Source of the DNA: a virus
Strand: one strand, 5' to 3'
Virus record (IMG/VR): IMGVR_UViG_3300022935_000005
Location: 62,001 to 126,000 of that record
DNA length: 64,000 nt
Notes under the pieces: generated by a model
Databases searched by the model: none
Told to the model about the DNA's origin: nothing
What the model saw: the letters and a program-made list of their open reading frames with translations, nothing else
Shown here: positions 1 to 64,000 of the stretch, piece by piece
Layout: every line of letters begins with the position of its first letter
How positions within the stretch are numbered: the stretch's first letter is position 1
Translations under genes and position numbers: made by a program

Positions 1-1
1 G

Positions 2-2752
2 ATATTGTCTGGAAGTGTTGTTGTCGCAACCTCGGATAGGGTATCTTTTGATTCAATTAGTACTGCGGGAAATTCGTTACTGATCGGATCAGGCTCAACT
101 TTAGCAATCAGTAGCTTTACGCCAACTCAAACGTTTTCAGGGTCAATCAATAACTTTAGAGTATACCATAAGACAAGAACATCATCTGAAATTGACCGCT
201 ATATAAAAAGGACTCTTTTTGCCGACAGTAACAGCATGAACGTCTTAAACTTAAGGTTTAATGAGGCAACGGGAAGCTATCAAAACAATTCAGTTGTTTT
301 AGATTCTTCTGGTGAGAGTTTACACTCCAGGATTGTCAACTACGACGCCGGAATACGCTCTGAAAAGCCTTACGACAGTTTATGCTTATTTGAAAGTTCT
401 GTATATCATCCTACGCTGTTTCCAAGTCATCCTGACGTCATTTCTTTAAACGAGCAGTTGTTGGTTAGCGCTTCTAACTATGATGCCAATAACCCTAACT
501 TGATAACAAAGCTTATTCCTGATCATTACTTTGAAGTTGCAAAAGCCTCAACTGGACAAAGCGATTATGGCACAACCTTGAACGGTATAGAACAATCACC
601 TGACGCATATTCTGTTCCTGGCGCAGCCAAGATGGGACAACCACAGATCATATCAGCTCTGTTGTTTATGTGGGCCAGAATGTTCGACGAATTAAAGCAA
701 ATGATCGATCATGCATCTGAACTAGTTCATATAGACTATGAATCAGAGGAATCGATAGCGAACCAGCTTTTACCAATGTTATCTGAGTATTACGGTTTTG
801 AGCTTTCTAGCATGTTTAGGAACGCAAGTTATGACCAATTCTTTGACGGTGAATCTATAGTTGCTGGGAAAGTACCGGGCCTTCTGGCACTACAGAACGA
901 AATATGGCGTAGAATATTAATTAATCTACCTGAGATTGTACGATCGAAAGGGACACTGCATAGTATAAAATCCCTATTTAGATCCGCCGGTATCGATCCG
1001 GATAGGATGTTTCGATTCGTTGAGTACGGGAGTGAAAACCAACTTCGGCTCGGCCGGTCAAGAAAAAAGATAACAGAAATATCGACGTTACTAGATTTTT
1101 CGGGAAGTATCTCCTACACTCCCTCTGCTACAACAGACGTACAGGGATACAACAGCAACAAGCCAAACCTAATATCTTCTTTCTTGACTGGGTCTAGGAT
1201 AGAAGTCGGTTATCCTGACATTTCTGGAGTAATGATACAACAGGAAGAGTATTCTCCACACGGCATATCCAACTCTGAAAATGACGGCTTGTTCACATCC
1301 GGAAGCTGGTCGATAGAAAGTAGATTTAAGTTTCCTACAACTAGAAATTTTTATGATCCACAAAGTCTTTTACGACTACACACAACTGGATCGTCTGTAT
1401 CGCACAACGTGATTGTGAACTTGGTAGCAGACCCCAATATTGACGAAGATGCCGAGAATGGAATAGTGACGCTGTATTGCCGACCCGGCTTTGAAACCTC
1501 AGATGATCTATTAACTCTCTCTATTAATGATGTCAACATCTTCGACGGAAATAAATGGTACGTATCCGCGGGAAGAAAGAGAAATGATGAGATAGACAGC
1601 TATGTGTCATCAAGCTACTTTCTGACTCTTGCCAGACAAGAGAATGGCGAGATACTGGAATATTACACAACATCGTCTTTGTTCTTGGACTCAAATGTCG
1701 TTGGAGAAAATGCGTTCCAAAAGAAAGATTATCTTGGCACGACGCTGAACGCATCAGGCTCTTTCATAGTGGTTGGAAGCCAGACACTAGACGACTCTAT
1801 TTCTCGCCACTTAAATGATAGCACAATAGTTGAAAAAGCTAGAACAACAAACTTTTCTGGGCTAATGGGTCACACAAGGTTTTGGTCGAAAGCCTTGACA
1901 CAAGAAGAAATGAAAGAACACACGAGGAACTTTACTTCTTTGGGTGTAGAAGACCCTCTAAAGAACTTCGGTTTTTCTCATGAGATCACTGGTTCATTCG
2001 AGAAACTGAGACTAGATATCTCGACAGACCAACCTGTTACCACAACAGATGTCAGCGGTGTAATAGACCCCTTGATAGATTTTTCGCAACAGTTTGCGTC
2101 TAGCTCTAACCCAGGAGGGTTCAGCACTCTTAGGGGCTTTGAGGCATCGACTCAAGTCATAAAGCCTGAAAGATTCGACTATAGCGCGATATCATATCTT
2201 TTTGACGAGCCATCGACATCTAATAAGGTGAGGATATTGGGTATGACAGAAGGCGAGAACATTGCAGAGTATGACACGCTACCAGCTCCGATATATGAGA
2301 TTCCAAGAGCCACTGAGCCTGTAGACGATGTAAGATTCTCAATAGAGTTCTCAGTATCTCAAGCTCTTAACGAAGACATTATGAAAATCTTTGCCACACT
2401 AAACGCCCTTGACACCGCTCTTGGTTCACCAAACACTATGTTTTCAGAAGAGTATTTCGACCTCCGTCAGATGAGAGAGATATACTTCAACCGCTTGGTC
2501 GGGGAAGTTAACTACACTAGCTTTTTTGAGTTTTTTAGATGGATAGACCAGTCCTTCGATTCGATGGTAACTAACCTAATACCCAAGAAGACTAACTACA
2601 AGGGATTCAACATGATTGTTGAAGGTCACGCCCTAGAAAGAAGTAGGGTTCCATACAACACCGGTGACATATACCTCGGCGAGAATGATAGAAGAAATCT
2701 CAAGGGAACCATACTATTAAGACAGCTGGTCGGTAACATAAGGAAGATTTGA
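2..2752 (+). CDS. LamG-domain tail/baseplate-associated virion protein (5'-truncated)
   Basis: The frame is open to the left window edge, so the N-terminus is missing; the TTG at base 5 is only the first possible start codon inside the window. The visible ~915 residues begin in the tail end of a LamG/concanavalin-like beta-sandwich (motif INNFRVYHKTRTSSEID near residue 48). A helical region follows (about 210-370) with SKGTLHSIKSLFRSAGID, a pattern resembling phage baseplate/tail-periphery proteins. A second LamG-like fold lies at about 425-650 (GSWSIESRFKF, FSGLMGHTRFWSKALTQEEM). The C-terminal ~120 residues look helical. LamG folds usually bind glycans or act as spacers in virion adhesins. 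It overlaps the next gene by one base (TGATG), so the two are probably co-translated. The exact structural role is inferred from domains and neighbours. Confidence 0.6.
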   Translation: MLSGSVVVATSDRVSFDSISTAGNSLLIGSGSTLAISSFTPTQTFSGSINNFRVYHKTRTSSEIDRYIKRTLFADSNSMNVLNLRFNEATGSYQNNSVVLDSSGESLHSRIVNYDAGIRSEKPYDSLCLFESSVYHPTLFPSHPDVISLNEQLLVSASNYDANNPNLITKLIPDHYFEVAKASTGQSDYGTTLNGIEQSPDAYSVPGAAKMGQPQIISALLFMWARMFDELKQMIDHASELVHIDYESEESIANQLLPMLSEYYGFELSSMFRNASYDQFFDGESIVAGKVPGLLALQNEIWRRILINLPEIVRSKGTLHSIKSLFRSAGIDPDRMFRFVEYGSENQLRLGRSRKKITEISTLLDFSGSISYTPSATTDVQGYNSNKPNLISSFLTGSRIEVGYPDISGVMIQQEEYSPHGISNSENDGLFTSGSWSIESRFKFPTTRNFYDPQSLLRLHTTGSSVSHNVIVNLVADPNIDEDAENGIVTLYCRPGFETSDDLLTLSINDVNIFDGNKWYVSAGRKRNDEIDSYVSSSYFLTLARQENGEILEYYTTSSLFLDSNVVGENAFQKKDYLGTTLNASGSFIVVGSQTLDDSISRHLNDSTIVEKARTTNFSGLMGHTRFWSKALTQEEMKEHTRNFTSLGVEDPLKNFGFSHEITGSFEKLRLDISTDQPVTTTDVSGVIDPLIDFSQQFASSSNPGGFSTLRGFEASTQVIKPERFDYSAISYLFDEPSTSNKVRILGMTEGENIAEYDTLPAPIYEIPRATEPVDDVRFSIEFSVSQALNEDIMKIFATLNALDTALGSPNTMFSEEYFDLRQMREIYFNRLVGEVNYTSFFEFFRWIDQSFDSMVTNLIPKKTNYKGFNMIVEGHALERSRVPYNTGDIYLGENDRRNLKGTILLRQLVGNIRKI

Positions 2753-3681
2753 TGACATCACAAAGAGTTTTAAGTGGCAGCAAATCAAAAGGTTCTACTG
2801 CTACGCTAACAGGATCAGTGCAATATTTCTATCAAGGAACTAGCGTAAGAACGTTCTCTTCTTTTGTGGGTAGTCTACTCCCAAGGATGGGTTCAGGTGA
2901 CCGTATCGAAATGTACAAGGACGGCTCCCCGATTGATACATTTGATGGGTTTGATGACTCTATAATCATAAATAACAACTCTGCTGATATGGGCGGAGAA
3001 AATGATGGAAAAAGAATAGAAGAAAGAGTCAGTCATGACTACGAGAACCGTGGGTTTGGTCAACCCACACTTACACTGAAGGGCGAGCCTTACGCTGATA
3101 CTATTAAGTTTGATCCTGTCATCTATATAAAAGACTCTCAAGAAGTCATGTGGCCAGTTAACATGTGGAATGCTGGGTCATTGGACGATCACGAGTTCGA
3201 TGGTGTTATTGAGCCTTTAGATATCCGACGAGAAGTGTTTGGAGAGATAATCACAAAGTATGAGGGTCGTTCTATAAGGGGTGCACTGGTCGGAGCAGCA
3301 TCGGAACAACCCTGGGGTAGCAAGCAGATAGAAAGCGCTTGGTACATAAGTGACAACAGCTGCCGTCCATTTCTAGATGCGCCAACAGTCTTTTCTCTTG
3401 ATGATAGTGAGACGCCGATAGCAAGTCAGGCATACCAAGACATAGAACAATCAGCAGATTCTGCCTTTTTAGAGAAAGATACTTATCATGACAGAGTTTA
3501 TTTTTCTTTGCTAACTCACAATAATAGTGATATGAGAACAGCCTTACGTCAATTAAACAGTTCTTCTTGTGATAGTTTGACTGACCCTTTTGAGAAAAGG
3601 GCTAATAGAGGTCTTACTGAAGGTCAGAATGTCGGTTCATTGGCGTTTAGTAATCTGCTTGTAGTTGGGGAGCAGTCGTGA
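2752..3681 (+). CDS. Virion-associated protein of unknown function, 309 aa
   Basis: I do not recognise this protein. The start is taken at the ATG that overlaps the upstream stop (TGATG); a TTG three bases earlier also keeps the frame but is less likely. The first 25 residues are Ser/Thr/Gly-rich, then comes a mixed sequence with WPVNMWNAGS near residue 140 and an acidic, Asp/Ser-rich C-terminal half. No signal peptide or membrane segment is visible. It sits between two large adhesin-like proteins and its stop overlaps the GTG start of the 2209-aa gene, so it is probably made with them, perhaps as a small linker or assembly partner. That role is inference from position only. Confidence 0.55.
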   Translation: MTSQRVLSGSKSKGSTATLTGSVQYFYQGTSVRTFSSFVGSLLPRMGSGDRIEMYKDGSPIDTFDGFDDSIIINNNSADMGGENDGKRIEERVSHDYENRGFGQPTLTLKGEPYADTIKFDPVIYIKDSQEVMWPVNMWNAGSLDDHEFDGVIEPLDIRREVFGEIITKYEGRSIRGALVGAASEQPWGSKQIESAWYISDNSCRPFLDAPTVFSLDDSETPIASQAYQDIEQSADSAFLEKDTYHDRVYFSLLTHNNSDMRTALRQLNSSSCDSLTDPFEKRANRGLTEGQNVGSLAFSNLLVVGEQS

Positions 3682-6600
3682 AAGATACAAAGAACTCACC
3701 ATTTATACACGATATATCTAAATCTCTTGTCATTACAGGGTCTGCCGTTCCGGCGGCTGTCTCGTATGTGCGGTTTAATCACTTCCAAGATTCCGATACT
3801 GAGACCGGGACGTACATAACTGATTACGGAAACCCTACACAGCCATATAAGGTAGTGCAAGGAGACCGCGGTAATAACACGGGGAATTTTTGGGCGACGA
3901 CAGGATCACTAGACCAGCTAGACATATACGGAGAGAAGGTATACACGGATGAGGTTGTCCAGCCAGGTCTTAAAGTAAGAACTCTAATGAGCCAAAGGGG
4001 ACTGTCTCTACCGTTAAGCTCAGATCCTGTGTTTATATCAAAAGATATGAAAGACCTGTATTCGGATACAGATTGCGCATTGACTTTTATGGTCAAGCTG
4101 AAGTTGACCAGTGAATTAGAGTCGGATAAAGCTGTCATTATACTTGCTGACCATCCGCCCCCGGGTCCAGTCGTCGCAGCAACAGACGTTTTCTCTATTG
4201 CTCTGGATCATACGGAAGTAAAATGTGATTTCCAAAGTGTGTTCACGGGTGTACCACCGTTCCAGCTAAGTCTTTCAACAACTGGTCTCGCAACTTCTAC
4301 GTTCATAACAGTGTTTGGATCTTTTTCTGTTTCGTCTAGTGGGCTCATGACGGCTGAAAGATTCGCTGTCTACAGCACAGAGACGGGAGAAGAGCTGCAC
4401 TATGCATCAACTCTCCCCGCCGTCCTTAACAACGCTCCAACCCTTAATAATCCCGTGCTTTACGTTGGTTATGGAACAAAGAGCGTTAGCGGAGGGGTAA
4501 ATAACGAATTTCTTGAAGCAGATTTTGTAGAAGTAGATTTAGCTGAGATCGCAATATTCGATTCTGTCCTAACTCAAGAGCAGATGCAGACAATAGCTCG
4601 GTCGCATCTAGCAGAAAATCAATACAAGTCTGGATTCAACAACCGCTCACCAAGAAGAACGCAGCAGCTTTTAGATGCCAGAACTGTCTATCCGGCTTCT
4701 TCTAACCCAAGCTCTCCCGTAACTTCTGCTCCTGTCTTTAATGATCAGTTCACCAAGGTGTATGGAATCCAGCCCCAGTCAGGATCGGTTTCAGGAATTA
4801 TGTATCCCGAGATGTTACCAGCTTATATGTTTTCTGGAAGTGATGATTCTCGAGGTGCGGAAGGAAACGTAAAGCCGTTCTACAGAGACTTACATCAGAC
4901 TGAGTATGACAAAAGGTTGGTCGGCCCTGGTGTAATGAGACAGGGTCTGTCGCATAAAGAAACAGAGATACTTAATGTAGGTACTAGAAATTCTCCAATT
5001 GTGATCGGTGAGGACTCTGACGCTCTTGGCGGTACTATAGAGCCGTTTAATGATAACCATCCATTAGCTGATAAAAATGAGCAAGTCGCAGTAAGTGAAG
5101 ATGTGATACCGGGCTTGAATCAGCGCCTTGGTGATCATGTCGCTATCATAATTGACCTGAATCCAGTTGATGATACTACAATCGGTGTCGAAAGAACAGG
5201 CGGTGCGAAGTCTTGGCTTGGAGAGACCACAGGTCGTGTAACTTCGATGGCTTACTTTAACTTCGCCACTAGAAAGTGGGAAACAGCAGGCAAGAATAAC
5301 GACTTCGTGATACCGGGTGCTATCACGGTAAGCACTGGATCTGCTGTTGGTACAGGCACGATAGCTGATAAACTCGTCGATATATACACAAATGGATTTC
5401 AAGAGCTTGTCAACAGCTCTTCTATCGGGTTTGCTGGTACATCTGGATTCACGATTTACGAAGATAAAGGAAGTAGCGCATTTGCACCTCTAGCCTCTAG
5501 AGGCGCTCCAGTCACTTCTTATGGTTTTCCGTTACACCAGAAATACGAAGCAAAAGACGAACAGCTCATAGACATGTCTGATTATATCGACGCTCCGTTC
5601 GTTGTTGAAAGAGTTGCGTTTGAGGTTGGCGTAGCAGTAGAGGACTCTGGACCCCATTCGCTGGGCTACAAGTTAGAGACAAATCAAGACAATTCCAACC
5701 CGGGCGATAATTCGCAAATGCCGAACTTAAAATTCACGGCTGATGTCGATACTCCGATGGCAGCATTTCATGAGCATAATGAGTACGCGAAGCTTGTAGA
5801 CCATATGAGGGTGGAGGTTTCGAGAGGAAGCTTTATTAATGGCTCGTGGTGCATTGACGTCAATGACTTTAGCGCAGGAAGAGGGACTACGGTTGCAAGG
5901 TGGAACCGCCCGAGAGATTACCCTTACATGGCGTATTGGGACGCTAACACACTAAAAAATCGTTGTATAGCTTCAATATTTCTAGGTTATCAAAACCATC
6001 CACGCCAAGAGATACCAAACGCAGATTATAATCAACCCTACAGAGGCCTTAGTTTTCCTGTCCTTCCTGATAGACAAGCAAACCCGGGTTTTAGGTTTGT
6101 GATGGGAGCAGGCAGTCTATGGTCATACGCTGATTATTTCGGTCTTAATCCCGGCAACTACCCGGCAAGGATGATGCTACCAGTCGTTCCCGGCCCAAGG
6201 ACGGCTTCTGACCCCGGACACTCTCCCTCTTTACAAGGGTGGAATGATGGTGCCGCGTTACCTCCATCCAGAGACGAAAATGAGCCCGTTGCTGACTGGG
6301 CATTCGCTGATGTTAACGTTTCTTACATACCTCTGCTAGCAGCAGGTGTGAATGGACTAGTCACTGGATCAAACGACCCAACTGGTATCCGGAGACCTAC
6401 CCAGCATCCCATATCGTTCGTTGAGAAGCGTACTTATAAAACTCAGAACTGGGAGGACGTTAGCGCAGCTAGTATTAATGACTGGGGTCTTTTTGAAGAG
6501 CCTGGTGTTCCTTTCTGGAGAGCTGACACGTTCTTTTTGCTGAGACAGACAAAGTCAGATGAGAAACTAAAAGTGCAGTTTTCATTTGAGTTTACGTCGG

Positions 6601-9600
6601 ATAGCTCTAAGGTGTTTTTCCCGTTGTGCCCGTGGGCAACCGGGCAGCAGCCTCAGAAGATTTACGGTATGCGGTTCGACTCCGGTGGCATAAAATTTAG
6701 AAGAACAACCAACCGAGAAATGGAGCAAATGCATGGTTACAGGTGTGTAACATCTCGCGCGTGGTATGGCGACTTCTCTGGTTATCCTCCTGTTGACCCG
6801 ACAAACGGTGTCTTGCTCGCCAACGGAGCTGAACTTAAGACATTATATTCTATAGGGAAGAGTGACCTTAAGGTCGGGTGGGAAACTGAGACAGACACGA
6901 TCAGAGAGCTAGTCACATTCGGCCAGGTCACACATTACGGGTACTGCGCTGCTCAAGACGGCTATGTCGACAAGATAGTAAACACCGCCAACATAGACCG
7001 TGGACTCGGATTAACATCAGGATCATGGGATGGCGACTTTCGGACAGCTGTCGTCGACACACGTCAAGCGCTATTTGGACAAGCTATGAAGCTCAGCAGG
7101 ATGCAGACCGCTGGGAACTCTGTAATACCTGCCGACCCTTTCACTGTTAATGCCACGTACGCAACACAATATTCTCAATTTTCTGACGCACCAAATTCTT
7201 TCCAGGGTTCGTGGTCTTTTTCTCCCGGGGAATCCCATCTTGATGGCTTTAGAAACTGGTTACCGTCTTTTACATGGGCTGATAGCGAGACCAACCCCGC
7301 CTCCCCCAATTCCTCCACACCTACTACGGGTATCAATATAAGCGGCCAGGGTCGTTATAAAACTATGACGTTCGACGGTGCTTCATACAGTGAACAACTT
7401 CTTTCGTTCCCTCGGTGGACCGGTACTTCGTATCATGCGGGTGGCGCCGATGTTTCTCATACTCTGGATAATTGGCAACCGTTGTTACTTGTGCAGAAGT
7501 CGCAGGTCCGAACCTTGTCTGGATCTTGTCTTTGGGATTTATGGGACGCCGTTGATAACCAGATGCAAGAATATGCCGGTACCGGCACCTCTGAAAGAGA
7601 GATTGAACCATTAATCCCGGGCGGTTCTGGATTTTCAATAATATCTACTCCGGCGTGGCCAATTGGGTCGACAGATGCAGTTGATCGTGAAATTAATAGT
7701 GAAGGTGTTATCAGATATACATCAGCAGGTGATCAACCGTACTTATTTGGCCGTATCACCGCAGGTATTGAAGCGGATGGTTTTCCCGGTACGAACGTAG
7801 GTAATCCACCCGTCTACCAAAGATATGCCGATTTTAAGTGGTGGGGTGGTTTCGACACTCCCCCACTTTCAAGACCATCTCAAATAACGGATTTTCTTGG
7901 CGAGCGCCCGTTAACTGGCTGGTTACAGGCTGGGCTAGGCAAGGAAAAGAATATCTACATTGGTCAAGGCGCAAAGCACGGAGGTACCAATATAGATTAT
8001 GATGACAACTGGTCTGGCTTTACGTTAATGACGGCATCCACAGTGTATCGTCCTTGGGGGATCCCTGGAAGCGAAAATGCCACTCTTCCACTGCACGCTA
8101 ATGTGTATAAGAGACAGTGGTTAAACTATGAAGAAAACTTAACATTTGAAGTGCCAATAAAAACCGTGACGCCGACAACAGCTCATGATTCTGGATACTG
8201 GGTTGTGACAGCAGAAGATGTGTGGGGCCCACAGCTGAGTGATGTCGAAGGAACGCCGGGTGTAATATTTGTGCCATTTTCACCCACAGGCGCGGCCAGC
8301 AAGCAGGCTATACCTTGGATAAACAGAACTGCCTCTAACTTCGCTATGCATGCGAAGAGGTACCACAGAAGGTACACGATGTCACCATCTCGAGGCGGAT
8401 ATAACGTTGGTCCTCTGGCTGATGGATTTAACTCTGGCCGTGTTTTCTTTAGAAACGTCGCTGCTGCGACCCAGTCTGGTGCGCAGTTTCAGAGAAAATT
8501 CACACCAAGCATCTTACATGGCAACGGCCGGATAGAGAATGAAGGTACCATCGACCCAACCCTCGAAGCCCAACAAATATATTACGAGGATAGGTATAAC
8601 TCTCAAGATCAGGCTTTAGTGACAGGAAGCATCGCGACAGAGCAGGCGCAGCAGTCTCTCTATGTGTTAAAGCCGTCTGATAAGCTTATTTTAGGTGTGC
8701 AACCTTCTTTACCCGGGTGGAATGCCGGCTCTGGACTACCGAACAACAGGTGGTCAAATAAATGGGGTACGTGGGATTATAAAGAATCAAATGCTACAGA
8801 GCGTGTAAGAAGCCTAGACGCCGATGTTGACGGAACGCACAAAGACTGCTTGATGAACCTAGAAGATCCCTATGAGCCTTGTCACGGCCTGACGATGCTC
8901 AAAGGTCCCAGCCGGATTGTTCTGTACGGTTCATTCTTACGTGATAACAAACATTACTCTCCAAGCTCTAAGCAACAGCTTCGCTCTGCTGCTGTGCACG
9001 AAGCACTTCACTATGACAACCCTGTACTTGATCAGTTCTTAACTGATAACGCATATGAGTACACAGGTAATACCCTGGCTCAACACATCACTGGTAGCAT
9101 GTTGGATGGTGATAGAGGCGTTGCGGGTACACTGGCAGCGGGTAACTTAACATTCAGTGGAAGCTTCCAAAGGTTCACCAGAGCGACTGAAGATAGTCAA
9201 GTGTTTTATGACACGCTTTTGCATGATCCTTTTGATATATGCGAAATAGACGGGGTCGTTCGAAAAGGAATACAAGCAGGAGGCTACGCTGTCATTAACA
9301 TGTTTATGCCTAATGACTGGTTAATTCCGACGACTGCAGAGTATATTGACACCGCCACCATCAACCTCGTCACAGACTACGCTTTTTCTAGTGCATGGCC
9401 GCATTCTTTTCCTTTTGAAGAAAAGTATTCTAACGTAAAAAGATTGGTTTCACGAGATCTATCGTTCGTCCCTAGAAGATTAGGTTTTGGCTCTCTCCTC
9501 GAACCAAATTCCCTCTACTTTGGGCTGTCAAGCGCCATGTATCAGTATCCCCTAGGGTCATCTCCCCTGCAACTTAATAACGAAGACGCAAGTGACCCAT

Positions 9601-10307
9601 CACTCGTTAGGTTTCTCACTGGATCATCTGGCGACATAATACCTTATGATCACTGGAAGTGGGTCGAAGAAAATTACCCCACTTCGCCTAGCGACCCGGC
9701 TTGGAGCGTGGGTCAACATGTCTCCGCGGTAACTAATATGGCGAATACTACGGTACCAGATTTCGATAATGCATCAAGTCTCTCCGACTTCTACGGGCCC
9801 ATGTACAGTACACGAACGATAACGGCATACAGGAAGGTAACTGCCGCGATGTTGGGTTATGGTCGACAGAACAGGAAGCAATTAGACTTTAATCCCTTCT
9901 CGTTCTATTTCAATTTTGTCGAAGAGGATATAAATGGTGTGGTGGCTGGTAACTCCGGAAATGCAACGAGATTTCATCCCGCAGGCTTCAAGTATGGCTA
10001 CATGAACTGTGATCACTTATATCCGTCTACAGTCCATAGAGCAGATCATTATGGTCAATTCCGAGATATGCTAGAACAGCGTCTGTACGGCAAAGTGTAC
10101 AGCTTCGGAGATGAATACAACAAGCGCGGGGAAAGCGAAGCTGCTGTGACATGTATCTTTGTAGACGCTGATGGAGCGCCTATTGACGATGCAACAAAGA
10201 CGCAGTGCTTGAATCTCTCTACTTCTGCAGCGTCAACAAAACCATTTATTGAGGGTGAGGTCCTTCGCGAGATAATAATTAATTCTGAGTCTGTAACTAT
10301 TGAATGA
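3678..10307 (+). CDS. Giant virion structural protein, 2209 aa, with LamG-like domain
   Basis: The GTG start at 3678 overlaps the previous stop (GTGA) and has a GGGGAG ribosome site 6-11 bases upstream. Residues about 125-315 look like a LamG beta-sandwich (LTFMVKLKLT early, VDLAEIAIFDSVLTQEQM at the end). Later parts are rich in Trp, Tyr, Pro and Gly, for example MAYFNFATRKWETAG near 523 and TSYGFPLHQKYEA near 612; there is no obvious internal repeat and no transmembrane segment. The length and composition suggest an extended surface or baseplate-peripheral protein. Neighbours on both sides are adhesin- or fibre-like. I cannot assign a precise function; host attachment or a tail decoration is the likeliest inference. 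No catalytic motif (lysozyme, peptidase, depolymerase) was spotted, but distant ones could be missed in a protein this long. Confidence 0.6.
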   Translation: MKDTKNSPFIHDISKSLVITGSAVPAAVSYVRFNHFQDSDTETGTYITDYGNPTQPYKVVQGDRGNNTGNFWATTGSLDQLDIYGEKVYTDEVVQPGLKVRTLMSQRGLSLPLSSDPVFISKDMKDLYSDTDCALTFMVKLKLTSELESDKAVIILADHPPPGPVVAATDVFSIALDHTEVKCDFQSVFTGVPPFQLSLSTTGLATSTFITVFGSFSVSSSGLMTAERFAVYSTETGEELHYASTLPAVLNNAPTLNNPVLYVGYGTKSVSGGVNNEFLEADFVEVDLAEIAIFDSVLTQEQMQTIARSHLAENQYKSGFNNRSPRRTQQLLDARTVYPASSNPSSPVTSAPVFNDQFTKVYGIQPQSGSVSGIMYPEMLPAYMFSGSDDSRGAEGNVKPFYRDLHQTEYDKRLVGPGVMRQGLSHKETEILNVGTRNSPIVIGEDSDALGGTIEPFNDNHPLADKNEQVAVSEDVIPGLNQRLGDHVAIIIDLNPVDDTTIGVERTGGAKSWLGETTGRVTSMAYFNFATRKWETAGKNNDFVIPGAITVSTGSAVGTGTIADKLVDIYTNGFQELVNSSSIGFAGTSGFTIYEDKGSSAFAPLASRGAPVTSYGFPLHQKYEAKDEQLIDMSDYIDAPFVVERVAFEVGVAVEDSGPHSLGYKLETNQDNSNPGDNSQMPNLKFTADVDTPMAAFHEHNEYAKLVDHMRVEVSRGSFINGSWCIDVNDFSAGRGTTVARWNRPRDYPYMAYWDANTLKNRCIASIFLGYQNHPRQEIPNADYNQPYRGLSFPVLPDRQANPGFRFVMGAGSLWSYADYFGLNPGNYPARMMLPVVPGPRTASDPGHSPSLQGWNDGAALPPSRDENEPVADWAFADVNVSYIPLLAAGVNGLVTGSNDPTGIRRPTQHPISFVEKRTYKTQNWEDVSAASINDWGLFEEPGVPFWRADTFFLLRQTKSDEKLKVQFSFEFTSDSSKVFFPLCPWATGQQPQKIYGMRFDSGGIKFRRTTNREMEQMHGYRCVTSRAWYGDFSGYPPVDPTNGVLLANGAELKTLYSIGKSDLKVGWETETDTIRELVTFGQVTHYGYCAAQDGYVDKIVNTANIDRGLGLTSGSWDGDFRTAVVDTRQALFGQAMKLSRMQTAGNSVIPADPFTVNATYATQYSQFSDAPNSFQGSWSFSPGESHLDGFRNWLPSFTWADSETNPASPNSSTPTTGINISGQGRYKTMTFDGASYSEQLLSFPRWTGTSYHAGGADVSHTLDNWQPLLLVQKSQVRTLSGSCLWDLWDAVDNQMQEYAGTGTSEREIEPLIPGGSGFSIISTPAWPIGSTDAVDREINSEGVIRYTSAGDQPYLFGRITAGIEADGFPGTNVGNPPVYQRYADFKWWGGFDTPPLSRPSQITDFLGERPLTGWLQAGLGKEKNIYIGQGAKHGGTNIDYDDNWSGFTLMTASTVYRPWGIPGSENATLPLHANVYKRQWLNYEENLTFEVPIKTVTPTTAHDSGYWVVTAEDVWGPQLSDVEGTPGVIFVPFSPTGAASKQAIPWINRTASNFAMHAKRYHRRYTMSPSRGGYNVGPLADGFNSGRVFFRNVAAATQSGAQFQRKFTPSILHGNGRIENEGTIDPTLEAQQIYYEDRYNSQDQALVTGSIATEQAQQSLYVLKPSDKLILGVQPSLPGWNAGSGLPNNRWSNKWGTWDYKESNATERVRSLDADVDGTHKDCLMNLEDPYEPCHGLTMLKGPSRIVLYGSFLRDNKHYSPSSKQQLRSAAVHEALHYDNPVLDQFLTDNAYEYTGNTLAQHITGSMLDGDRGVAGTLAAGNLTFSGSFQRFTRATEDSQVFYDTLLHDPFDICEIDGVVRKGIQAGGYAVINMFMPNDWLIPTTAEYIDTATINLVTDYAFSSAWPHSFPFEEKYSNVKRLVSRDLSFVPRRLGFGSLLEPNSLYFGLSSAMYQYPLGSSPLQLNNEDASDPSLVRFLTGSSGDIIPYDHWKWVEENYPTSPSDPAWSVGQHVSAVTNMANTTVPDFDNASSLSDFYGPMYSTRTITAYRKVTAAMLGYGRQNRKQLDFNPFSFYFNFVEEDINGVVAGNSGNATRFHPAGFKYGYMNCDHLYPSTVHRADHYGQFRDMLEQRLYGKVYSFGDEYNKRGESEAAVTCIFVDADGAPIDDATKTQCLNLSTSAASTKPFIEGEVLREIIINSESVTIE

Positions 10308-10331
10308 TCCAGACTTAAACGGATCGGTTGA

Positions 10332-13300
10332 ATGAGTCAGAAAAACAGGACAGAACTGAGGAAAAAAGACTTTCTGGTCGTCAGACAGACGAAAAACCAG
10401 AACATCGCAAAAGTCATAACCCCTCAGACATTCCAGGTCGGCCTTGATGATGCAGAGTTCAAGAATACTCTCATTGTAAAGGGTAACGCTCAAGTTGAGG
10501 GTCGCTTAACTGACTCTGCTGGAAACGCGTTCATAAAAGGCTCTGGAAACGTCACTGTCACGGAAGACAGTTCTGGCGGCGTCACCATCACCGCAGCACT
10601 TTCAGCAGGTGGCGCGCTCACCGGTGGCACATCTGGCGGAATCACTAATTTTTCGTATGACGGTTCAGGAACTGCGACTGTTGCCCTTGATCTTTTTACG
10701 AACACAGGACTTGAGATCCATCCTTCTTATGGACTGGCTATCAACCCAACACAAGCTACAGAATTATCAGCTATTCCCGCCTCAAATGACTATCTGTTAA
10801 TTCATGATACTAGCGACACCACTAATATAAGAGACGTTAAAAAAATATCTGTCGCAAATCTGCTTGCTGCCGCCCCCGCACATTCGGCATTAACTTTTTC
10901 TGTTTCTCCACGAGACGGATTGAGCGGCGCTTCATTCGACAATCAAGCCGATGCCAACTTTGATGTTAATGCTGGAACAGGTCTTGCGATAGTCGGAGGT
11001 ACCAGCTCTGGCGGTGCGGTGTTTGTAGATCCAAGTAATGCATCATCCGCCGCAATAGCAGCCGGCGACTCCGTGTTATTTTACGATGCCACTGCTTCTG
11101 GAACAAGAAAGACGACTATACAAGATATAGCGAATTTTGCTTCTAGTTATAGCGTGTCTGTTGGCACGGGTCTGACCGGTACTGCTTATGACGGCTCTGG
11201 AAATTCAACGTTTGCGATAGACACCGGTGTTATACCCACACTCGCGTCCTCGAACACTTTTTCTGGAACGAATACGTTTTCTAGCACGATTAATGCAAAC
11301 GCCGGAATACAAATCGCACCCGGCACGCCGCTTTTAGTTGCAGGAACCAACGTTTCACTGTCAACAGCACCAAGCGGGCAGGTCACGATATCTTCTACTT
11401 TCGCTCCTGGTGGTAGTCTAACTGCTGGCGACGGTATTAAGTCGTTTACGTATGATGGTAGCTCAAACACGACAGTCGCGGTAACAGCAGATGGTCTGTC
11501 TTCTGTCGGTACACCTGATCGTCTAGATTACGTTATCATAGCTGACAGTGCTAACCCAGACTCTTTGACTCGCTCCACGGTCGGTTCGATAGCCGATAGT
11601 GTGAACCGAACGTCTATTGTTAACGCAGGTCAAGCCATAAACATCAATTATGCAAACCCGATATCTGATCCTGCAACTTTTTCTGTTAAGTTTGACAACT
11701 CTACAATTACGCTAAACAGCGCCGGACAACTACAAGCGTCTGGGGTCACGACAGGACCTGTTGGAGACCCGCAAGCTACTTACTTGGTTTTGTCTACTAC
11801 GTCTTCTCTAGACAATGAGAGAGTATTGACTGCGGGCACGGGATTACAGTCTACGGACGCCGGTGCCAATGCTGCATTCACGATGGCAATTGATGACTCC
11901 GTTGTCGCGACTCTTACAGGTTCTCAGTTTTCTGGAAACGTAGGTATAACGGGTTCATTAGGCGTCGAAGGAAACGCTCTGTTCGCAACAGGACTTTCTG
12001 GATCTCTACAGACGCTCGCTGACGGTTCGTCATACCTCCGTGAAGGTAATAACATCACGATCGTAACAGGTTCTGACGGCTCTATTACGATATCGTCAAC
12101 CGCATCTGGTGGCGGTGGCGGCGATAGTGCTGCCGAGTATCTTGTTTTATCTACTACCTCATCACTAGACAATGAGAGAGTACTAACGGCAGGTACAGGT
12201 ATCCAGACTTTGGACGCCGGCGCCGGCTCAACCTTTACAATAGGTATTGACAATTCGGTTGTAGCAACCTTGACAGGCTCGGTTTTTAGCGGCGATGTCG
12301 TGTTCCAGTCAGGACTAAGTGGGTCACTGCAGACTCTGACGGATGGCACAGCTTATCTAACAGGTGCAGGCGGGATAGAGGTCACCACTGCATCTAATGG
12401 CCAGATAACAATCAGCGGTAGCGAAGGAAGAATCTATACAGCTGGTACAGGACTTGACTTAACGGCTAACGAGTTCTCTGTAGACAATTCGGTTGTCGCA
12501 ACCTTAACGGGATCTGTTTTTAGTGGAGATGCCGTATTTGAGGCCGGTCTATCTGGATCTCTGCAAACTTTAACAGACGGTACTGCATACATTACCACGA
12601 TCGGTGGAATATCTATAACAACTGCCTCATCGGGGCAATTGATCCTGTCGTCCGCGATTGGTGATATCACCAGCGTTACAGCTGGTAACGGGTTACTAGG
12701 AGGTGGGACGGATTCTGATGTCACACTTGAAGTAGATAATTCCGTCATCGCTACCTTAACTGGCTCCGTGTTCACGGGTGATGTTATCTTTCAGTCTGGA
12801 TTATCTGGTTCACTACAAACTCTAGCGGATGGTACAGCTTACCTAACTGGAGCTGGCGGAATAGAGATTTCTACTTCTTCTAACGGTCAAATTACGATCA
12901 GCGGCAGTGAGGGAAGGATCTATACAGCTGGTACAGGGCTTGATTTAACAGCTAACGAGTTTTCAGTCGACAATTCTGTCGTGGCTACTCTGACAGGTTC
13001 AGTATTTACTGGAGATGCCGTCTTTCAGTCCGGTCTCTCTGGTTCGCTACAAACATTGTCTGACGGAACGACTGCTTACATTACAACAATCGGTGGCATT
13101 TCCATAACAACCGCGTCGTCAGGACAGCTCATCCTTTCGTCGGCTATCGGCGATATCACCAGCGTAAACGCAGGTAATGGGTTGTTGGGTGGCGGCACAG
13201 ACTCCGACGTTACTCTACAGATCGATGATTCGATAGTCGCTGCCCTGACCGGTGCTGTATTCTCCGGAGATGTCATCTTTCAGTCTGGATTGTCTGGCTC

Positions 13301-16300
13301 ACTACAAACTTTATCAGACGGGACAGCCTACCTGACTGGAGCGGGTGGGATAGAAATTACCACCGCCTCCAATGGCCAAATAACAATTAGTGGCAGCGAA
13401 GGTCGTATTTACACTGCTGGTACAGGACTCGACTTAACAGTTAATGAATTTTCAATCGATAATTCGATAGTGGCCACGCTAACTGGGTCAGTGTTTAGTG
13501 GAGATGTTGTTTTCCAGTCGGGCCTTTCTGGATCTTTACAGACTTTAGCAGACGGAACGACAGCTTACCTAACTGGAGCAGGAGGCATAGAAATAACAAC
13601 TGCCTCTAATGGTCAAATCACGATCAGCGGTAGTGAAGGCAGAGTATACACTGCTGGTACGGGTCTGTTGTTATCTGGTGAAGAGTTCTCTATTGACAAC
13701 TCTGTTGTCGCTACCCTAACCGGGTCTGTATTCACCGGTGATGCTATCTTTCAGGCAGGATTATCCGGATCTTTGCAGACGCTTAGCGATGGTATAACTC
13801 CCTATATCGTCGGGACCGGAAGTATCAGCGTAACGACCTCATCATCGGGCCAGCTCGTTATATCATCTTCTGCTTCTGGTGGAGGTGGTTCAGGTGTAGA
13901 TACTGTTTCACAAGCAGGCGGAATTACTGTAAACAATGTGACGACGATGGTGTTTACCAGTAGTTGTTTAACTGACAATGGTGGCGGTCAAGTTACAGTT
14001 CAGCCTGTTATTGGTGCAGCAGAAGACGGCACATACACAGACGGTCTGTTCACAGACCTTGAGTACTGCACTCCGATCGGTACAGCAGTTGATAGATTTA
14101 ATGAGATATTACTGCAATTAGCACCATCACCAGCTCCAACTCTTACAACCGTAGATTGTAATGATAACGGCACAACGGCTTACCTATCATTTGGAGCTAG
14201 CTCTTCAACATCAGGATTTACGAACGTGGGTTCCTCTGCGGGTCTTGGCACCGCCGCGGACGTTAATGATCAGTACGGTGTGACAACTTCATCTGGCAAT
14301 TTTAGAAAAGGTATTTTTACAGCCGGAAGAACTTTCGATGGCACCCTCAATTATCACGTCACAGCCGCCGATTACGGGAATGGCAACGTAAATTATCCGG
14401 CTTACTCTTTTGGAGATGCTAACAAAGGTGAAATAGCTTTAGAAGTCAATGGTGTAATCATTCACACGGCTTCATTAACAGACACAACCGTGGGTTCAGG
14501 TGATCCAGGCTCAGGAACTTATACCACTGTTAACTCGAATGGGTCGGGTTTTACACAACTGTCGCAGACTGGTTCAGCCAAATTTAGTGACGGCTCGACG
14601 TTTACGTACTTTCAACACAGGACCGGAGAGTGGACGGTTGTTGACGGCGACCAGAGAGATGGGTGGAATTACGCTCGCGTCGTACAGATTGTCAATAACA
14701 TAACATCTTCTTTGACAAATTACGTCGAGTGGGTGAGAGACTCTAACACTGATCCTTTAACAGCCACGAATAATCAGATAACAGCCGTAGATGTCGGCGG
14801 ATTGAAAGAGTTATCAGGTGTTAAATACTTCAAATCTGGCAGTGTGGAATACAGGGTAGATGTAGAGAACGCGTATAGAACTGTGTATGACTTGAATGCG
14901 ATAACATTTAACACTACCAACCTGTCCATCAGCAGTCAAGCAAAGCCGACGATAGACACCTTATCAGGGGAGGACTCTTCAAAAGTACTCTCCATAACAG
15001 GAAGCTCAGTAATAACTGATCAGACTTTATTGAACGGCTCTGTCGCCGCCTCAATCAACGTTACTCATCCGTTAAAGTCAAATCTGTCTGCTGGCGGCGC
15101 AACAACAGCGTCTGGCTTCTTGTTGTATAATGTTACTGATAACTCCACAGCGACATCTGAGACCTTCCGAGGGGAGAGCTATAGGGTTCAATCGGCATCG
15201 TATGATCTACAATCAGATGTGACTGGTGGCTCTTTCGATTGGGATTCTTCCCTACATATGTCAGGCACTAACGCTGGTCATACTGACGGATTATTGTTCT
15301 ATGACGATGAGCTTGTGGCTCCAACAAACTCTTTGTTGAGCGGTGATTTTAGAAATAGTGTCGACCTGGGCTCCCTTGATTTTGCGCCGTCTGGAAATCC
15401 GGACTATACGGGCATAACTACTGGTACACGAACATTCTACAGAAAATATCAGAATACATCAGGTGGCACCGCCAATTCGTATGCACTAACTTTCTATGGA
15501 TCAGGTACGTCCATAGTCGGTGATTCAGGGACTTTAAACTCTTCTAACGTGAAAGTCTATGTTAAGCTTCCCGACAACAGTTCTGGTAATACAACTGGGT
15601 GGCTGGACCTGGCAACACTTTTCACATCTGGTACTTACACTGACGGGTCAGGTGCTCGGGTCTACAACTCTCCCGGGTCATTCACGACGACTGTGAGAGG
15701 TACGTTTGGCACACATGACATCGCGAACAACGATTTTATCGTCGCCAAAGTCTTAGCCGATGCTTCCTGGACAGGTAATATAAGCCAATTAGACATCTCG
15801 TTTGCGAACTCTAACGCAACACCAGCTTCCAATCTGGTTGACATATCTTCAGCAGATGACGGGATAGACGCGAAGTTAAGCTTTGGAACAACGAAGCCCG
15901 TAACAGATTTTACCAATGTAGGATCCTCCGCCGGCGTTGGCAGCGCGGCAAACACTAACGACGACTACCTAGACGGGACGCCGAATGCGAGGAGGCTTGG
16001 TATATTTGATCTTACTTCTGATATTGATGGTCCCATAAACACAGACTCTTCATCAGGAGGGTTCGCAGATGGTCACACAGGCATTCTTAAGTTAGAAGTT
16101 AATGGTTCGGAAATACCAGCTGCTCAAATAGATCTAGCTGCCTTTGCGGGCTCTGGATACCCTGGTTCTGGAGCGTCATCATCTGTTAATGGTAATGGTA
16201 CCGGGTTCACTAACGTCTCAACAGCACAACCACGTACAGGGTCAAACAATTATCCAGATTTTGACGAATGGTTTAGGACGGCCCGGTTTAATGTTGACGC

Positions 16301-17585
16301 AGCCGATCAAAGAAATGGCTGGAACTATGTCAGAGCAATTCACTCTGTAGGCGGCTCAGACAGAACGACGACATACGTTGAATGGGTGAACGACTTCTAT
16401 ACAACTAATATGTCATTCACCAATATCGGGTTTGATGACTTCGGTGGAGACACGGTCTTTTATCTATCTGGCGTTAAGTACTTCGATAATATAGCAGGGG
16501 ACGTCTCAGGTAGCTTGAAGGCTGAAGTTAGTGGGTCTCACTCCAATATCTACTCTAGAGCATCTAACGCTTTCTCAAGTTTAAGCTTAACGAACCTTAC
16601 AATAAACAGCATAGAGTTCGGCGGAATAGGGTATGTAAACACAACAGTGTCTAGCGATTCTACTGTGGCTCTTCCCGCTTTGGACACCGCGATATCAGAT
16701 GCACAATCACGTGATATGCATGTCACTGCTTCTTACAACTGTACGCTGACTAACTCTCTACCTGAAGATGCTGATTCTGTATCAACATTCTTTAGAGTAC
16801 TTCATCCTCAAAAGTCTACTTTAAATTCTCCTGTGCAAAGCAAGAGCACTTTCTTGATCTTCTCTGCTAGCGACTCCTCGACTGTAGATGACACAGAGAA
16901 CTTTTCTGGAGAGTACTACCGGCTGATATCTGGTTCATATGACCTGAAGGCAGACATTACAGATGTAGCAAACGTATGGGATTCGACAGCTAACATGAAC
17001 TCCGTCGCAGGACATGACAACGGTCTTTTAATATATGACGGAAAACTATATTCTCCGAAGGCTAAAGGAAATTCTGGTGATTTTGCCAATGTTGCAGAGG
17101 GCGGTTTGTATCAGGGTCCAGATGATAATGTTGACTATTCGACACTTTCTAACGGAAGAAGAGCATATTATAGAGCATTCAGAAATGATACTGCTTCGGA
17201 TCTGCCAGAGATGTTTGTGGAGATGACTGGAGATGCAGAGGTAATTCCAAGAAGCGGAGCCTTCGCCACAGGTTCGCTGGGTGCCAACAAGTATATCCAC
17301 GTCGATGTAAAGATACCCGGACAAACAGAGTGGCTTGACCTCGCAAAACCAGGTGATACGTCAAATGATGAAGACGGTGATGGTTGTCTCAAGGGAACGC
17401 TAGACCAAGTTATAGATTCCGGCGGAAATAGAAATAATTGTTCGTTCCAAGGAGCAACAGCTAATGGTACCGAAGGAAGTACACCTCCGGTGTCGAGACA
17501 GGATTACGTGATAATTAGAATTGTCGCGGATGAAGACTGGACAGGAAACATAGACTCTCTTAGTATAGACTGGAGCACTGCATAA
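10332..17585 (+). CDS. Long tail fibre protein, 2417 aa, with shaft repeats and duplicated distal domain
   Basis: The N-terminal ~60 residues (KVITPQTFQVGLDDAEFKN) probably form the attachment end. Residues ~60-550 carry beta-rich fibre motifs, such as paired IHDTSDTTNIRDVKKIS and TRKTTIQDIANF patterns found in phage fibres. From about residue 550 to 1170 the shaft repeats GLSGSLQTLxDG, GGIEITTASNGQITISG, GTGLDLTANEFS and DNSVVATLTGSVFSGD at roughly 78-85 residue steps. The last ~1130 residues are two diverged copies of one ~570-residue unit (FTNVGSSAG, DQRDGWNYAR/DQRNGWNYVR, EWLDLA/GWLDLA, SWTGNI/DWTGNI). It probably forms a trimeric fibre with a distal receptor-binding region; that is inferred from family style. 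Its stop overlaps the ATG of the next fibre gene (TAATG). The 24-base gap upstream has only a weak ribosome site. Confidence 0.8.
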   Translation: MSQKNRTELRKKDFLVVRQTKNQNIAKVITPQTFQVGLDDAEFKNTLIVKGNAQVEGRLTDSAGNAFIKGSGNVTVTEDSSGGVTITAALSAGGALTGGTSGGITNFSYDGSGTATVALDLFTNTGLEIHPSYGLAINPTQATELSAIPASNDYLLIHDTSDTTNIRDVKKISVANLLAAAPAHSALTFSVSPRDGLSGASFDNQADANFDVNAGTGLAIVGGTSSGGAVFVDPSNASSAAIAAGDSVLFYDATASGTRKTTIQDIANFASSYSVSVGTGLTGTAYDGSGNSTFAIDTGVIPTLASSNTFSGTNTFSSTINANAGIQIAPGTPLLVAGTNVSLSTAPSGQVTISSTFAPGGSLTAGDGIKSFTYDGSSNTTVAVTADGLSSVGTPDRLDYVIIADSANPDSLTRSTVGSIADSVNRTSIVNAGQAININYANPISDPATFSVKFDNSTITLNSAGQLQASGVTTGPVGDPQATYLVLSTTSSLDNERVLTAGTGLQSTDAGANAAFTMAIDDSVVATLTGSQFSGNVGITGSLGVEGNALFATGLSGSLQTLADGSSYLREGNNITIVTGSDGSITISSTASGGGGGDSAAEYLVLSTTSSLDNERVLTAGTGIQTLDAGAGSTFTIGIDNSVVATLTGSVFSGDVVFQSGLSGSLQTLTDGTAYLTGAGGIEVTTASNGQITISGSEGRIYTAGTGLDLTANEFSVDNSVVATLTGSVFSGDAVFEAGLSGSLQTLTDGTAYITTIGGISITTASSGQLILSSAIGDITSVTAGNGLLGGGTDSDVTLEVDNSVIATLTGSVFTGDVIFQSGLSGSLQTLADGTAYLTGAGGIEISTSSNGQITISGSEGRIYTAGTGLDLTANEFSVDNSVVATLTGSVFTGDAVFQSGLSGSLQTLSDGTTAYITTIGGISITTASSGQLILSSAIGDITSVNAGNGLLGGGTDSDVTLQIDDSIVAALTGAVFSGDVIFQSGLSGSLQTLSDGTAYLTGAGGIEITTASNGQITISGSEGRIYTAGTGLDLTVNEFSIDNSIVATLTGSVFSGDVVFQSGLSGSLQTLADGTTAYLTGAGGIEITTASNGQITISGSEGRVYTAGTGLLLSGEEFSIDNSVVATLTGSVFTGDAIFQAGLSGSLQTLSDGITPYIVGTGSISVTTSSSGQLVISSSASGGGGSGVDTVSQAGGITVNNVTTMVFTSSCLTDNGGGQVTVQPVIGAAEDGTYTDGLFTDLEYCTPIGTAVDRFNEILLQLAPSPAPTLTTVDCNDNGTTAYLSFGASSSTSGFTNVGSSAGLGTAADVNDQYGVTTSSGNFRKGIFTAGRTFDGTLNYHVTAADYGNGNVNYPAYSFGDANKGEIALEVNGVIIHTASLTDTTVGSGDPGSGTYTTVNSNGSGFTQLSQTGSAKFSDGSTFTYFQHRTGEWTVVDGDQRDGWNYARVVQIVNNITSSLTNYVEWVRDSNTDPLTATNNQITAVDVGGLKELSGVKYFKSGSVEYRVDVENAYRTVYDLNAITFNTTNLSISSQAKPTIDTLSGEDSSKVLSITGSSVITDQTLLNGSVAASINVTHPLKSNLSAGGATTASGFLLYNVTDNSTATSETFRGESYRVQSASYDLQSDVTGGSFDWDSSLHMSGTNAGHTDGLLFYDDELVAPTNSLLSGDFRNSVDLGSLDFAPSGNPDYTGITTGTRTFYRKYQNTSGGTANSYALTFYGSGTSIVGDSGTLNSSNVKVYVKLPDNSSGNTTGWLDLATLFTSGTYTDGSGARVYNSPGSFTTTVRGTFGTHDIANNDFIVAKVLADASWTGNISQLDISFANSNATPASNLVDISSADDGIDAKLSFGTTKPVTDFTNVGSSAGVGSAANTNDDYLDGTPNARRLGIFDLTSDIDGPINTDSSSGGFADGHTGILKLEVNGSEIPAAQIDLAAFAGSGYPGSGASSSVNGNGTGFTNVSTAQPRTGSNNYPDFDEWFRTARFNVDAADQRNGWNYVRAIHSVGGSDRTTTYVEWVNDFYTTNMSFTNIGFDDFGGDTVFYLSGVKYFDNIAGDVSGSLKAEVSGSHSNIYSRASNAFSSLSLTNLTINSIEFGGIGYVNTTVSSDSTVALPALDTAISDAQSRDMHVTASYNCTLTNSLPEDADSVSTFFRVLHPQKSTLNSPVQSKSTFLIFSASDSSTVDDTENFSGEYYRLISGSYDLKADITDVANVWDSTANMNSVAGHDNGLLIYDGKLYSPKAKGNSGDFANVAEGGLYQGPDDNVDYSTLSNGRRAYYRAFRNDTASDLPEMFVEMTGDAEVIPRSGAFATGSLGANKYIHVDVKIPGQTEWLDLAKPGDTSNDEDGDGCLKGTLDQVIDSGGNRNNCSFQGATANGTEGSTPPVSRQDYVIIRIVADEDWTGNIDSLSIDWSTA

Positions 17586-19201
17586 TGGCGGGAAAGAGTA
17601 ATACTACTGCTACGCTGTTTGCTCAGAAGAAACTTCTGAACAAAGCGCATACTAGTATTCTTAAGTCGGATGCTCAAGAGACGATCACGACCAATATTCA
17701 ACCTGCCGCCCAAACCACGTTTGGTCAGGAGATTCCGTCAGAGCCCGAAAAGACGCTGTATTTGATACAGAGTGCTAGCGCGGGCTTGCCCGGAACAATC
17801 GAATATGTCCAATTTGATATAACCAGTATAAGCGGTACATCTTATGATGCTGACTCTATAGACTCTGGTGCTGGACCTTCGCCGTCTAATAACGGCCCTC
17901 ACGGTTATGCTTTATCCCTACCTTCAAATTACGAGGCTCTTAGTTCTAATCCGAAGAAGGGATTAGGGGTTTTTGATAATGGTGCGGTCTTGACTGGATC
18001 TCTGGGTCGGGTACAAATTGTACCACCAGTATTCTCTGTTGATCGTCCTAATCCGTATGCAGTAACCCTATACAAAGGTACGCCTGGTCCTAATCCAGCT
18101 ACTGATCCAAACATCATCCCTCTTGAAGCAGAGATTGATTATCAGCTAGACACATTCAACGGCGTCCTATTTGTACAGGATTACGATGCTTCTACTGTTC
18201 CTCTATATGCTCGGGCCTTCATCTATGTCGGCGACATGATAACCGAGGTGATAGAAGATATTAACGTATCTGGAGGAGGATCAGGTGACGCTAATGCAGA
18301 GTACATGGTCACTAGCCTAACAGGCTCGTTACCCAATGCTAAGTTGATAGAAGCTGGACCCGGTATTTCTATTACAACCGGTTCCAATTCAATAACGATA
18401 TCTTCAACAACAGCGGCTGGCGGAATTGATGGTCGTAGTAAGAGGCGATATCTCCTCACTTCATCGCACCCTGCAAAAACAGAATTTATAACAGACTTAA
18501 CGGACTTCTCAGAGGTCTCGTATAATCCTGACTTGATTGATGTTTTTCTTAATGGCACGCTGATGCATTCAGGTACTCAAGCTGAGGTCACAGCAGAGAC
18601 TATTGACTATACTATCATGACTTCTGGGTCTATAAGTTTTGCGTTTGCGCTTTTCCAAGATGATTATGTTGACACTATTATATCTAGGGTCTCATCTGGG
18701 TCATCGGGATCAGGAGGTGGAGATTCCAATGCTGAATATCTAGTTCTTTCGACCACTGGCTCACTGACAAGTGAACGTGCATTCGTAGCTGGGACCGGTC
18801 TCAACTCTACCGACGCTGGAGCTGGAGGAAACTTTACTATTGATATTGACGACTCTGTTGTCGCGACCCTTACCGGCTCAGTGTTTACGGGCCCCGTAGA
18901 GTTCCAGGGAGCAGTAACTGGATCCTTTCCAGTAGACAGAAGCAAAGGCATCTATTTTTTGTCCTCTAGTATACCAGCTGGAACGAGCTTTTCTACCCCG
19001 TCCACCGACTTCTCAGAAGCGCAATACGATCAAGATAAAATCGACGTTTTTGTGAATGGGATGTTATTACACAGTGGGTCGCAGACACAAATAAATGCCT
19101 CCGAGCGTGATTACTACATAGATAGTGCTAGCAGTCTTAAGTTTTCTTTTGATATGAAAGTTGACGATGTTGTCGATATCGTTGTCTTCAAAGTCACTTA
19201 G
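17585..19201 (+). CDS. Short tail fibre / fibre-associated protein, 538 aa
   Basis: This gene is coupled to the long fibre gene by a TAATG overlap, with GGAG just before it inside the upstream gene. It shares the long fibre's modules: GDSNAEYLVLSTTGSL and DDSVVATLTGSVFTG (about residues 380-440) match sequences there closely. It also contains two copies of a ~85-residue module, at about 280-370 and 450-538, each with the pattern RSKxxYxLxSS, TDFSE and DVFxNGxLxHSG followed by a hydrophobic strand and a DD pair. A related module ends the 468-aa protein downstream. The protein is therefore most likely a second fibre subunit or an adaptor that packs with the long fibre; the exact location on the virion is inferred. 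Confidence 0.7.
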   Translation: MAGKSNTTATLFAQKKLLNKAHTSILKSDAQETITTNIQPAAQTTFGQEIPSEPEKTLYLIQSASAGLPGTIEYVQFDITSISGTSYDADSIDSGAGPSPSNNGPHGYALSLPSNYEALSSNPKKGLGVFDNGAVLTGSLGRVQIVPPVFSVDRPNPYAVTLYKGTPGPNPATDPNIIPLEAEIDYQLDTFNGVLFVQDYDASTVPLYARAFIYVGDMITEVIEDINVSGGGSGDANAEYMVTSLTGSLPNAKLIEAGPGISITTGSNSITISSTTAAGGIDGRSKRRYLLTSSHPAKTEFITDLTDFSEVSYNPDLIDVFLNGTLMHSGTQAEVTAETIDYTIMTSGSISFAFALFQDDYVDTIISRVSSGSSGSGGGDSNAEYLVLSTTGSLTSERAFVAGTGLNSTDAGAGGNFTIDIDDSVVATLTGSVFTGPVEFQGAVTGSFPVDRSKGIYFLSSSIPAGTSFSTPSTDFSEAQYDQDKIDVFVNGMLLHSGSQTQINASERDYYIDSASSLKFSFDMKVDDVVDIVVFKVT

Positions 19202-19204
19202 ATA

Positions 19205-19212
19205 ATAGTTAA
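19205..19212 (+). promoter_or_regulatory. Candidate late-promoter motif ATAGTTAA
   Basis: ATAGTTAA lies just after the 538-aa fibre gene and 57 bases before the start of the small DUF5659-like gene. It belongs to the recurrent ATAnTTAA set seen in many gaps of this window. Its role as a promoter is inferred from recurrence and position alone. Confidence 0.4.
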
Positions 19213-19268
19213 TAAAGAATCCACAAGCGTCAAGATTCTGGTAATCGGAAAGTTTTTAGGAGAGCGTA

Positions 19269-19493
19269 ATGCAGGAAAAAGAATCCAATATTTTTGAGAC
19301 AGCAGACTTAGGCCTTGCTGCTTTTCTTTTAGTCAAGGGGTGTCCTCTTTTAGTCGCTGGTCGCGAAAAAAGTAGATTTTCTTTTGTTTTCGAGGGTAAG
19401 TCTGAATGCGAGTCTCTATCAATAAAGTATGTGAATAGCGATTTTGCAAAATTTGATGCATCTCTAAAAAATTTAAAAAATCTTGTTAAATAG
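19269..19493 (+). CDS. Small DUF5659-like protein, 74 aa
   Basis: A good ribosome site (AGGAG) lies about 7 bases before the ATG. The sequence IFETADLGLAAFLLVKGCPLL followed by a charged beta segment and a Lys-rich helix matches my memory of the DUF5659 family: short phage and bacterial proteins with an FxTxDxxLAAFLxxKGxxL start and no known activity. It is flanked by gaps that each hold an ATAnTTAA motif, so it may be transcribed on its own or read through from upstream. The sequence gives no hint of a virion role; it could equally be a small regulator. The family assignment is from memory and moderately sure. Confidence 0.6.
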   Translation: MQEKESNIFETADLGLAAFLLVKGCPLLVAGREKSRFSFVFEGKSECESLSIKYVNSDFAKFDASLKNLKNLVK

Positions 19494-19504
19494 ATTTCTT
19501 CTGT

Positions 19505-19512
19505 ATATTTAA
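19505..19512 (+). promoter_or_regulatory. Candidate late-promoter motif ATATTTAA
   Basis: ATATTTAA lies 112 bases upstream of the strongly codon-biased 468-aa virion gene. A perfect 7-bp hairpin starts four bases after it. If the motif acts like a T4 -10 element, transcription would start at or inside that hairpin. Function is inferred. Confidence 0.45.
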
Positions 19513-19515
19513 AAT

Positions 19516-19532
19516 CGTGAGGTCTCCTCACG
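19516..19532 (+). other. 5' leader hairpin
   Basis: CGTGAGG and CCTCACG form a perfect 7-bp stem around a TCT loop. There is no T-run after it, so it does not look like an intrinsic terminator. Placed right behind the ATATTTAA motif, it could sit at the 5' end of the transcript and protect the mRNA; that is inference. Confidence 0.45.
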
Positions 19533-19557
19533 TCGTTAGTTTGTATAGTTTCGTTCC

Positions 19558-19573
19558 TTAGTTAGTTAGTTAG
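19558..19573 (+). repeat. Short tandem repeat (TTAG)4
   Basis: Four perfect TTAG units lie in the untranslated leader of the 468-aa virion gene. They may be a replication-slippage product or a spacer; nothing more can be said. Confidence 0.7.
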
Positions 19574-19595
19574 TGAGTTTGTCTAAACATAACTA

Positions 19596-19610
19596 AGCGC
19601 TTTAAGCGCT
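19596..19610 (+). other. Hairpin next to ribosome site
   Basis: AGCGCT and AGCGCT form a 6-bp stem around a TTA loop, ending just before the AAAGGAAAA ribosome region of the 468-aa gene. It could keep the ribosome site exposed or modulate initiation; this is inference from position. Confidence 0.4.
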
Positions 19611-19623
19611 CAAAGGAAAAACT

Positions 19624-21030
19624 ATGTCTAGTACACAAATTAGATTACAACAACTTACCGGTTCACTTGCTTCTATTAAGTCCGGAGTGACCGGTGTTTC
19701 TACACAGGGTGCAGCAGCAGCATTCAATGCTGATGACCTTGAGGGTATCCTGAAGTACTACGCTCAGGCTCTTACCAACCTTCACGGTGCCGCTGAGTTC
19801 GGTAACCAGACAATCGGTAAGATTGCTCACGCTACCAACGACATCGTTCTTGAGTCACAAGGTAGCAGCCAGAAGATCTACCTTGACTCAAACTACCAAG
19901 TTCACCTTGCTGCTGCAGGTAGTGCTTCTGATTCGATGAAGATTGATTCTGAGCAGGGTGGTGTTGATATTGACGCCCTCTTGGGTGTTAACATTACTGC
20001 TGATTCTGTAGACTCCGACGCTATCCGTCTCAACGCCACTGCTGGTGGTATTGATATAGATTCTGCTGGAACCTTCTCACTCGTTTCTGCTAACACAACT
20101 GGTGGTAGCTCATCCGTCATCGACGGTGGTGCTTGGCTTGACCTTGAAGCTGATTACTCTGGTGGTGGTCGCATTAACATTGCTGCTAAGCAGTCGGGTG
20201 CTAGTGTTCACCTTAGCGTTAACTCACAAACCCACGCTCAATTCGACGAGAGCTTCTCGACCTTCGCTGTGGTTCCTGTAAAGGTCACAGACTCCTCAGC
20301 TGCTGCTGAATCCGATCAGGGTGCTCTTAGAGTTTCTGGCGGTGCTGGTATCGCCGGTGACCTCCACGTTGGATCAAGCCTCGTTGTTACCGGTTCAGCT
20401 ATGGAGATGGTCAACAGCGCTGCACAACTTCAGTTCGCTGAGGACATCGCGAGAGTCAAGATTGACGGTACCACAATGATTGTAGAGTCTGATGCGGCTC
20501 TCTTCTTGACTGGTACTGGTGGTGCTTCTGTTGTATCTGACCACGCTTCTATGGGTGTTGAGCTCAAGGCTACGCAGGCTGGCTTGTACCTCACCGGTGC
20601 ATCTGGTCTTCATGTCGAGACTGACAGCGGTGCTCACGGTGGTTACAACGGTGCTCTTGCGTTTGCAGCAGGAACCGACGGTGCTACTTTCGAGAGCAAC
20701 TTCCCTGGCTCGTCGCTCCTCGGCGCTATCAACGCTCTTAACGTTAGCTTGACAGGCACTCAGCCTACTCTCATGGAGAACAAGCTCAGTGCTGACGTTT
20801 CTGAGAGCGCTGGTTCTTGGCCAGTTGTCGTTGCTTACGTTGAGGGTGATAACACCACTCTTAGCGGTTGGAACTCGCTCAAGAAGAACGAGCTTGACGT
20901 TTACGTCAACGGTCAACTTCTGCGTTCTGGTTCTAGCGACGACTATGTTCTTAACACAACTACTGGTCAGATTGACTTCAAGTTCGCGATTCTCGCGGAC
21001 GACTTGGTTGTTGCAATCGAGCGTAAGTAA
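19624..21030 (+). CDS. Abundant fibre-type virion protein, 468 aa
   Basis: The start ATG follows AAAGGAAAAACT. N-terminal residues 1-60 look helical, then come beta-repeat segments, and near residue 228 the motif SDQGALRVSGGAGIAGDL, a hallmark of phage tail-fibre/virion proteins. The last ~48 residues (ELDVYVNGQLLRSG, IDFKFAILADDLVVAIE) match the C-terminal module of the 538-aa fibre protein. Codon use is far more uniform than in neighbouring genes (GCT, GGT, CTT, AAC, GAG and AAG dominate), resembling the major capsid gene, which suggests high expression. It has its own structured leader and a strong terminator, so it is probably transcribed as a separate unit. Function as an abundant fibre or decoration protein is inferred. 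Confidence 0.65.
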   Translation: MSSTQIRLQQLTGSLASIKSGVTGVSTQGAAAAFNADDLEGILKYYAQALTNLHGAAEFGNQTIGKIAHATNDIVLESQGSSQKIYLDSNYQVHLAAAGSASDSMKIDSEQGGVDIDALLGVNITADSVDSDAIRLNATAGGIDIDSAGTFSLVSANTTGGSSSVIDGGAWLDLEADYSGGGRINIAAKQSGASVHLSVNSQTHAQFDESFSTFAVVPVKVTDSSAAAESDQGALRVSGGAGIAGDLHVGSSLVVTGSAMEMVNSAAQLQFAEDIARVKIDGTTMIVESDAALFLTGTGGASVVSDHASMGVELKATQAGLYLTGASGLHVETDSGAHGGYNGALAFAAGTDGATFESNFPGSSLLGAINALNVSLTGTQPTLMENKLSADVSESAGSWPVVVAYVEGDNTTLSGWNSLKKNELDVYVNGQLLRSGSSDDYVLNTTTGQIDFKFAILADDLVVAIERK

Positions 21031-21066
21031 TAGCTTACAGCTAGTTAGTTAAAAACTTCGGTTTTT

Positions 21067-21100
21067 CGGGTGGGAGCTTGTCTCCCACCCGTTTTTTTTT
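21067..21100 (+). terminator. Strong intrinsic terminator
   Basis: CGGGTGGGAG pairs perfectly with CTCCCACCCG across a 5-base loop, followed by nine T residues. This is a textbook Rho-independent terminator and closes the 468-aa virion gene unit. Confidence 0.93.
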
Positions 21101-21122
21101 GCTTTTTATACTGTTCTAAAAG

Positions 21123-21130
21123 ATAGTTAT
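21123..21130 (+). promoter_or_regulatory. Near-match to late-promoter motif (ATAGTTAT)
   Basis: ATAGTTAT differs from ATAnTTAA at the last base. It sits after the strong terminator and 36 bases before the start of the 172-aa gene, where a new promoter would be needed if the terminator is efficient. Inference from position. Confidence 0.35.
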
Positions 21131-21165
21131 AATTCAACGTGTAATCTATCTAGATGGAGTTATGT

Positions 21166-21684
21166 ATGGATTTTACAGATGTGATTGATGAAAAGTTGGC
21201 GACTTTAAGAGCTAGTCGGGAGACACTGGAAAAAAATGCTTCTGATTTTATGTTCCACGTACACCGAGTTAACGAGCAACTGTTAGGCGCTATAGAACAG
21301 ATTAATGACCTTGAAGACGATCCAGCGCTGATTAAAGCTGAGTTTGCGTCAGTGATGAAGCAGGTTGCTCCCGTCCTTGTGAGTTCTTGGAACACTGCTC
21401 ACGGTGATCTCGGCGCTCTTGATCAAGAAATAAAACGTTTCGAAGAAATGAGGTCTATGTATGTAGATTGGTCGTTACAAACAGCAGAGCCTGAACAAGA
21501 GAGCGACCTTCTTCCGCAATCTGATATCGTGCAATATGAACCTGATATCGTACAAGGTGTTCTTGACGGAACAATTCCTGAGCCAAGTAAAAACTCCGCG
21601 ATCCGGAGAAAGCCAGGAACACGTCCACCCCTAACCCTCAAGCAATATAGGCAAATACAGGGTGGTGAAGATTCTAGTGAGTAA
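21166..21684 (+). CDS. Coiled-coil hypothetical protein, 172 aa
   Basis: I choose the ATG at 21166 because GGAG lies seven bases upstream; an in-frame ATG at 21154 overlaps that ribosome site and would add four residues. Residues ~1-110 are strongly helical and heptad-like (DEKLATLRASRETLEKNAS, ALDQEIKRFEEM), and the C-terminal third is Pro-rich and basic (IRRKPGTRPPLTLKQYR). No known family is recognised. It is the first gene after the strong terminator and leads the long coupled tail operon, so it could be an assembly chaperone or a small structural spacer; that is inference. Confidence 0.6.
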   Translation: MDFTDVIDEKLATLRASRETLEKNASDFMFHVHRVNEQLLGAIEQINDLEDDPALIKAEFASVMKQVAPVLVSSWNTAHGDLGALDQEIKRFEEMRSMYVDWSLQTAEPEQESDLLPQSDIVQYEPDIVQGVLDGTIPEPSKNSAIRRKPGTRPPLTLKQYRQIQGGEDSSE

Positions 21685-21695
21685 TACTTAAGGGT

Positions 21696-22634
21696 ATGGC
21701 TGGAATACTAGACAAAAAGACAAGGTTTGTTGATACGTTCTTAACTGATCGTGGCAGGCAAGAGCTAGCGAAAGGTGAGCTTCGTTTTTCGTTTGCTACT
21801 TTCTCTGACTATGGCACGTTTTATGATACAGACATATCCAACCCCAGGGTTGCTAGCGAGGTAACTTCTAGAATTCAATTTGAAGCAGCAAACCGCCACC
21901 AAGACTTGGTGATACCTGAGTATGATGCGGACGGAGGAATGTTATATCCGACTGACGGATTTGACTTGGTCAATGGTCAATTATCTATATTAACTGGATC
22001 TGATACGCTTCTAAAGGGATCATCGCTAGTCGCTTCTGCGTCTGTTGCTATATCTGATTCGATGCAATCTTTTAGTGACATTCGCCCATTACGCTCTGAA
22101 GAAGCTATACAGAGAACAACTGGATTTGAGCTAAGTCTTGAATCTAACGTCTTTGAGGTAAATTCTACGTTTCCCTTGTCTCAAGCTGCACCAAAAGAAA
22201 TCTTGCTTGAGAACGCTGAAAGTCTGTGGCAGGATAAGAAACTGACTCATGTTAGAAACTTTCAATTCTTGCCACCTGTGAATAAAGTGTCTGGGAAGGT
22301 ACTTAAAGACTTTCCGAGACTACAGCAGCCAGCTCCGCTTTCTTATGAAGATCTTAGAATAGAGCTTGAAGGGCTTAGTAGCAATGAGTGGTCAGGTGTT
22401 GGTCCCCCTGCTGAAGTTGTTTTTGAAAACACAAGCCCTCAAAATAATTTAGTTTGCCAAGTATGGGAAATAACGAGTTCTAGCGTGGAAAAGCTTCGAA
22501 TGATAGATTTTGGTGAATTTGCCGATGCCGACCCATTCTCTCCTGGAAAACATGTTTTCTTCGTCGGCAAGCTGATGGATGATTCCACTGGCGATAAGAC
22601 TTTCTTAAACCTATTTACGGTGGTGTTTGATTAA
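21696..22634 (+). CDS. LTDxGR-family tail/virion protein, 312 aa
   Basis: The N-terminus MAGILDKKTRFVDTFLTDRG, followed by RQELAKGELRFSFATF, is the signature of a virion protein type common in large marine myophages, in which an LTDxGRxxLA motif precedes a beta-rich body. A second member lies at 30591-31298. The body is beta-rich and acidic with no catalytic motif. The ribosome site AAGGG lies just before the ATG, and an ATACTTAA sequence overlaps it, too close to be a promoter for this gene. Its stop overlaps the ATG of the next gene (TAATG). Location in the tail or baseplate is inferred from the neighbours. Confidence 0.6.
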   Translation: MAGILDKKTRFVDTFLTDRGRQELAKGELRFSFATFSDYGTFYDTDISNPRVASEVTSRIQFEAANRHQDLVIPEYDADGGMLYPTDGFDLVNGQLSILTGSDTLLKGSSLVASASVAISDSMQSFSDIRPLRSEEAIQRTTGFELSLESNVFEVNSTFPLSQAAPKEILLENAESLWQDKKLTHVRNFQFLPPVNKVSGKVLKDFPRLQQPAPLSYEDLRIELEGLSSNEWSGVGPPAEVVFENTSPQNNLVCQVWEITSSSVEKLRMIDFGEFADADPFSPGKHVFFVGKLMDDSTGDKTFLNLFTVVFD

Positions 22635-25171
22635 TGTTACTAAGAGCCCCAGTTCTAGAAGAGGATATTATCACTCTGCCTTCTCATCCTGCTGAGATCA
22701 GAAATATCATATTTCGTGAAGATTCTGATATCATTTTTTATCGTGTGACTGTAATGCTTGACGTAGACGCCGTCATACAGAATGATTCTTATAACCTTAA
22801 TGCATTTGTGTATAAGAAAAAGCCTGATGAGAATCTTGCTGAAAGAAAAGTTACTTCTCCACGCCGCTGGAAAAGAAAGACTAAAAGGTTAGAGAAAAAA
22901 GTTCGCCGCAATGCAAAAAAACGCCGTGAGCAAATCATAGCCAGAACCCGTGTTGATGTGTCAAAATACATCAGCAATGACCTCGCAAACGCAAAACTAG
23001 CAAGCTTGACCAGGCAACAGCTAAATAGCATTTCTGCTTTATCAACTGTGGTGAAACCACTAGATCCATTTACGCAAAACGTCAAGGCTTCTATCGTCAC
23101 ATCGACTCCTGGCATTAACCCATTTAAGAAGAAGGCTTCTAAGAGTGCTAAAAAAAGTAATTTAAGCACAACAGTGAATCAAACACCAAACGCTAAAGTA
23201 CCAAGCTCCCCCAAATTTTCAAAAAGCATTTTAAAGTCAAAAAAAGATCCTGCGTCTATAAATTCGTCGTCTTTAGTTTCTCTTAAGACTCTGTCTAAGC
23301 CGTTACAATCGCTAGCTTCAAGTTTTGTCTTTACACCACCAACAGCTCTTCAAGCTCTTCCTATTGTTCGTGTTTCTCCACGACAGAAAAAAGTAGATTT
23401 TGTTTTAAGGATCTCGAGAAATAGACTTGTAGATGCTTCATCATTCTTCTTGAAGCTTGAACTTGAGAATAAAAAAGGAATCAAAGTAGATGAAGCGTCA
23501 TGTGTTATTCCCCATGCAAGGATACTGAATACGTTTATTACTCCCAATGCTGCTCCTAAGCTTGAGGCCGAATATATCAAACCTGGCGCAATTTCTGTGA
23601 GAATCACCCCGCCCCGTGATAGGATGGCCAAAACCCTGAAAGTATTTCGACGACTTACTGCGCCTGTAGAGGGAGGTACTGATTCTGGATCTGCGTGGAG
23701 TATTGTTTATAATTCTTCTATAGAGGGTAGCGCTGAGGTAGCTTTTAAGGATGAGATAAGTACCTCCAGGCCAGTGCTCTATAGAGCTGTAGCATACGGA
23801 GAAAATTCTAAGCCTTCCGAGAAGTTCGCCTCTACAGTCGTTTTGCCTTTAAAACAGTTTGCAGTAAAGCAGACGGGAGCTTTGACAGCTGTTCCACGAA
23901 TGACGACCAGCGGCTCAAACACATTCGTCAAAGTCATGGTAAAAGATATACCAGATGACGTTGTTACAGTGATGTTGAGAAGGTACGATTTGACGACCGC
24001 ATCTGACGCTAAGAGAAAGGCATCAACCGGCTCCGGATTTGTATACGTCGGAAGTACACCAGATCTACAAACACTTGGTGTTGAACAGCTCGGTCCAAAT
24101 TCGTCTGTGTCTTTCACAGATTTGGCAACCAAAACAGGAAGAACCTACAGCTTCGTACCTGTAGGTGTAACCAAGGCAGGTCGTGAAATCGTGGGTTCTT
24201 CTGCAATTCTTGAGATCCCTATCTCTCCCTCAAGAGAAAAAGTCAGAATGTCTGTCACTGCTCCAAAGATAGTGTCCGCCGAACCGGCTTCTGCCGAGCT
24301 GTCATTCGAGCTGTCTGCCACATTCACTGAATTCGGCTTCTCTGAAGTCAGAAATACGCTGGAGTCAGGAGGTCAGAAATCGTTATTCGATAATAATTTG
24401 ATCCAAGATCGTGATAAGTTCGAGTCGTTAATAAGTTTCTTAGTCGAACGCCGAAATTCTAAGACAGGAGAGGAAGAGAGCTTTGGCGTAGTCCAAGCTG
24501 GTGAGTTTTTCGATAATCCTGAAAAAAGAGAAGAAAAAAATGTGAAGCCACCAGAGCCTGGAACAGAATACACGTACATTTTTACGGCTCTTATTGCCTC
24601 TGCCGAGTCTTTGTTTCCGACTCTGACAAGAAGTGATGTTGATATAAGGACGCTACAATCCTTTTCAAGGAAGGTTTCAAAGTTCCAGAACCCGCTATCG
24701 TTAAGTAGAGCTACACTACAGTCCACACAGCGGCAGCAGGACAAGACACGGCCTTCTCGTCTTGAACCGTCCGACCCAGTGGTCGCTGGTCGTACAGATG
24801 TCCAAGTGGTTCATGAAATAAGATTTCCGCTGTCTTCTAGAGACGACAATACACTTAGGATAGAAAACTACAAGAGCTTTAATCGTTTAGTCTGGAAAAC
24901 GTCTCAAGCAAACACGATCGACCATTTCAAGATATACGTTATCTCTTCCGGTGGTAGAGTATTAATAGATACTGTACATTGTGATGATTCAACTTCTGAG
25001 TTTTATTATAGACATTACAGCAAAGATTATGCCGTGAACTATAAATACGTAATACAACCAATAAACTTGGCCTATGAAGAGCTCTCTCCTATCTATAGTC
25101 GATCAATCAAAGCTTTTAGCGCCTTGAAGACCTTGTCATTGTCGAGCTTCACTAAGATTAAGAGGCTGTAA
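22634..25171 (+). CDS. Large tail-associated protein with FN3-like domains, 845 aa
   Basis: It is translationally coupled at both ends (TAATG overlaps). Residues ~70-110 form a very basic helical segment (RRWKRKTKRLEKKVRRNAKK). A Ser/Lys-rich linker follows. Fibronectin III-like beta-sandwich patterns appear around residues 310-400 (LKVFRRLTAPV, RPVLYRAVAYGEN) and 740-845 (YKSFNRLVWKTSQANTIDHF, YKYVIQPINLAYEE). FN3-like modules are common spacers or carbohydrate-contacting domains in phage tails. The basic stretch is unusual for a surface protein and might contact DNA, RNA or an acidic partner. The protein family itself is not recognised; a structural role is inferred from the operon. Confidence 0.55.
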   Translation: MLLRAPVLEEDIITLPSHPAEIRNIIFREDSDIIFYRVTVMLDVDAVIQNDSYNLNAFVYKKKPDENLAERKVTSPRRWKRKTKRLEKKVRRNAKKRREQIIARTRVDVSKYISNDLANAKLASLTRQQLNSISALSTVVKPLDPFTQNVKASIVTSTPGINPFKKKASKSAKKSNLSTTVNQTPNAKVPSSPKFSKSILKSKKDPASINSSSLVSLKTLSKPLQSLASSFVFTPPTALQALPIVRVSPRQKKVDFVLRISRNRLVDASSFFLKLELENKKGIKVDEASCVIPHARILNTFITPNAAPKLEAEYIKPGAISVRITPPRDRMAKTLKVFRRLTAPVEGGTDSGSAWSIVYNSSIEGSAEVAFKDEISTSRPVLYRAVAYGENSKPSEKFASTVVLPLKQFAVKQTGALTAVPRMTTSGSNTFVKVMVKDIPDDVVTVMLRRYDLTTASDAKRKASTGSGFVYVGSTPDLQTLGVEQLGPNSSVSFTDLATKTGRTYSFVPVGVTKAGREIVGSSAILEIPISPSREKVRMSVTAPKIVSAEPASAELSFELSATFTEFGFSEVRNTLESGGQKSLFDNNLIQDRDKFESLISFLVERRNSKTGEEESFGVVQAGEFFDNPEKREEKNVKPPEPGTEYTYIFTALIASAESLFPTLTRSDVDIRTLQSFSRKVSKFQNPLSLSRATLQSTQRQQDKTRPSRLEPSDPVVAGRTDVQVVHEIRFPLSSRDDNTLRIENYKSFNRLVWKTSQANTIDHFKIYVISSGGRVLIDTVHCDDSTSEFYYRHYSKDYAVNYKYVIQPINLAYEELSPIYSRSIKAFSALKTLSLSSFTKIKRL

Positions 25172-28100
25172 TGTCTGATTTATTAAAAGATCTAAAAACT
25201 AAAGACAATCCTGCGAAAGGCTCTACTGCTCCTGTGACCTTAGAAGAGCTGTTGCTGAATGAAAATCAGGTCATTCAAGACGTAGCAGAAGTGTCGACAG
25301 AACAAGACCAAGAAGAGACTGTCGCTAAGTCACGCCGTGAACGCCGAAAGAAGCTTAAGACAAATCGGGTTGTTGATAGAGCAAAGTCCAGTCAAAGTTC
25401 TAGAGTACAAGATAGAGCTAACTTAAGAAGACAAGAGAAGAATGTCTCTAATCTTCTAGACAGACAGAAGGCTTCATCACCAAAGAAAGAGGTTCAAAAG
25501 CTAGAGTTCGTGGGTTCACCGAGAGGACAAATGAAGAAAGCTTTTAACACCACAAACAAAAGTGATGTTAAGATAGTACGACCCGTACTTCTTGGTGCTT
25601 TTGATTTTGAGCCTATCCGCGATGGCTCTGGATGGACTCCTGCTGGTAATCTTCTACGCCTTAAGAGGGCAGTCAGACAACTAAAGGTAGACAAACAGGT
25701 AAGCATCTCTATTAACGATACTAGTTTTTCTGAAGTCCCGTTAGTCGCCGCGCTAGAAGAATATTCCAAGTCAAGCGAGTTGTTTAGATCAAACTTAAAT
25801 CCGTCAAATATCTCTCTATATGAAGAAGCGCTAACTGCCTTTGGACTGACAGTAGAAGACGGTGCAAGCTATACCGAAATCTTGTACACACTGATGATAG
25901 AGTATAATAGGGCTTTAAAGGCAGGATCGGCTCGTCTAGATGAAAGTTCAGACCGTGCTATAGAGCAAGGAACATCGCTTGTTTCTTCTAAGGATGAAAA
26001 AATAGAATCGTATGTTGCCGCGCTTAAGGGTTCTGACAGTCAGTGTTATGATTTATTCGTGGATGCCGATGATGATGATATAGAAATATCTCTTAAGTGC
26101 ATGCTTTCTTTGTTATCGAAAGAGGCACTTCTTTCATATAACACTCTGAAATACAACAGTGACGATGCTACAACAAACAATATAGAAGTCACGAGCTTGT
26201 GGGCGAGAAATCTTCTAATGACAAAAGAAGATAAAAACGCTATCAAGAAACCTTCTCGTGTTACAGCGAACGGAAACTTTACACGAAAGACTGCACACGG
26301 AATATGCTTTTCTGGTAAAGACCCGGAAACGAATAGAAAGACGTACAATTATCCTTTTGAACCGTCTCAAATAATAACAGCAGATGGTACGAAAACACTC
26401 ACGAGTTTTGATTTCGCTGAAAGAGCCTCCAATACTTCTGGAGTGGTTTATTATGGTGTTAATGAGAACGGCGAAATAGCAGAATATGAAACCCCATATG
26501 AAGCCACGTCTGATGGCTTGAGCCGTGTGAGTTCACAAATCACTTCGCTGTTCGACACTTCCAGTATAGGAACCGGCGATTCTTATGCCGTTAGTTTCTT
26601 GACTGGTATCCTTGGTTGGATGAGTCTGTCTGCGGCCGTTGCTCCTAATTTTACGAAGTTCATGGTAGGTCTCCAAGCAATGGTTGAAGCAGCCGAAAGT
26701 AAAGACATACTTGATGAATTCATGATGTACTTGGCGTTTCGTCAGGAGAAAATTCAAGACTACGACGGTGTAGGTGATCCGTTACCGGGTCCAGCAACAG
26801 TGTTGCGTCGTTCAAAAAGGCTAAGAAAAAAGCTTGCAAGCGCCGGTTCCGGAAGGAAAAAAACTACATTAACGTCAAACCCAAGAAAAGTGTCTGTTTC
26901 CCCTCCACCTGGAGAGTCTTCCGGTACCAAGACGTTTGTATCACCAGAAAAAAGATCACAGATAACAACCCAAGACAGAGTTTCTAGCTCCGACTCCGGT
27001 ACCCTAGAGTCAATCTACGATCTGACGTTTGAGGAAGTAGCAGCTAGACTTGCTAAAAAACTTTCAAGAAGATTTTCCTATAACAGTGTAAGGTTTTCTG
27101 TTGATCCATCGAAGACGTTATCCATAGACGAAGATATTGTAAAGTCTGCTCTGACAGATTTGACGAATGCTATATTTGAGTCAATGATGAACTATAGCCA
27201 GATTGTAACGCAGGGTATGTCTAAGATAGATGACGAAGACCCGAAAGTCTTTGTGGAGTCTAAATCAATACTCAATAGGTACAACGAAAGCGCCTTTAGC
27301 GTCTTTTTCATCTCGATATGTTGTAAGCTTGCTAAGCTGATTGTTGGTCCTCGTGCCTCAATCACCACCGGGTCTTCGATGTATGCAAGAATCAAAGCTC
27401 CCGGGGTGAGTAAGTCCTCGACTTCTTCTGGTGAAAGAACTAAAGTGAAAGTATCATCTTCTTACTCTACCGACTTGAGAGAATTAAGCGAGTTTTTGAG
27501 CTCTGACGAGCGTGATACATCTGACATAATAGACACATATCCGACGTTGGCTTCGATTATATCATCGCTAGCCGAAGAAGAAGAGTTTTTGCGTACGTTT
27601 GCATCATCTTTAGCTACATTCTTTTCAAATGTAAATAATAGTTTTGGTTCATTGAGAGATGCTCTTAGCGCAGAGATAGACGGAAAGAAGTTATCAGAAT
27701 ATCTCGGTTCAGTGACTCCTTCTTCTGACCTCACCAAGCTTATGAAAACGTATCCCTATTTTCTGAACGCTAGTGACATGATGTATAATAACGTCAAAGT
27801 GAAAAATAAGACCACAAGTAAAGATGGTTTTCGCTCTTTATTATCTATAGAGCAAAAGAAACAAAGAGTCTTATGTATTGGTATACCTGCGGGTCTGATA
27901 GAAAAGACCAGATACGAGCCAGCTGAAATAGAAGATGTTTCATCATCTGCTGCTCAAAATGTAGATGACAGTGTCTTCTCTATTCTGATAGAGAAAGTCG
28001 ACCTGACAGATCCTGATATTAAATACAAGGATAAGGAGTTTGAGTTTTCAAGAAACTTATTCTGTATAGGAGCTGATCCTTACCTGGCGTTCCTGAATGT

Positions 28101-28734
28101 AGATAACAATTTCTCGTGCGCGAAAATTTGGAGATATCATGCACAAAGAATGTACGGTGATGATATCGTGAAAAATCATTTAACTGACTTTGCTCTTAAA
28201 CAGTACGCAGAACTACAACTTGACGCTAATTTTTTTGAGAGTTCTTTTACAGCTGGAGAGAGAAGTCAGAGTAATAAAATAGACGTGCCAGCGCTGAGAT
28301 ATGTTGATACCACAACAGTCGAGTTTTTGTCTGCTTCAAATCTTGCTTTCGATCCACTTTCAAGAAGTGTGTCAGATATGGCCTTTTATTCCGAAGGCTC
28401 AATAGACATTGATAAGGTGAGAATGGAAGACCATTATGAATACTCTGCTTTCGAGTTTTTGAATTCTTACGGTGTAAGATTTATTCCAGAGTTCGAGCAA
28501 ACCAGACTTAACAAGGGTGTACTGTTTGAGAAAGTTATCTGCGTTCCTATTGATGACTCTACCTTCGAACTAGACTTAGACGACGATGTCGATGATGAGC
28601 AATCATCTCAAGAATCCGCTGCAATACAAGCAAGGCTGACATCACAAGATGAGGTTGGGATAGGTCTAGAGACGTCTCAAGGCGTTGATATGTATACTTA
28701 CAGAGTGTCACTAAAAGTAGGAAGAGAGGTGTAG
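25171..28734 (+). CDS. Large hypothetical tail/baseplate-region protein, 1187 aa
   Basis: No known family is recognised. The N-terminal ~100 residues are highly charged and basic (SRRERRKKLKTNRVVDRAKS), like the basic segment of the 845-aa neighbour. The remainder is mainly helical with a second basic patch near residue 550 (RRSKRLRKKLASAGSGRKKT) and an acidic C-terminus (LDLDDDVDDEQSSQES near 1131). No transmembrane helix or enzymatic motif is seen. It lies between two FN3-containing genes and is coupled upstream by TAATG, so a shared structure is likely. It may be a central connector on which FN3 proteins dock; this is inference. Confidence 0.5.
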   Translation: MSDLLKDLKTKDNPAKGSTAPVTLEELLLNENQVIQDVAEVSTEQDQEETVAKSRRERRKKLKTNRVVDRAKSSQSSRVQDRANLRRQEKNVSNLLDRQKASSPKKEVQKLEFVGSPRGQMKKAFNTTNKSDVKIVRPVLLGAFDFEPIRDGSGWTPAGNLLRLKRAVRQLKVDKQVSISINDTSFSEVPLVAALEEYSKSSELFRSNLNPSNISLYEEALTAFGLTVEDGASYTEILYTLMIEYNRALKAGSARLDESSDRAIEQGTSLVSSKDEKIESYVAALKGSDSQCYDLFVDADDDDIEISLKCMLSLLSKEALLSYNTLKYNSDDATTNNIEVTSLWARNLLMTKEDKNAIKKPSRVTANGNFTRKTAHGICFSGKDPETNRKTYNYPFEPSQIITADGTKTLTSFDFAERASNTSGVVYYGVNENGEIAEYETPYEATSDGLSRVSSQITSLFDTSSIGTGDSYAVSFLTGILGWMSLSAAVAPNFTKFMVGLQAMVEAAESKDILDEFMMYLAFRQEKIQDYDGVGDPLPGPATVLRRSKRLRKKLASAGSGRKKTTLTSNPRKVSVSPPPGESSGTKTFVSPEKRSQITTQDRVSSSDSGTLESIYDLTFEEVAARLAKKLSRRFSYNSVRFSVDPSKTLSIDEDIVKSALTDLTNAIFESMMNYSQIVTQGMSKIDDEDPKVFVESKSILNRYNESAFSVFFISICCKLAKLIVGPRASITTGSSMYARIKAPGVSKSSTSSGERTKVKVSSSYSTDLRELSEFLSSDERDTSDIIDTYPTLASIISSLAEEEEFLRTFASSLATFFSNVNNSFGSLRDALSAEIDGKKLSEYLGSVTPSSDLTKLMKTYPYFLNASDMMYNNVKVKNKTTSKDGFRSLLSIEQKKQRVLCIGIPAGLIEKTRYEPAEIEDVSSSAAQNVDDSVFSILIEKVDLTDPDIKYKDKEFEFSRNLFCIGADPYLAFLNVDNNFSCAKIWRYHAQRMYGDDIVKNHLTDFALKQYAELQLDANFFESSFTAGERSQSNKIDVPALRYVDTTTVEFLSASNLAFDPLSRSVSDMAFYSEGSIDIDKVRMEDHYEYSAFEFLNSYGVRFIPEFEQTRLNKGVLFEKVICVPIDDSTFELDLDDDVDDEQSSQESAAIQARLTSQDEVGIGLETSQGVDMYTYRVSLKVGREV

Positions 28735-28735
28735 T

Positions 28736-30538
28736 TTGAGTTTCGAATCAATACCAAGTAAGCCGCTTAACCTTTTTGATGTGCCAGAAGTTAATTCGTT
28801 ATCTATAACTTTTTCTTACAATTTTTTTACGCCTGACGAGAAAGTCGATGAGTCTGGTAACGAGGCTATAAATGGAAATCTTTCTGAGAGGTTCCTACGA
28901 AAAGGAACCGCCGACAAGACAAACTTGAACGCTCGTGTCCCGCGTTATGTTGAACTAAAATTTTCGGTATCTGATAGTAAGAAAAAAATGATGGGCCGCC
29001 AGAGTCGATCTTCTTCCCTTAAGTCAACCAGAGAGGAAGTGCTAGAAGCTCTTAATAATGGTCTTATTATTACAGAGGAAGATGTGTCCGCTCAACGTCT
29101 TAAGTCTTCTGTCATCGGCAACCAGTCGCTAGACTCCGCGCTCGAAAGTTTCATGAGACTAGCTTTAAATAGATATTCAGCAGCTGTTGAAGAGTCGAGT
29201 GTGCAGGATGCTGTAAGGCTTCTTGCTGCAAAGACTAAAGTCAACTCAAGCTATCTATCTTCGAACATGGTTCCTCCTTCTCTGAACGAAAGACCTGATA
29301 ACAAACAGTTTGTCAAATTTGTCACTAAGGAAAAGAAGGTCAAGTCCGCATTAGCTCTAAACACAGGGTATGCTACGATGGCTATTAAGCCGGCTTTAGA
29401 ACAAGGAGCGTCACTATACAACGACGCGCTGATAAGTAGATATTCCGAGTATTCACAATCTATGACCCACCCTACCGACTTTTTTGTAACAGAAGATGAG
29501 GGAGTATTTGATGTCCCATCTGCTGATATAACAAAAAGTGACGAAGAGTCATTCGTACCTGAAGCTTCTGTCATAGGCGTCATGTTTGAAAAATATAGAG
29601 TGTACAAGGGAAAACGGTATCCAATGCCTGTGGTGCTAGCAATGGGAAACAGTCCATCCGCTGCTTATGATTCCCAAGTTGCATATGGGCAGACATACGA
29701 GTATATAGCGACAACTTTGGCAAAAGTAAAAATACCGGTGACTTCTGATGATGGTCGTACGTACATACAAACTATGTTCATTGCCTCAAAGCCTTCATCT
29801 CCCGTACGAGCAAAAATCACAGAGGCCCGCGCCCCAGAGCCGCCGCAAGACATCAACTATCACTTCGACTACAGCTCTGAAGATCTTTATGTTACTTGGG
29901 CGCCTCCAGTAAACCCACAGCGCGATGTGAAATATATTCAAATATATCGAAGAAGCAGCGTTGATGAAGCATTCGAGCTAATAGCAAACCTCGATTTTGA
30001 TGATTCGATCATAAGGAACAAGCCGATAGAGAGTATTGATGAAAGTTTAACTTCTGCATATTCGTCAATGCCTACATATTTTATAGATACCGAGTTTGGA
30101 AGAGAGAGCTCTTACATTTACGCGTTAGTCGCAGTGGACGCCAGATTAATCAGCTCGCCGTACTCTACACAAGTTAAAGTGACATTTGATAGTCAAAAGA
30201 ATAAAGTCAAGAAAGAGTTAGTCAGTTATGCCGGCGCGCCAAAGCAGTACCCAAACTGGATGATTAAAGAAAACTTTTTCGTTGACTCTATGAAGGACTC
30301 TTCTCATGAGAAAGTTAATATTTACTTTAACCCTGAAGCATATACCGTTGTAAAGGGAAATGGAGAATCTTTCCCGGCGTTTTATTCGACGACCATTGAT
30401 CCTCTTTCAAAGTATGTGTTTCAATTTATGAATACAGATAGACTTTTAGAAAAGAAACTGGAAGTAACAATAAACGATGAAGTGTACCAATCAGTCGTGG
30501 CTGCGTCGGAAGTAGCTGGAGAAGATGATGACGAATAG
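28736..30538 (+). CDS. FN3-domain tail-associated protein, 600 aa
   Basis: I accept the TTG start because AGAGGTG lies about five bases before it, immediately after the previous stop, and no nearby ATG fits. The first ~200 residues are polar and helical. A fibronectin III-like domain lies at about residues 370-480 (DLYVTWAPPVNPQRDVKYIQIYRR cut here to its core VTWAPP and IQIYRR, then YIYALVAVDARL). It resembles the C-terminal part of the 845-aa protein two genes upstream, so the two may share ancestry or pack together. It ends with an acidic tail. A virion role is inferred from domain type and operon. Confidence 0.55.
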   Translation: MSFESIPSKPLNLFDVPEVNSLSITFSYNFFTPDEKVDESGNEAINGNLSERFLRKGTADKTNLNARVPRYVELKFSVSDSKKKMMGRQSRSSSLKSTREEVLEALNNGLIITEEDVSAQRLKSSVIGNQSLDSALESFMRLALNRYSAAVEESSVQDAVRLLAAKTKVNSSYLSSNMVPPSLNERPDNKQFVKFVTKEKKVKSALALNTGYATMAIKPALEQGASLYNDALISRYSEYSQSMTHPTDFFVTEDEGVFDVPSADITKSDEESFVPEASVIGVMFEKYRVYKGKRYPMPVVLAMGNSPSAAYDSQVAYGQTYEYIATTLAKVKIPVTSDDGRTYIQTMFIASKPSSPVRAKITEARAPEPPQDINYHFDYSSEDLYVTWAPPVNPQRDVKYIQIYRRSSVDEAFELIANLDFDDSIIRNKPIESIDESLTSAYSSMPTYFIDTEFGRESSYIYALVAVDARLISSPYSTQVKVTFDSQKNKVKKELVSYAGAPKQYPNWMIKENFFVDSMKDSSHEKVNIYFNPEAYTVVKGNGESFPAFYSTTIDPLSKYVFQFMNTDRLLEKKLEVTINDEVYQSVVAASEVAGEDDDE

Positions 30539-30560
30539 TTTATGTTGTTTTCCGGGCGAT

Positions 30561-30568
30561 ATATTTAA
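30561..30568 (+). promoter_or_regulatory. Candidate late-promoter motif ATATTTAA
   Basis: ATATTTAA lies in the only sizeable gap of the coupled tail operon, 22 bases before the ATG of the LTDxGR protein. It could start a second transcript for the downstream fibre and baseplate genes. Inference. Confidence 0.45.
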
Positions 30569-30590
30569 CAATGGTTCAGGAGGAAATTAG

Positions 30591-31298
30591 ATGGGTTTTT
30601 TGGATAACAGTACTAACAACATAATCGTTGATGCAGTGCTAACAGACTATGGAAGAGAGCTCTTAGCCAGAAATGACGGCAGCTTTTCGATTGTGAAGTT
30701 CGCTTTTGGTGATGATGAAGTTGATTATACACTCATAGAAAAGTTTGGTCGGACTGTCGGTAAACAAAAGATAGAATTAAACACACCAGTGTTTGAGGCA
30801 CAGACGAACCAAAACTTTGCGCTTAAGCACAAACTTATAAGTTTGTCTAATCCAACTCTTTACAAGCTACCGACCGTTACCTACACTTCTTCTGGATTGA
30901 CCGGGACGAATCTTGCGTTTAAGAGATCTGGAGCTAATGCTACTCAAACGATTGTGTTCACCCAAGCTCTCGCTGATGAGAATACCATTGAACCAGAATT
31001 GAGAGATCAAACATTCCTCGTTAAGCTGCCCTATCGATTTCTGGAGCTCGGCGGGGGTGAGACACCTGACTCTATCGATTCAGAAGAAATTGCAACGTAT
31101 ATCGTTACCCGTGACTCGGCGACAACAGCCGCCGGCGGCTCTACATTGACATTAGAAATTAAGACGCGCTCTATATCAGATAGTGTGTTTACCTATTATG
31201 GTGATGCTGATAACAAAAATCAAATTTCCACTACATTTTCAGCAACAGGTGTACAGTCTGGCGTCGTAGTCCAATTGACGGCTACAATAGAGAAGTGA
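30591..31298 (+). CDS. LTDxGR-family tail/virion protein, 235 aa
   Basis: An excellent ribosome site (CAGGAGG) precedes the ATG. The N-terminus MGFLDNSTNNIIVDAVLTDY followed by GRELLARNDGSFSIVKFAFG places it in the same family as the 312-aa protein at 21696. The middle is beta-rich and the C-terminus short. In marine phages such genes usually accompany baseplate or fibre genes; no enzymatic motif is visible. It directly precedes two proteins that share a C-terminal module, so it may belong to the same sub-structure. The location is inferred. Confidence 0.65.
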   Translation: MGFLDNSTNNIIVDAVLTDYGRELLARNDGSFSIVKFAFGDDEVDYTLIEKFGRTVGKQKIELNTPVFEAQTNQNFALKHKLISLSNPTLYKLPTVTYTSSGLTGTNLAFKRSGANATQTIVFTQALADENTIEPELRDQTFLVKLPYRFLELGGGETPDSIDSEEIATYIVTRDSATTAAGGSTLTLEIKTRSISDSVFTYYGDADNKNQISTTFSATGVQSGVVVQLTATIEK

Positions 31299-31305
31299 GG
31301 AAAAA

Positions 31306-32586
31306 GTGGCAACGTTTAAAGAAATATCAGCAGCGGACGTAAAGACATCACGTTCTGTCCTGAACCAACTGGTCGATGTTATTCAAGAAGATATATCAGG
31401 TTCTGCGACAAGGAAGTCATACCAACAGTTCGTGACAGGTGGCGTTGGTCCTGGTGTAACATCATCTTTGTACCAAACAGTATATGATCAAGATTTTACC
31501 TTACAGACAGCAAATCCGCTTTTTGACATGACGGTTGGTGTCTACGAATCTGGGGCTACAGTTCTCAGTTCTTCAACAGGTACTGACTCAAATGGTAAAC
31601 TTCTTTTCCCGTCTCAGTCTTTGATGATGAGAGAAAAGGTTGATGTATATCGACAGTATGCCGCCAATCTGCTAGGCGATTCTTCTCTATCATTCTCTAC
31701 GCCTTACGGATCCACGAACACCGATGACCAGGTAGACAACGCCGCGTTTATATCTTTCAAACGCCTGTTTACAAGAGACAAGATCAAGCGAGAAACGTTC
31801 GCAATGAAGATGTATCAATTCGCGAATGGAGCTGATGAAACGAACAGGAGTTATGCAGTCACCGGTGAGCAAAATCTATTTCAAACAGCGACCGGGTCTG
31901 CCAGTATCTTTACAGATTTCGGATCATCGACTAACAGACGCCGAACTTTCGGCGGGGAGGTTGGTAACCTTGTCGATTCCACCGACTCATCTAAGCACGT
32001 AGGGCTTGTTTTTTACGATGCCGGAACAGTCGTTCTCAACCTTGGTGGTCGAGGAAGCGCTGCCTCACAATTAAGAGCAGTTGCAGGAGACCAGTATCTC
32101 TCAGGCGCGATCTCTGCCATGGTTGCAGCTTCTAGCGCGGACAATCTAGATGTGCCGTATGGCAAGGAAATAATGGGACTATCTTCGTTCAGCGCCGGCG
32201 TTGGCGCGACCAAGTTGGTTCCTGACTTAATGACATCTGCTAGCATTGATGATATTGTTGATCACCTTAGTATGACTAGATTTTCGTCAGGTTCATTGAC
32301 AGCTGCGACGTTCCAAAACAATACAAACATCAATTCTACTCTTATCTTCTGCAGAGCGACAGCAGACGAATTCAACTATTCTTCTAACCCAACATACACC
32401 GATTCTGATAACAGGATCAGAGTGATTGAAGAAGGACAAGAAGACGTGCAACGCTCATTCACGTACATTACGACTGTTGGTCTATACGATGTGAATGACA
32501 ATCTACTAGCCGTCGCAAAGCTTTCTCGCCCTATTGAGAAGAATGATGAGAAGGATTTGACTGTTCGAGTGCGACTCGATTTCTAG
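31306..32586 (+). CDS. Tail/baseplate structural protein, 426 aa, with C-terminal LDF module
   Basis: GTG start with GAGG five bases upstream, seven bases after the previous stop. The N-terminal ~100 residues (SRSVLNQLVDVIQEDISGS) are helical, then mixed. The last ~50 residues (FTYITTVGLYDVNDNLLAVA, then KLSRPIEKNDEKDLTVRVRL ending DF) form a module that recurs at the end of the following 811-aa protein. I recall similar ends in marine T4-like phage structural proteins. No catalytic motif. The shared module suggests that both proteins bind the same partner through their C-termini; that is inference. Confidence 0.6.
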   Translation: MATFKEISAADVKTSRSVLNQLVDVIQEDISGSATRKSYQQFVTGGVGPGVTSSLYQTVYDQDFTLQTANPLFDMTVGVYESGATVLSSSTGTDSNGKLLFPSQSLMMREKVDVYRQYAANLLGDSSLSFSTPYGSTNTDDQVDNAAFISFKRLFTRDKIKRETFAMKMYQFANGADETNRSYAVTGEQNLFQTATGSASIFTDFGSSTNRRRTFGGEVGNLVDSTDSSKHVGLVFYDAGTVVLNLGGRGSAASQLRAVAGDQYLSGAISAMVAASSADNLDVPYGKEIMGLSSFSAGVGATKLVPDLMTSASIDDIVDHLSMTRFSSGSLTAATFQNNTNINSTLIFCRATADEFNYSSNPTYTDSDNRIRVIEEGQEDVQRSFTYITTVGLYDVNDNLLAVAKLSRPIEKNDEKDLTVRVRLDF

Positions 32587-32598
32587 TAGGGGGTCCGA

Positions 32599-35034
32599 GT
32601 GTCCCTTTTCAAGCTGGACAAAAGCTATTTCGATTCTTTCAAGGTCTTAGCGAAACCTAAGAGAACCTTTTCATCATCCAGTAGTGGTGTCACGGGATCG
32701 ATACCTGTGTATCCCGGCGCATCCGTGCAGATGAAAGAGGTGGTTCTTTCTTTTTCTGATGACCTTGTAGATGATGAAACAGCTGAGTCGTTACGACAAG
32801 ATATAATAAAGACGGGAGTTAACAAGAATTCTTTAGAAGAATACTTGACTGCCGTGAATGCAGAGACAGCCAACGCTCGACTCAACAAGAAGGTCGAAGT
32901 CTTTCGATTCGAACCTTCATTCCGCTTTACTAGCGATACGATAAGAAAGTGCGTCATCAAGGACGTCTTGTATCCGTTCTATAGAATTAGATATGGTAAG
33001 GCTTGTAACTGGGCATTCACGAACTATAACACCCTAAACTTTTTCTCAACACAAGATGATACGGTACCTGAAGACGCGGTATTGATATATCCCGCAACAG
33101 GGTCATACAAATATAGACCTACTGGATCATTCTCGTTTGAGTTTTATATCAACCCCCGGTATCATGAATTCACACGTCATGGAGAGTTTCCAGCCGGCAC
33201 TCTGTTGCATCTTTCTAGTTCGTATGCTGTTTCCCTTGTCTCTGGAAGCTCAAGGGATTCTAATGGCTTTGTGGATGGCTTCAGACTGATGTTACAGTTG
33301 AGTCATTCTGCAGAGATACCGCCATCAGAGTGTAGTTTAACTCTAAACGACTCAACTCGTACTGAACCTTATGACTTCATATTTTCGTCGTCAGATAATT
33401 CACTTACTAGAAATCGCTGGCACCACTGTTGCATTCGGTGGGACAATAATACTCAGAACTCCACAGGTTCCTTCATCATCGACGGTGAGACTAAGGGAAC
33501 TTTTGATATTCCCACTTCCGCATTGAGTGGTAGTTATCTACAGCGTGAGCTACCGAGTACTGTAGATAGAGGGCTACCTTCTCTGTCTGGCTTAGGCCCA
33601 CCAGACGCTTTATTTGTTGGTAACTTTTATGTCGGTCCTAATTCAGATGGAGGCACAACTGAAGACTACACTTCACAGTTCTTTAATCCGGATGTTGCTT
33701 ACTCTGACGGAATAATGAATTACTACGGTCCGACTATCACACATGAAACTAATCCTGCTGACAAGCCCGGTGAACCAGATATCTTTTCTTTCACTCACCC
33801 CTTGAACGCAGAAGTTCATGAGGTAAAGATCTATAACAAGTATCGTACAGACTTTGAGATTGATGAAGCTCGCCAGAACGGATTTACGAGCTTGGAGAGT
33901 GAAAAGTCATCAGGGCTTCTCTTCTATCTTCCTCCCTTCTTCGTAAAAGACACAGCAGAGCGTGATGTTTTGCAAACGCCATTCCAGACTGCTAGGGGAT
34001 CTACTGACGACCCGTTTAACGTTCCCCTATCATTCGGCGTCGGCGGACACTATCTAAACTTAGAAAACTTTACCAAAGAATTCGTAGAAGGTGTGTGGCC
34101 TCGATTATTCGCGTTGTCTGGATCAACAATAGACGATTCGACTGGGTGGTCAACTGCAAATAATTTCTTGTTCACAACAGGTAGCGTTAGAAAGAGAAAC
34201 CTGACGATTCTTCCAAACGACAACGGTTTATTTATACCAAACTTTGGGCTTCTTGAGGAGGGTATAACGGATCCCGGACTGACGGGTTCACTGTCTTTGT
34301 ATAAGGATGATTCTGGCTCTAAAAATCTAATGCTTGTCAACTTGTCTGAATTGCTGCCAACGGCATCGGTTGGTAGAGGATTGTTAGGTACAGAGACAGA
34401 AGGTAGTATATCTGAAAGCCTACAAGGAGCCACTCCTGATGACCCAAGTGTTCCAGCTGGCTCAATATTGACGATCTATAATAGAACTCGAGACCCTTCA
34501 TCAAATGAAATCACAATTTTTGATGCTAGTAATCTGTTCTACGGAAATAAGATTGATCCTGGTACGTATGTGTTGACAGATTCGTCTATAACAGGCTCCG
34601 GCGGTAGAGTTGCCATAACACTTAACGATCACAGCGGGAGCCTATACAGGGCCGACTGTGATACTCCAAGAGCAAAGTGGAATCCTGTCGGCGCCCTTTT
34701 ATATGAAGAAGGTATTGCAACAGTACAGACACCCCTCATTCCACGTTTCGGCGCTGATCAGTTTGAGGTATCTTTTGATGGTCAACAAAACATTCACGTT
34801 TTGCGTATAGATGTACCTGCAGATCGTGGTGATCTAGATCTTTCTACGAATCCTTCGTTCCTGCAATTAGACCCCACGGATCAGCCTGCTGATGAGGGCA
34901 CAAAGTTTTGCTATATCACTAACGTTAACTTACATGACGAAAATCTTAATATTATAAGTAAGACAAATTTCTCTCAAGCTTTAGTCAAGAGAGAGAATGA
35001 TAAGTTTGTGATTAGGATAAAGCTGGACTTTTAA
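32599..35034 (+). CDS. LamG-domain tail/baseplate protein, 811 aa, with C-terminal LDF module
   Basis: GTG start preceded by TAGGGGG. Residues ~173-430 form a LamG/concanavalin-like domain (FSFEFYINPRYHEF, NRWHHCCIRWDNN, AEVHEVKIYNKYRTDFEIDE), similar in style to the truncated protein at the left edge of the window. The C-terminal ~55 residues (FCYITNVNLHDENLNIIS, ending IRIKLDF) match the preceding protein. LamG domains commonly bind glycans, so this may contribute to host-surface contact from the baseplate. The stop overlaps the ATG of the RuvC-like nuclease gene (TAATG), joining structural and DNA-metabolism genes in one transcript. Confidence 0.65.
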   Translation: MSLFKLDKSYFDSFKVLAKPKRTFSSSSSGVTGSIPVYPGASVQMKEVVLSFSDDLVDDETAESLRQDIIKTGVNKNSLEEYLTAVNAETANARLNKKVEVFRFEPSFRFTSDTIRKCVIKDVLYPFYRIRYGKACNWAFTNYNTLNFFSTQDDTVPEDAVLIYPATGSYKYRPTGSFSFEFYINPRYHEFTRHGEFPAGTLLHLSSSYAVSLVSGSSRDSNGFVDGFRLMLQLSHSAEIPPSECSLTLNDSTRTEPYDFIFSSSDNSLTRNRWHHCCIRWDNNTQNSTGSFIIDGETKGTFDIPTSALSGSYLQRELPSTVDRGLPSLSGLGPPDALFVGNFYVGPNSDGGTTEDYTSQFFNPDVAYSDGIMNYYGPTITHETNPADKPGEPDIFSFTHPLNAEVHEVKIYNKYRTDFEIDEARQNGFTSLESEKSSGLLFYLPPFFVKDTAERDVLQTPFQTARGSTDDPFNVPLSFGVGGHYLNLENFTKEFVEGVWPRLFALSGSTIDDSTGWSTANNFLFTTGSVRKRNLTILPNDNGLFIPNFGLLEEGITDPGLTGSLSLYKDDSGSKNLMLVNLSELLPTASVGRGLLGTETEGSISESLQGATPDDPSVPAGSILTIYNRTRDPSSNEITIFDASNLFYGNKIDPGTYVLTDSSITGSGGRVAITLNDHSGSLYRADCDTPRAKWNPVGALLYEEGIATVQTPLIPRFGADQFEVSFDGQQNIHVLRIDVPADRGDLDLSTNPSFLQLDPTDQPADEGTKFCYITNVNLHDENLNIISKTNFSQALVKRENDKFVIRIKLDF

Positions 35035-35567
35035 TGAGGCTTGGACTAGACGTATCTACATCAAATGTCGGGTGGTGTTTGCTAAATGAAGCAGGTAGCA
35101 TAGTCACTGCCGGGGCTGTTGAGCTTTCAAAAAAGAAAGACATCTTCGACAAAGCACTAGCCGTCCGCGAAGCACTACGTGATATAAGCAGAGATCATGA
35201 AGTAACAGATGTCGCGATAGAAGAGAATCTACAAGCGTTCCGTCCTGGATTCTCTAGCGCAAAGACAATCGTTACGCTGGCAAGATTCAACGGTATTGTC
35301 ACTCTTATCGCATTCGAAGAGCTAAATGTCCAGCCAGAGTTTGTGAACGTCAATTCTGCTAGAAAACTCGCTGGCTTGAAAATAATCAAGAAGTCTGATG
35401 TAACCACGAAAGACCAAGTCTTAAATTTTGTGAAAGAGAAGGAACCAACTTTCGAGTGGCCGACTCGAACCCTCAAGTCAGGCGCAAGAAAAGGTCATGT
35501 AATACCAGCCGATTGCTGTTATGATATAGCAGATGCATATATTGTAGCAGCAGCCGGTTGTGTTTAA
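35034..35567 (+). CDS. ruvC: RuvC-like Holliday-junction endonuclease, 177 aa
   Basis: The fold signature is clear: LGLDVSTSNVGW at residues 3-14 with the first catalytic Asp at position 6, VAIEENLQAF with Glu 63/64, and a C-terminal DIADAYIVA with Asp 164/167. This arrangement and the length (E. coli RuvC is 173 aa) fit a RuvC-type RNase H-fold resolvase that cleaves branched DNA. In T4 this job is done by the unrelated gp49, so this phage uses a different solution. It would clear junctions before packaging and during recombination-dependent replication. It is coupled to both neighbours by TAATG overlaps and is followed by a primase and a recombination nuclease. The family is confident; the exact substrate is inferred. 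Confidence 0.85.
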   Translation: MRLGLDVSTSNVGWCLLNEAGSIVTAGAVELSKKKDIFDKALAVREALRDISRDHEVTDVAIEENLQAFRPGFSSAKTIVTLARFNGIVTLIAFEELNVQPEFVNVNSARKLAGLKIIKKSDVTTKDQVLNFVKEKEPTFEWPTRTLKSGARKGHVIPADCCYDIADAYIVAAAGCV

Positions 35568-36535
35568 TGAGTGAAGATCTTCTCATAAGAAAAAGAATAA
35601 AGCTGATTCGAGATGCTTTTGGTGACGTTCTTCTAGATAGAGACGGAGTTAATGCTGCGATCTGCTGTATTAATCCGAAGTGTTCGACATACGGAAAAAA
35701 GCATAAGAAGAAGCTGTGTCTTAGGGTTGATAATGAGTTTTATCACTGCTGGGTGTGTGGTACAAGAGGTAAGGGCCTCGCTCGTTTCTTCAAGATTCAC
35801 GCTCCTCGATATTACAACATCGCTGAAGACATCTTTCACAAACAGGTAAAAGAAAAAGAAGCCCAACAAGAGAGAATTACGCTTCCTGAAAACTTTAGGC
35901 TACTAGCAGCCATCGGTAGAAATGCCGATCCGGATCTTAAGGCTGTAAAAAAGTATGTTCTTCAGCGTGGGGTTACCGAGAAGCAAATGTGGTATTTTAA
36001 AATGGGAGCCGTTCCCTCCGGTCGTCTACGCAGAAGAGTTATAATTCCGTCTTTCGATTCAGAGGGCTTCTTAAATTACTACACTGCTCGCTCAATCGAT
36101 GAAGATAACAGGAAGTATGTAAACCCAAAAGTAAAGAGGTCTGAAATTATCTTTAACCAGATTAATATAGACTGGTCTAAGCGACTGATTTTGGTAGAAG
36201 GACCATTTGACTTAATAAAGAGTGTTCAAAACTCTACTTGCCTGCTCGGGTCTTCTTTAAGCGAGAACCACCTGTTATTCCAAGAAATTGTTAAGAATAA
36301 TACACCCGTGACTCTAGTACTTGATCCGGACGCTAAACTAAAATCACAGAAAATTGCGTCATTACTGCACTCATATGACGTTGATGTAAAAACTTTAGAC
36401 ATAGAGCCCCATACAGATGTCGGAGAAATGCCTCTCGGTAAACTGTCTAAAATGCTTGAGCGAGCAGTACCGTGGTCCTCGAACGATAGATTGAGATCTC
36501 TAATAAGTACAATTCGCTCCGGCTCCTTAATATAG
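35567..36535 (+). CDS. DNA primase, gp61-like, 322 aa (zinc-binding plus Toprim)
   Basis: The ATG at 35567 overlaps the upstream stop; a TTG nine bases earlier is less likely. Cys 34 and Cys 39 with the YHCWVCGTRG motif (Cys 61, Cys 64) form a CHC2-type zinc-binding domain. A Toprim domain follows: LILVEGPFDLIKS supplies the acidic Glu, and VTLVLDPDAKLKS the Asp-x-Asp pair. The length matches T4 gp61 (342 aa) rather than bacterial DnaG (~580 aa), and no helicase part is fused. It should lay RNA primers for lagging-strand synthesis with a phage helicase encoded elsewhere. It is encoded inside the late structural run, an unusual place for a replication gene. Confidence 0.85.
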   Translation: MSEDLLIRKRIKLIRDAFGDVLLDRDGVNAAICCINPKCSTYGKKHKKKLCLRVDNEFYHCWVCGTRGKGLARFFKIHAPRYYNIAEDIFHKQVKEKEAQQERITLPENFRLLAAIGRNADPDLKAVKKYVLQRGVTEKQMWYFKMGAVPSGRLRRRVIIPSFDSEGFLNYYTARSIDEDNRKYVNPKVKRSEIIFNQINIDWSKRLILVEGPFDLIKSVQNSTCLLGSSLSENHLLFQEIVKNNTPVTLVLDPDAKLKSQKIASLLHSYDVDVKTLDIEPHTDVGEMPLGKLSKMLERAVPWSSNDRLRSLISTIRSGSLI

Positions 36536-36553
36536 ATATTGGAGTATTAATTA

Positions 36554-39500
36554 ATGACTTTAAAGTGCGCGCATTTTGCAGATATTCACTTTCGAGGCCT
36601 TTCCCGCCACGACGAATATAGAAAAGTGTTTTCTCAATCATTCGAGAAACTAAAAGAATTGCAACCTGATATCATCTTCTTGGGTGGGGACATTGTACAT
36701 TCTAAAACCCAAGGAATCTCACCAGAGCTAATCGATATCCTACGCTGGTGGTTCACCAGCCTTGCTGACATTGCTCCAGTGCATATAATACTTGGCAATC
36801 ATGACGGTCTAATGACAAACGAAGATCGTTTAGATGCAGTTACGCCGATTGTAAGAGCGATTGGTGACCCTAGAATCAAACTCATGAAGGGTACAGGAGT
36901 GTATCCGACGGGAATTCCCGGGTACAACTGGTGTGTATTTTGTTGTTTTGACCCTAAGGGCTGGCCTGACTTAAAGCCTCCGGAAGATGGAATCAACATT
37001 GCGTTATATCACGGTCCTGTGAATGGTTCACTAACTGACCAAGACTGGGAAATTAATGGCGATAGCGTTAAAGTTGACTTTTTTAAAGGCTTCGACTACA
37101 CTATGCTGGGAGATATCCACAAGAGACAGTTTCTGACTGAAAAAGTAGCATACCCTGGTTCTACGATACAACAGAACTATGGCGAGGACGTTGAGAAAGG
37201 TTTCTTGTTTTGGGAAATTCGAGATAAAGACGACTTTGATGTTAAATTTATAGAACTGAAGAATGACCATGCTTTTCGTTCAATAAAGTGGCAAGGAGAT
37301 GTTTCTTCGACACTGGATGAAGTCCAAGATGACTGGACAGGTTCAAGGTTTAGAGTGATCCATAAAGGGATGACTCAAACTGAATTTAAGCAGCTTCAGA
37401 ATTCCTTAAGGGAAAAGTACGATGCGTATGAGGTCGTCTCCAAGAATGAGCAGGAAAGCTTCAAGGGGGCTGATACTGAGATCGCGACAAGCATCGGGAA
37501 AATATCAAGGAATGACCTTAGAAGCTTCAAACAACAAGACGCCTTGATGTCTGAATACGTCAAGCGTATGGAGCTTTCTGATGAAGACAGACAGTCACTA
37601 CGAGAACTGCATAAAGACGTATTCGGAAGGTGTGTTCAAGAGGCCTCCGCCAAGTCACACCAGTGGAGACTTCGGCGCCTAAATTTTGATAACACGTTTG
37701 GGTATGGAGAAGGCAACATAATAGATTTCGATACCTTGAACGGTATAACGGGAATATTCGGTAAGAACAGGGTCGGCAAATCTTCAATTCCTGGCACGAT
37801 ATCTTATTCTCTATTTAATGCCTCTGATCGTGGCACTCTTAAGAACATCCATATCGTAAACAATCGAAAGAATTATTGCAAAGCCGCCGCCGACTTTTCA
37901 GTAGCTGGAGAGATGTGGAGAGCAGAAAGACAGACAGTAAAGAGAACCAACAGAAACGGTGTCGTATCTGCTCCAACGAATTTGAATCTATTCAGAATAG
38001 ATGAATCGGGTAACCCAATAGAAGACGCAACCGGTGAACAGCGCAGAGAAACAGAAAAGACTCTGCGCGAATTAGTCGGTACTGTAGACGACTTTATGAT
38101 GACGTCATTCGCTTCTCAAGGTGGAATGGATGCCTTCATCAAAGAGGGCTCAACACAACGTAAGAATATACTGACCCGCTTTTTGGACTTACAGATCTTT
38201 GATGACATGTTAAAGATAGCTAAGGGAGAGATGTCTGAGCTTCGAGGGGAGATGAGATCTGCTCCTGATCGTAATTGGCAAGAATTGATTGATGAACAGT
38301 CATCCCTTGGAGAGAAGCTAAATTTGGAGATATCTGAAGTAGAGGAAGAGCTAGTATCTCTTAAGAAAGATAGGGATGACCTAAAGATAAAGTTAGCTGC
38401 TCTACCAGATTCAGAGCTTTATACGAAAGAGCAAATACAGGAGCAGGTACAAAAGCTTTCTGATATGAACACCAAGCGCGAAACTCTTTCAAAAAAGATA
38501 ATTGAGCTGTCTAACAGCATTGACACAGCTTCAAAAAAGATAGAAAAGATTGGCCTTATAAAAGAGCAGTTCCCCATTGAAGAACTGAGGAAAGAATTTG
38601 ATACTCAAAAAGCTCTACAGTCGCAGCAAGAACTAATAGAGTCAAAGTTAGAGTTAGAACTACAACGCCTTGACAGCAAGAAAAAGTCCGCTAAAAAACT
38701 TGAGAGAGTGCCTTGTGGTGACCAATTCCCAAAATGTCCGTACATCAAAGATGCCCACAAGAGCGCTTCTGAGTTAGATGATCAAAAACTTGTTATAACT
38801 GGTGTGAGAAAAGAGTTAAGAGCCCTCAAGTCGAATATACAAGCGCTGATGGAAAAGGGCTTGTCTGAAAGACTGCTTAAATACGAGGACCTCTTGAAGA
38901 AAGAGAGCTCTTTGAGAATTAGCCATTCAGACTTTCGTTTAGAAATGAAAGAGATTGAAAGTGATCATCAGGATGCTATCAACTTCATAAAGGAAGGAAA
39001 GACTCAACTTCGAGAGATGCGCCTTCGCTCCATCGACGAAGAAAAAGATACGGCTGTAATCGCAATGAGAGATCAGCTAAAGAAAGTTGAGGATAGAATA
39101 AGCAATCTTGATGCAGAGAGATTATACCTCACTGAACAGATAAGTGTGGCAAAGCAGAAGAAGATTACTTTGATCGAAGAGAATCGGAGGTTCGGCGCTG
39201 TTAAGTCAAGGTGGGAGACATATAACGTGTTTATGCAAGCTGTTGACAAGAAGGGTATCCCACTCACAATCTTGTCTTTACAGCTACCACAAATCAACAA
39301 TGAGCTAACAAAGATCCTACAAGGAGTTGTAAACTTTGACCTTTCCCTTGAAGCCGATTTAGAGTCTAACAATATGGAGATCTTTATAGATTACGGAGAT
39401 TCAAGGAGAATAATTGAGTGTGGTTCCGGAATGGAAAAAATGATTTCTTCGCTAGCCCTTCGAGTCGCACTAATCAACGTATGTAATGCGCCAAGGAGCG

Positions 39501-39697
39501 ACGTACTCATAATAGATGAAGGGTTTGGAGCTTTAGATGATAAGAACATTGAGGCATGCTCCAGACTGCTTGAATCTCTTAAGAAGTATTTTGCAAACAT
39601 ACTTATCATATCTCACGTTGATGCTATGAAAGACGTGGTTGATAACGTCTTGGACATCCAAAAGAACGGAAAGGACTCATATGTCAGATGCACATGA
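36554..39697 (+). CDS. Fused Mre11-Rad50 type nuclease/ATPase (gp47-gp46 fusion, SbcDC-like), 1047 aa
   Basis: Residues 1-~340 are a calcineurin-like nuclease: DIH (10-12), GGDIVHS (44-50), GNHD (81-84), YHGPVN (~155) and GDIHKR (~188). Residues ~375-1047 are a Rad50/SbcC ATPase: P-loop GKNRVGKSS near 403, long coiled coils at ~570-890, a hook tip CGDQFPKC (721-728), signature region CGSGMEKMISSLALR near 956, Walker B VLIIDEGFGALDD near 985 and H-loop ISHVD near 1018. In T4 gp47 and gp46 are separate proteins that process DNA ends for recombination-dependent replication; here both are in one chain with no internal stop. The canonical CxxC zinc hook is replaced by C-x6-C. GGAG precedes the ATG. 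The assignment is firm; the consequences of fusion are inferred. Confidence 0.93.
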   Translation: MTLKCAHFADIHFRGLSRHDEYRKVFSQSFEKLKELQPDIIFLGGDIVHSKTQGISPELIDILRWWFTSLADIAPVHIILGNHDGLMTNEDRLDAVTPIVRAIGDPRIKLMKGTGVYPTGIPGYNWCVFCCFDPKGWPDLKPPEDGINIALYHGPVNGSLTDQDWEINGDSVKVDFFKGFDYTMLGDIHKRQFLTEKVAYPGSTIQQNYGEDVEKGFLFWEIRDKDDFDVKFIELKNDHAFRSIKWQGDVSSTLDEVQDDWTGSRFRVIHKGMTQTEFKQLQNSLREKYDAYEVVSKNEQESFKGADTEIATSIGKISRNDLRSFKQQDALMSEYVKRMELSDEDRQSLRELHKDVFGRCVQEASAKSHQWRLRRLNFDNTFGYGEGNIIDFDTLNGITGIFGKNRVGKSSIPGTISYSLFNASDRGTLKNIHIVNNRKNYCKAAADFSVAGEMWRAERQTVKRTNRNGVVSAPTNLNLFRIDESGNPIEDATGEQRRETEKTLRELVGTVDDFMMTSFASQGGMDAFIKEGSTQRKNILTRFLDLQIFDDMLKIAKGEMSELRGEMRSAPDRNWQELIDEQSSLGEKLNLEISEVEEELVSLKKDRDDLKIKLAALPDSELYTKEQIQEQVQKLSDMNTKRETLSKKIIELSNSIDTASKKIEKIGLIKEQFPIEELRKEFDTQKALQSQQELIESKLELELQRLDSKKKSAKKLERVPCGDQFPKCPYIKDAHKSASELDDQKLVITGVRKELRALKSNIQALMEKGLSERLLKYEDLLKKESSLRISHSDFRLEMKEIESDHQDAINFIKEGKTQLREMRLRSIDEEKDTAVIAMRDQLKKVEDRISNLDAERLYLTEQISVAKQKKITLIEENRRFGAVKSRWETYNVFMQAVDKKGIPLTILSLQLPQINNELTKILQGVVNFDLSLEADLESNNMEIFIDYGDSRRIIECGSGMEKMISSLALRVALINVCNAPRSDVLIIDEGFGALDDKNIEACSRLLESLKKYFANILIISHVDAMKDVVDNVLDIQKNGKDSYVRCT

Positions 39698-39926
39698 TGT
39701 TTCATACGTTCCTATAGATTGCCCAATTTGTAATTTAATGATCAGGGATACGAATGACGTAACAAGATATCATAGCTCTAAGTGTTGCGTTGATTGCTGG
39801 ATAGGATTTTTAGAACCGTTACGAAAACTAAACCGCGACGAAGGATATTTACCTACAGGCAGTGAGATTGAATCTTACCGAAATAGAGTAGCCGCTCTTA
39901 CAAAACTTGGAGAAGGAACGTGTTAA
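39681..39926 (+). CDS. Small zinc-binding protein, 81 aa
   Basis: The ATG at 39681 is preferred because GGAAAGG lies seven bases before it; the frame runs further upstream only inside the Mre11-Rad50 gene. The protein has CPIC near its N-terminus and CCVDC about 25 residues later, a plausible single zinc site, followed by a helical Arg/Leu-rich tail. It overlaps the end of the recombination gene by 17 bases and the next gene by seven. No family is recognised. It may be a small DNA- or protein-binding adaptor; position between recombination and packaging genes is the only functional hint. Confidence 0.6.
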   Translation: MSDAHDVSYVPIDCPICNLMIRDTNDVTRYHSSKCCVDCWIGFLEPLRKLNRDEGYLPTGSEIESYRNRVAALTKLGEGTC

Positions 39927-40288
39927 ACCTAAAAGAAATTAGAGCTCTGGCTCAAGCAACAGAGACTTCATGGGGATATTCATCAAAAGACAGGAAGGTC
40001 ACCAGCAGACTAGATGGAGAAGTTCTAGAGCTTCAGATGATGTCCATTGTTCAGTTTGCAAGCGAGAAAGCGCTTAGTCAGCAGCTGCAGGCTCAACGTG
40101 AATATGCAAATGACGTTTTTACAGAGCAGCTTAAGAGAATTAAGCAAGAATTTAAAGAAGCCACCGATCGAGCACTGGTGACTAAAGAGATCGAAAGAGA
40201 TGATGATGTAGAGCTTGTGTCTGCGACTTCAAATTCTCCACGAAAGATCGCGTATTTTCGTGCAAACATAAAGCTTCAAGTTAGTTAG
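39920..40288 (+). CDS. Hypothetical helical protein upstream of terminase, 122 aa
   Basis: GTG start seven bases inside the preceding gene, with AGAAGGA six bases upstream. The middle is a long amphipathic helix (ALSQQLQAQREYANDVFTEQ and onward) and the C-terminal 25 residues look like beta strands. It lies immediately upstream of the large terminase, the usual place of a small terminase subunit, and its size is near that of small terminases (T4 gp16 is 164 aa). No DNA-binding motif or TerS-specific signature is visible, so the small-terminase idea is only positional. Confidence 0.5.
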   Translation: MLNLKEIRALAQATETSWGYSSKDRKVTSRLDGEVLELQMMSIVQFASEKALSQQLQAQREYANDVFTEQLKRIKQEFKEATDRALVTKEIERDDDVELVSATSNSPRKIAYFRANIKLQVS

Positions 40289-40293
40289 AAGAT

Positions 40294-41892
40294 ATGCCGC
40301 CGCTAAGTAAGCAAAAGCAAATAAGCGAGATTGTAAAGTGTGGAAAAGATCCAGCTTACTTTATAAATCGTTACGTGCAGATTCAGCATCCTATGAAGGG
40401 AAGAATTTCATTTCACACCTTTCCATTCCAGGATGATTGCTTACAGCAGTTTAACGATCATAGATTTAACGTAGTAGTAAAGTCACGACAGTTGGGTCTT
40501 TCAACCCTAACTGCAGCCTATGCTGTCTGGCTGGCTATGTTCAGAAAAGATAAAAGCATTCTGGTAATCGCCACGAAGTTAGCGGTTGCTCAAAACTTTA
40601 TTAAGAAAGTCAAGGTGGCACTGTCTGGAATACCACAATGGATGTGGATAACTGAAATTACTGCAAAGAATACACAAGCGATAGAGTTTAGTAATGGTTC
40701 TCAAATAAAAGCCGTACCAACGTCCGATGATGCTGGTCGTTCTGAAGCCTTGTCACTGCTAATTGTGGATGAGGCTGCTTTTATTAGAAACTTTGATGAG
40801 CTCTGGAAGGGTCTGTATCCCACTCTTTCAACTGGTGGTCGAGCTATATTAGTTTCAACCCCGAATGGGACTGGCGGCCAATACTACGACATCTACCATG
40901 GCGCCGAGCAGAAATCTAACGAGTTTAACGCTATAAAGCTTCCTTGGGATGTCCACCCCGAGAGAGATGATGCATGGTTTCAAAAAGAGGCTCGAAATCT
41001 TAACAAGCAACAGATTGCACAAGAGTTGCTTTGCGATTTCCAAGCGTCTGGTGACACATTTCTGTCAACAGAAGACATAGAGCGGCTGCAAATGAATATT
41101 CGGTCTCCGATAGAGAAATGGGGACCAGAGAATGCTGTCTGGGTATGGAAGTACTTTATACAAGGTCATAACTACGTAATATCTTCTGATGTTGCTAGAG
41201 GTGATGGGAGTGATTACTCTACTTTCCATGTGATAGATACCACAGAATCAGAGGTAGTGGCGGAGTTTAGAGGCAAAGTTCCGCCAGACCAACTTGCTGT
41301 ACTGTTATCAGAAGCAGGACGTCGATATGGGGATGCTGTAGTTTGTCCAGAAAGCAACACATACGGTTATGCTGTGTTGATGAAACTCCGCGAAATGAAT
41401 TACAAAAACATCTATTTTGCGAAAGAAAAAGACAAGTTTAATGCCATATATGGTGATGGAGCTATTGGCAAAGCTGGTTTCTCTACCCAGGGAGCTAGTC
41501 GTGCTCAGATACTGACAAAGCTTGAGGAGATGATAAGAAATAACCGCGTTGACATATATTCATCTCGACTCGTGTCAGAGTTTAAGACCTTTGTGTGGAG
41601 CGGATCGAAAGCTCAAGCCCAGCGCGGTAAAAATGATGATCTAGTCATGTCGTTAGCAATTGGTCTGTGGTTGTATGAGTACTCGTCAAAGAAATCGTCC
41701 AAGTCAGTTGATATAAATTCTGCTATGTTAGCCGCATTTGGAGTCAATAAACAACAGTCACGTGACTCGAAGCCTAGAAGCCCCTATTCGTACGAGATGG
41801 CTTATCTTGCGAGAAAAGGGATGCCAGTAGAAATGGATGAAAGTCATCCTGCTGTTTCTGGGTCTGTAGATTTTAAGTGGCTGCTATCGTGA
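40294..41892 (+). CDS. terL: Terminase large subunit (gp17-like packaging ATPase/nuclease), 532 aa
   Basis: The N-terminal ATPase has a deviant Walker A, VVVKSRQLGLST at about 60-71, in which the lysine precedes the loop instead of the usual GKT; Walker B LLIVDEAAFI lies near 155-164 with the catalytic Glu after Asp; a coupling motif STPNGTGG follows. The C-terminal RNase H-fold nuclease shows SSDVARGDGSD near 297, VCPESNTYG near 350 and GKNDDLVMSLA near 445, the acidic triad expected. It docks at the portal, pumps DNA into the prohead and cuts concatemers. It lies directly upstream of the portal gene, as in many myophages. The assignment is very sure. Confidence 0.95.
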   Translation: MPPLSKQKQISEIVKCGKDPAYFINRYVQIQHPMKGRISFHTFPFQDDCLQQFNDHRFNVVVKSRQLGLSTLTAAYAVWLAMFRKDKSILVIATKLAVAQNFIKKVKVALSGIPQWMWITEITAKNTQAIEFSNGSQIKAVPTSDDAGRSEALSLLIVDEAAFIRNFDELWKGLYPTLSTGGRAILVSTPNGTGGQYYDIYHGAEQKSNEFNAIKLPWDVHPERDDAWFQKEARNLNKQQIAQELLCDFQASGDTFLSTEDIERLQMNIRSPIEKWGPENAVWVWKYFIQGHNYVISSDVARGDGSDYSTFHVIDTTESEVVAEFRGKVPPDQLAVLLSEAGRRYGDAVVCPESNTYGYAVLMKLREMNYKNIYFAKEKDKFNAIYGDGAIGKAGFSTQGASRAQILTKLEEMIRNNRVDIYSSRLVSEFKTFVWSGSKAQAQRGKNDDLVMSLAIGLWLYEYSSKKSSKSVDINSAMLAAFGVNKQQSRDSKPRSPYSYEMAYLARKGMPVEMDESHPAVSGSVDFKWLLS

Positions 41893-41897
41893 CTATA

Positions 41898-41905
41898 ATA
41901 GTTAA
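41898..41905 (+). promoter_or_regulatory. Candidate late-promoter motif ATAGTTAA
   Basis: ATAGTTAA lies in the 32-base gap between terminase and portal, 19 bases before the portal ATG and just upstream of its GTAAGGA ribosome site. Part of the recurrent set; function inferred. Confidence 0.4.
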
Positions 41906-41924
41906 GTTGTAAGTAAGGATTGAT

Positions 41925-43874
41925 ATGGCTGAAAAGGGAAATATATTTCAGAGACTGACAAGCCTCTTTCGAAGCGGTCCCACTGTAAAGCGGAGGGTAA
42001 GATCATCCGTTACTTCGAATATGAAGTCATCTGCTGTTGAGACTTTCCGTCGCGCTCATAATGACGTTTATTCTAACACACTGAGTGCCTATGGTTCCTT
42101 CGATAGAATGTCAAGGTACAGTGACTTTAGCGAGATGGAGGCGACTCCTGAGATTGCTTCTGCTCTAGATATCTACTCTGAAGAGACAGTGTCTCCTGAC
42201 GAGCATGGCCGAGTTTTACACATTTACTGTGAGGATGATCTAAAGAAAGAGATACTTGAGTCTCTCTTCTATGACACTCTCAACGTAGAATTTAATCTCG
42301 TCATGTGGGTAAGAAATCTTTGTAAGTACGGAGATTTTTTCCTTTTTAATGATATCGATCCGAATTATGGTGTTGTCAATGCCTACCCGATTCCGATATC
42401 TGAAATGGAAAGAGAAGAAGGGTTTGACCCCGAGAACCCATCAGCAGTAAGATTTCGTTGGCTTACTCAAGGAAATCAATCTTTAGAGAACTGGCAAATA
42501 TCTCACTTTCGTCTGCTCGGAAATGACGCCTTCCTCCCATATGGGTCTAGCGTCCTCGAGTCAGCCCGCCGAATTTGGCGCCAGTTGATACTTATCGAAG
42601 ATGCGATGTTGGTCTACAGGGTGATCAGAGCTCCTGAGAGAAGGGTTTTCTACGTAGACGTAGGTAACGTTGCTCCTGAAGATGTTCCTAACTACATGGA
42701 GCAAGCAACGTCAGTTCTTAAAAAAGCACCAGTGATAGACAAATCCTCTGGTAAGGTCGATCTAAGATACAACCCACTTAGTGTTGATGAAGATTATTTC
42801 ATTCCTGTTCGTGGCGGCGATAGTGGCACACGAATTGACTCTTTAGCTGGTGGCCAAAACACAGCTGCGATCGAAGATGTTGAATACATTCAAAAGAAAC
42901 TGTTTGCCGCCCTTAAGATTCCTAAAGCGTATCTTGGGTATGATGAAGATATCGGTGCTAAAGCAACCTTAGCTCAAGAAGACATAAGGTTCAGTCGTAC
43001 TATCCAGAGAATTCAAAAAACTGTTATTTCCGAGCTGAACAAACTTGCTATGATCCATCTTTATGTGCACGGCTTTGACGGCGAAGACCTTCTTGATTTT
43101 GAGCTGAAGCTTTCTAACCCGTCCTCAGTTGCACAATTACAAAAGCTTGAGCTAATCTCTCAAAGGTTTGATATAGCTGGTAAGGTTCCTGAAGGTATGC
43201 TCGACCGCCGGTGGGTACAGAAGAATGTTCTTGGGTTAACTGATAAGCAGATACAAGAAGTTCAAGAAGGTCGGATACAAGACAAGGTTGATGACGCTGG
43301 AGTTGAAGGCGCCGGCGCTGAAGGTGAAGGTGGAGGTGCAGAAGGTGGAGGCGATGAGGGTGGCGGCCTATTCTCTGCCGACGTTCCGTCGAACGGTCAA
43401 CTTCTAACTGCTGAGCCCTCGACGGGTTCAAAGATTGTAGACGACGAAGAAGAAGATGATGACTACATTGATATCGCGTCTTTGTCAATTGACGATGAAT
43501 CGTCTCCAATCAAAGCGCAAGCAGCGTATAGAAAGCAACCTAATTCTAAGAGCACTCGGGGTCCAGGTACTACACACATGCCAGACTTCAAAGGGATGGT
43601 GACAAACAAGAGATCACAAGATTCGATGCGTCGTCCTTTCGGTGATGATTATCTTCGGCCTGCTTTTGAGGGAACGGAACCCTACGATGATGATAGTTAT
43701 TCACATAAGCCAAAACTTCGTTCTCCGATGACTCCGGAAATGAAGAGTGTTTATAGTTCTTTAGTTAATATTTTGAGTCCACAAGGCGGAGTGCTTTTAT
43801 CGGAAGCAAACAACAATGAAGGGGAAAGAAATCCTCTTGAAGAATACGATGCCGGAGAAATAGATGAAAGTTAA
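41925..43874 (+). CDS. gp20: Portal protein (gp20-like), 649 aa
   Basis: The region NTLSAYGSFDRMSRYSDF and MEATPEIASALDIYSEE at about residues 50-85 is characteristic of T4 gp20-type portals, and the core up to ~450 follows that plan (RRIWRQLILIEDAMLVYR, KLFAALKIPKAYLGYDED). Portals form the dodecameric ring through which DNA enters and to which the neck attaches. T4 gp20 is 524 aa; the extra length is a Gly/Glu-rich linker near 459-485 and an acidic, disordered-looking tail. The tail includes LLSEA near the end, which fits the LxE-A pattern cut by T4-type prohead proteases (inference). The gene end overlaps the next ATG by 11 bases. Confidence 0.93.
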   Translation: MAEKGNIFQRLTSLFRSGPTVKRRVRSSVTSNMKSSAVETFRRAHNDVYSNTLSAYGSFDRMSRYSDFSEMEATPEIASALDIYSEETVSPDEHGRVLHIYCEDDLKKEILESLFYDTLNVEFNLVMWVRNLCKYGDFFLFNDIDPNYGVVNAYPIPISEMEREEGFDPENPSAVRFRWLTQGNQSLENWQISHFRLLGNDAFLPYGSSVLESARRIWRQLILIEDAMLVYRVIRAPERRVFYVDVGNVAPEDVPNYMEQATSVLKKAPVIDKSSGKVDLRYNPLSVDEDYFIPVRGGDSGTRIDSLAGGQNTAAIEDVEYIQKKLFAALKIPKAYLGYDEDIGAKATLAQEDIRFSRTIQRIQKTVISELNKLAMIHLYVHGFDGEDLLDFELKLSNPSSVAQLQKLELISQRFDIAGKVPEGMLDRRWVQKNVLGLTDKQIQEVQEGRIQDKVDDAGVEGAGAEGEGGGAEGGGDEGGGLFSADVPSNGQLLTAEPSTGSKIVDDEEEDDDYIDIASLSIDDESSPIKAQAAYRKQPNSKSTRGPGTTHMPDFKGMVTNKRSQDSMRRPFGDDYLRPAFEGTEPYDDDSYSHKPKLRSPMTPEMKSVYSSLVNILSPQGGVLLSEANNNEGERNPLEEYDAGEIDES

Positions 43875-44706
43875 GCATAATAAAAAAAGAAATGTTGGGT
43901 TGCTGTTTGCACAGCTTTCTCAAGCTGTTTCTGAGTCCATGGTAGAAGGAGATGTCAAGAGGGCGAACAGGGTTCTTTCTCTAATAAAGCGACATTTCGC
44001 TCCTGGTACAGAATTATTCAAAGAGTTTAGACTTTTTAGAGCGATCATGGTAACGTCTGTTCCTTCCGATTCTCTTGCGACGTCTATAATCGGAGAGGCA
44101 AAAACAGCTTCAAAGAATATCAACACCAGATTGTTGACACAGCAAAAATCAGCACTCATCAAAGATATAAATTATAACTTGAGTGAGTCAAACTTTTATT
44201 CCAGAAGAGTTCCTGATTACAAGACATATGCGACAGTCCAGACTCTTTTAGCAGAATGGAGAGCGTCAGATCCAGATGTGTCTGTTGTCGCAAAGTTCGA
44301 GTCAGAACTACATTCACATCTTCTAAAAGAGAAAAAGCTGGCCGATATTGAAGAGATGAAATCCCCTGACGCGAACAGCTTGGTCGTTGATATTATGCGT
44401 AAGAAGCTTGAGGAAAAGTTTGGGTCTCATCTAAACGATAAGCAGATGTCTCTCTTGAGAGAATATGTCTTTTTTGATGATGACAAGACATCTTTCTTGA
44501 CTAAATTAAGCTCGATTAAGTCTGAAGCACTTGAGGCTATCGATGCTTTCGAGAGCACGTGCCAAAACAAGATAATTTTAAAGCAGGTTCCTGATGTAAG
44601 AGACGCCATCTTAAGCCTTTCTGAATCCACTGCGGATGATGAGACTCTCTCAAGATATTTGACGCTTATGAATATAACTGAAGAGTTACTATCAGGAGGT
44701 GAGTGA
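43864..44706 (+). CDS. Putative prohead-associated helical protein, 280 aa
   Basis: The ATG overlaps the portal gene by 11 bases; the first residues (KVKHNKKRN) are basic. The rest is almost entirely helical with many charged residues and no family signature I recognise. It lies between portal and prohead protease, where T4 encodes the prohead core proteins gp67 and gp68, so a core or portal-assembly role is plausible by position. Its stop overlaps the ATG of the protease (TGATG), with CAGGAGG serving as the protease ribosome site inside its last codons. The function remains unproven from sequence. Confidence 0.55.
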   Translation: MKVKHNKKRNVGLLFAQLSQAVSESMVEGDVKRANRVLSLIKRHFAPGTELFKEFRLFRAIMVTSVPSDSLATSIIGEAKTASKNINTRLLTQQKSALIKDINYNLSESNFYSRRVPDYKTYATVQTLLAEWRASDPDVSVVAKFESELHSHLLKEKKLADIEEMKSPDANSLVVDIMRKKLEEKFGSHLNDKQMSLLREYVFFDDDKTSFLTKLSSIKSEALEAIDAFESTCQNKIILKQVPDVRDAILSLSESTADDETLSRYLTLMNITEELLSGGE

Positions 44707-45323
44707 TGAGTGACAACCTTAAGCTTTTGACAGAATGGAGCCCTTGGCAATACTCTAAAGAGATGATCGAGGAGTCCAAGCAAAACAACGACGGCAAGAT
44801 TGTGATGAAGGGTGTTCTCCAGAAGTCTGACACCCTCAATCAAAACGGCCGAATTTATCCCAAGGTTATTCTTGAGAGAGAAGTAAGGAACTATCAGAAG
44901 TTCATTGCTGAAAACAGGGCCCTCGGTGAATGTGACCACCCTGATAGCTCAGTCGTCGAACTTAAGAACGCATCTCACATTGTAAGAGAAGCATACATGG
45001 ACGGTGACGTTTGTTATGGTGTTGTAGAACTTCTAAACACTCCTTCTGGGAAGATCCTACAAAGTTTGGTGGAGTCTGGGGTGACGCTTGGTATTTCCAG
45101 CCGCGGCGTCGGCTCAACTCGCCGTAATGGAGATGTAGACGTTGTCCAAGATGATTTTCAACTGATCTGTTGGGACTTTGTTTCAGAGCCTTCAACTCCG
45201 GGGGCATTTATGATGAAAGAAGGTATTGAAGTTCGACGTAACGATCTCAATAAAGTATTCAACAAATCTGATAGAGTACACCGTGCTTTTAATGATGTGA
45301 TAGCATGGAGGGATGACAAATGA
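44706..45323 (+). CDS. gp21: Prohead maturation serine protease (gp21-like), 205 aa
   Basis: I take the ATG at 44706 (overlapping the previous stop) over the GTG one codon earlier. LNQNGRIYPKVILERE at 44-59, GECDHPDS with His 78, and LGISSRGVGS with candidate nucleophile Ser 131/132 fit the T4 gp21 family of prohead serine proteases, and the length is similar (T4 gp21 is 212 aa). It would cleave scaffold, capsid and other prohead proteins after LxE/IxE type sites and then degrade itself, making room for DNA. It lies in the expected place between portal and scaffold/capsid. The assignment is very sure; which exact substrates it cuts is inferred. Confidence 0.93.
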   Translation: MSDNLKLLTEWSPWQYSKEMIEESKQNNDGKIVMKGVLQKSDTLNQNGRIYPKVILEREVRNYQKFIAENRALGECDHPDSSVVELKNASHIVREAYMDGDVCYGVVELLNTPSGKILQSLVESGVTLGISSRGVGSTRRNGDVDVVQDDFQLICWDFVSEPSTPGAFMMKEGIEVRRNDLNKVFNKSDRVHRAFNDVIAWRDDK

Positions 45324-45679
45324 GTTCAAGTTGGCCAAAACCGGGATTAAATAGTGTCGGTGAGTATCAATTAGCTGGTGTCCCGTTCGTTGTAGAAGAC
45401 GCCTCCTCCGCCCGCACAGTTACTCTACAGAGAGTATCACGAGCGATTACTTTTATATCTGATGCAGCCGGAGCGAGTGTTCACTTTTTCGATGTTGATG
45501 CAAGCGGTGTCGCCGTCAATACTGAGGTTGCTTTACCTGCCGGTGCCGTCAGGTTTGAAGTTAGATGTAGCAAGTTTTATATCACCGCCGGTGCAACAGT
45601 CGGAGCAGTCGTAGAACTTACAGGAATCGAACCGCAACAGATGCCTTTACCATTACGAACATTAGGGACTGTGGCATAG
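45320..45679 (+). CDS. Small beta-rich head-region protein, 119 aa
   Basis: The ATG overlaps the protease stop (ATGA). The sequence begins SSSWPKPGLNSVGEYQLAG and continues as short alternating hydrophobic strands rich in Val, Ala and Thr, ending PLPLRTLGTVA. The composition suggests a compact beta-barrel, as in capsid decoration or head-surface proteins. I recall similar small proteins near the capsid genes of marine phages but no established function. Since it is coupled to the protease it is likely made during head assembly. A decoration role is inference. Confidence 0.6.
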   Translation: MSSSWPKPGLNSVGEYQLAGVPFVVEDASSARTVTLQRVSRAITFISDAAGASVHFFDVDASGVAVNTEVALPAGAVRFEVRCSKFYITAGATVGAVVELTGIEPQQMPLPLRTLGTVA

Positions 45680-45689
45680 GAGATTTAGA

Positions 45690-46106
45690 ATGGCAAAGAT
45701 GACAAGAAATGATTTAAAATCTCTAGTTAAAGAATGCTTGTTCGAGATTTTGTTAGAAGCAACAGATGCTGAAAGTGGTCAGCAGCTACAAGAAGTAAGA
45801 CTTCCTAAAAAGAAAACTCGCCCTGTCACTTCTCGGCGTCCCGCTCTAGACAACATCTCGATAGGAAAGAGCCAACCCGCTCGAGAGCAACCTCAATTTG
45901 ATGTATCACAGATAACGTCAGATCCAGTGATGGCCGCGATATTTCAAGACACTGCAAAGACGACTCTGCTTGAGCAATCCAGAGCAGAAAGGTTAGGCCC
46001 ACAGTCTGGTGGTGATGCTGCAACAGCAGCTATGGCTCAAGCTGACCCACAAGAAGTTTTTGGTGAAGCATCGAGGAATTGGGCAGCCCTCGCGTTTAAC
46101 GATTAA
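45690..46106 (+). CDS. Hypothetical prohead-associated protein with candidate cleavable N-terminus, 138 aa
   Basis: A GGAG ribosome site precedes the ATG. The first ~23 residues (MTRNDLKSLVKECLFEILLE) form an amphipathic helix ending in LLE-A, matching the (L/I)xE-A pattern of T4 gp21 cleavage, so a capsid-targeting propeptide removed on maturation is possible. The rest is polar, Arg/Gln/Ser-rich and probably disordered. No family is recognised. Its position among head genes supports packaging into the prohead; the cleavage idea is a motif-based inference. Confidence 0.5.
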   Translation: MAKMTRNDLKSLVKECLFEILLEATDAESGQQLQEVRLPKKKTRPVTSRRPALDNISIGKSQPAREQPQFDVSQITSDPVMAAIFQDTAKTTLLEQSRAERLGPQSGGDAATAAMAQADPQEVFGEASRNWAALAFND

Positions 46107-46139
46107 ATCTCGGCAGCAAGAAAAAAACAAGTCTGCTGA

Positions 46140-46147
46140 ATACTTAC
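46140..46147 (+). promoter_or_regulatory. Near-match to late-promoter motif (ATACTTAC)
   Basis: ATACTTAC differs from ATAnTTAA at one base. It lies 40 bases before the 91-aa gene in an 80-base gap that holds no other recognisable element apart from the CAGGAGG ribosome site. Confidence 0.25.
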
Positions 46148-46186
46148 AAGATAGACGACAGTCATTCGATCAGGAGGAATACCAAG

Positions 46187-46462
46187 ATGGCTAAAAACTT
46201 AAAGTTGACCCCGGCTCTACTAAAGAAGCTGGTTATGGAAGAGAAAGCAAAACTGATGGAAACCCTTGAGCAGGGCAAAGAAGACTCTGAGAAGGTAAAA
46301 GCTGATGAAGTAGAGGCTGATGAGCTAGCTGACGCTTTAGAACAAGACATCGATTTTATGGCTGCACTTAAGATTCAAGAAAGCGTTCTCAAGAAGAAAT
46401 ACGCCAAGGTTCAAGCAGCTAAGAAGAGGCTCATGAAAAAAATCAATGAGCGTAAGAACTAA
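46187..46462 (+). CDS. Highly charged coiled-coil protein, 91 aa (possible prohead core component)
   Basis: A strong ribosome site (CAGGAGG) precedes the ATG. The whole protein is a charged helix, alternating Lys- and Glu-rich stretches (LLKKLVMEEKAKLMETLEQG, then KKKYAKVQAAKKRLMKKI), so it probably forms a coiled coil. T4 encodes a small, highly charged prohead core protein (gp67, 80 aa) near the same position, and size and character agree, but there is no diagnostic motif. Being soluble and charged it could also serve as an internal head protein. Functional assignment is by analogy only. Confidence 0.5.
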   Translation: MAKNLKLTPALLKKLVMEEKAKLMETLEQGKEDSEKVKADEVEADELADALEQDIDFMAALKIQESVLKKKYAKVQAAKKRLMKKINERKN

Positions 46463-46500
46463 TAGTTCTACTTTAACCCAAAAAACTGAGGAGAATCCAA

Positions 46501-46983
46501 ATGCCAACCCATAAGCAACAAACTGTAGCCCCGCTAACGACTGTAAGAGATAAAGGCTCCTCCGACTCAGCGAGTCTCAAGTCTGCATTTCCGGCTTCTC
46601 CAATTCATCAAGGAGAGATGACAGCTGAAAGCATTCGACAGCAGTTCCAAGATGAAGTAATTGACGGGACTGTCAATGACGGCGGCCACACCTTCGGTAC
46701 TTTTAGCAGAGATTACTCTGGCGCTCCTGATATGGCAGAGGTCAAGACTGGCGGTGGCGGACTTCCCGCGTCTCCCTATGTTCCCAACCCAACATCTCCC
46801 GGTCCTGGTAGTGTTAATGCTGCCGACCAGGCAGAGGCTCCTGATGGTTTTGGTGAATCACCGTCCAACGTTCCCGGCTCTGGTGTTGGTTCACAGTTAC
46901 AGCCAAAGACATCATCAGAGTCTCAATCAAGAGGTAAGTTGGGTGACTTCATTATGGGCAAGGCTTGGGGCAGTACCTCTTAA
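46501..46983 (+). CDS. Pro/Gly/Ser-rich hypothetical protein, 160 aa
   Basis: GAGGAG lies eight bases before the ATG. The N-terminus (MPTHKQQTVAPLTTVRDKGS) and the second half (runs of Pro, Gly, Ser) look disordered; a short ordered segment may lie near QQFQDEVIDGTVNDGG. No family is recognised. It ends with a TAATG overlap into the next gene. Among head genes it could be an internal head protein or a flexible prohead component; this is inference. A 128-aa frame in another phase here is a shadow. Confidence 0.5.
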   Translation: MPTHKQQTVAPLTTVRDKGSSDSASLKSAFPASPIHQGEMTAESIRQQFQDEVIDGTVNDGGHTFGTFSRDYSGAPDMAEVKTGGGGLPASPYVPNPTSPGPGSVNAADQAEAPDGFGESPSNVPGSGVGSQLQPKTSSESQSRGKLGDFIMGKAWGSTS

Positions 46984-47567
46984 TGTCAAAGAAGCCTACA
47001 GCAGACTCACCGGGAAGCCTGGGTTATCGGCCCGGGCTTTCTCATGATGGTCGAACAGACTTAGGCTATGCGACGACAAAACAAAAATTTCATGCGCCAC
47101 GACAAAAGGGTTCATCATTCCCTTATGAAGAAGAGCCAGAGTCTCTCGACGACCTTGAAGAGCCGGTCTTAGATTACGAGACATCGAAAAAAATAGATAA
47201 CAAAATCTCTACTCCTTACAATTCCCATGATAGCTTAATAGGTCGCGCTGCTGACTCTTTTTATCTAATTGGCGGAAATTCACGAGTTGCCATCGGGGAA
47301 GCTGTCGCAAAAGGAATGGTACCGTTTCCTGGAATGTATAAAAAAAGACTGCAGGTCGGCGGAGGTGTAAATTCCCCTAAATTAGTCGCCCCGGGTCAAT
47401 ATAATCGTACTGGAACGTACAGAGGTTGGAGCCACTCTCCAATTCCTGCTGATGAGATAATTCATAAAAGTGAAGATGGCTATGCTGAAAGTACAGATGA
47501 AGACAATGTTGAGAGGGTAAGAAGCATTGTTAGATCAATACTTAAAAACAACGCGAGAGAAGCATAG
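46983..47567 (+). CDS. Hypothetical head-region protein, 194 aa
   Basis: The ATG at 46983 overlaps the preceding stop (TAATG); an in-frame TTG 18 bases earlier is less likely. The N-terminus is Gly/Pro-rich (GYRPGLSHDGRTDLGYATT), an acidic Pro/Glu stretch follows near residue 40, then a basic Tyr/Gly-rich body, and the last ~20 residues form a helix (ERVRSIVRSILKNN). That terminal helix resembles the N-terminal helix of the 138-aa protein upstream and might be a prohead-targeting peptide. The family is unknown. Confidence 0.5.
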   Translation: MSKKPTADSPGSLGYRPGLSHDGRTDLGYATTKQKFHAPRQKGSSFPYEEEPESLDDLEEPVLDYETSKKIDNKISTPYNSHDSLIGRAADSFYLIGGNSRVAIGEAVAKGMVPFPGMYKKRLQVGGGVNSPKLVAPGQYNRTGTYRGWSHSPIPADEIIHKSEDGYAESTDEDNVERVRSIVRSILKNNAREA

Positions 47568-47602
47568 TTATCAATGTTTTAGGTTAACTTCAATTTATAT
47601 TG

Positions 47603-47610
47603 ATATTTAA
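47603..47610 (+). promoter_or_regulatory. Candidate late-promoter motif ATATTTAA
   Basis: ATATTTAA lies in the 77-base gap before the scaffold gene, 34 bases upstream of its ATG. A perfect palindrome TGTGTACACA follows at 47616-47625. A near match ATAGTTAT lies at 47564-47571. A dedicated promoter before scaffold and capsid genes would make biological sense. Confidence 0.5.
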
Positions 47611-47644
47611 GGATATGTGTACACACTGTCTGTGAGGTTTTGGA

Positions 47645-49162
47645 ATGTCAACAACGTTGTATAAAGAAGCGATTGCAGAAGCTCAACAGCTAAAAGAGTT
47701 AGCTGAGCAAAATGCAAAGAATAAAATCATAGAGGCTCTGACTCCTCGGATCCAAGCAATGGTAGAATCGCAACTACTGTCTGAACAAGATGATATAGAT
47801 ATTATAGATTCAGATGATGACGATGACGGTCTAATGCCTATGCCCACCCCTGAAATGCTCGTTGTACCTGACGAGGATGACGACGCGGAAATTGAGGCAG
47901 AGGTTGAGGCTAGCGTGGTTATTAACGCTCAGGGTGATGTTAATGTCGCCGTGACCGAGACCGTCAAAAAGAATCTCAAAGACATTAAAGAAGCAATCAA
48001 TAATTCTAACTCTGCGTCTTCCAATAGTAATAAGCTGGCTAACAGAATTGCTAAGCTTCAAGGGAAGGTTAGGAGAATGGATGCATTGTTGGAGAGTATA
48101 GATGCAAGTGCTCTTACTAACCAGCAACGCGCTGTAATCAAAAAGTCATACGAAAAATTGTTGGGGGAAGCCGTAACTTTACGCTCAGAGGCAATAGTTA
48201 TTTCTGAGAGTGAGGGGCAAGGCGTCCGACTTCAGCTGTTCGAAACATTAAAGGAGATGAATAACATGACTAAATCCCGCAGCCGCGCCATCTTCAACCA
48301 ACTATTTGAAGCTGGTTACGGCGAATTAGACGAAATGGAACTAGTTCTCAGTGATGAGGATCTAGAGGCACTTGGTGTTGAAGACGCTGAGGAAGCCGAT
48401 ATCGACGCCCTTGATATTGATATCGCGATGGAGGGTGGAGAAGAAGCCGAAGAAGAAGCCGAAGGTGAAGAAGAAGGCGAAGAAGAAGCAGAAGAAGGAG
48501 GCGAAGAAGAAGTTGAGCTTGACCTTGGAGAAGCTGATCACAAGGACGAACTTGATGAAGTCTTCGAAATCGACCCCGCGATGCTTCGTAACGAAATCCG
48601 TCGACTTCGCTCAATTAGAGAGCAAGCCGAAGAGGAAGCAGATCAATTCGGAGGCGGTGAGGTAGAGCTCGAGGTAATGGAGGTTGATGAGGAAGACCTT
48701 ATTAATGCTCTTGCAGATGAGCTTGGTTCCGTCGCTGATGTAGAGTCCGCTCCAGAGGCAACAGCTGGTCCAGTTGCAGAGCGCCGCCGTAGAACGGCAC
48801 GTCGCCGCACCGGTGCAAATAACGCTGTAGTCCGCGAAAACCGTGAGTTGAAGAAGCAACTCGATGAAATGAATCTTTTTAACGCAAAACTGCTTTATGT
48901 GAATAAGCTGATCCAGAATCGTAATGTGAGTTCTAAGCAGCAGCGTGCCATAGTCGAGGCTCTTGATAATGCCAAGACGGTGAGAGAGGCTAAGTTGGTC
49001 TATGAAGGACTGACCAAGTCACTTAACAAGAAGTCCCTTAGTGAGGGCACGAGAAGAGTTCTTGGATCTTCTAGCAAGCCAACTCGTAGCGGTGGTGCTA
49101 CGTTGAATGAGTCGGCACAGACTGATCGATGGGCTAGACTCGCTGGTATTAAAAGCAAGTAA
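47645..49162 (+). CDS. gp22: Prohead core scaffold protein (gp22-like), 505 aa
   Basis: It lies directly upstream of the major capsid gene, as T4 gene 22 does. The N-terminal helix (YKEAIAEAQQLKELAEQNAK), an Asp/Glu-rich first quarter and a long central Glu-rich run near residues 259-300 make it strongly acidic and helical, as expected of a cleavable internal core. T4 gp22 is 269 aa, so this version is almost twice as long. The C-terminus (RWARLAGIKSK) is basic and may contact the capsid shell. Several LxE or ISE sites would suit gp21-type digestion. Function is inferred from position and composition and is likely. Confidence 0.8.
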   Translation: MSTTLYKEAIAEAQQLKELAEQNAKNKIIEALTPRIQAMVESQLLSEQDDIDIIDSDDDDDGLMPMPTPEMLVVPDEDDDAEIEAEVEASVVINAQGDVNVAVTETVKKNLKDIKEAINNSNSASSNSNKLANRIAKLQGKVRRMDALLESIDASALTNQQRAVIKKSYEKLLGEAVTLRSEAIVISESEGQGVRLQLFETLKEMNNMTKSRSRAIFNQLFEAGYGELDEMELVLSDEDLEALGVEDAEEADIDALDIDIAMEGGEEAEEEAEGEEEGEEEAEEGGEEEVELDLGEADHKDELDEVFEIDPAMLRNEIRRLRSIREQAEEEADQFGGGEVELEVMEVDEEDLINALADELGSVADVESAPEATAGPVAERRRRTARRRTGANNAVVRENRELKKQLDEMNLFNAKLLYVNKLIQNRNVSSKQQRAIVEALDNAKTVREAKLVYEGLTKSLNKKSLSEGTRRVLGSSSKPTRSGGATLNESAQTDRWARLAGIKSK

Positions 49163-49192
49163 TAGACGCTAACATTCAAAGGAGATAATGAA

Positions 49193-51106
49193 ATGTCTAA
49201 GAAATTCACTTTAGAGACGCTTACCGAAGGAATTCGCCAGCGTCATCAGGGCGAGGCAAATGCTCGTCTTACTGAGAAGTGGTCTCGGACGGGTCTTCTG
49301 CGTGGTCTAGACGGCGTCCATCGTGAAAACATGGCAACGCTACTCGAGAACCAAGCAGGACAGGTCCTTCGTGAGTCCTCAACACTTGGCGGCGGTGGTC
49401 TCAACCCTGCTGCTGGCAGCGGAGACATCCGCGGCTTTACCAACATCGCTTTCCCAATCGTCCGTCGTGTATTCGGTGGTTTGGTTGCTAACGAGTTGGT
49501 TTCAATCCAGCCAATGAGCCTTCCTTCTGGTCTGCTCTTCTACCTTGACTACACTTACGGCACAAACGTCGGTGGTGAGGGTGACGGCATTGGTAGTTCG
49601 ACAAAGAACACCTACAGTAACAACCAGTCGATTTACAACAACCCGGCTGGTAAGGGTATCCGTTCTGGATCACTCGGCGTAGGTGGTCAGTACGACCTTG
49701 CTGGTAGCGGCTACAGCCGCGTTCACACCGGCTCGAACGTTACTACCCTCGCTGACGGGGTCACTACAAGCGTTTTCTGTCTTGGTGGTAGTGCTTCTCA
49801 AACCCGTGCTGTTATTACAGGCGGTGGTCTTGCCTCTTCCGGTTCTGACGGTCGCTTCCTGCAGTTTGATCCCCAGATCAGCCAGTTGATTGATGAAGAG
49901 AGCGGCGAGTTCTTCTTCATGACCGTCGACTTGGGCGCGCTTGGTGCTGACTTCGATGTAACAGCAGTCAAGGAAGCAGCGCTTGTTCTTTCTGGTACAA
50001 CTGGTCTTACTGCCGCTCTTAATGACATGCAGCCAATTCCGGAGACAGTCCAGGGTGGTGCTGGTGTCTACAACATTCGTCGTCTGAACCAGCTTGTTAG
50101 TTCAAGCTCATTCAAGGGCGAGATCTCACCTGCACCGATGGCATCAGCTCAACAAGCTGGCGCTGCTCTATTGCTGGTCTGTTCAGGCTCTGTCATGAAT
50201 GACACCGCTTCATTCATGTTAACGTACCCGAAGACAGCGACTCTCAACGCTGATGACGGTTCAACTCTCGTTGTTCCAACATTCGAGTCTGATTTCGGTT
50301 CCGGTACTCCTGGTTCACCTGTTCCAGAGATTCCCGAGATCGATATCAAGATCGAGAGTGTTTCGGTTGTTGCTCAGACTCGTAAGCTCCGCGCCCGCTG
50401 GTCACCAGAGCTCGCTCAGGACTTGAACGCTTACCACAGCCTTGACGCTGAGGTTGAGCTTACTCAGATCCTCTCCGAGCAGATTGCCCTTGAGATTGAC
50501 CGTGAGATCCTCAACGATCTTCTCATGCAGGCTGATACCAACTACTACTGGGACCGTCGTCCTGGTCGTTTCGTCAACAAGAAGACTGGTGCCGATCAGA
50601 CAAGCGCTGGCTCGCTCACTTCACCTGCCTTCACTGGTACGGTCCGTGAGTGGTACGAGACTCTTGTTGAGACCATCATCGACGTTGCTAACGAGATTCA
50701 CCGTAAGACCCTTCGTGGCTCGGCGAACTTCATCGTTGTTAGCCCTGATGTTGCCACGGTTCTTGAGGCAAGCGTTCTTTACCGTCCAAGCCTTAGCATT
50801 GACGGTGACGGACAGGTCGGTGCCATGTCACTTGGCGCTGAAGCAGTTGGTAGCTTGAGCAACCGTTTCACGGTCTACAAGGACCCCTACTTCCCACGCA
50901 ACAAGATTCTTGTTGGTTACAAGGGTGGTAGCTACCTTGAGACTGGTTACGTATACGCTCCTTACGTACCTCTCATCGTTACTCCGACGATCTTCGCACC
51001 TGAGGACTTCACCCCGCGTAAGGGTGTCATGACTCGCTACGGTAAGAAGATGGTCCGTAACGACTTCTACGGTACCGTTACCTGCCTCGGCATGGACGTT
51101 ATCTAA
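49193..51106 (+). CDS. gp23: Major capsid protein (gp23-like), 637 aa
   Basis: AAAGGAG lies eight bases before the ATG. The segment FTNIAFPIVRRVFGGLVANE (about 83-102), followed by LVSIQPMSLPSGLLFYLDY, is the hallmark of T4 gp23-family HK97-fold capsid proteins; the C-terminal half (LRARWSPELAQDLNAYHSLD near 395) also fits. Residues ~125-385 hold a Gly/Ser/Asn-rich beta region that accounts for the extra length over T4 gp23 (521 aa). The first ~60 residues are probably removed by the prohead protease at LLE (50-52) or LRE (59-61). Codons are strongly biased, with Arg mostly CGT/CGC, unlike neighbours rich in AGA. A UUCG-loop terminator follows. Confidence 0.96.
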   Translation: MSKKFTLETLTEGIRQRHQGEANARLTEKWSRTGLLRGLDGVHRENMATLLENQAGQVLRESSTLGGGGLNPAAGSGDIRGFTNIAFPIVRRVFGGLVANELVSIQPMSLPSGLLFYLDYTYGTNVGGEGDGIGSSTKNTYSNNQSIYNNPAGKGIRSGSLGVGGQYDLAGSGYSRVHTGSNVTTLADGVTTSVFCLGGSASQTRAVITGGGLASSGSDGRFLQFDPQISQLIDEESGEFFFMTVDLGALGADFDVTAVKEAALVLSGTTGLTAALNDMQPIPETVQGGAGVYNIRRLNQLVSSSSFKGEISPAPMASAQQAGAALLLVCSGSVMNDTASFMLTYPKTATLNADDGSTLVVPTFESDFGSGTPGSPVPEIPEIDIKIESVSVVAQTRKLRARWSPELAQDLNAYHSLDAEVELTQILSEQIALEIDREILNDLLMQADTNYYWDRRPGRFVNKKTGADQTSAGSLTSPAFTGTVREWYETLVETIIDVANEIHRKTLRGSANFIVVSPDVATVLEASVLYRPSLSIDGDGQVGAMSLGAEAVGSLSNRFTVYKDPYFPRNKILVGYKGGSYLETGYVYAPYVPLIVTPTIFAPEDFTPRKGVMTRYGKKMVRNDFYGTVTCLGMDVI

Positions 51107-51133
51107 GTCCTTTAATCTTCGGATTAACTTTAG

Positions 51134-51165
51134 CGGGGTCCCTTCGGGGGCCCCGTTTTTGTTTT
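51134..51165 (+). terminator. Intrinsic terminator with UUCG tetraloop
   Basis: CGGGGTCCC pairs with GGGGCCCCG (nine pairs with one G-U) around a TTCG tetraloop, followed by TTTTTGTTTT. It ends the major capsid transcript and is very likely functional. Confidence 0.92.
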
Positions 51166-51221
51166 AACCTATTTTTGATTCGATTATTATTGATAAAATT
51201 TGCTTTGCAAAGGAGAAACTT

Positions 51222-51542
51222 ATGGCTACTGCAAAAACCTCTTCAACTAGAAAAACGACAAGTTCTTCTAAAACTACTGCGGATTCTACTGTGACCTCTA
51301 CAACTGCTGCTTCAACAGCTTCTACAAGTGACGCAGCTGTTAATGAACTGAAAGCAAGAATTTCGCAACTTGAAGCTCAAATTGAAAACCTTGAGTCGAA
51401 AGTTGCCACAGCTACGGCTCTCGCCAGCTCTGTAAATAATGCCACAGTAACTGACAAAAATGTTGTCGATAAAGCTCTTCTTAGAAGGGCGTTGGAAAGA
51501 ATGGGCATTAGACAGCACGTAATTTCAGGGCTGGGTATATAA
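51222..51542 (+). CDS. Ser/Thr-rich coiled-coil protein, 106 aa
   Basis: AAAGGAG lies seven bases before the ATG. Residues 1-42 are Ser/Thr/Ala/Lys-rich and probably disordered; residues 43-68 form a leucine-heptad coiled coil (LKARISQLEAQIENLESKVA); the C-terminus has a short basic helix (LLRRALERMGIRQ). It lies right after the capsid terminator. I found no ATAnTTAA motif in the preceding gap; a TTGATTCGATTATTATTGAT stretch at 51174-51193 might serve as a promoter, but weakly. No family is recognised; a head-neck junction or internal role is guesswork. Confidence 0.55.
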   Translation: MATAKTSSTRKTTSSSKTTADSTVTSTTAASTASTSDAAVNELKARISQLEAQIENLESKVATATALASSVNNATVTDKNVVDKALLRRALERMGIRQHVISGLGI

Positions 51543-51583
51543 GAGCACCCCGCCGTTTCGATTCATAACTTTCATAAAGACAT

Positions 51584-51600
51584 TTCACCGCCTCGGTGAA
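51584..51600 (+). other. Hairpin abutting a late-promoter-like motif
   Basis: TTCACCG and CGGTGAA form a perfect 7-bp stem around CCT; the last base of the stem is the first base of ATACTTAA. No T-run follows, so an intrinsic terminator is doubtful; it may be an operator or an mRNA structure. Confidence 0.4.
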
Positions 51601-51607
51601 TACTTAA
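51600..51607 (+). promoter_or_regulatory. Candidate late-promoter motif ATACTTAA
   Basis: ATACTTAA lies 14 bases before the ATG of the first neck gene and upstream of its GAGGTGG ribosome site. If it is a -10 element, the leader would be very short. Part of the recurrent set; function inferred. Confidence 0.4.
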
Positions 51608-51621
51608 AAAGAGGTGGTGTT

Positions 51622-52788
51622 ATGTCTTCATTTACGTTTACTAGAAATCCTACGCCGTTTGGTTTTTTTGATACAGATGCAGACTTTCAGTCTGAAGCAG
51701 ACTCTGTTGTCACCTTTGTAAAAAGAAAACTAGGCGATGATATTCTTAGTGTCGAGCTGACAAAAAAGCAGATTTGGGCGTGTCTAGAAGAAAGTTTTCT
51801 AGAATACTCTAGAATCATTAACGAAGCCGATGCTAAGTCTCAACTAAATAATCACTTGGGCTATCCCACTGGGAGCGACGTCCAAGGGTTATTCCCTAAG
51901 CAGAACCTTGAATATCTCTTAAGGATGGCCGAACCCTACTCTATGGAGTCGGGAATCGGTGGTTCTTATAACGATGTCAGTGGCTCAATCCAACTGGTGG
52001 AAAACCAGCAAGACTACGATATATACGAGAGCTTGGTGGATGATGCAGGTAACCTGATTGTTTCCAGCAGCGCGAATACTCCAAGGAATAAGATGAGAAT
52101 CAGAGAGGTATTCCACTTTGATCCTCAAGCTGCTTATCGTTTTTTTGATACCACGTCTGCTGTCAATTATCTAAATAACGAGTTTAGCTTTGAGTCATTC
52201 ACACCTGAAACGGTGTTTTATGTACTTCCTGTGTTCGAAGACGTCTTGCGCGCCGGTCAGATGGACATATCAAATAGAGTAAGAAAATCAAACTACTCTT
52301 ATAGGGTCGTCGGAAGTAAGATCAGGATATTCCCACAACCAACAGGGGATATGACTAACAAGAAGCTCTGGATTAGAGTTGCTTTTAATCCCGATCCATA
52401 TAATCCTGACGTCACTGATGAAACAATCTATGGCACGTCGAACCTCTCGAATATCCCATTCGGCTTGTACGAATATAGTAAGGTTAACTCGATGGGCCGC
52501 CAATGGGTCCGACAATACTGCTTAGCGCTCTGTACAGAGTTGTTAGGGCAAGTTCGATCAAAGTTTTCATCTATTCCAATCCCGAACTCTGATTTAACGC
52601 TAAACGGAAGTGATCTGTTAAGCCAGGGACGTGAGGATCAAGCACGTTTACGAGACCAGATGGTAGAGCTCTTAGATAGTTTAACCTACTCTAAACTGCT
52701 AGAAGGACAAGCAACAGACGCAGAAAATATTCTAAGAGCGCTAAAGACTATGCCAATGCCGTTAGGCAAAGCAATACTAATCAAGTAG
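51622..52788 (+). CDS. Neck / head-completion protein (gp13-like by position), 388 aa
   Basis: AGAGGTGG precedes the ATG. Residues ~20-75 (DFQSEADSVVTFVKRKLGDD, then KKQIWACLEESFLEYSRIIN) form a helical head-tail-connector-like start; later parts are mixed and include a segment on coordinates like VAFNPDPYNPD near residue 255. It lies first in a three-gene run before the sheath genes, as T4 genes 13, 14 and 15 lie near 18, and its length is near that of gp13 (309 aa). I recall similar proteins annotated as neck proteins in marine T4-like phages. The assignment rests on synteny plus size and is moderately sure. Confidence 0.6.
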   Translation: MSSFTFTRNPTPFGFFDTDADFQSEADSVVTFVKRKLGDDILSVELTKKQIWACLEESFLEYSRIINEADAKSQLNNHLGYPTGSDVQGLFPKQNLEYLLRMAEPYSMESGIGGSYNDVSGSIQLVENQQDYDIYESLVDDAGNLIVSSSANTPRNKMRIREVFHFDPQAAYRFFDTTSAVNYLNNEFSFESFTPETVFYVLPVFEDVLRAGQMDISNRVRKSNYSYRVVGSKIRIFPQPTGDMTNKKLWIRVAFNPDPYNPDVTDETIYGTSNLSNIPFGLYEYSKVNSMGRQWVRQYCLALCTELLGQVRSKFSSIPIPNSDLTLNGSDLLSQGREDQARLRDQMVELLDSLTYSKLLEGQATDAENILRALKTMPMPLGKAILIK

Positions 52789-52797
52789 CGAGGAGCC

Positions 52798-53460
52798 ATG
52801 GCACGTTTATTCATAACGCCGAGAGAACAAGCTCTGATATCAGACTTGACGAAAGAGATTGTTAAAGATGTCATAGGTCAAAAAATATACTACTACAGAG
52901 TAATGACCGAAGTTACCTCTGTCCATGATGTATATGAAGAAGCGATAGATAAACACTTCGATACCCCGGTAGAGCTCGACGCGACAGTAGAGTGGAACCC
53001 GTCAGAGACGGCAACCAACAGATTTGGTAGTGAGAAGGTAGCTACGATGAATGTGTACATTCACTACCGCGATTTGATTGATAAAGACATACAAGTGAAA
53101 GAAGGCGACTTCTTTTCTTATGGAGACACATTCTTTGAGATAGTAACGACGTCGTTCACTTCAGAAATATATGGCGAGGTAGAGTATAAGACAGGAATAC
53201 AGCTCGTAGGTAAGCAGGCTAGAAAGGGTCTCATTGACAAAGATCCAATCGGGCCTACTGACGAAGGTATTGGCGACAACGATGCAGTACAAGAGACGTT
53301 TGTTCAGCAAAGAGGTCAGGCCGAAAACAAGCTTGGCGAAACTGGTGACGTCCGCACGCTACAAGAACAGGGTAAGCTTGATGCCCCCGAGGATGGCCCG
53401 AGAGAGGTTTCACCCCGCGGTGATGACGATGACATTAGCTCCTCATTTTACGGTGATTAG
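52798..53460 (+). CDS. Neck protein (gp14-like), 220 aa
   Basis: AGGAG lies directly before the ATG. The segment IVKDVIGQKIYYYRVMTEV followed by VHDVYEEAIDKHFDTPVELD resembles the core of gp14-type neck proteins as I remember it, followed by beta strands and a Gln/Asp-rich, probably disordered C-terminal 60 residues. T4 gp14 is 256 aa. Such proteins close the DNA-filled head and form the tail-docking surface together with gp13. The neighbouring genes are the other neck candidates. Assignment is by partial motif resemblance and synteny. Confidence 0.6.
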   Translation: MARLFITPREQALISDLTKEIVKDVIGQKIYYYRVMTEVTSVHDVYEEAIDKHFDTPVELDATVEWNPSETATNRFGSEKVATMNVYIHYRDLIDKDIQVKEGDFFSYGDTFFEIVTTSFTSEIYGEVEYKTGIQLVGKQARKGLIDKDPIGPTDEGIGDNDAVQETFVQQRGQAENKLGETGDVRTLQEQGKLDAPEDGPREVSPRGDDDDISSSFYGD

Positions 53461-53462
53461 AG

Positions 53463-54773
53463 ATGACTACTCGATACACAAATAATAAGAAAGGCTTTTC
53501 AGAGAAAGTCAATTCTGGGTATACAAATGATGTCGCTGATGATTTTTCTATGCCGTCATGTACCATAGAGGATGTCGATAGAGCTGTCTTTGAGCTGTTT
53601 GATAAAGAGCTACCCTTTTATTTCTCTAGAAAAGATGCGAAGAAAAAAATCCCTGTTATCTTTGCCACCGGTGAACGCTTCGCACTACTTGCAAGAAACA
53701 AACCACTTAGGGACAAGAGTGACGCCTTAATTTTACCGCTGATATCAGTTGTCAGAACCGGTATAGACCAAGATAGCGCCAAGGGCACTGGATTATTCCA
53801 GGGCGCACCTGTTCTTGTAAAAGTACAGCTCTCTGATGAGGACCCAATATACCAAAGATTGCAAAATAAGAATGGGTTCAAGAATGCTAGTGATATTGCT
53901 ATATCGGCTGATGACAACACTCCCGCTGGTTTGGGGGGCGGAACTACGCCCGACCAGCTTGCAACCAGGAGAGTTGCTCCTGCAATATCAGTATCAGCAA
54001 GAAACGGTACTATTCTAAGCAACAGCGTTAACAAGAATATTTTTGAATTTATAGAGATTCCGCCGATAAAACAGTACACTGCAAATTATGAAGTTACATT
54101 TTGGGCGCAGTATACACAAGAGATGAATTCTATGTTGACAGTCATGATGAACGGATACATAGAGAATCGCCGTCGCACTTACGTCGTGACGACAAAAGAA
54201 GGTTATCAATTCACGGCTTACGTTGACGCGGCACTAAGTCCACAAAACAACTTCGATGATTTTACCGATTCAGAGCGCCTTGTGAAGTATAGTTTCGCGA
54301 TGTCCGTAAGCGCTTACTTAGTAGCGGCTCAAGAGCCAGGGATGCCTGTTCCTTTTCGCAAAACGGTATCTGCACCAGAAATATCGTTTGATACTTCTAC
54401 TGCTGCGAGAGGCGGTCCTCAAACAGCCCCAGTGGCAGCAGTTGCTTCTGGAGACCCTAAAAGTTATGTGCTTGATGATATCGCGACCGAAGAAGATGGG
54501 TATCCAGCAGCCGCGATGGGAGCCGACCCTACGAAGTTGATATCAGGTTTTCCCGGTAATCCCGCTGCTTCAATTGGTGGCAAGCAATCTGATTTAGGTA
54601 ATTCAGGTCCAACCGCCATATTTACAGATATAGACCCCTTTACAGGTAAAAGGGAGAAAAGGATTATATTGATGTCCGCATCTACTCCTAATAAGGGAGA
54701 GACTGTTTTTAGGTTCGGACTTAAAGCACCCGAGGGTATTGCTATTGACTTGGGAAAATTACTTAAAGATTGA
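53463..54773 (+). CDS. Tail completion / sheath terminator protein (gp15-like), 436 aa
   Basis: The start is three bases after the upstream stop. Residues 35-100 (DRAVFELFDKELPFYFSRKD, KKIPVIFATGERFALLARNK, LILPLISVVRTGI) resemble the beta-rich opening of T4 gp15-type tail terminators, and the region near 205-290 (YEVTFWAQYTQEMNSMLTVM, KYSFAMSVSAYLVAA) continues that fold. A Gly/Ala/Pro-rich C-terminal extension of ~140 residues is absent from T4 gp15 (272 aa). In T4, gp15 caps the tube and sheath and binds the neck. It lies directly before the sheath genes, fitting the role. Confidence 0.65.
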   Translation: MTTRYTNNKKGFSEKVNSGYTNDVADDFSMPSCTIEDVDRAVFELFDKELPFYFSRKDAKKKIPVIFATGERFALLARNKPLRDKSDALILPLISVVRTGIDQDSAKGTGLFQGAPVLVKVQLSDEDPIYQRLQNKNGFKNASDIAISADDNTPAGLGGGTTPDQLATRRVAPAISVSARNGTILSNSVNKNIFEFIEIPPIKQYTANYEVTFWAQYTQEMNSMLTVMMNGYIENRRRTYVVTTKEGYQFTAYVDAALSPQNNFDDFTDSERLVKYSFAMSVSAYLVAAQEPGMPVPFRKTVSAPEISFDTSTAARGGPQTAPVAAVASGDPKSYVLDDIATEEDGYPAAAMGADPTKLISGFPGNPAASIGGKQSDLGNSGPTAIFTDIDPFTGKREKRIILMSASTPNKGETVFRFGLKAPEGIAIDLGKLLKD

Positions 54774-54794
54774 TTTCGTAATAAAAGACATTTC

Positions 54795-54824
54795 GCTATC
54801 TCACAGAATAGTTATTTGTGATAG
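54795..54824 (+). other. Imperfect hairpin upstream of sheath gene
   Basis: GCTATCTCACA and TGTGATAGC can pair with a small bulge around a loop that contains most of ATAGTTAT, a one-base variant of the late-promoter motif. The ribosome site CCAGGAG follows downstream. It may be a regulatory structure of the sheath leader; inferred. Confidence 0.35.
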
Positions 54825-54848
54825 CTTAAGATCCAGGAGACCTGACTA

Positions 54849-57800
54849 ATGGCCGAACAAACATTTAGATCACCCGGTTTTTTCGAGAGAGAGATTGATG
54901 CATCTCAAAGACAGACAGAAATTGTGGGTGTTCCCGCAGGAGTAGTAGGTACCGCCGAGAAGGGTCCCGCTTTCGTTCCTGTTACAGTAGGAAGCACAGC
55001 AGATTTTGTTAACAAGTTTGGAACAGTAGATCCAGAAAGATTTGGACCGTACGCTGTAGATGCATTTCTTTCGAACAGAACTGCTTTGACATACGTTAGA
55101 GTACTGGGTGCTGGCGCGAATGAGACCGCCGCTGATATAACAAATACACAGAACACAGGGACCGTCTTAAACGCCGGGTTTAAAATTGAACCTATTATTT
55201 CTGATTCACCAATGAGTGCATCGGACAGTTCAGTCCAGTTCATCGTTGCGCGTCACGATGTATCCGCGTCAGCAGATTATTCGTTCCCGCAGTTTACAGA
55301 CAACCCTTCATTTGATCCAGGGAACACTGGCGACAAGGTTGACCTTGTTCGTGCTGTTGTTTTAACGGCATCAGGCTCACGCTTACAGGTTCTCGACATC
55401 GGAGAGACTTGGGGCAATGAGCTCGATCAAAACGCTGATCTAAAGAACGATTCAAGCCACGCTGCGAACCTTTGTTTTGCTCTGGCAATTTCGTCTTCGG
55501 CTGGTGCTGCTTTTACTAACGAATACCTTGATCAGGCTGGTGCGGGTGTTAAGATTGTTACTGCTTCGTTGAATCCGACACATCAATCATACATTACCAA
55601 TGTTCTGAATACTGACCCTCTGAAGTTCGCTGAAGAGAAGCACTTGCTATATCTCGACTTCGCGGTTGAAGATGAGTTGGCTTCTGTAGATGTTAACGCA
55701 GCACCAGCTGTAAGTGTCCTGTCAGGATCTAACAACGTGGTTACAACTGCTCTAACTGGCAATGCTGCCAAAGCTTTGAATGCGTTTGGTCGATTCGACA
55801 CAAGGTTTAGAACACCGAAATCACCTGCGATTATTTCACAGCCCTATGGAAAGAAAGAGCACGATTTGTTCCACTTCGAGACGCTTTCAGATGGTGAGTG
55901 GGGTAATGACAAAGTCAAGATCACCATAGCTAATATTAAGGCGTCGACAAACGACAACTACCCTTACCCAAGCTTCGAGGTTCAAGTACGTCGCTTTGAT
56001 GATTCCGATCTTGATCAGCAAGTCTTAGAGGCATTCCCAGGATGTGTCCTTGATCCAGACTCAGATAACTTTATCGGTAAGAAAGTCGGTGACTACAAGG
56101 CACGTTACAACTTCGACGCCACGAACGCGGCTGAAAAGAGAATCATCGTTACCGGTCGTTATCCAAACGTCTCAAATTTCGTGAGAGTTGTTCTTAACGA
56201 TGCAGTCTATAACAAGACCCTTCCAAGAGACGCATGTCCTTTCGGGTTCCGCGGCGTTCCGGTAATCAAGACTTCTGACGCGATGACAGATCGCCTCCAT
56301 ACAGGTCTCGAGCTCGACGGTATAACTTATGGTCAGGCAGGAGCGTCTCTTCAAAGGTTGTGGGGTGCTGATAAGTTAACCACTAGATACGCACTAACCG
56401 GTTCAATCGTTCCTCCGCTACCTCTTCGTTACAAGGTAACGCGTGGTGATGCAAAGGATGGCTGGTTCTCAGGTTTCCCTGGAGAGAAAGAGCTTGTTGA
56501 TAAGCGTCTCAACTGGGGTGTTAAGTACGAGCGTTGTCCAGAAACCGGAAGTATTGCAAACGCGAATCAGAACGTTAACGCTTCTAGCGTTCTCAACCCT
56601 CTAGTCCGTGCGTACTCTAAGTTCCAAGGGCTAGCAGAGATTGGCACTATTCTTACTGGCTCTGGCGCTGATGCCTTTAACGCTAACAAGTTTACTCTTG
56701 CTAGAGTGGTTCTTGCAGGTACTGGCTCTACCGCCTCGACGCTGCTAGACAACCTAACCGGATCCGCTCCAGAACATATGCTTGAAGCTGCGTACATCAG
56801 AAACGGTGTACCGGACTCCAAAGACTACACGATCATGGATCCGGATCTTTCTGATTACGGCAGAATTACTCTAGCGACTCTAATCCAGAGTTCATCAGTG
56901 AAGTTTAACCGCTTCACACCGTACACTGCTTTCAACATTCCAGTATTCGGTGGGTTTGACGGTGTTAATATCTTAGACAAAGATATGAGATACATGAACG
57001 ATAGAGCGGCATCGACAGATGATACCTCGAGCGTTGATGGTCAGATCGGAAAGGCCGCGTCTGGTTTCAGCGCTGGTACAATCGGTCTGAGGTCGAACCC
57101 AGGCGGTACTGGACGAAAGAACAACAGCATTGCTTCTTACAGAGAAGCCGCGACGATTATTACTGATCCCATGTCTACAAGGATTAACATCCTAGCAATT
57201 CCTGGAATCAGGGACTCATATGTCACGGATTGGGCCGCAGAGAGAACGAAGGACTACTCTATGGCTATATACCTCATGGATATTCCTGCGTGGTCTGAAG
57301 CCCAAGCACGTCTATTCCTCACTGAGGACCGCGAAGCTATCGCGTCTGCATCGATTGCGTGGCCTGATGTTAGAGAAACAGCTGAGCAGTTTGAGTCCAG
57401 AGTGTTTGATAATAACTACTCTGCGACGTACTTCCCAGATGTGTACATCACCGACAAGACCACTGGAAGCAGAGTAAGAGTTCCCGCTTCTGTGGCTGCT
57501 ATTGGAGCTTTGGCTTACAACGATTCAGTCGCATACCCGTGGTTCGCTCCGGCAGGTTTCAACAGAGGTGGCCTTGACCAAGTCAAGAACACAGACATTA
57601 GGTTGACGGCTGGTGATAGAGACACGCTATACGACGCAAGGATCAACCCGATTGCAAACTTTGCTGATGGTAGCTTCGTAATCTTCGGTCAAAAGACTTG
57701 CCAGCTCGCTCAAAGCGCGCTTGATAGAGTTAACGTCCGTCGAATGATGCTAGAGTTGAAGCGACAAGTTGTATCCGTTGCCGATAAGATTCTATTTGAG

Positions 57801-58037
57801 CCTAACACTCCTGCGACCAGAGCTCGTTTCGTTAATTCTGTTACACCGCTCCTGGCTACCATACAGTCTCAGCAGGGTATTGAGTCTTTTAGAGTCGTGA
57901 TGGATGATACCAACAATACTCAGGAAGACGTTGAGAACAACAGACTGAACGGTCGCATTGTTGTGGTGCCAACAAGGGCTATCGAATTTATTGCTATAGA
58001 TTTTGTCATTACAAACAGTGGCGTAGACTTCCAGTAG
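54849..58037 (+). CDS. gp18: Tail sheath protein 1 (gp18-like), 1062 aa
   Basis: AGGAG precedes the ATG. The N-terminus (FRSPGFFEREIDASQRQ, then VGVPAGVVGTAEKGPAFVPV) and the C-terminus (ALDRVNVRRMMLELKRQV near 955, GRIVVVPTRAIEFIAIDFVI at the end) are diagnostic for contractile sheath subunits, whose termini interlock between neighbours. T4 gp18 is 659 aa; the extra ~400 residues lie in the middle (about 130-600), probably as surface-exposed domains. The sheath surrounds the tube and contracts to drive it into the cell. A second sheath gene follows after 34 bases. The assignment is sure; the role of each copy is unknown. Confidence 0.95.
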   Translation: MAEQTFRSPGFFEREIDASQRQTEIVGVPAGVVGTAEKGPAFVPVTVGSTADFVNKFGTVDPERFGPYAVDAFLSNRTALTYVRVLGAGANETAADITNTQNTGTVLNAGFKIEPIISDSPMSASDSSVQFIVARHDVSASADYSFPQFTDNPSFDPGNTGDKVDLVRAVVLTASGSRLQVLDIGETWGNELDQNADLKNDSSHAANLCFALAISSSAGAAFTNEYLDQAGAGVKIVTASLNPTHQSYITNVLNTDPLKFAEEKHLLYLDFAVEDELASVDVNAAPAVSVLSGSNNVVTTALTGNAAKALNAFGRFDTRFRTPKSPAIISQPYGKKEHDLFHFETLSDGEWGNDKVKITIANIKASTNDNYPYPSFEVQVRRFDDSDLDQQVLEAFPGCVLDPDSDNFIGKKVGDYKARYNFDATNAAEKRIIVTGRYPNVSNFVRVVLNDAVYNKTLPRDACPFGFRGVPVIKTSDAMTDRLHTGLELDGITYGQAGASLQRLWGADKLTTRYALTGSIVPPLPLRYKVTRGDAKDGWFSGFPGEKELVDKRLNWGVKYERCPETGSIANANQNVNASSVLNPLVRAYSKFQGLAEIGTILTGSGADAFNANKFTLARVVLAGTGSTASTLLDNLTGSAPEHMLEAAYIRNGVPDSKDYTIMDPDLSDYGRITLATLIQSSSVKFNRFTPYTAFNIPVFGGFDGVNILDKDMRYMNDRAASTDDTSSVDGQIGKAASGFSAGTIGLRSNPGGTGRKNNSIASYREAATIITDPMSTRINILAIPGIRDSYVTDWAAERTKDYSMAIYLMDIPAWSEAQARLFLTEDREAIASASIAWPDVRETAEQFESRVFDNNYSATYFPDVYITDKTTGSRVRVPASVAAIGALAYNDSVAYPWFAPAGFNRGGLDQVKNTDIRLTAGDRDTLYDARINPIANFADGSFVIFGQKTCQLAQSALDRVNVRRMMLELKRQVVSVADKILFEPNTPATRARFVNSVTPLLATIQSQQGIESFRVVMDDTNNTQEDVENNRLNGRIVVVPTRAIEFIAIDFVITNSGVDFQ

Positions 58038-58038
58038 T

Positions 58039-58046
58039 ATAGTTAA
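58039..58046 (+). promoter_or_regulatory. Candidate late-promoter motif ATAGTTAA
   Basis: ATAGTTAA lies in the 34-base gap between the two sheath genes, 25 bases before the second ATG. It could allow separate transcription of the second sheath; inferred. Confidence 0.45.
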
Positions 58047-58071
58047 GAAATGAAACAGGAGATTATCAGAA

Positions 58072-61000
58072 ATGGCTGAACTTACCTTTAAAAGTCCGGG
58101 AGTGTCCACTAGAGAGATTGATCTTTCTGGCCCAACCCAAACGGGACCGAGTGGAATTCCTGCTGGTGTAATCGGAACCGCCAAGCAAGGTAGAGCATTT
58201 GTTCCGATCACTGTCGCAACATTTGCCGACTTCATCGCGGAGTTCGGAGATGTAGAGACAACGCTCTTCGCTCCGATGGCAATGAGACAGTGGTTAAGTT
58301 ATGCAAATGCTGGAACTTTCGTTCGAACCCTTGGTGCTGGTGACGGAAAGAAGAGAACCGCAACCGGCGCAGTAACAAACGCTGGGTTCGTTGTTGGGTC
58401 GCAAACTATCCAAACAAACGGTGCTATCGGAAAGAACGGTTATGCTGGATCGACTACAATAAACCCCGGAGCTCTTGGTAGGGCGCACTTCCTGGGTGTC
58501 ATTATGTCTCAATCAAATGGCTCCGATGTGTTCACAGATGCTGGACTTCAAGCTGTACAACCGATTCTCAGAGGTGTTCTCCTGGCACCCTCTGGTGTCA
58601 ACCTTGCGTTGAGCTCTTCAAGATACGAGACCACCAATAACCTTCCGCTGGGTGCACCCACTGCGAACAACTACGCTGCAAATTTCGCGTTCGGCACCGG
58701 CGCGGCCCAAGATGCTGGTTCAACGCTTGGTGCTGTTAACATCGGAGGTGGTCGCCAAGAGTTCGTGATTTTACAGAATGGTCACACTCACACTGACAGC
58801 TATCCAACTGTCATTACAGCGTCTTTTGATGTTGATGCTCCAAATTACTTTGGTAACATTCTAAACACTGATCCTACGAAGACAGAGCTAGCAGGTCACT
58901 GTCTGTATGCTCAATTCAACGTTCCTCCCGCGTTTGCGGTATGCTCAGGCTCATTGCGGATGGTCTCGACCTACAGTGCGTCTTTCGACGGTGTTAAAGA
59001 GGGTGTCACAATAAAGAACGAAGAGATTGCATTCCTCCTGACCGGTTCAGCAGGCAGAAACACAGGGACTACAACGAAGCCGAACTTTGAAGCCTTTACA
59101 GACAGGTTCCGGACTGCAAAGTTCCCGACTATAATTTCACAGGAATTCGGTGGTCAAAACAAAGACTTATTTACCGTTCACTGTCTTGATGATGGAGCGA
59201 TTGGTAACCACCGAGTTAAGATCTCTGTTGAGAACATTGTCAAGTCAACGAACGTAAACAATAAGTACGGCACGTTCGATCTGCTCGTTAGAGATTTCTA
59301 CGATACCGATGCTGAGCCGAAAGTTTTGGAGCGGTTTGTTAAGTTAAGCCTTGATCCTAATAACGAACGGTACATTGCTAGAGTGATTGGTGACTACAAT
59401 ATCTTCTACGATTTTGACAAGCGTGCTGGTGGCCAGAAGCTTGTTGTAGAAGGAAGTTATCCGAATGCTTCGAATTACGTCAGAGTATCTCCGTCAGTAG
59501 ACATGGAGCGTGGCACACTTCCTGCAACTGCTTTACCGGTAGGTTTCCGAGGAGTACCTCACTTGGTGACGTCTGGATCATCTATATTCGCAGATCCAAC
59601 TGCTTATGATGTCACAAGCGTTCTTGATGATGCTGAAGTCGCCGCGCAGCTGGTCCAGCCCCCGGTTCCGATGAGAAGAACTGTCGCTCAAGGTCTTGCG
59701 CCAAGAAAGAGAGTTAACTCATCCCTATACTGGGGTATCCAGCACGAGAAGCTGCAGAGTGTGGCACAGCCCAACTCTTCGACCACACTGGACGCCTCAA
59801 TCGATTCATACGGATTGTACTTCCCGACTTGGGACGTTGTGAACCAAGCAGCAATGGTTGGAGCTAATCCTGGCGTTGCTGATAATGATGGAACAATCTA
59901 CGATTGTGATAGATTCAATAACAACAAGTTCTCACTTGAGAAAATTCAGGTCATCACCAATTCTAGTGACGAAGCCGATGCTCAACAGTGGGCCGCTGCT
60001 ACCTACAGAAGGAAGGGTCTCGCTGAGGCGACAATGAATGACATTGATGGTAGTTCGTCGTCATCTACACGACTGCTTAGCGTAGAGAAAGACTTTGGTC
60101 TCTCGACTGCTCGTCCGTTCCTTAAGTTCACCATGATCGCTCAAGGTGGCTTCGACGGTCTAGACGTCTTCAATGAAGAAAGGGTCAAGATGACCTCTCC
60201 AGCCGTCAGAAGAGAAATGACATATGAGAACCAAGGTCTCATTGCTGGACCTACTGTGGCGGCTTACAGGAAGGCTCTAGATGTTATGGCTGAGAGATCA
60301 GACGTAGACATCCAGTTGTTGGCGATTCCAGGCATTCGTCACAGCGGAGTTACTGATTACGCGATCACAACCGTCGAGAATAGATTTGATGCAATGTACA
60401 TCATGGATATCGAGGTTGAAGACGTTCTTGGTAATATCGTCTCCGGGTCCGATCAAGATGTCAGTGTTACAAACACTGCAGCAACTTTCGCGGCAAGAAA
60501 TCTAGATTCAAGCTTCGCGGCTGCATACTTCCCCGATGTTGTAATGACAGATCAAACATCAGGTGCTGCTTCTTCTGCTCCACCAAGTGTAGCGGTTCTT
60601 GGGGCTTTCGGTCTAAATGACCAAGTTGCCTTCCCATGGTACGCCCCCGCCGGCTTCACCCGCGGCGCTCTGAAGAACGTAGTAGAGACACAGGTCAAGT
60701 TGAACAGAACAAATCTTGATACTCTCTACGAAGTAGACATCAACCCGATTACGTCGTTCCCACAATCACCAGAGGTTGTCGTGTTCGGACAAAAGACTCT
60801 TCTAGCCGCCCAAAGTGCTCTAGACAGAGTTAACGTACGACGACTCTTGATTGATATCCGTCGGCAAGTTAGAAAGATTGGCGATACATTCTTGTTCGAG
60901 CCAAACAGGGAGTCCACGCTGGCAAGGTTCTCAGCAGCGGTTACTCCGGTCTTAACTAGAATTCAACAGCAACAAGGCCTTGAGCGGTTCAAGGTTCAGA

Positions 61001-61134
61001 TCGATACCACAACGACTACTCAAGCTGATATCGAAAACAACACTGTAAGAGGTAAGATCTTCTTGCAGCCAGTACGTTCTGTCGAGTTTATCTCACTCGA
61101 CTTTGTTGTAACGAACGCTGGTTTGGACATATAA
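58072..61134 (+). CDS. gp18: Tail sheath protein 2 (gp18-like paralogue), 1020 aa
   Basis: CAGGAG precedes the ATG. The protein is a diverged paralogue of the upstream sheath: FKSPGVSTREIDLSGPTQ at the start, FRTAKFPTIISQEFG in the middle (FRTPKSPAIISQPYG in copy 1), and ALDRVNVRRLLIDIRRQV and VRSVEFISLDFVVTNAGLD at the end. Both ends needed for sheath interlocking are intact, so it is probably functional rather than a decaying copy. The middle domains differ most. The two could alternate in one sheath, occupy different zones of the tail, or be used in different proportions; sequence does not decide. The tube gene follows after 41 bases. Confidence 0.94.
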   Translation: MAELTFKSPGVSTREIDLSGPTQTGPSGIPAGVIGTAKQGRAFVPITVATFADFIAEFGDVETTLFAPMAMRQWLSYANAGTFVRTLGAGDGKKRTATGAVTNAGFVVGSQTIQTNGAIGKNGYAGSTTINPGALGRAHFLGVIMSQSNGSDVFTDAGLQAVQPILRGVLLAPSGVNLALSSSRYETTNNLPLGAPTANNYAANFAFGTGAAQDAGSTLGAVNIGGGRQEFVILQNGHTHTDSYPTVITASFDVDAPNYFGNILNTDPTKTELAGHCLYAQFNVPPAFAVCSGSLRMVSTYSASFDGVKEGVTIKNEEIAFLLTGSAGRNTGTTTKPNFEAFTDRFRTAKFPTIISQEFGGQNKDLFTVHCLDDGAIGNHRVKISVENIVKSTNVNNKYGTFDLLVRDFYDTDAEPKVLERFVKLSLDPNNERYIARVIGDYNIFYDFDKRAGGQKLVVEGSYPNASNYVRVSPSVDMERGTLPATALPVGFRGVPHLVTSGSSIFADPTAYDVTSVLDDAEVAAQLVQPPVPMRRTVAQGLAPRKRVNSSLYWGIQHEKLQSVAQPNSSTTLDASIDSYGLYFPTWDVVNQAAMVGANPGVADNDGTIYDCDRFNNNKFSLEKIQVITNSSDEADAQQWAAATYRRKGLAEATMNDIDGSSSSSTRLLSVEKDFGLSTARPFLKFTMIAQGGFDGLDVFNEERVKMTSPAVRREMTYENQGLIAGPTVAAYRKALDVMAERSDVDIQLLAIPGIRHSGVTDYAITTVENRFDAMYIMDIEVEDVLGNIVSGSDQDVSVTNTAATFAARNLDSSFAAAYFPDVVMTDQTSGAASSAPPSVAVLGAFGLNDQVAFPWYAPAGFTRGALKNVVETQVKLNRTNLDTLYEVDINPITSFPQSPEVVVFGQKTLLAAQSALDRVNVRRLLIDIRRQVRKIGDTFLFEPNRESTLARFSAAVTPVLTRIQQQQGLERFKVQIDTTTTTQADIENNTVRGKIFLQPVRSVEFISLDFVVTNAGLDI

Positions 61135-61146
61135 TCTGAGAACGAT

Positions 61147-61154
61147 ATAGTTAG
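61147..61154 (+). promoter_or_regulatory. Near-match to late-promoter motif (ATAGTTAG)
   Basis: ATAGTTAG differs from the consensus at the last base and lies 21 bases before the tube ATG. It may boost tube expression; inferred. Confidence 0.3.
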
Positions 61155-61175
61155 TAATAACAAGGAGTAACAAAG

Positions 61176-61664
61176 ATGCCAGAGACACTATCAGTTACCG
61201 ACATGCTGCCGAACAAGTTTGAGCCGAAAAGAAAGTTTCGGTGGGTGTTCGCTATTGAGGGTATTGACGCATTTCTTATTAAGACGGCTGCCCGTCCTAC
61301 CATGAACACTGCCGAGATCGAAATTCCATATATGAACGGTCAAAGGTATATCGCTGGTAAGACGAAGTTTGACGCAGTTTCAGTGACCCTTCACGATCCA
61401 ATCGCTCCGTCAGGTGCGCAACAAGTTATGGAATGGGTCCGTACTCATTACGAATCTGTTTCTGGACGTGGTGGTTACGCGGATTTCTACAAGAGAGATT
61501 GTCAGCTTAAGCTTCTTGACCCTGTCGGGACAGTCGTAGAGCTTTGGGACATGAAGGGTTGTTTCCTAACGTCTGCCGGTTTTGGTGACTTGGATTACGG
61601 CTCAGAAGATCCTGCAGAAATCGCTCTTACGATCCGTTTCGATAACTGCGTCCTTCAGTACTAA
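61176..61664 (+). CDS. gp19: Tail tube protein (gp19-like), 162 aa
   Basis: AAGGAG lies eight bases before the ATG. The length is almost the same as T4 gp19 (163 aa). The sequence shows the tube-protein plan: KRKFRWVFAIEGIDAFLIKT near 18-37, PYMNGQRYIAGKTKFDAVSV near 50-70, a helix IAPSGAQQVMEWVRTHYESV, and a final beta segment on LWDMKGCFLTSAGFGDLDYG. It forms the stacked hexameric inner tube inside the sheath. It follows the two sheath genes as in T4 and is followed by a terminator, which fits an abundant product. Very sure. Confidence 0.94.
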   Translation: MPETLSVTDMLPNKFEPKRKFRWVFAIEGIDAFLIKTAARPTMNTAEIEIPYMNGQRYIAGKTKFDAVSVTLHDPIAPSGAQQVMEWVRTHYESVSGRGGYADFYKRDCQLKLLDPVGTVVELWDMKGCFLTSAGFGDLDYGSEDPAEIALTIRFDNCVLQY

Positions 61665-61706
61665 TAAACATCTAGTCTCAGATTGTTTGCTAAGCTTCGG
61701 CTTACG

Positions 61707-61740
61707 AAAAGCCCTCCTTTACGGTGGGCTTTTTTGTTTT
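61707..61740 (+). terminator. Intrinsic terminator after tail tube gene
   Basis: AAAAGCCC pairs with GGGCTTTT, extended by CC/GG after one T-T mismatch, with a 5-base loop, and the 3' side runs into TTTTTTTGTTTT. It probably ends the sheath-tube transcript, perhaps incompletely, since the gp26-like gene follows. Confidence 0.85.
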
Positions 61741-61829
61741 ATTTTTATAGGTGAACGTTTACACACACTTCGTACTTCTTTAAGATGTTAATACGTAGTA
61801 TGTACGAATACGAATAACCGGAGCATTAA

Positions 61830-62669
61830 ATGTCAAACGAAAATGAAAGAAGCGAAATCTTTGGTTCCATGAAGGAACATATGCCTACCCATAACGTCAT
61901 GAGAGACGATTTTGGGTTTGAAGTCCCCGTTGAGACCGTTCCGCTCCCGTCTGGCGGTAAGTGCTATGACCAAGATCATCCGCTTCACGGAAAAGAGACG
62001 GTTGAGATTAGAGCAATGACTGCTAGAGAAGAGGATATTCTCACCTCAAAGGCGCTGATTAAGAAAGGTACTGTGATTAGCCATCTGATTAAGTCATGTA
62101 TGATCGACAAAAGAGTTGATCCTGACACACTTTTGGCAGGTGACAGAAACGCTTTGATGGTTGCGCTTAGAGTGACGGGCTACGGCGCAGAGTATAAGGT
62201 GGAAGTTGATTGCCCTGCGTGCAGCGAGAGATCAAAACATTCCTTCAATTTAGGTGAGCTGCCTATTAAGACTCTTGATCTAGATCCTATTGCTGAAGGT
62301 CAAAATGTTTTCGAGACTACGCTACCAGTTACTAAGGCTAAGATTAGGTTCAAGCTTCTAACAGGTCACGATGAGCAGGAGATTATGACGATCTCCGAAC
62401 GTCGTAAGAAACAAGGTCAAAGAGCAGAGAATCTTGTTACACAACGTTTAAAGTACGCCATTGTTTCAGCAAACGGTATTAATGATAAGACAAAGCTCGA
62501 TATGATGGTTAATAACCTCCCAGCTCGTGATTCGTTATTCTTGCGGAAGTTTATCGACAACAACGAGCCTGGCATTGAGATGAAGTCCTGGATGGATTGT
62601 CCTTCATGCCTTGAACATTCGGAGGTGAGGCTGCCTTTAGGCGCCGCGTTTTTTTGGCCTGACGAGTGA
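61830..62669 (+). CDS. gp26-like baseplate/tail assembly protein, 279 aa
   Basis: CCGGAG precedes the ATG. The central pattern VPLPSGGKCYDQDHPLHG, VEIRAMTAREEDILTS and DPDTLLAGDRNALMVALRVT is typical of the T4 gp26-type baseplate-hub assembly family found in T4-like phages. Two CPxC pairs (Cys 128/131 and Cys 257/260) may bind one zinc together. The gene lies between tube and tape measure, the classic place of tail assembly chaperones. It ends in a run of seven T (62649-62655, codons Phe 274-Phe 275 plus the first base of Trp 276), where a shift would continue into another frame (see next entries). Family assignment is good; a chaperone role is inferred. Confidence 0.8.
   Translation: MSNENERSEIFGSMKEHMPTHNVMRDDFGFEVPVETVPLPSGGKCYDQDHPLHGKETVEIRAMTAREEDILTSKALIKKGTVISHLIKSCMIDKRVDPDTLLAGDRNALMVALRVTGYGAEYKVEVDCPACSERSKHSFNLGELPIKTLDLDPIAEGQNVFETTLPVTKAKIRFKLLTGHDEQEIMTISERRKKQGQRAENLVTQRLKYAIVSANGINDKTKLDMMVNNLPARDSLFLRKFIDNNEPGIEMKSWMDCPSCLEHSEVRLPLGAAFFWPDE
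62649..62655 (+). other. Candidate programmed frameshift site (T7 slippery run)
   Basis: Seven consecutive T residues lie six codons before the gp26-like stop. A tRNA-Phe on the codon at 62652-62654 could re-pair perfectly after a +1 or -2 shift, and either shift enters the frame that ends at 62910. A -1 shift would hit a TGA almost at once. The frame entered is open only from 62641. Confidence 0.5.
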
Positions 62670-62706
62670 GAATAAAGAAGTCTATCTAGAGCAGATCTTT
62701 AATCTT

Positions 62707-62910
62707 ATGTATTATATGGGCTTCACGTATGTTGAAGCCTATAACATTCCTATTTGGGTTCGAATATGGATGATAACGAGGCTGAACAAAGAACTTAAGC
62801 GAGCGGGTGATGCTGGTTCTCGAGCCGCTCACCAGAATGATCCTGAGACTCGCGCTCTAATGAGTCGTCACAGGTCACAAGTACCGTCAAAATTGCGTAG
62901 ATTTACATAG
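62707..62910 (+). CDS. gp51-like small tail assembly protein or frameshift extension, 67 aa from first ATG
   Basis: The frame is open from 62641, but the first ATG is at 62707 and lacks a ribosome site. The coding pattern appears to begin earlier: EVYLEQIFNLMYYMGFTYVE followed by YNIPIWVRIWMITRLNKELK reads as one helical domain whose first residues precede the ATG. Similar small proteins follow gp26-like genes in T4-like phages (T4 gp51 is a hub assembly factor). I infer that it is mostly produced as a C-terminal extension of the gp26-like protein through the T7 slippery run; initiation at 62707 or at a non-standard codon is the alternative. The C-terminal 25 residues are polar and basic. Confidence 0.6.
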   Translation: MYYMGFTYVEAYNIPIWVRIWMITRLNKELKRAGDAGSRAAHQNDPETRALMSRHRSQVPSKLRRFT

Positions 62911-62931
62911 TTATAGAATGAGGTGAATGAT

Positions 62932-63177
62932 ATGCAAAGTGTTAACGATACATTTCTCAGAGATTGTGCTCTTTACGTCAAGGGTGAGATATCAGAAATC
63001 AAGCTAAAGGGTAACAAAGATGCTGTGAACCTTTTTGCGAAAGTTCTATCAGAGTCCCGGCGCTTTTATGTAGCCCTACAGTCTGGTGAGATGAAGGATG
63101 TCATACCACTTCTAGAGAGGAAGAGGGCCGCCTCTAGGGCCCTACGTAAAAAGACAGGTTATGTTTGGCCCCTATGA
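62932..63177 (+). CDS. Small helical protein before tape measure, 81 aa
   Basis: I choose the ATG at 62932 because AGGTG lies six bases before it; a GTG nine bases upstream overlaps that ribosome site. The protein is helical with charged residues (DAVNLFAKVLSESRRFYVAL, LERKRAASRALRKKTGY) and no known family. It lies between the gp26-like pair and the tape measure, so a role in tape-measure chaperoning or tail-length control is plausible by position. An ATAGTTAT near match lies at 62907-62914. Confidence 0.6.
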   Translation: MQSVNDTFLRDCALYVKGEISEIKLKGNKDAVNLFAKVLSESRRFYVALQSGEMKDVIPLLERKRAASRALRKKTGYVWPL

Positions 63178-63195
63178 TCAAATAAAGGGCGCAGA

Positions 63196-63238
63196 TTCTC
63201 GTTCGTTATATTTAATGGTAAGGTAGCGTTAACGAGAA
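63196..63238 (+). repeat. Inverted repeat flanking a late-promoter-like motif
   Basis: TTCTCGTT at 63196-63203 and AACGAGAA at 63231-63238 are perfect 8-base inverted repeats, 27 bases apart, on either side of ATATTTAA. They could be an operator or a stem around the start of the tape-measure transcript; inferred. Confidence 0.4.
63208..63215 (+). promoter_or_regulatory. Candidate late-promoter motif ATATTTAA
   Basis: ATATTTAA lies 38 bases before the tape-measure ATG in a 76-base gap. Part of the recurrent set; function inferred. Confidence 0.45.
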
Positions 63239-63253
63239 GTGTAAGAGCATAGC

Positions 63254-64000
63254 ATGGCTGATTCAAAAGAATTACAAACTCAACTACAGATTAATCAGCA
63301 GATCAACAAAGTTCTGGCTGACCGTGCTAAGCAGATGGACGCTCTATCTAAGCAGATAGGCGGCCAGGCGCAGCTTGCTAAAGAGCTGTGCAAAGCGATG
63401 GAGTGTCAAGATCTCGACGGTCTAGAAGACAGAATAGCTGGTCTATCTTCAACACTTAGCTCTGCTGCTGAGGAAGCTTCAAAGGCTGGTGGTGCCCTAG
63501 ACAAGATGGGCCAAGACGGCCAGAAGTCTACCGGCGGTCTCGGGGACACTCTCGGTAATATACTAAGTAAGTTTACACCGATGAAAGCCGCAGCTGTTGG
63601 TGCTGCATCTGGAATGATGAAGACATTCAGCCGTCTGCCAGGGATGTTCAGTATGATCTCTGGCGGGATCGGTAGCGTTGTTGGTGGCCTATTCAACGTC
63701 GGTAAGTCTATAGTCGGTATTCCGTTTCAGGTCTTGGGCGAGTTCACGAAAGCTGCTGCATCTACAACCGGCGGAGTCAATGAGCTTCGCCAAGCCATGG
63801 AAGAGCTTAAAGGCGAGATGGGCGACTTGTCGAAAGGCGAAGGCGCCGCCGTTATGGAAGGGTTTGACAACTTACGCTCTTCGTCATCGGCTTTAGCGCA
63901 ATCTGGTCTAAGCGTAAGCCAAGTTTTTGGATATGGCTCTGGTGGTGCCGCTGCCATGCTAAAGGCGGTTGGTGAGATAGCAAAAGCCGCAGGCCCTCAA
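63254..64000 (+). CDS. Tail tape measure protein (3'-truncated, first 249 aa)
   Basis: The frame from the ATG at 63254 is open to the right window edge, so only the N-terminus is seen; the two reverse-strand frames here are shadows. Residues 1-55 form a coiled coil (LQTQLQINQQINKVLADRAK), followed by Ala/Gly/Ser-rich helical segments with hydrophobic stretches near 135-170 (MFSMISGGIGSVVGGLFNVG), as in tape measure proteins that line the tail tube and set its length. The position right after the gp26-like pair supports this. The ribosome site is weak (TAAGAG). A baseplate or internal tail protein of similar composition is the alternative. Confidence 0.7.
   Translation, partial: MADSKELQTQLQINQQINKVLADRAKQMDALSKQIGGQAQLAKELCKAMECQDLDGLEDRIAGLSSTLSSAAEEASKAGGALDKMGQDGQKSTGGLGDTLGNILSKFTPMKAAAVGAASGMMKTFSRLPGMFSMISGGIGSVVGGLFNVGKSIVGIPFQVLGEFTKAAASTTGGVNELRQAMEELKGEMGDLSKGEGAAVMEGFDNLRSSSSALAQSGLSVSQVFGYGSGGAAAMLKAVGEIAKAAGPQ

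Follow-up and report, generated by a model that had tools for sequence, protein, structure and literature searches.

We find that a virus record from IMG/VR encodes the nuclease and ATPase parts of a Mre11-Rad50 (SbcCD) machine in a single chain, and that the tip of its coiled coil carries a conserved C-x6-C motif (Cys721, Cys728) instead of the CxxC zinc hook of Rad50/SbcC. Accounts of the zinc hook usually give it as CxxC, a motif conserved throughout the living world. What seems new here is the hook; the fusion is known. In the reading that we regard as likely, this is a single-chain phage Mre11-Rad50 that would process DNA ends within a conserved RuvC-primase-fusion-terminase module and would dimerize through a widened, probably zinc-binding hook; its activity, dimer, zinc and role in infection we infer. 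The window, the whole stretch of 64,000 nucleotides that we analysed, covers positions 62001-126000 of a 280,913-base record, and contains the following features:

35034-35567, + strand: RuvC-like Holliday junction resolvase (PHROG_159, PHROG_827)
35558-36535, + strand: DNA primase-like protein, immediate neighbour of the fusion gene (PHROG_47, E 2.1e-34)
36554-39697, + strand: Mre11-Rad50 fusion gene, 1047 aa and stop (identical in contigs L001-L003)
36554-37288, + strand: Mre11/SbcD-type nuclease domain, residues 1-245, with D10, H12, D46, N82, H83, H153, D187 and H189 (Pfam, relatives, model)
37301-37633, + strand: putative capping and two-helix (HLH-like) Rad50-binding region, residues 250-360 (secondary structure of the model; analogy to SbcD/Mre11)
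37634-37660, + strand: linker between the Mre11 and Rad50 parts, residues 361-369, of low confidence at 363-365 (model)
37661-38191, + strand: Rad50 N-terminal ATPase lobe, residues 370-546, P-loop at 37760-37786 (alignment, profiles, model)
38192-38707, + strand: predicted ascending coiled-coil helices, residues 547-718 (model)
38708-38737, + strand: predicted hook tip loop VPCGDQFPKC, residues 719-728, Cys721 codon at 38714-38716 and Cys728 codon at 38735-38737 (both models)
38738-39244, + strand: predicted descending coiled-coil helices, residues 729-897 (models)
39257-39694, + strand: Rad50 C-terminal ATPase lobe, residues 902-1047, with SGME, Walker B IIDE, D-loop and His1021 (alignment, profiles, model)
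40294-41892, + strand: terminase large subunit, downstream (PHROG_2, E 1.2e-50)
41925-43874, + strand: portal protein, downstream (PHROG_213)

Translation of 36554-39697 (+) yielded 1047 residues with a single, terminal stop; the reverse strand of this stretch is not open, with many stops. The calcineurin-like phosphoesterase motifs of Mre11/SbcD (DxH, GD, GNH, H, GDIH) are present as DIH (residues 10-12), GGD (44-46), GNHD (81-84), YHG (152-154) and GDIH (186-189). The ABC-type motifs of Rad50/SbcC, including the D-loop, follow, split by an antiparallel coiled coil: P-loop GKNRVGKS (403-410), signature SGME (958-961, versus SGGE in Rad50/SbcC ATPases), Walker B IIDE (986-989) and H-loop His1021. 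Both domains lie in one uninterrupted chain with Mre11 first, and the earlier note's claim that all nuclease and ATPase motifs share one 1047-aa frame is borne out by the translation, the motif positions and the Pfam and PHROG matches. Pfam Metallophos matches residues 4-190 (E 1.9e-10, above cut-off), SMC_N and SbcC_Walker_B match the C-terminus more weakly, under their cut-offs, and PHROG_77 (SbcC-like) covers residues 253-1044 (E 2.5e-47); solved SbcC, Rad50, Mre11 and SbcD were all matched in a profile search. Across 72 aligned fused chains D10, H12, D46, H83, H153, D187 and H189 are present in every sequence and N82 in 71; the lysine of Walker A and the acidic residues of Walker B likewise show no variation. 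A protein search found the fused gene once in the 280,913-base record, and searches with phrog_77 and Pfam Metallophos found no second SbcC- or Metallophos-type gene in that record, which may be incomplete.

We modelled the full chain with AlphaFold2 as a single chain, using an alignment of 37 window and locus sequences. The model has a mean pLDDT of 84 and a pTM of 0.48, the low pTM meaning that relative domain placement is unreliable. Foldseek against the PDB matched this model to Mre11-Rad50 and SbcCD chains, and to other SMC-type proteins too; the best match (E 2e-20) was to a Rad50 chain, and 7dog (SbcD nuclease and cap) superposed with an rmsd of 4.1 over 338 columns. In a library of predicted viral structures the top matches were whole fused chains, from giant viruses and from Tenacibaculum and Listeria phages. 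The elements of the Mre11/SbcD capping domain and HLH are seen in the model and in the fold match to 7dog, and binding to the base of the Rad50 coiled coil is predicted. Between the last HLH helix and the first Rad50 strand the model leaves nine residues, within the 9-12 residue linker estimated from the T. maritima complex as needed to mimic two-subunit geometry (PMC3175470).

In the mechanism that we propose, the chain would be a complete Mre11-Rad50 (SbcCD) machine: the Mre11 part would cut DNA, the helix-loop-helix region would sit, via the short linker, on the base of the same chain's Rad50 coiled coil, and ATP would close two Rad50 heads on a DNA end. The working dimer would consist of two chains that are joined both by their nuclease/head ends and by their hooks. 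Each hook would be a remodelled Rad50 zinc hook: an eight-residue C-x6-C turn begins and ends with a cysteine, an invariant proline stands two residues before the second cysteine, and the four cysteines of two chains would most likely hold one zinc ion. As the earlier note pointed out, the fused chain fixes a 1:1 ratio; canonical Mre11-Rad50 complexes are already M2R2, and the fixed ratio therefore need not change anything. Because its stoichiometry is fixed, a single-chain Mre11-Rad50 suits structural work.

The hook rests on conservation and on position. The earlier note had read CGDQFPKC in place of CxxC; we located Cys721 and Cys728 at the tip and found their spacing kept in relatives. A scan with the hook pattern samples circularly, by its own DNA pattern, and was controlled with hook-independent N-terminal and Walker B patterns: all 19 distinct sequences from the N-terminal search carry C-x6-C, and the Walker B search returned 45 with C-x6-C and 11 with CxxC among 56 sequences with a hook region. 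Judged from these sequences, almost all of the family keeps C-x6-C, and the objection that the cysteines might not be conserved in relatives falls away. A 132-residue tip alignment of 35 diverse sequences has only Leu716, Cys721, Pro726 and Cys728 invariant; these sequences were chosen for C-x6-C, which makes the invariance of the cysteines a matter of selection, whereas the prolines and the position were not selected. A model of the tip fragment (mean pLDDT 90, about 75 at the loop) has a helix to 718, a loop at 719-728 and a helix from 729, which puts Cys721 inside the turn and Cys728 at its end; the full-chain model has helices at 547-718 and 732-897. In both models the loop lies between two long helices and is the less certain part (pLDDT about 71-75). 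Sequence and fold searches with the tip fragment matched no solved zinc hook, only unrelated coiled coils, a structure that carries little signal. The Pro-x-Cys pattern suggests a four-residue insertion between the first cysteine and the proline, compared with CxxC; MAFFT instead pairs Cys728 with the first cysteine of the CxxC in the type of Microcystis phage Mel-JY01.

In published accounts the canonical hook forms a CXXC beta-hairpin (PMC9569753, PMC5093744), a geometry that the longer turn could alter. We found no description of a wider hook spacing in the literature searched, where subscription papers were thinly covered, and the 2011 paper on the fusions makes no mention of the hook (PMC3175470); for this large family of uncultured phages, the C-x6-C spacing appears to be a previously unreported feature. 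Conserved cysteines that bracket the modelled tip loop, together with the invariant Pro-x-Cys, favour a hook that works, and by analogy the widened hook is probably zinc-binding. The same enzyme might instead use its tip cysteines to pin the loop within one chain, through a disulfide or an intrachain metal with other ligands, and dimerize by the Mre11 part and heads alone. C-x6-C is indeed wider than any hook in the literature we found, and the well-conserved His735 (60 of 72 chains) could be a further ligand. Two close relatives, L004 and L011, however, lack this histidine, and a disulfide would be unlikely to persist in the cytoplasm. Canonical hooks form a zinc bridge at the same place with dimerization as their basic role (PMC6969161). 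C-x6-C and CxxC tips also seem to have replaced each other within the family while the remainder of the protein was kept (L256), which fits two tips with the same task. We consider the intrachain arrangement unlikely, and favour the zinc-bridged dimer.

Gene order points to the role of the enzyme. Counted over distinct loci with enough flank, a RuvC-like resolvase lies at most 3 kb upstream of the fused gene in 82 of 96 and a primase-like gene lies beside it in 89 of 96, while the terminase large subunit is downstream in 109 of 121 and the portal in 93 of 121. In the window a head protease lies downstream as well. Because this order (RuvC-primase-fusion-terminase-portal) is conserved, we favour an enzyme that serves the late DNA metabolism of the phage itself. 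Gene order and T4 gp46/gp47, which serve recombination-dependent replication (PMC3175470), together favour end processing for such replication and the preparation of branched concatemers before packaging. Acting beside RuvC, primase and terminase, the enzyme would process DNA ends, hairpins or branched concatemers during late replication. Mre11-Rad50 nucleases can degrade DNA broadly, and the fused enzyme might mainly attack host or rival DNA or degrade the host chromosome; a position between primase/RuvC and terminase kept in about 90% of loci argues for the phage's own metabolism instead, as does the T4 precedent, and we think such an attack improbable as the main function.

We rejected the fusion as a novelty. 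Mre11/Rad50 fusions were published in 2011 from Mimivirus, Bacillus phage 0305phi8-36, plasmids, bacteria and eukaryotes, with homologues abundant in aquatic viral metagenomes (PMC3175470), and the earlier note's view that the fusion is unusual for phages is not supported. Its phage-protein search, carried out here, found fused ORFs in the named phages Microcystis phage Mel-JY01, Listeria phage LMTA-57, Xanthomonas phage XacN1 and Tenacibaculum phage PTm1, and in many IMG/VR relatives. Its statement that T4 and bacteria use two subunits is right for the two genes of T4 gp46/gp47 and of SbcCD and too general beyond them, several phages being fused. In a review of jumbo phages, SbcC and SbcD are dealt with separately and as almost universal (PMC7824862). 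Three further IMG/VR contigs (L001-L003) carry the identical ORF, the N-terminal pattern search returned relatives at 48-74% identity, all 19 distinct sequences fused, and the hook-pattern scan and later searches followed the fused layout to about 30% identity. That a sequencing or assembly artefact erased a stop and start between two genes, an objection raised beforehand and one to which split gene forms in the family might lend colour, is ruled out for practical purposes by the identical contigs and dozens of fused relatives, and where genes of the family are split, the break falls within the nuclease and spares the Mre11/Rad50 junction.

Among known systems, the Mimivirus R555-type fusions (Yoshida, Claverie and Ogata 2011, PMC3175470) likewise run Mre11 then Rad50, keep the capping domain and HLH, have a short linker and are frequent in aquatic viruses; the fused chains of Tupanvirus, Harvfovirus, Yasminevirus and Catovirus are the closest viral predicted structures. 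The phage chain differs from these giant-virus fusions in its sequence (18-22% identity), its length, about 300 residues shorter than most, and its C-x6-C hook. T4 gp46/gp47 and bacterial SbcCD share the nuclease and ATPase motifs, the coiled-coil ATPase and the recombination role, but are encoded by two genes, and the phage SbcC-like proteins checked here have CxxC hooks (CHTC, CPTC, CPLC, CPVC), unlike C-x6-C. The closest named isolate, Mel-JY01 (28% over 99%), is fused and has a primase-like gene close upstream; the huge-phage records LR756508 and LR756501 also encode fused chains. The hooks of these three are CKHC, CEYC or CVTC, of CxxC type and not C-x6-C.

We placed the hook types on a quick maximum-likelihood tree of 54 fused chains, whose root is uncertain and in which long outgroup branches meet. 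The C-x6-C label needs three changes on this tree, against a mean of 12.5 for shuffled labels, and none of 500 shuffles was as low; a history that would fit is a single gain of C-x6-C, with a reversion to CxxC in L256 and a lengthened loop in L205. L256 comes closest to the C-x6-C clade in its nuclease and ATPase lobes (up to 66%, 59% and 61%) but to the Mel-JY01 type in its tip (48% versus 37%), which suggests a tip exchange. L256 and L286 both appear as C-x6-C-clade proteins with a CxxCC tip of Mel-JY01 type, likely natural tip swaps (L286 from the tally only), and L205 is fused with a longer tip, VPCTSPC...SSCKFI, of three cysteines.

Wide hooks also occur apart from fusion. SbcC-like ATPases of Burkholderiales plasmids (L323-L327) have a conserved VPC-x8-C hook, and Moorella phage MTATph1 has VPC-x7-C; like the fused family these start with VPC, place the second cysteine just before the returning helix and are wider than CxxC, but they differ in having a separate ATPase gene and x7 or x8 spacing, and are only distantly similar. 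Fusion and wide hook are separable, because fused CxxC relatives and these unfused proteins exist, and we rejected a tight link between the two, each being found without the other.

The C-x6-C family is known here almost only from uncultured phages. At least 595 relatives were found in IMG/VR among the 600 pattern stretches listed; the queries used on 50,697 phage records brought up no C-x6-C member, and 84,980 bacterial species genomes gave one match. This match (L310, Marivivens MAG contig JALRLK010000053.1) lies at a contig end, where the ORF of an ABC-transporter ATPase switches abruptly to phage hook sequence; it looks like a chimeric contig end and we rejected it as a bacterial wide hook. 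Tentatively, the family may be an old and abundant fused clade, so far of uncultured, apparently mostly aquatic phages only, in which CxxC was replaced by a rebuilt C-x6-C hook with geometry, metal affinity or opening unlike the canonical one, and in which tips were exchanged with CxxC types, making the hook modular and evolvable. A large natural family with another, strictly conserved spacing, tip swaps and unfused wide-hook relatives provides a ready set of variants for asking what the hook needs: a stable dimer, zinc affinity, opening.

Other members vary in the fusion itself. Listeria phage LMTA-57 (L312) is annotated with a single 1009-aa recombination exonuclease, a fused Mre11-Rad50 with a CPTC hook; in one search only two Listeria records matched nearly full length, so fusion may be uncommon in this group or may reflect an error. 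Eight members (L057, L059, L078, L083, L118, L123, L148 and L158) have the chain split within the nuclease domain, just past GDIHK; the stop of the first ORF overlaps or directly adjoins the start of the second, and on a tree this state needs three changes. A search of Rfam found no known intron in the split or interrupted genes. In L158 an endonuclease-like ORF lies between the two parts, and in L014 (LR756508, about 4900-6700) the fused gene is interrupted past GDIHK, where an endonuclease-like ORF lies in another frame.
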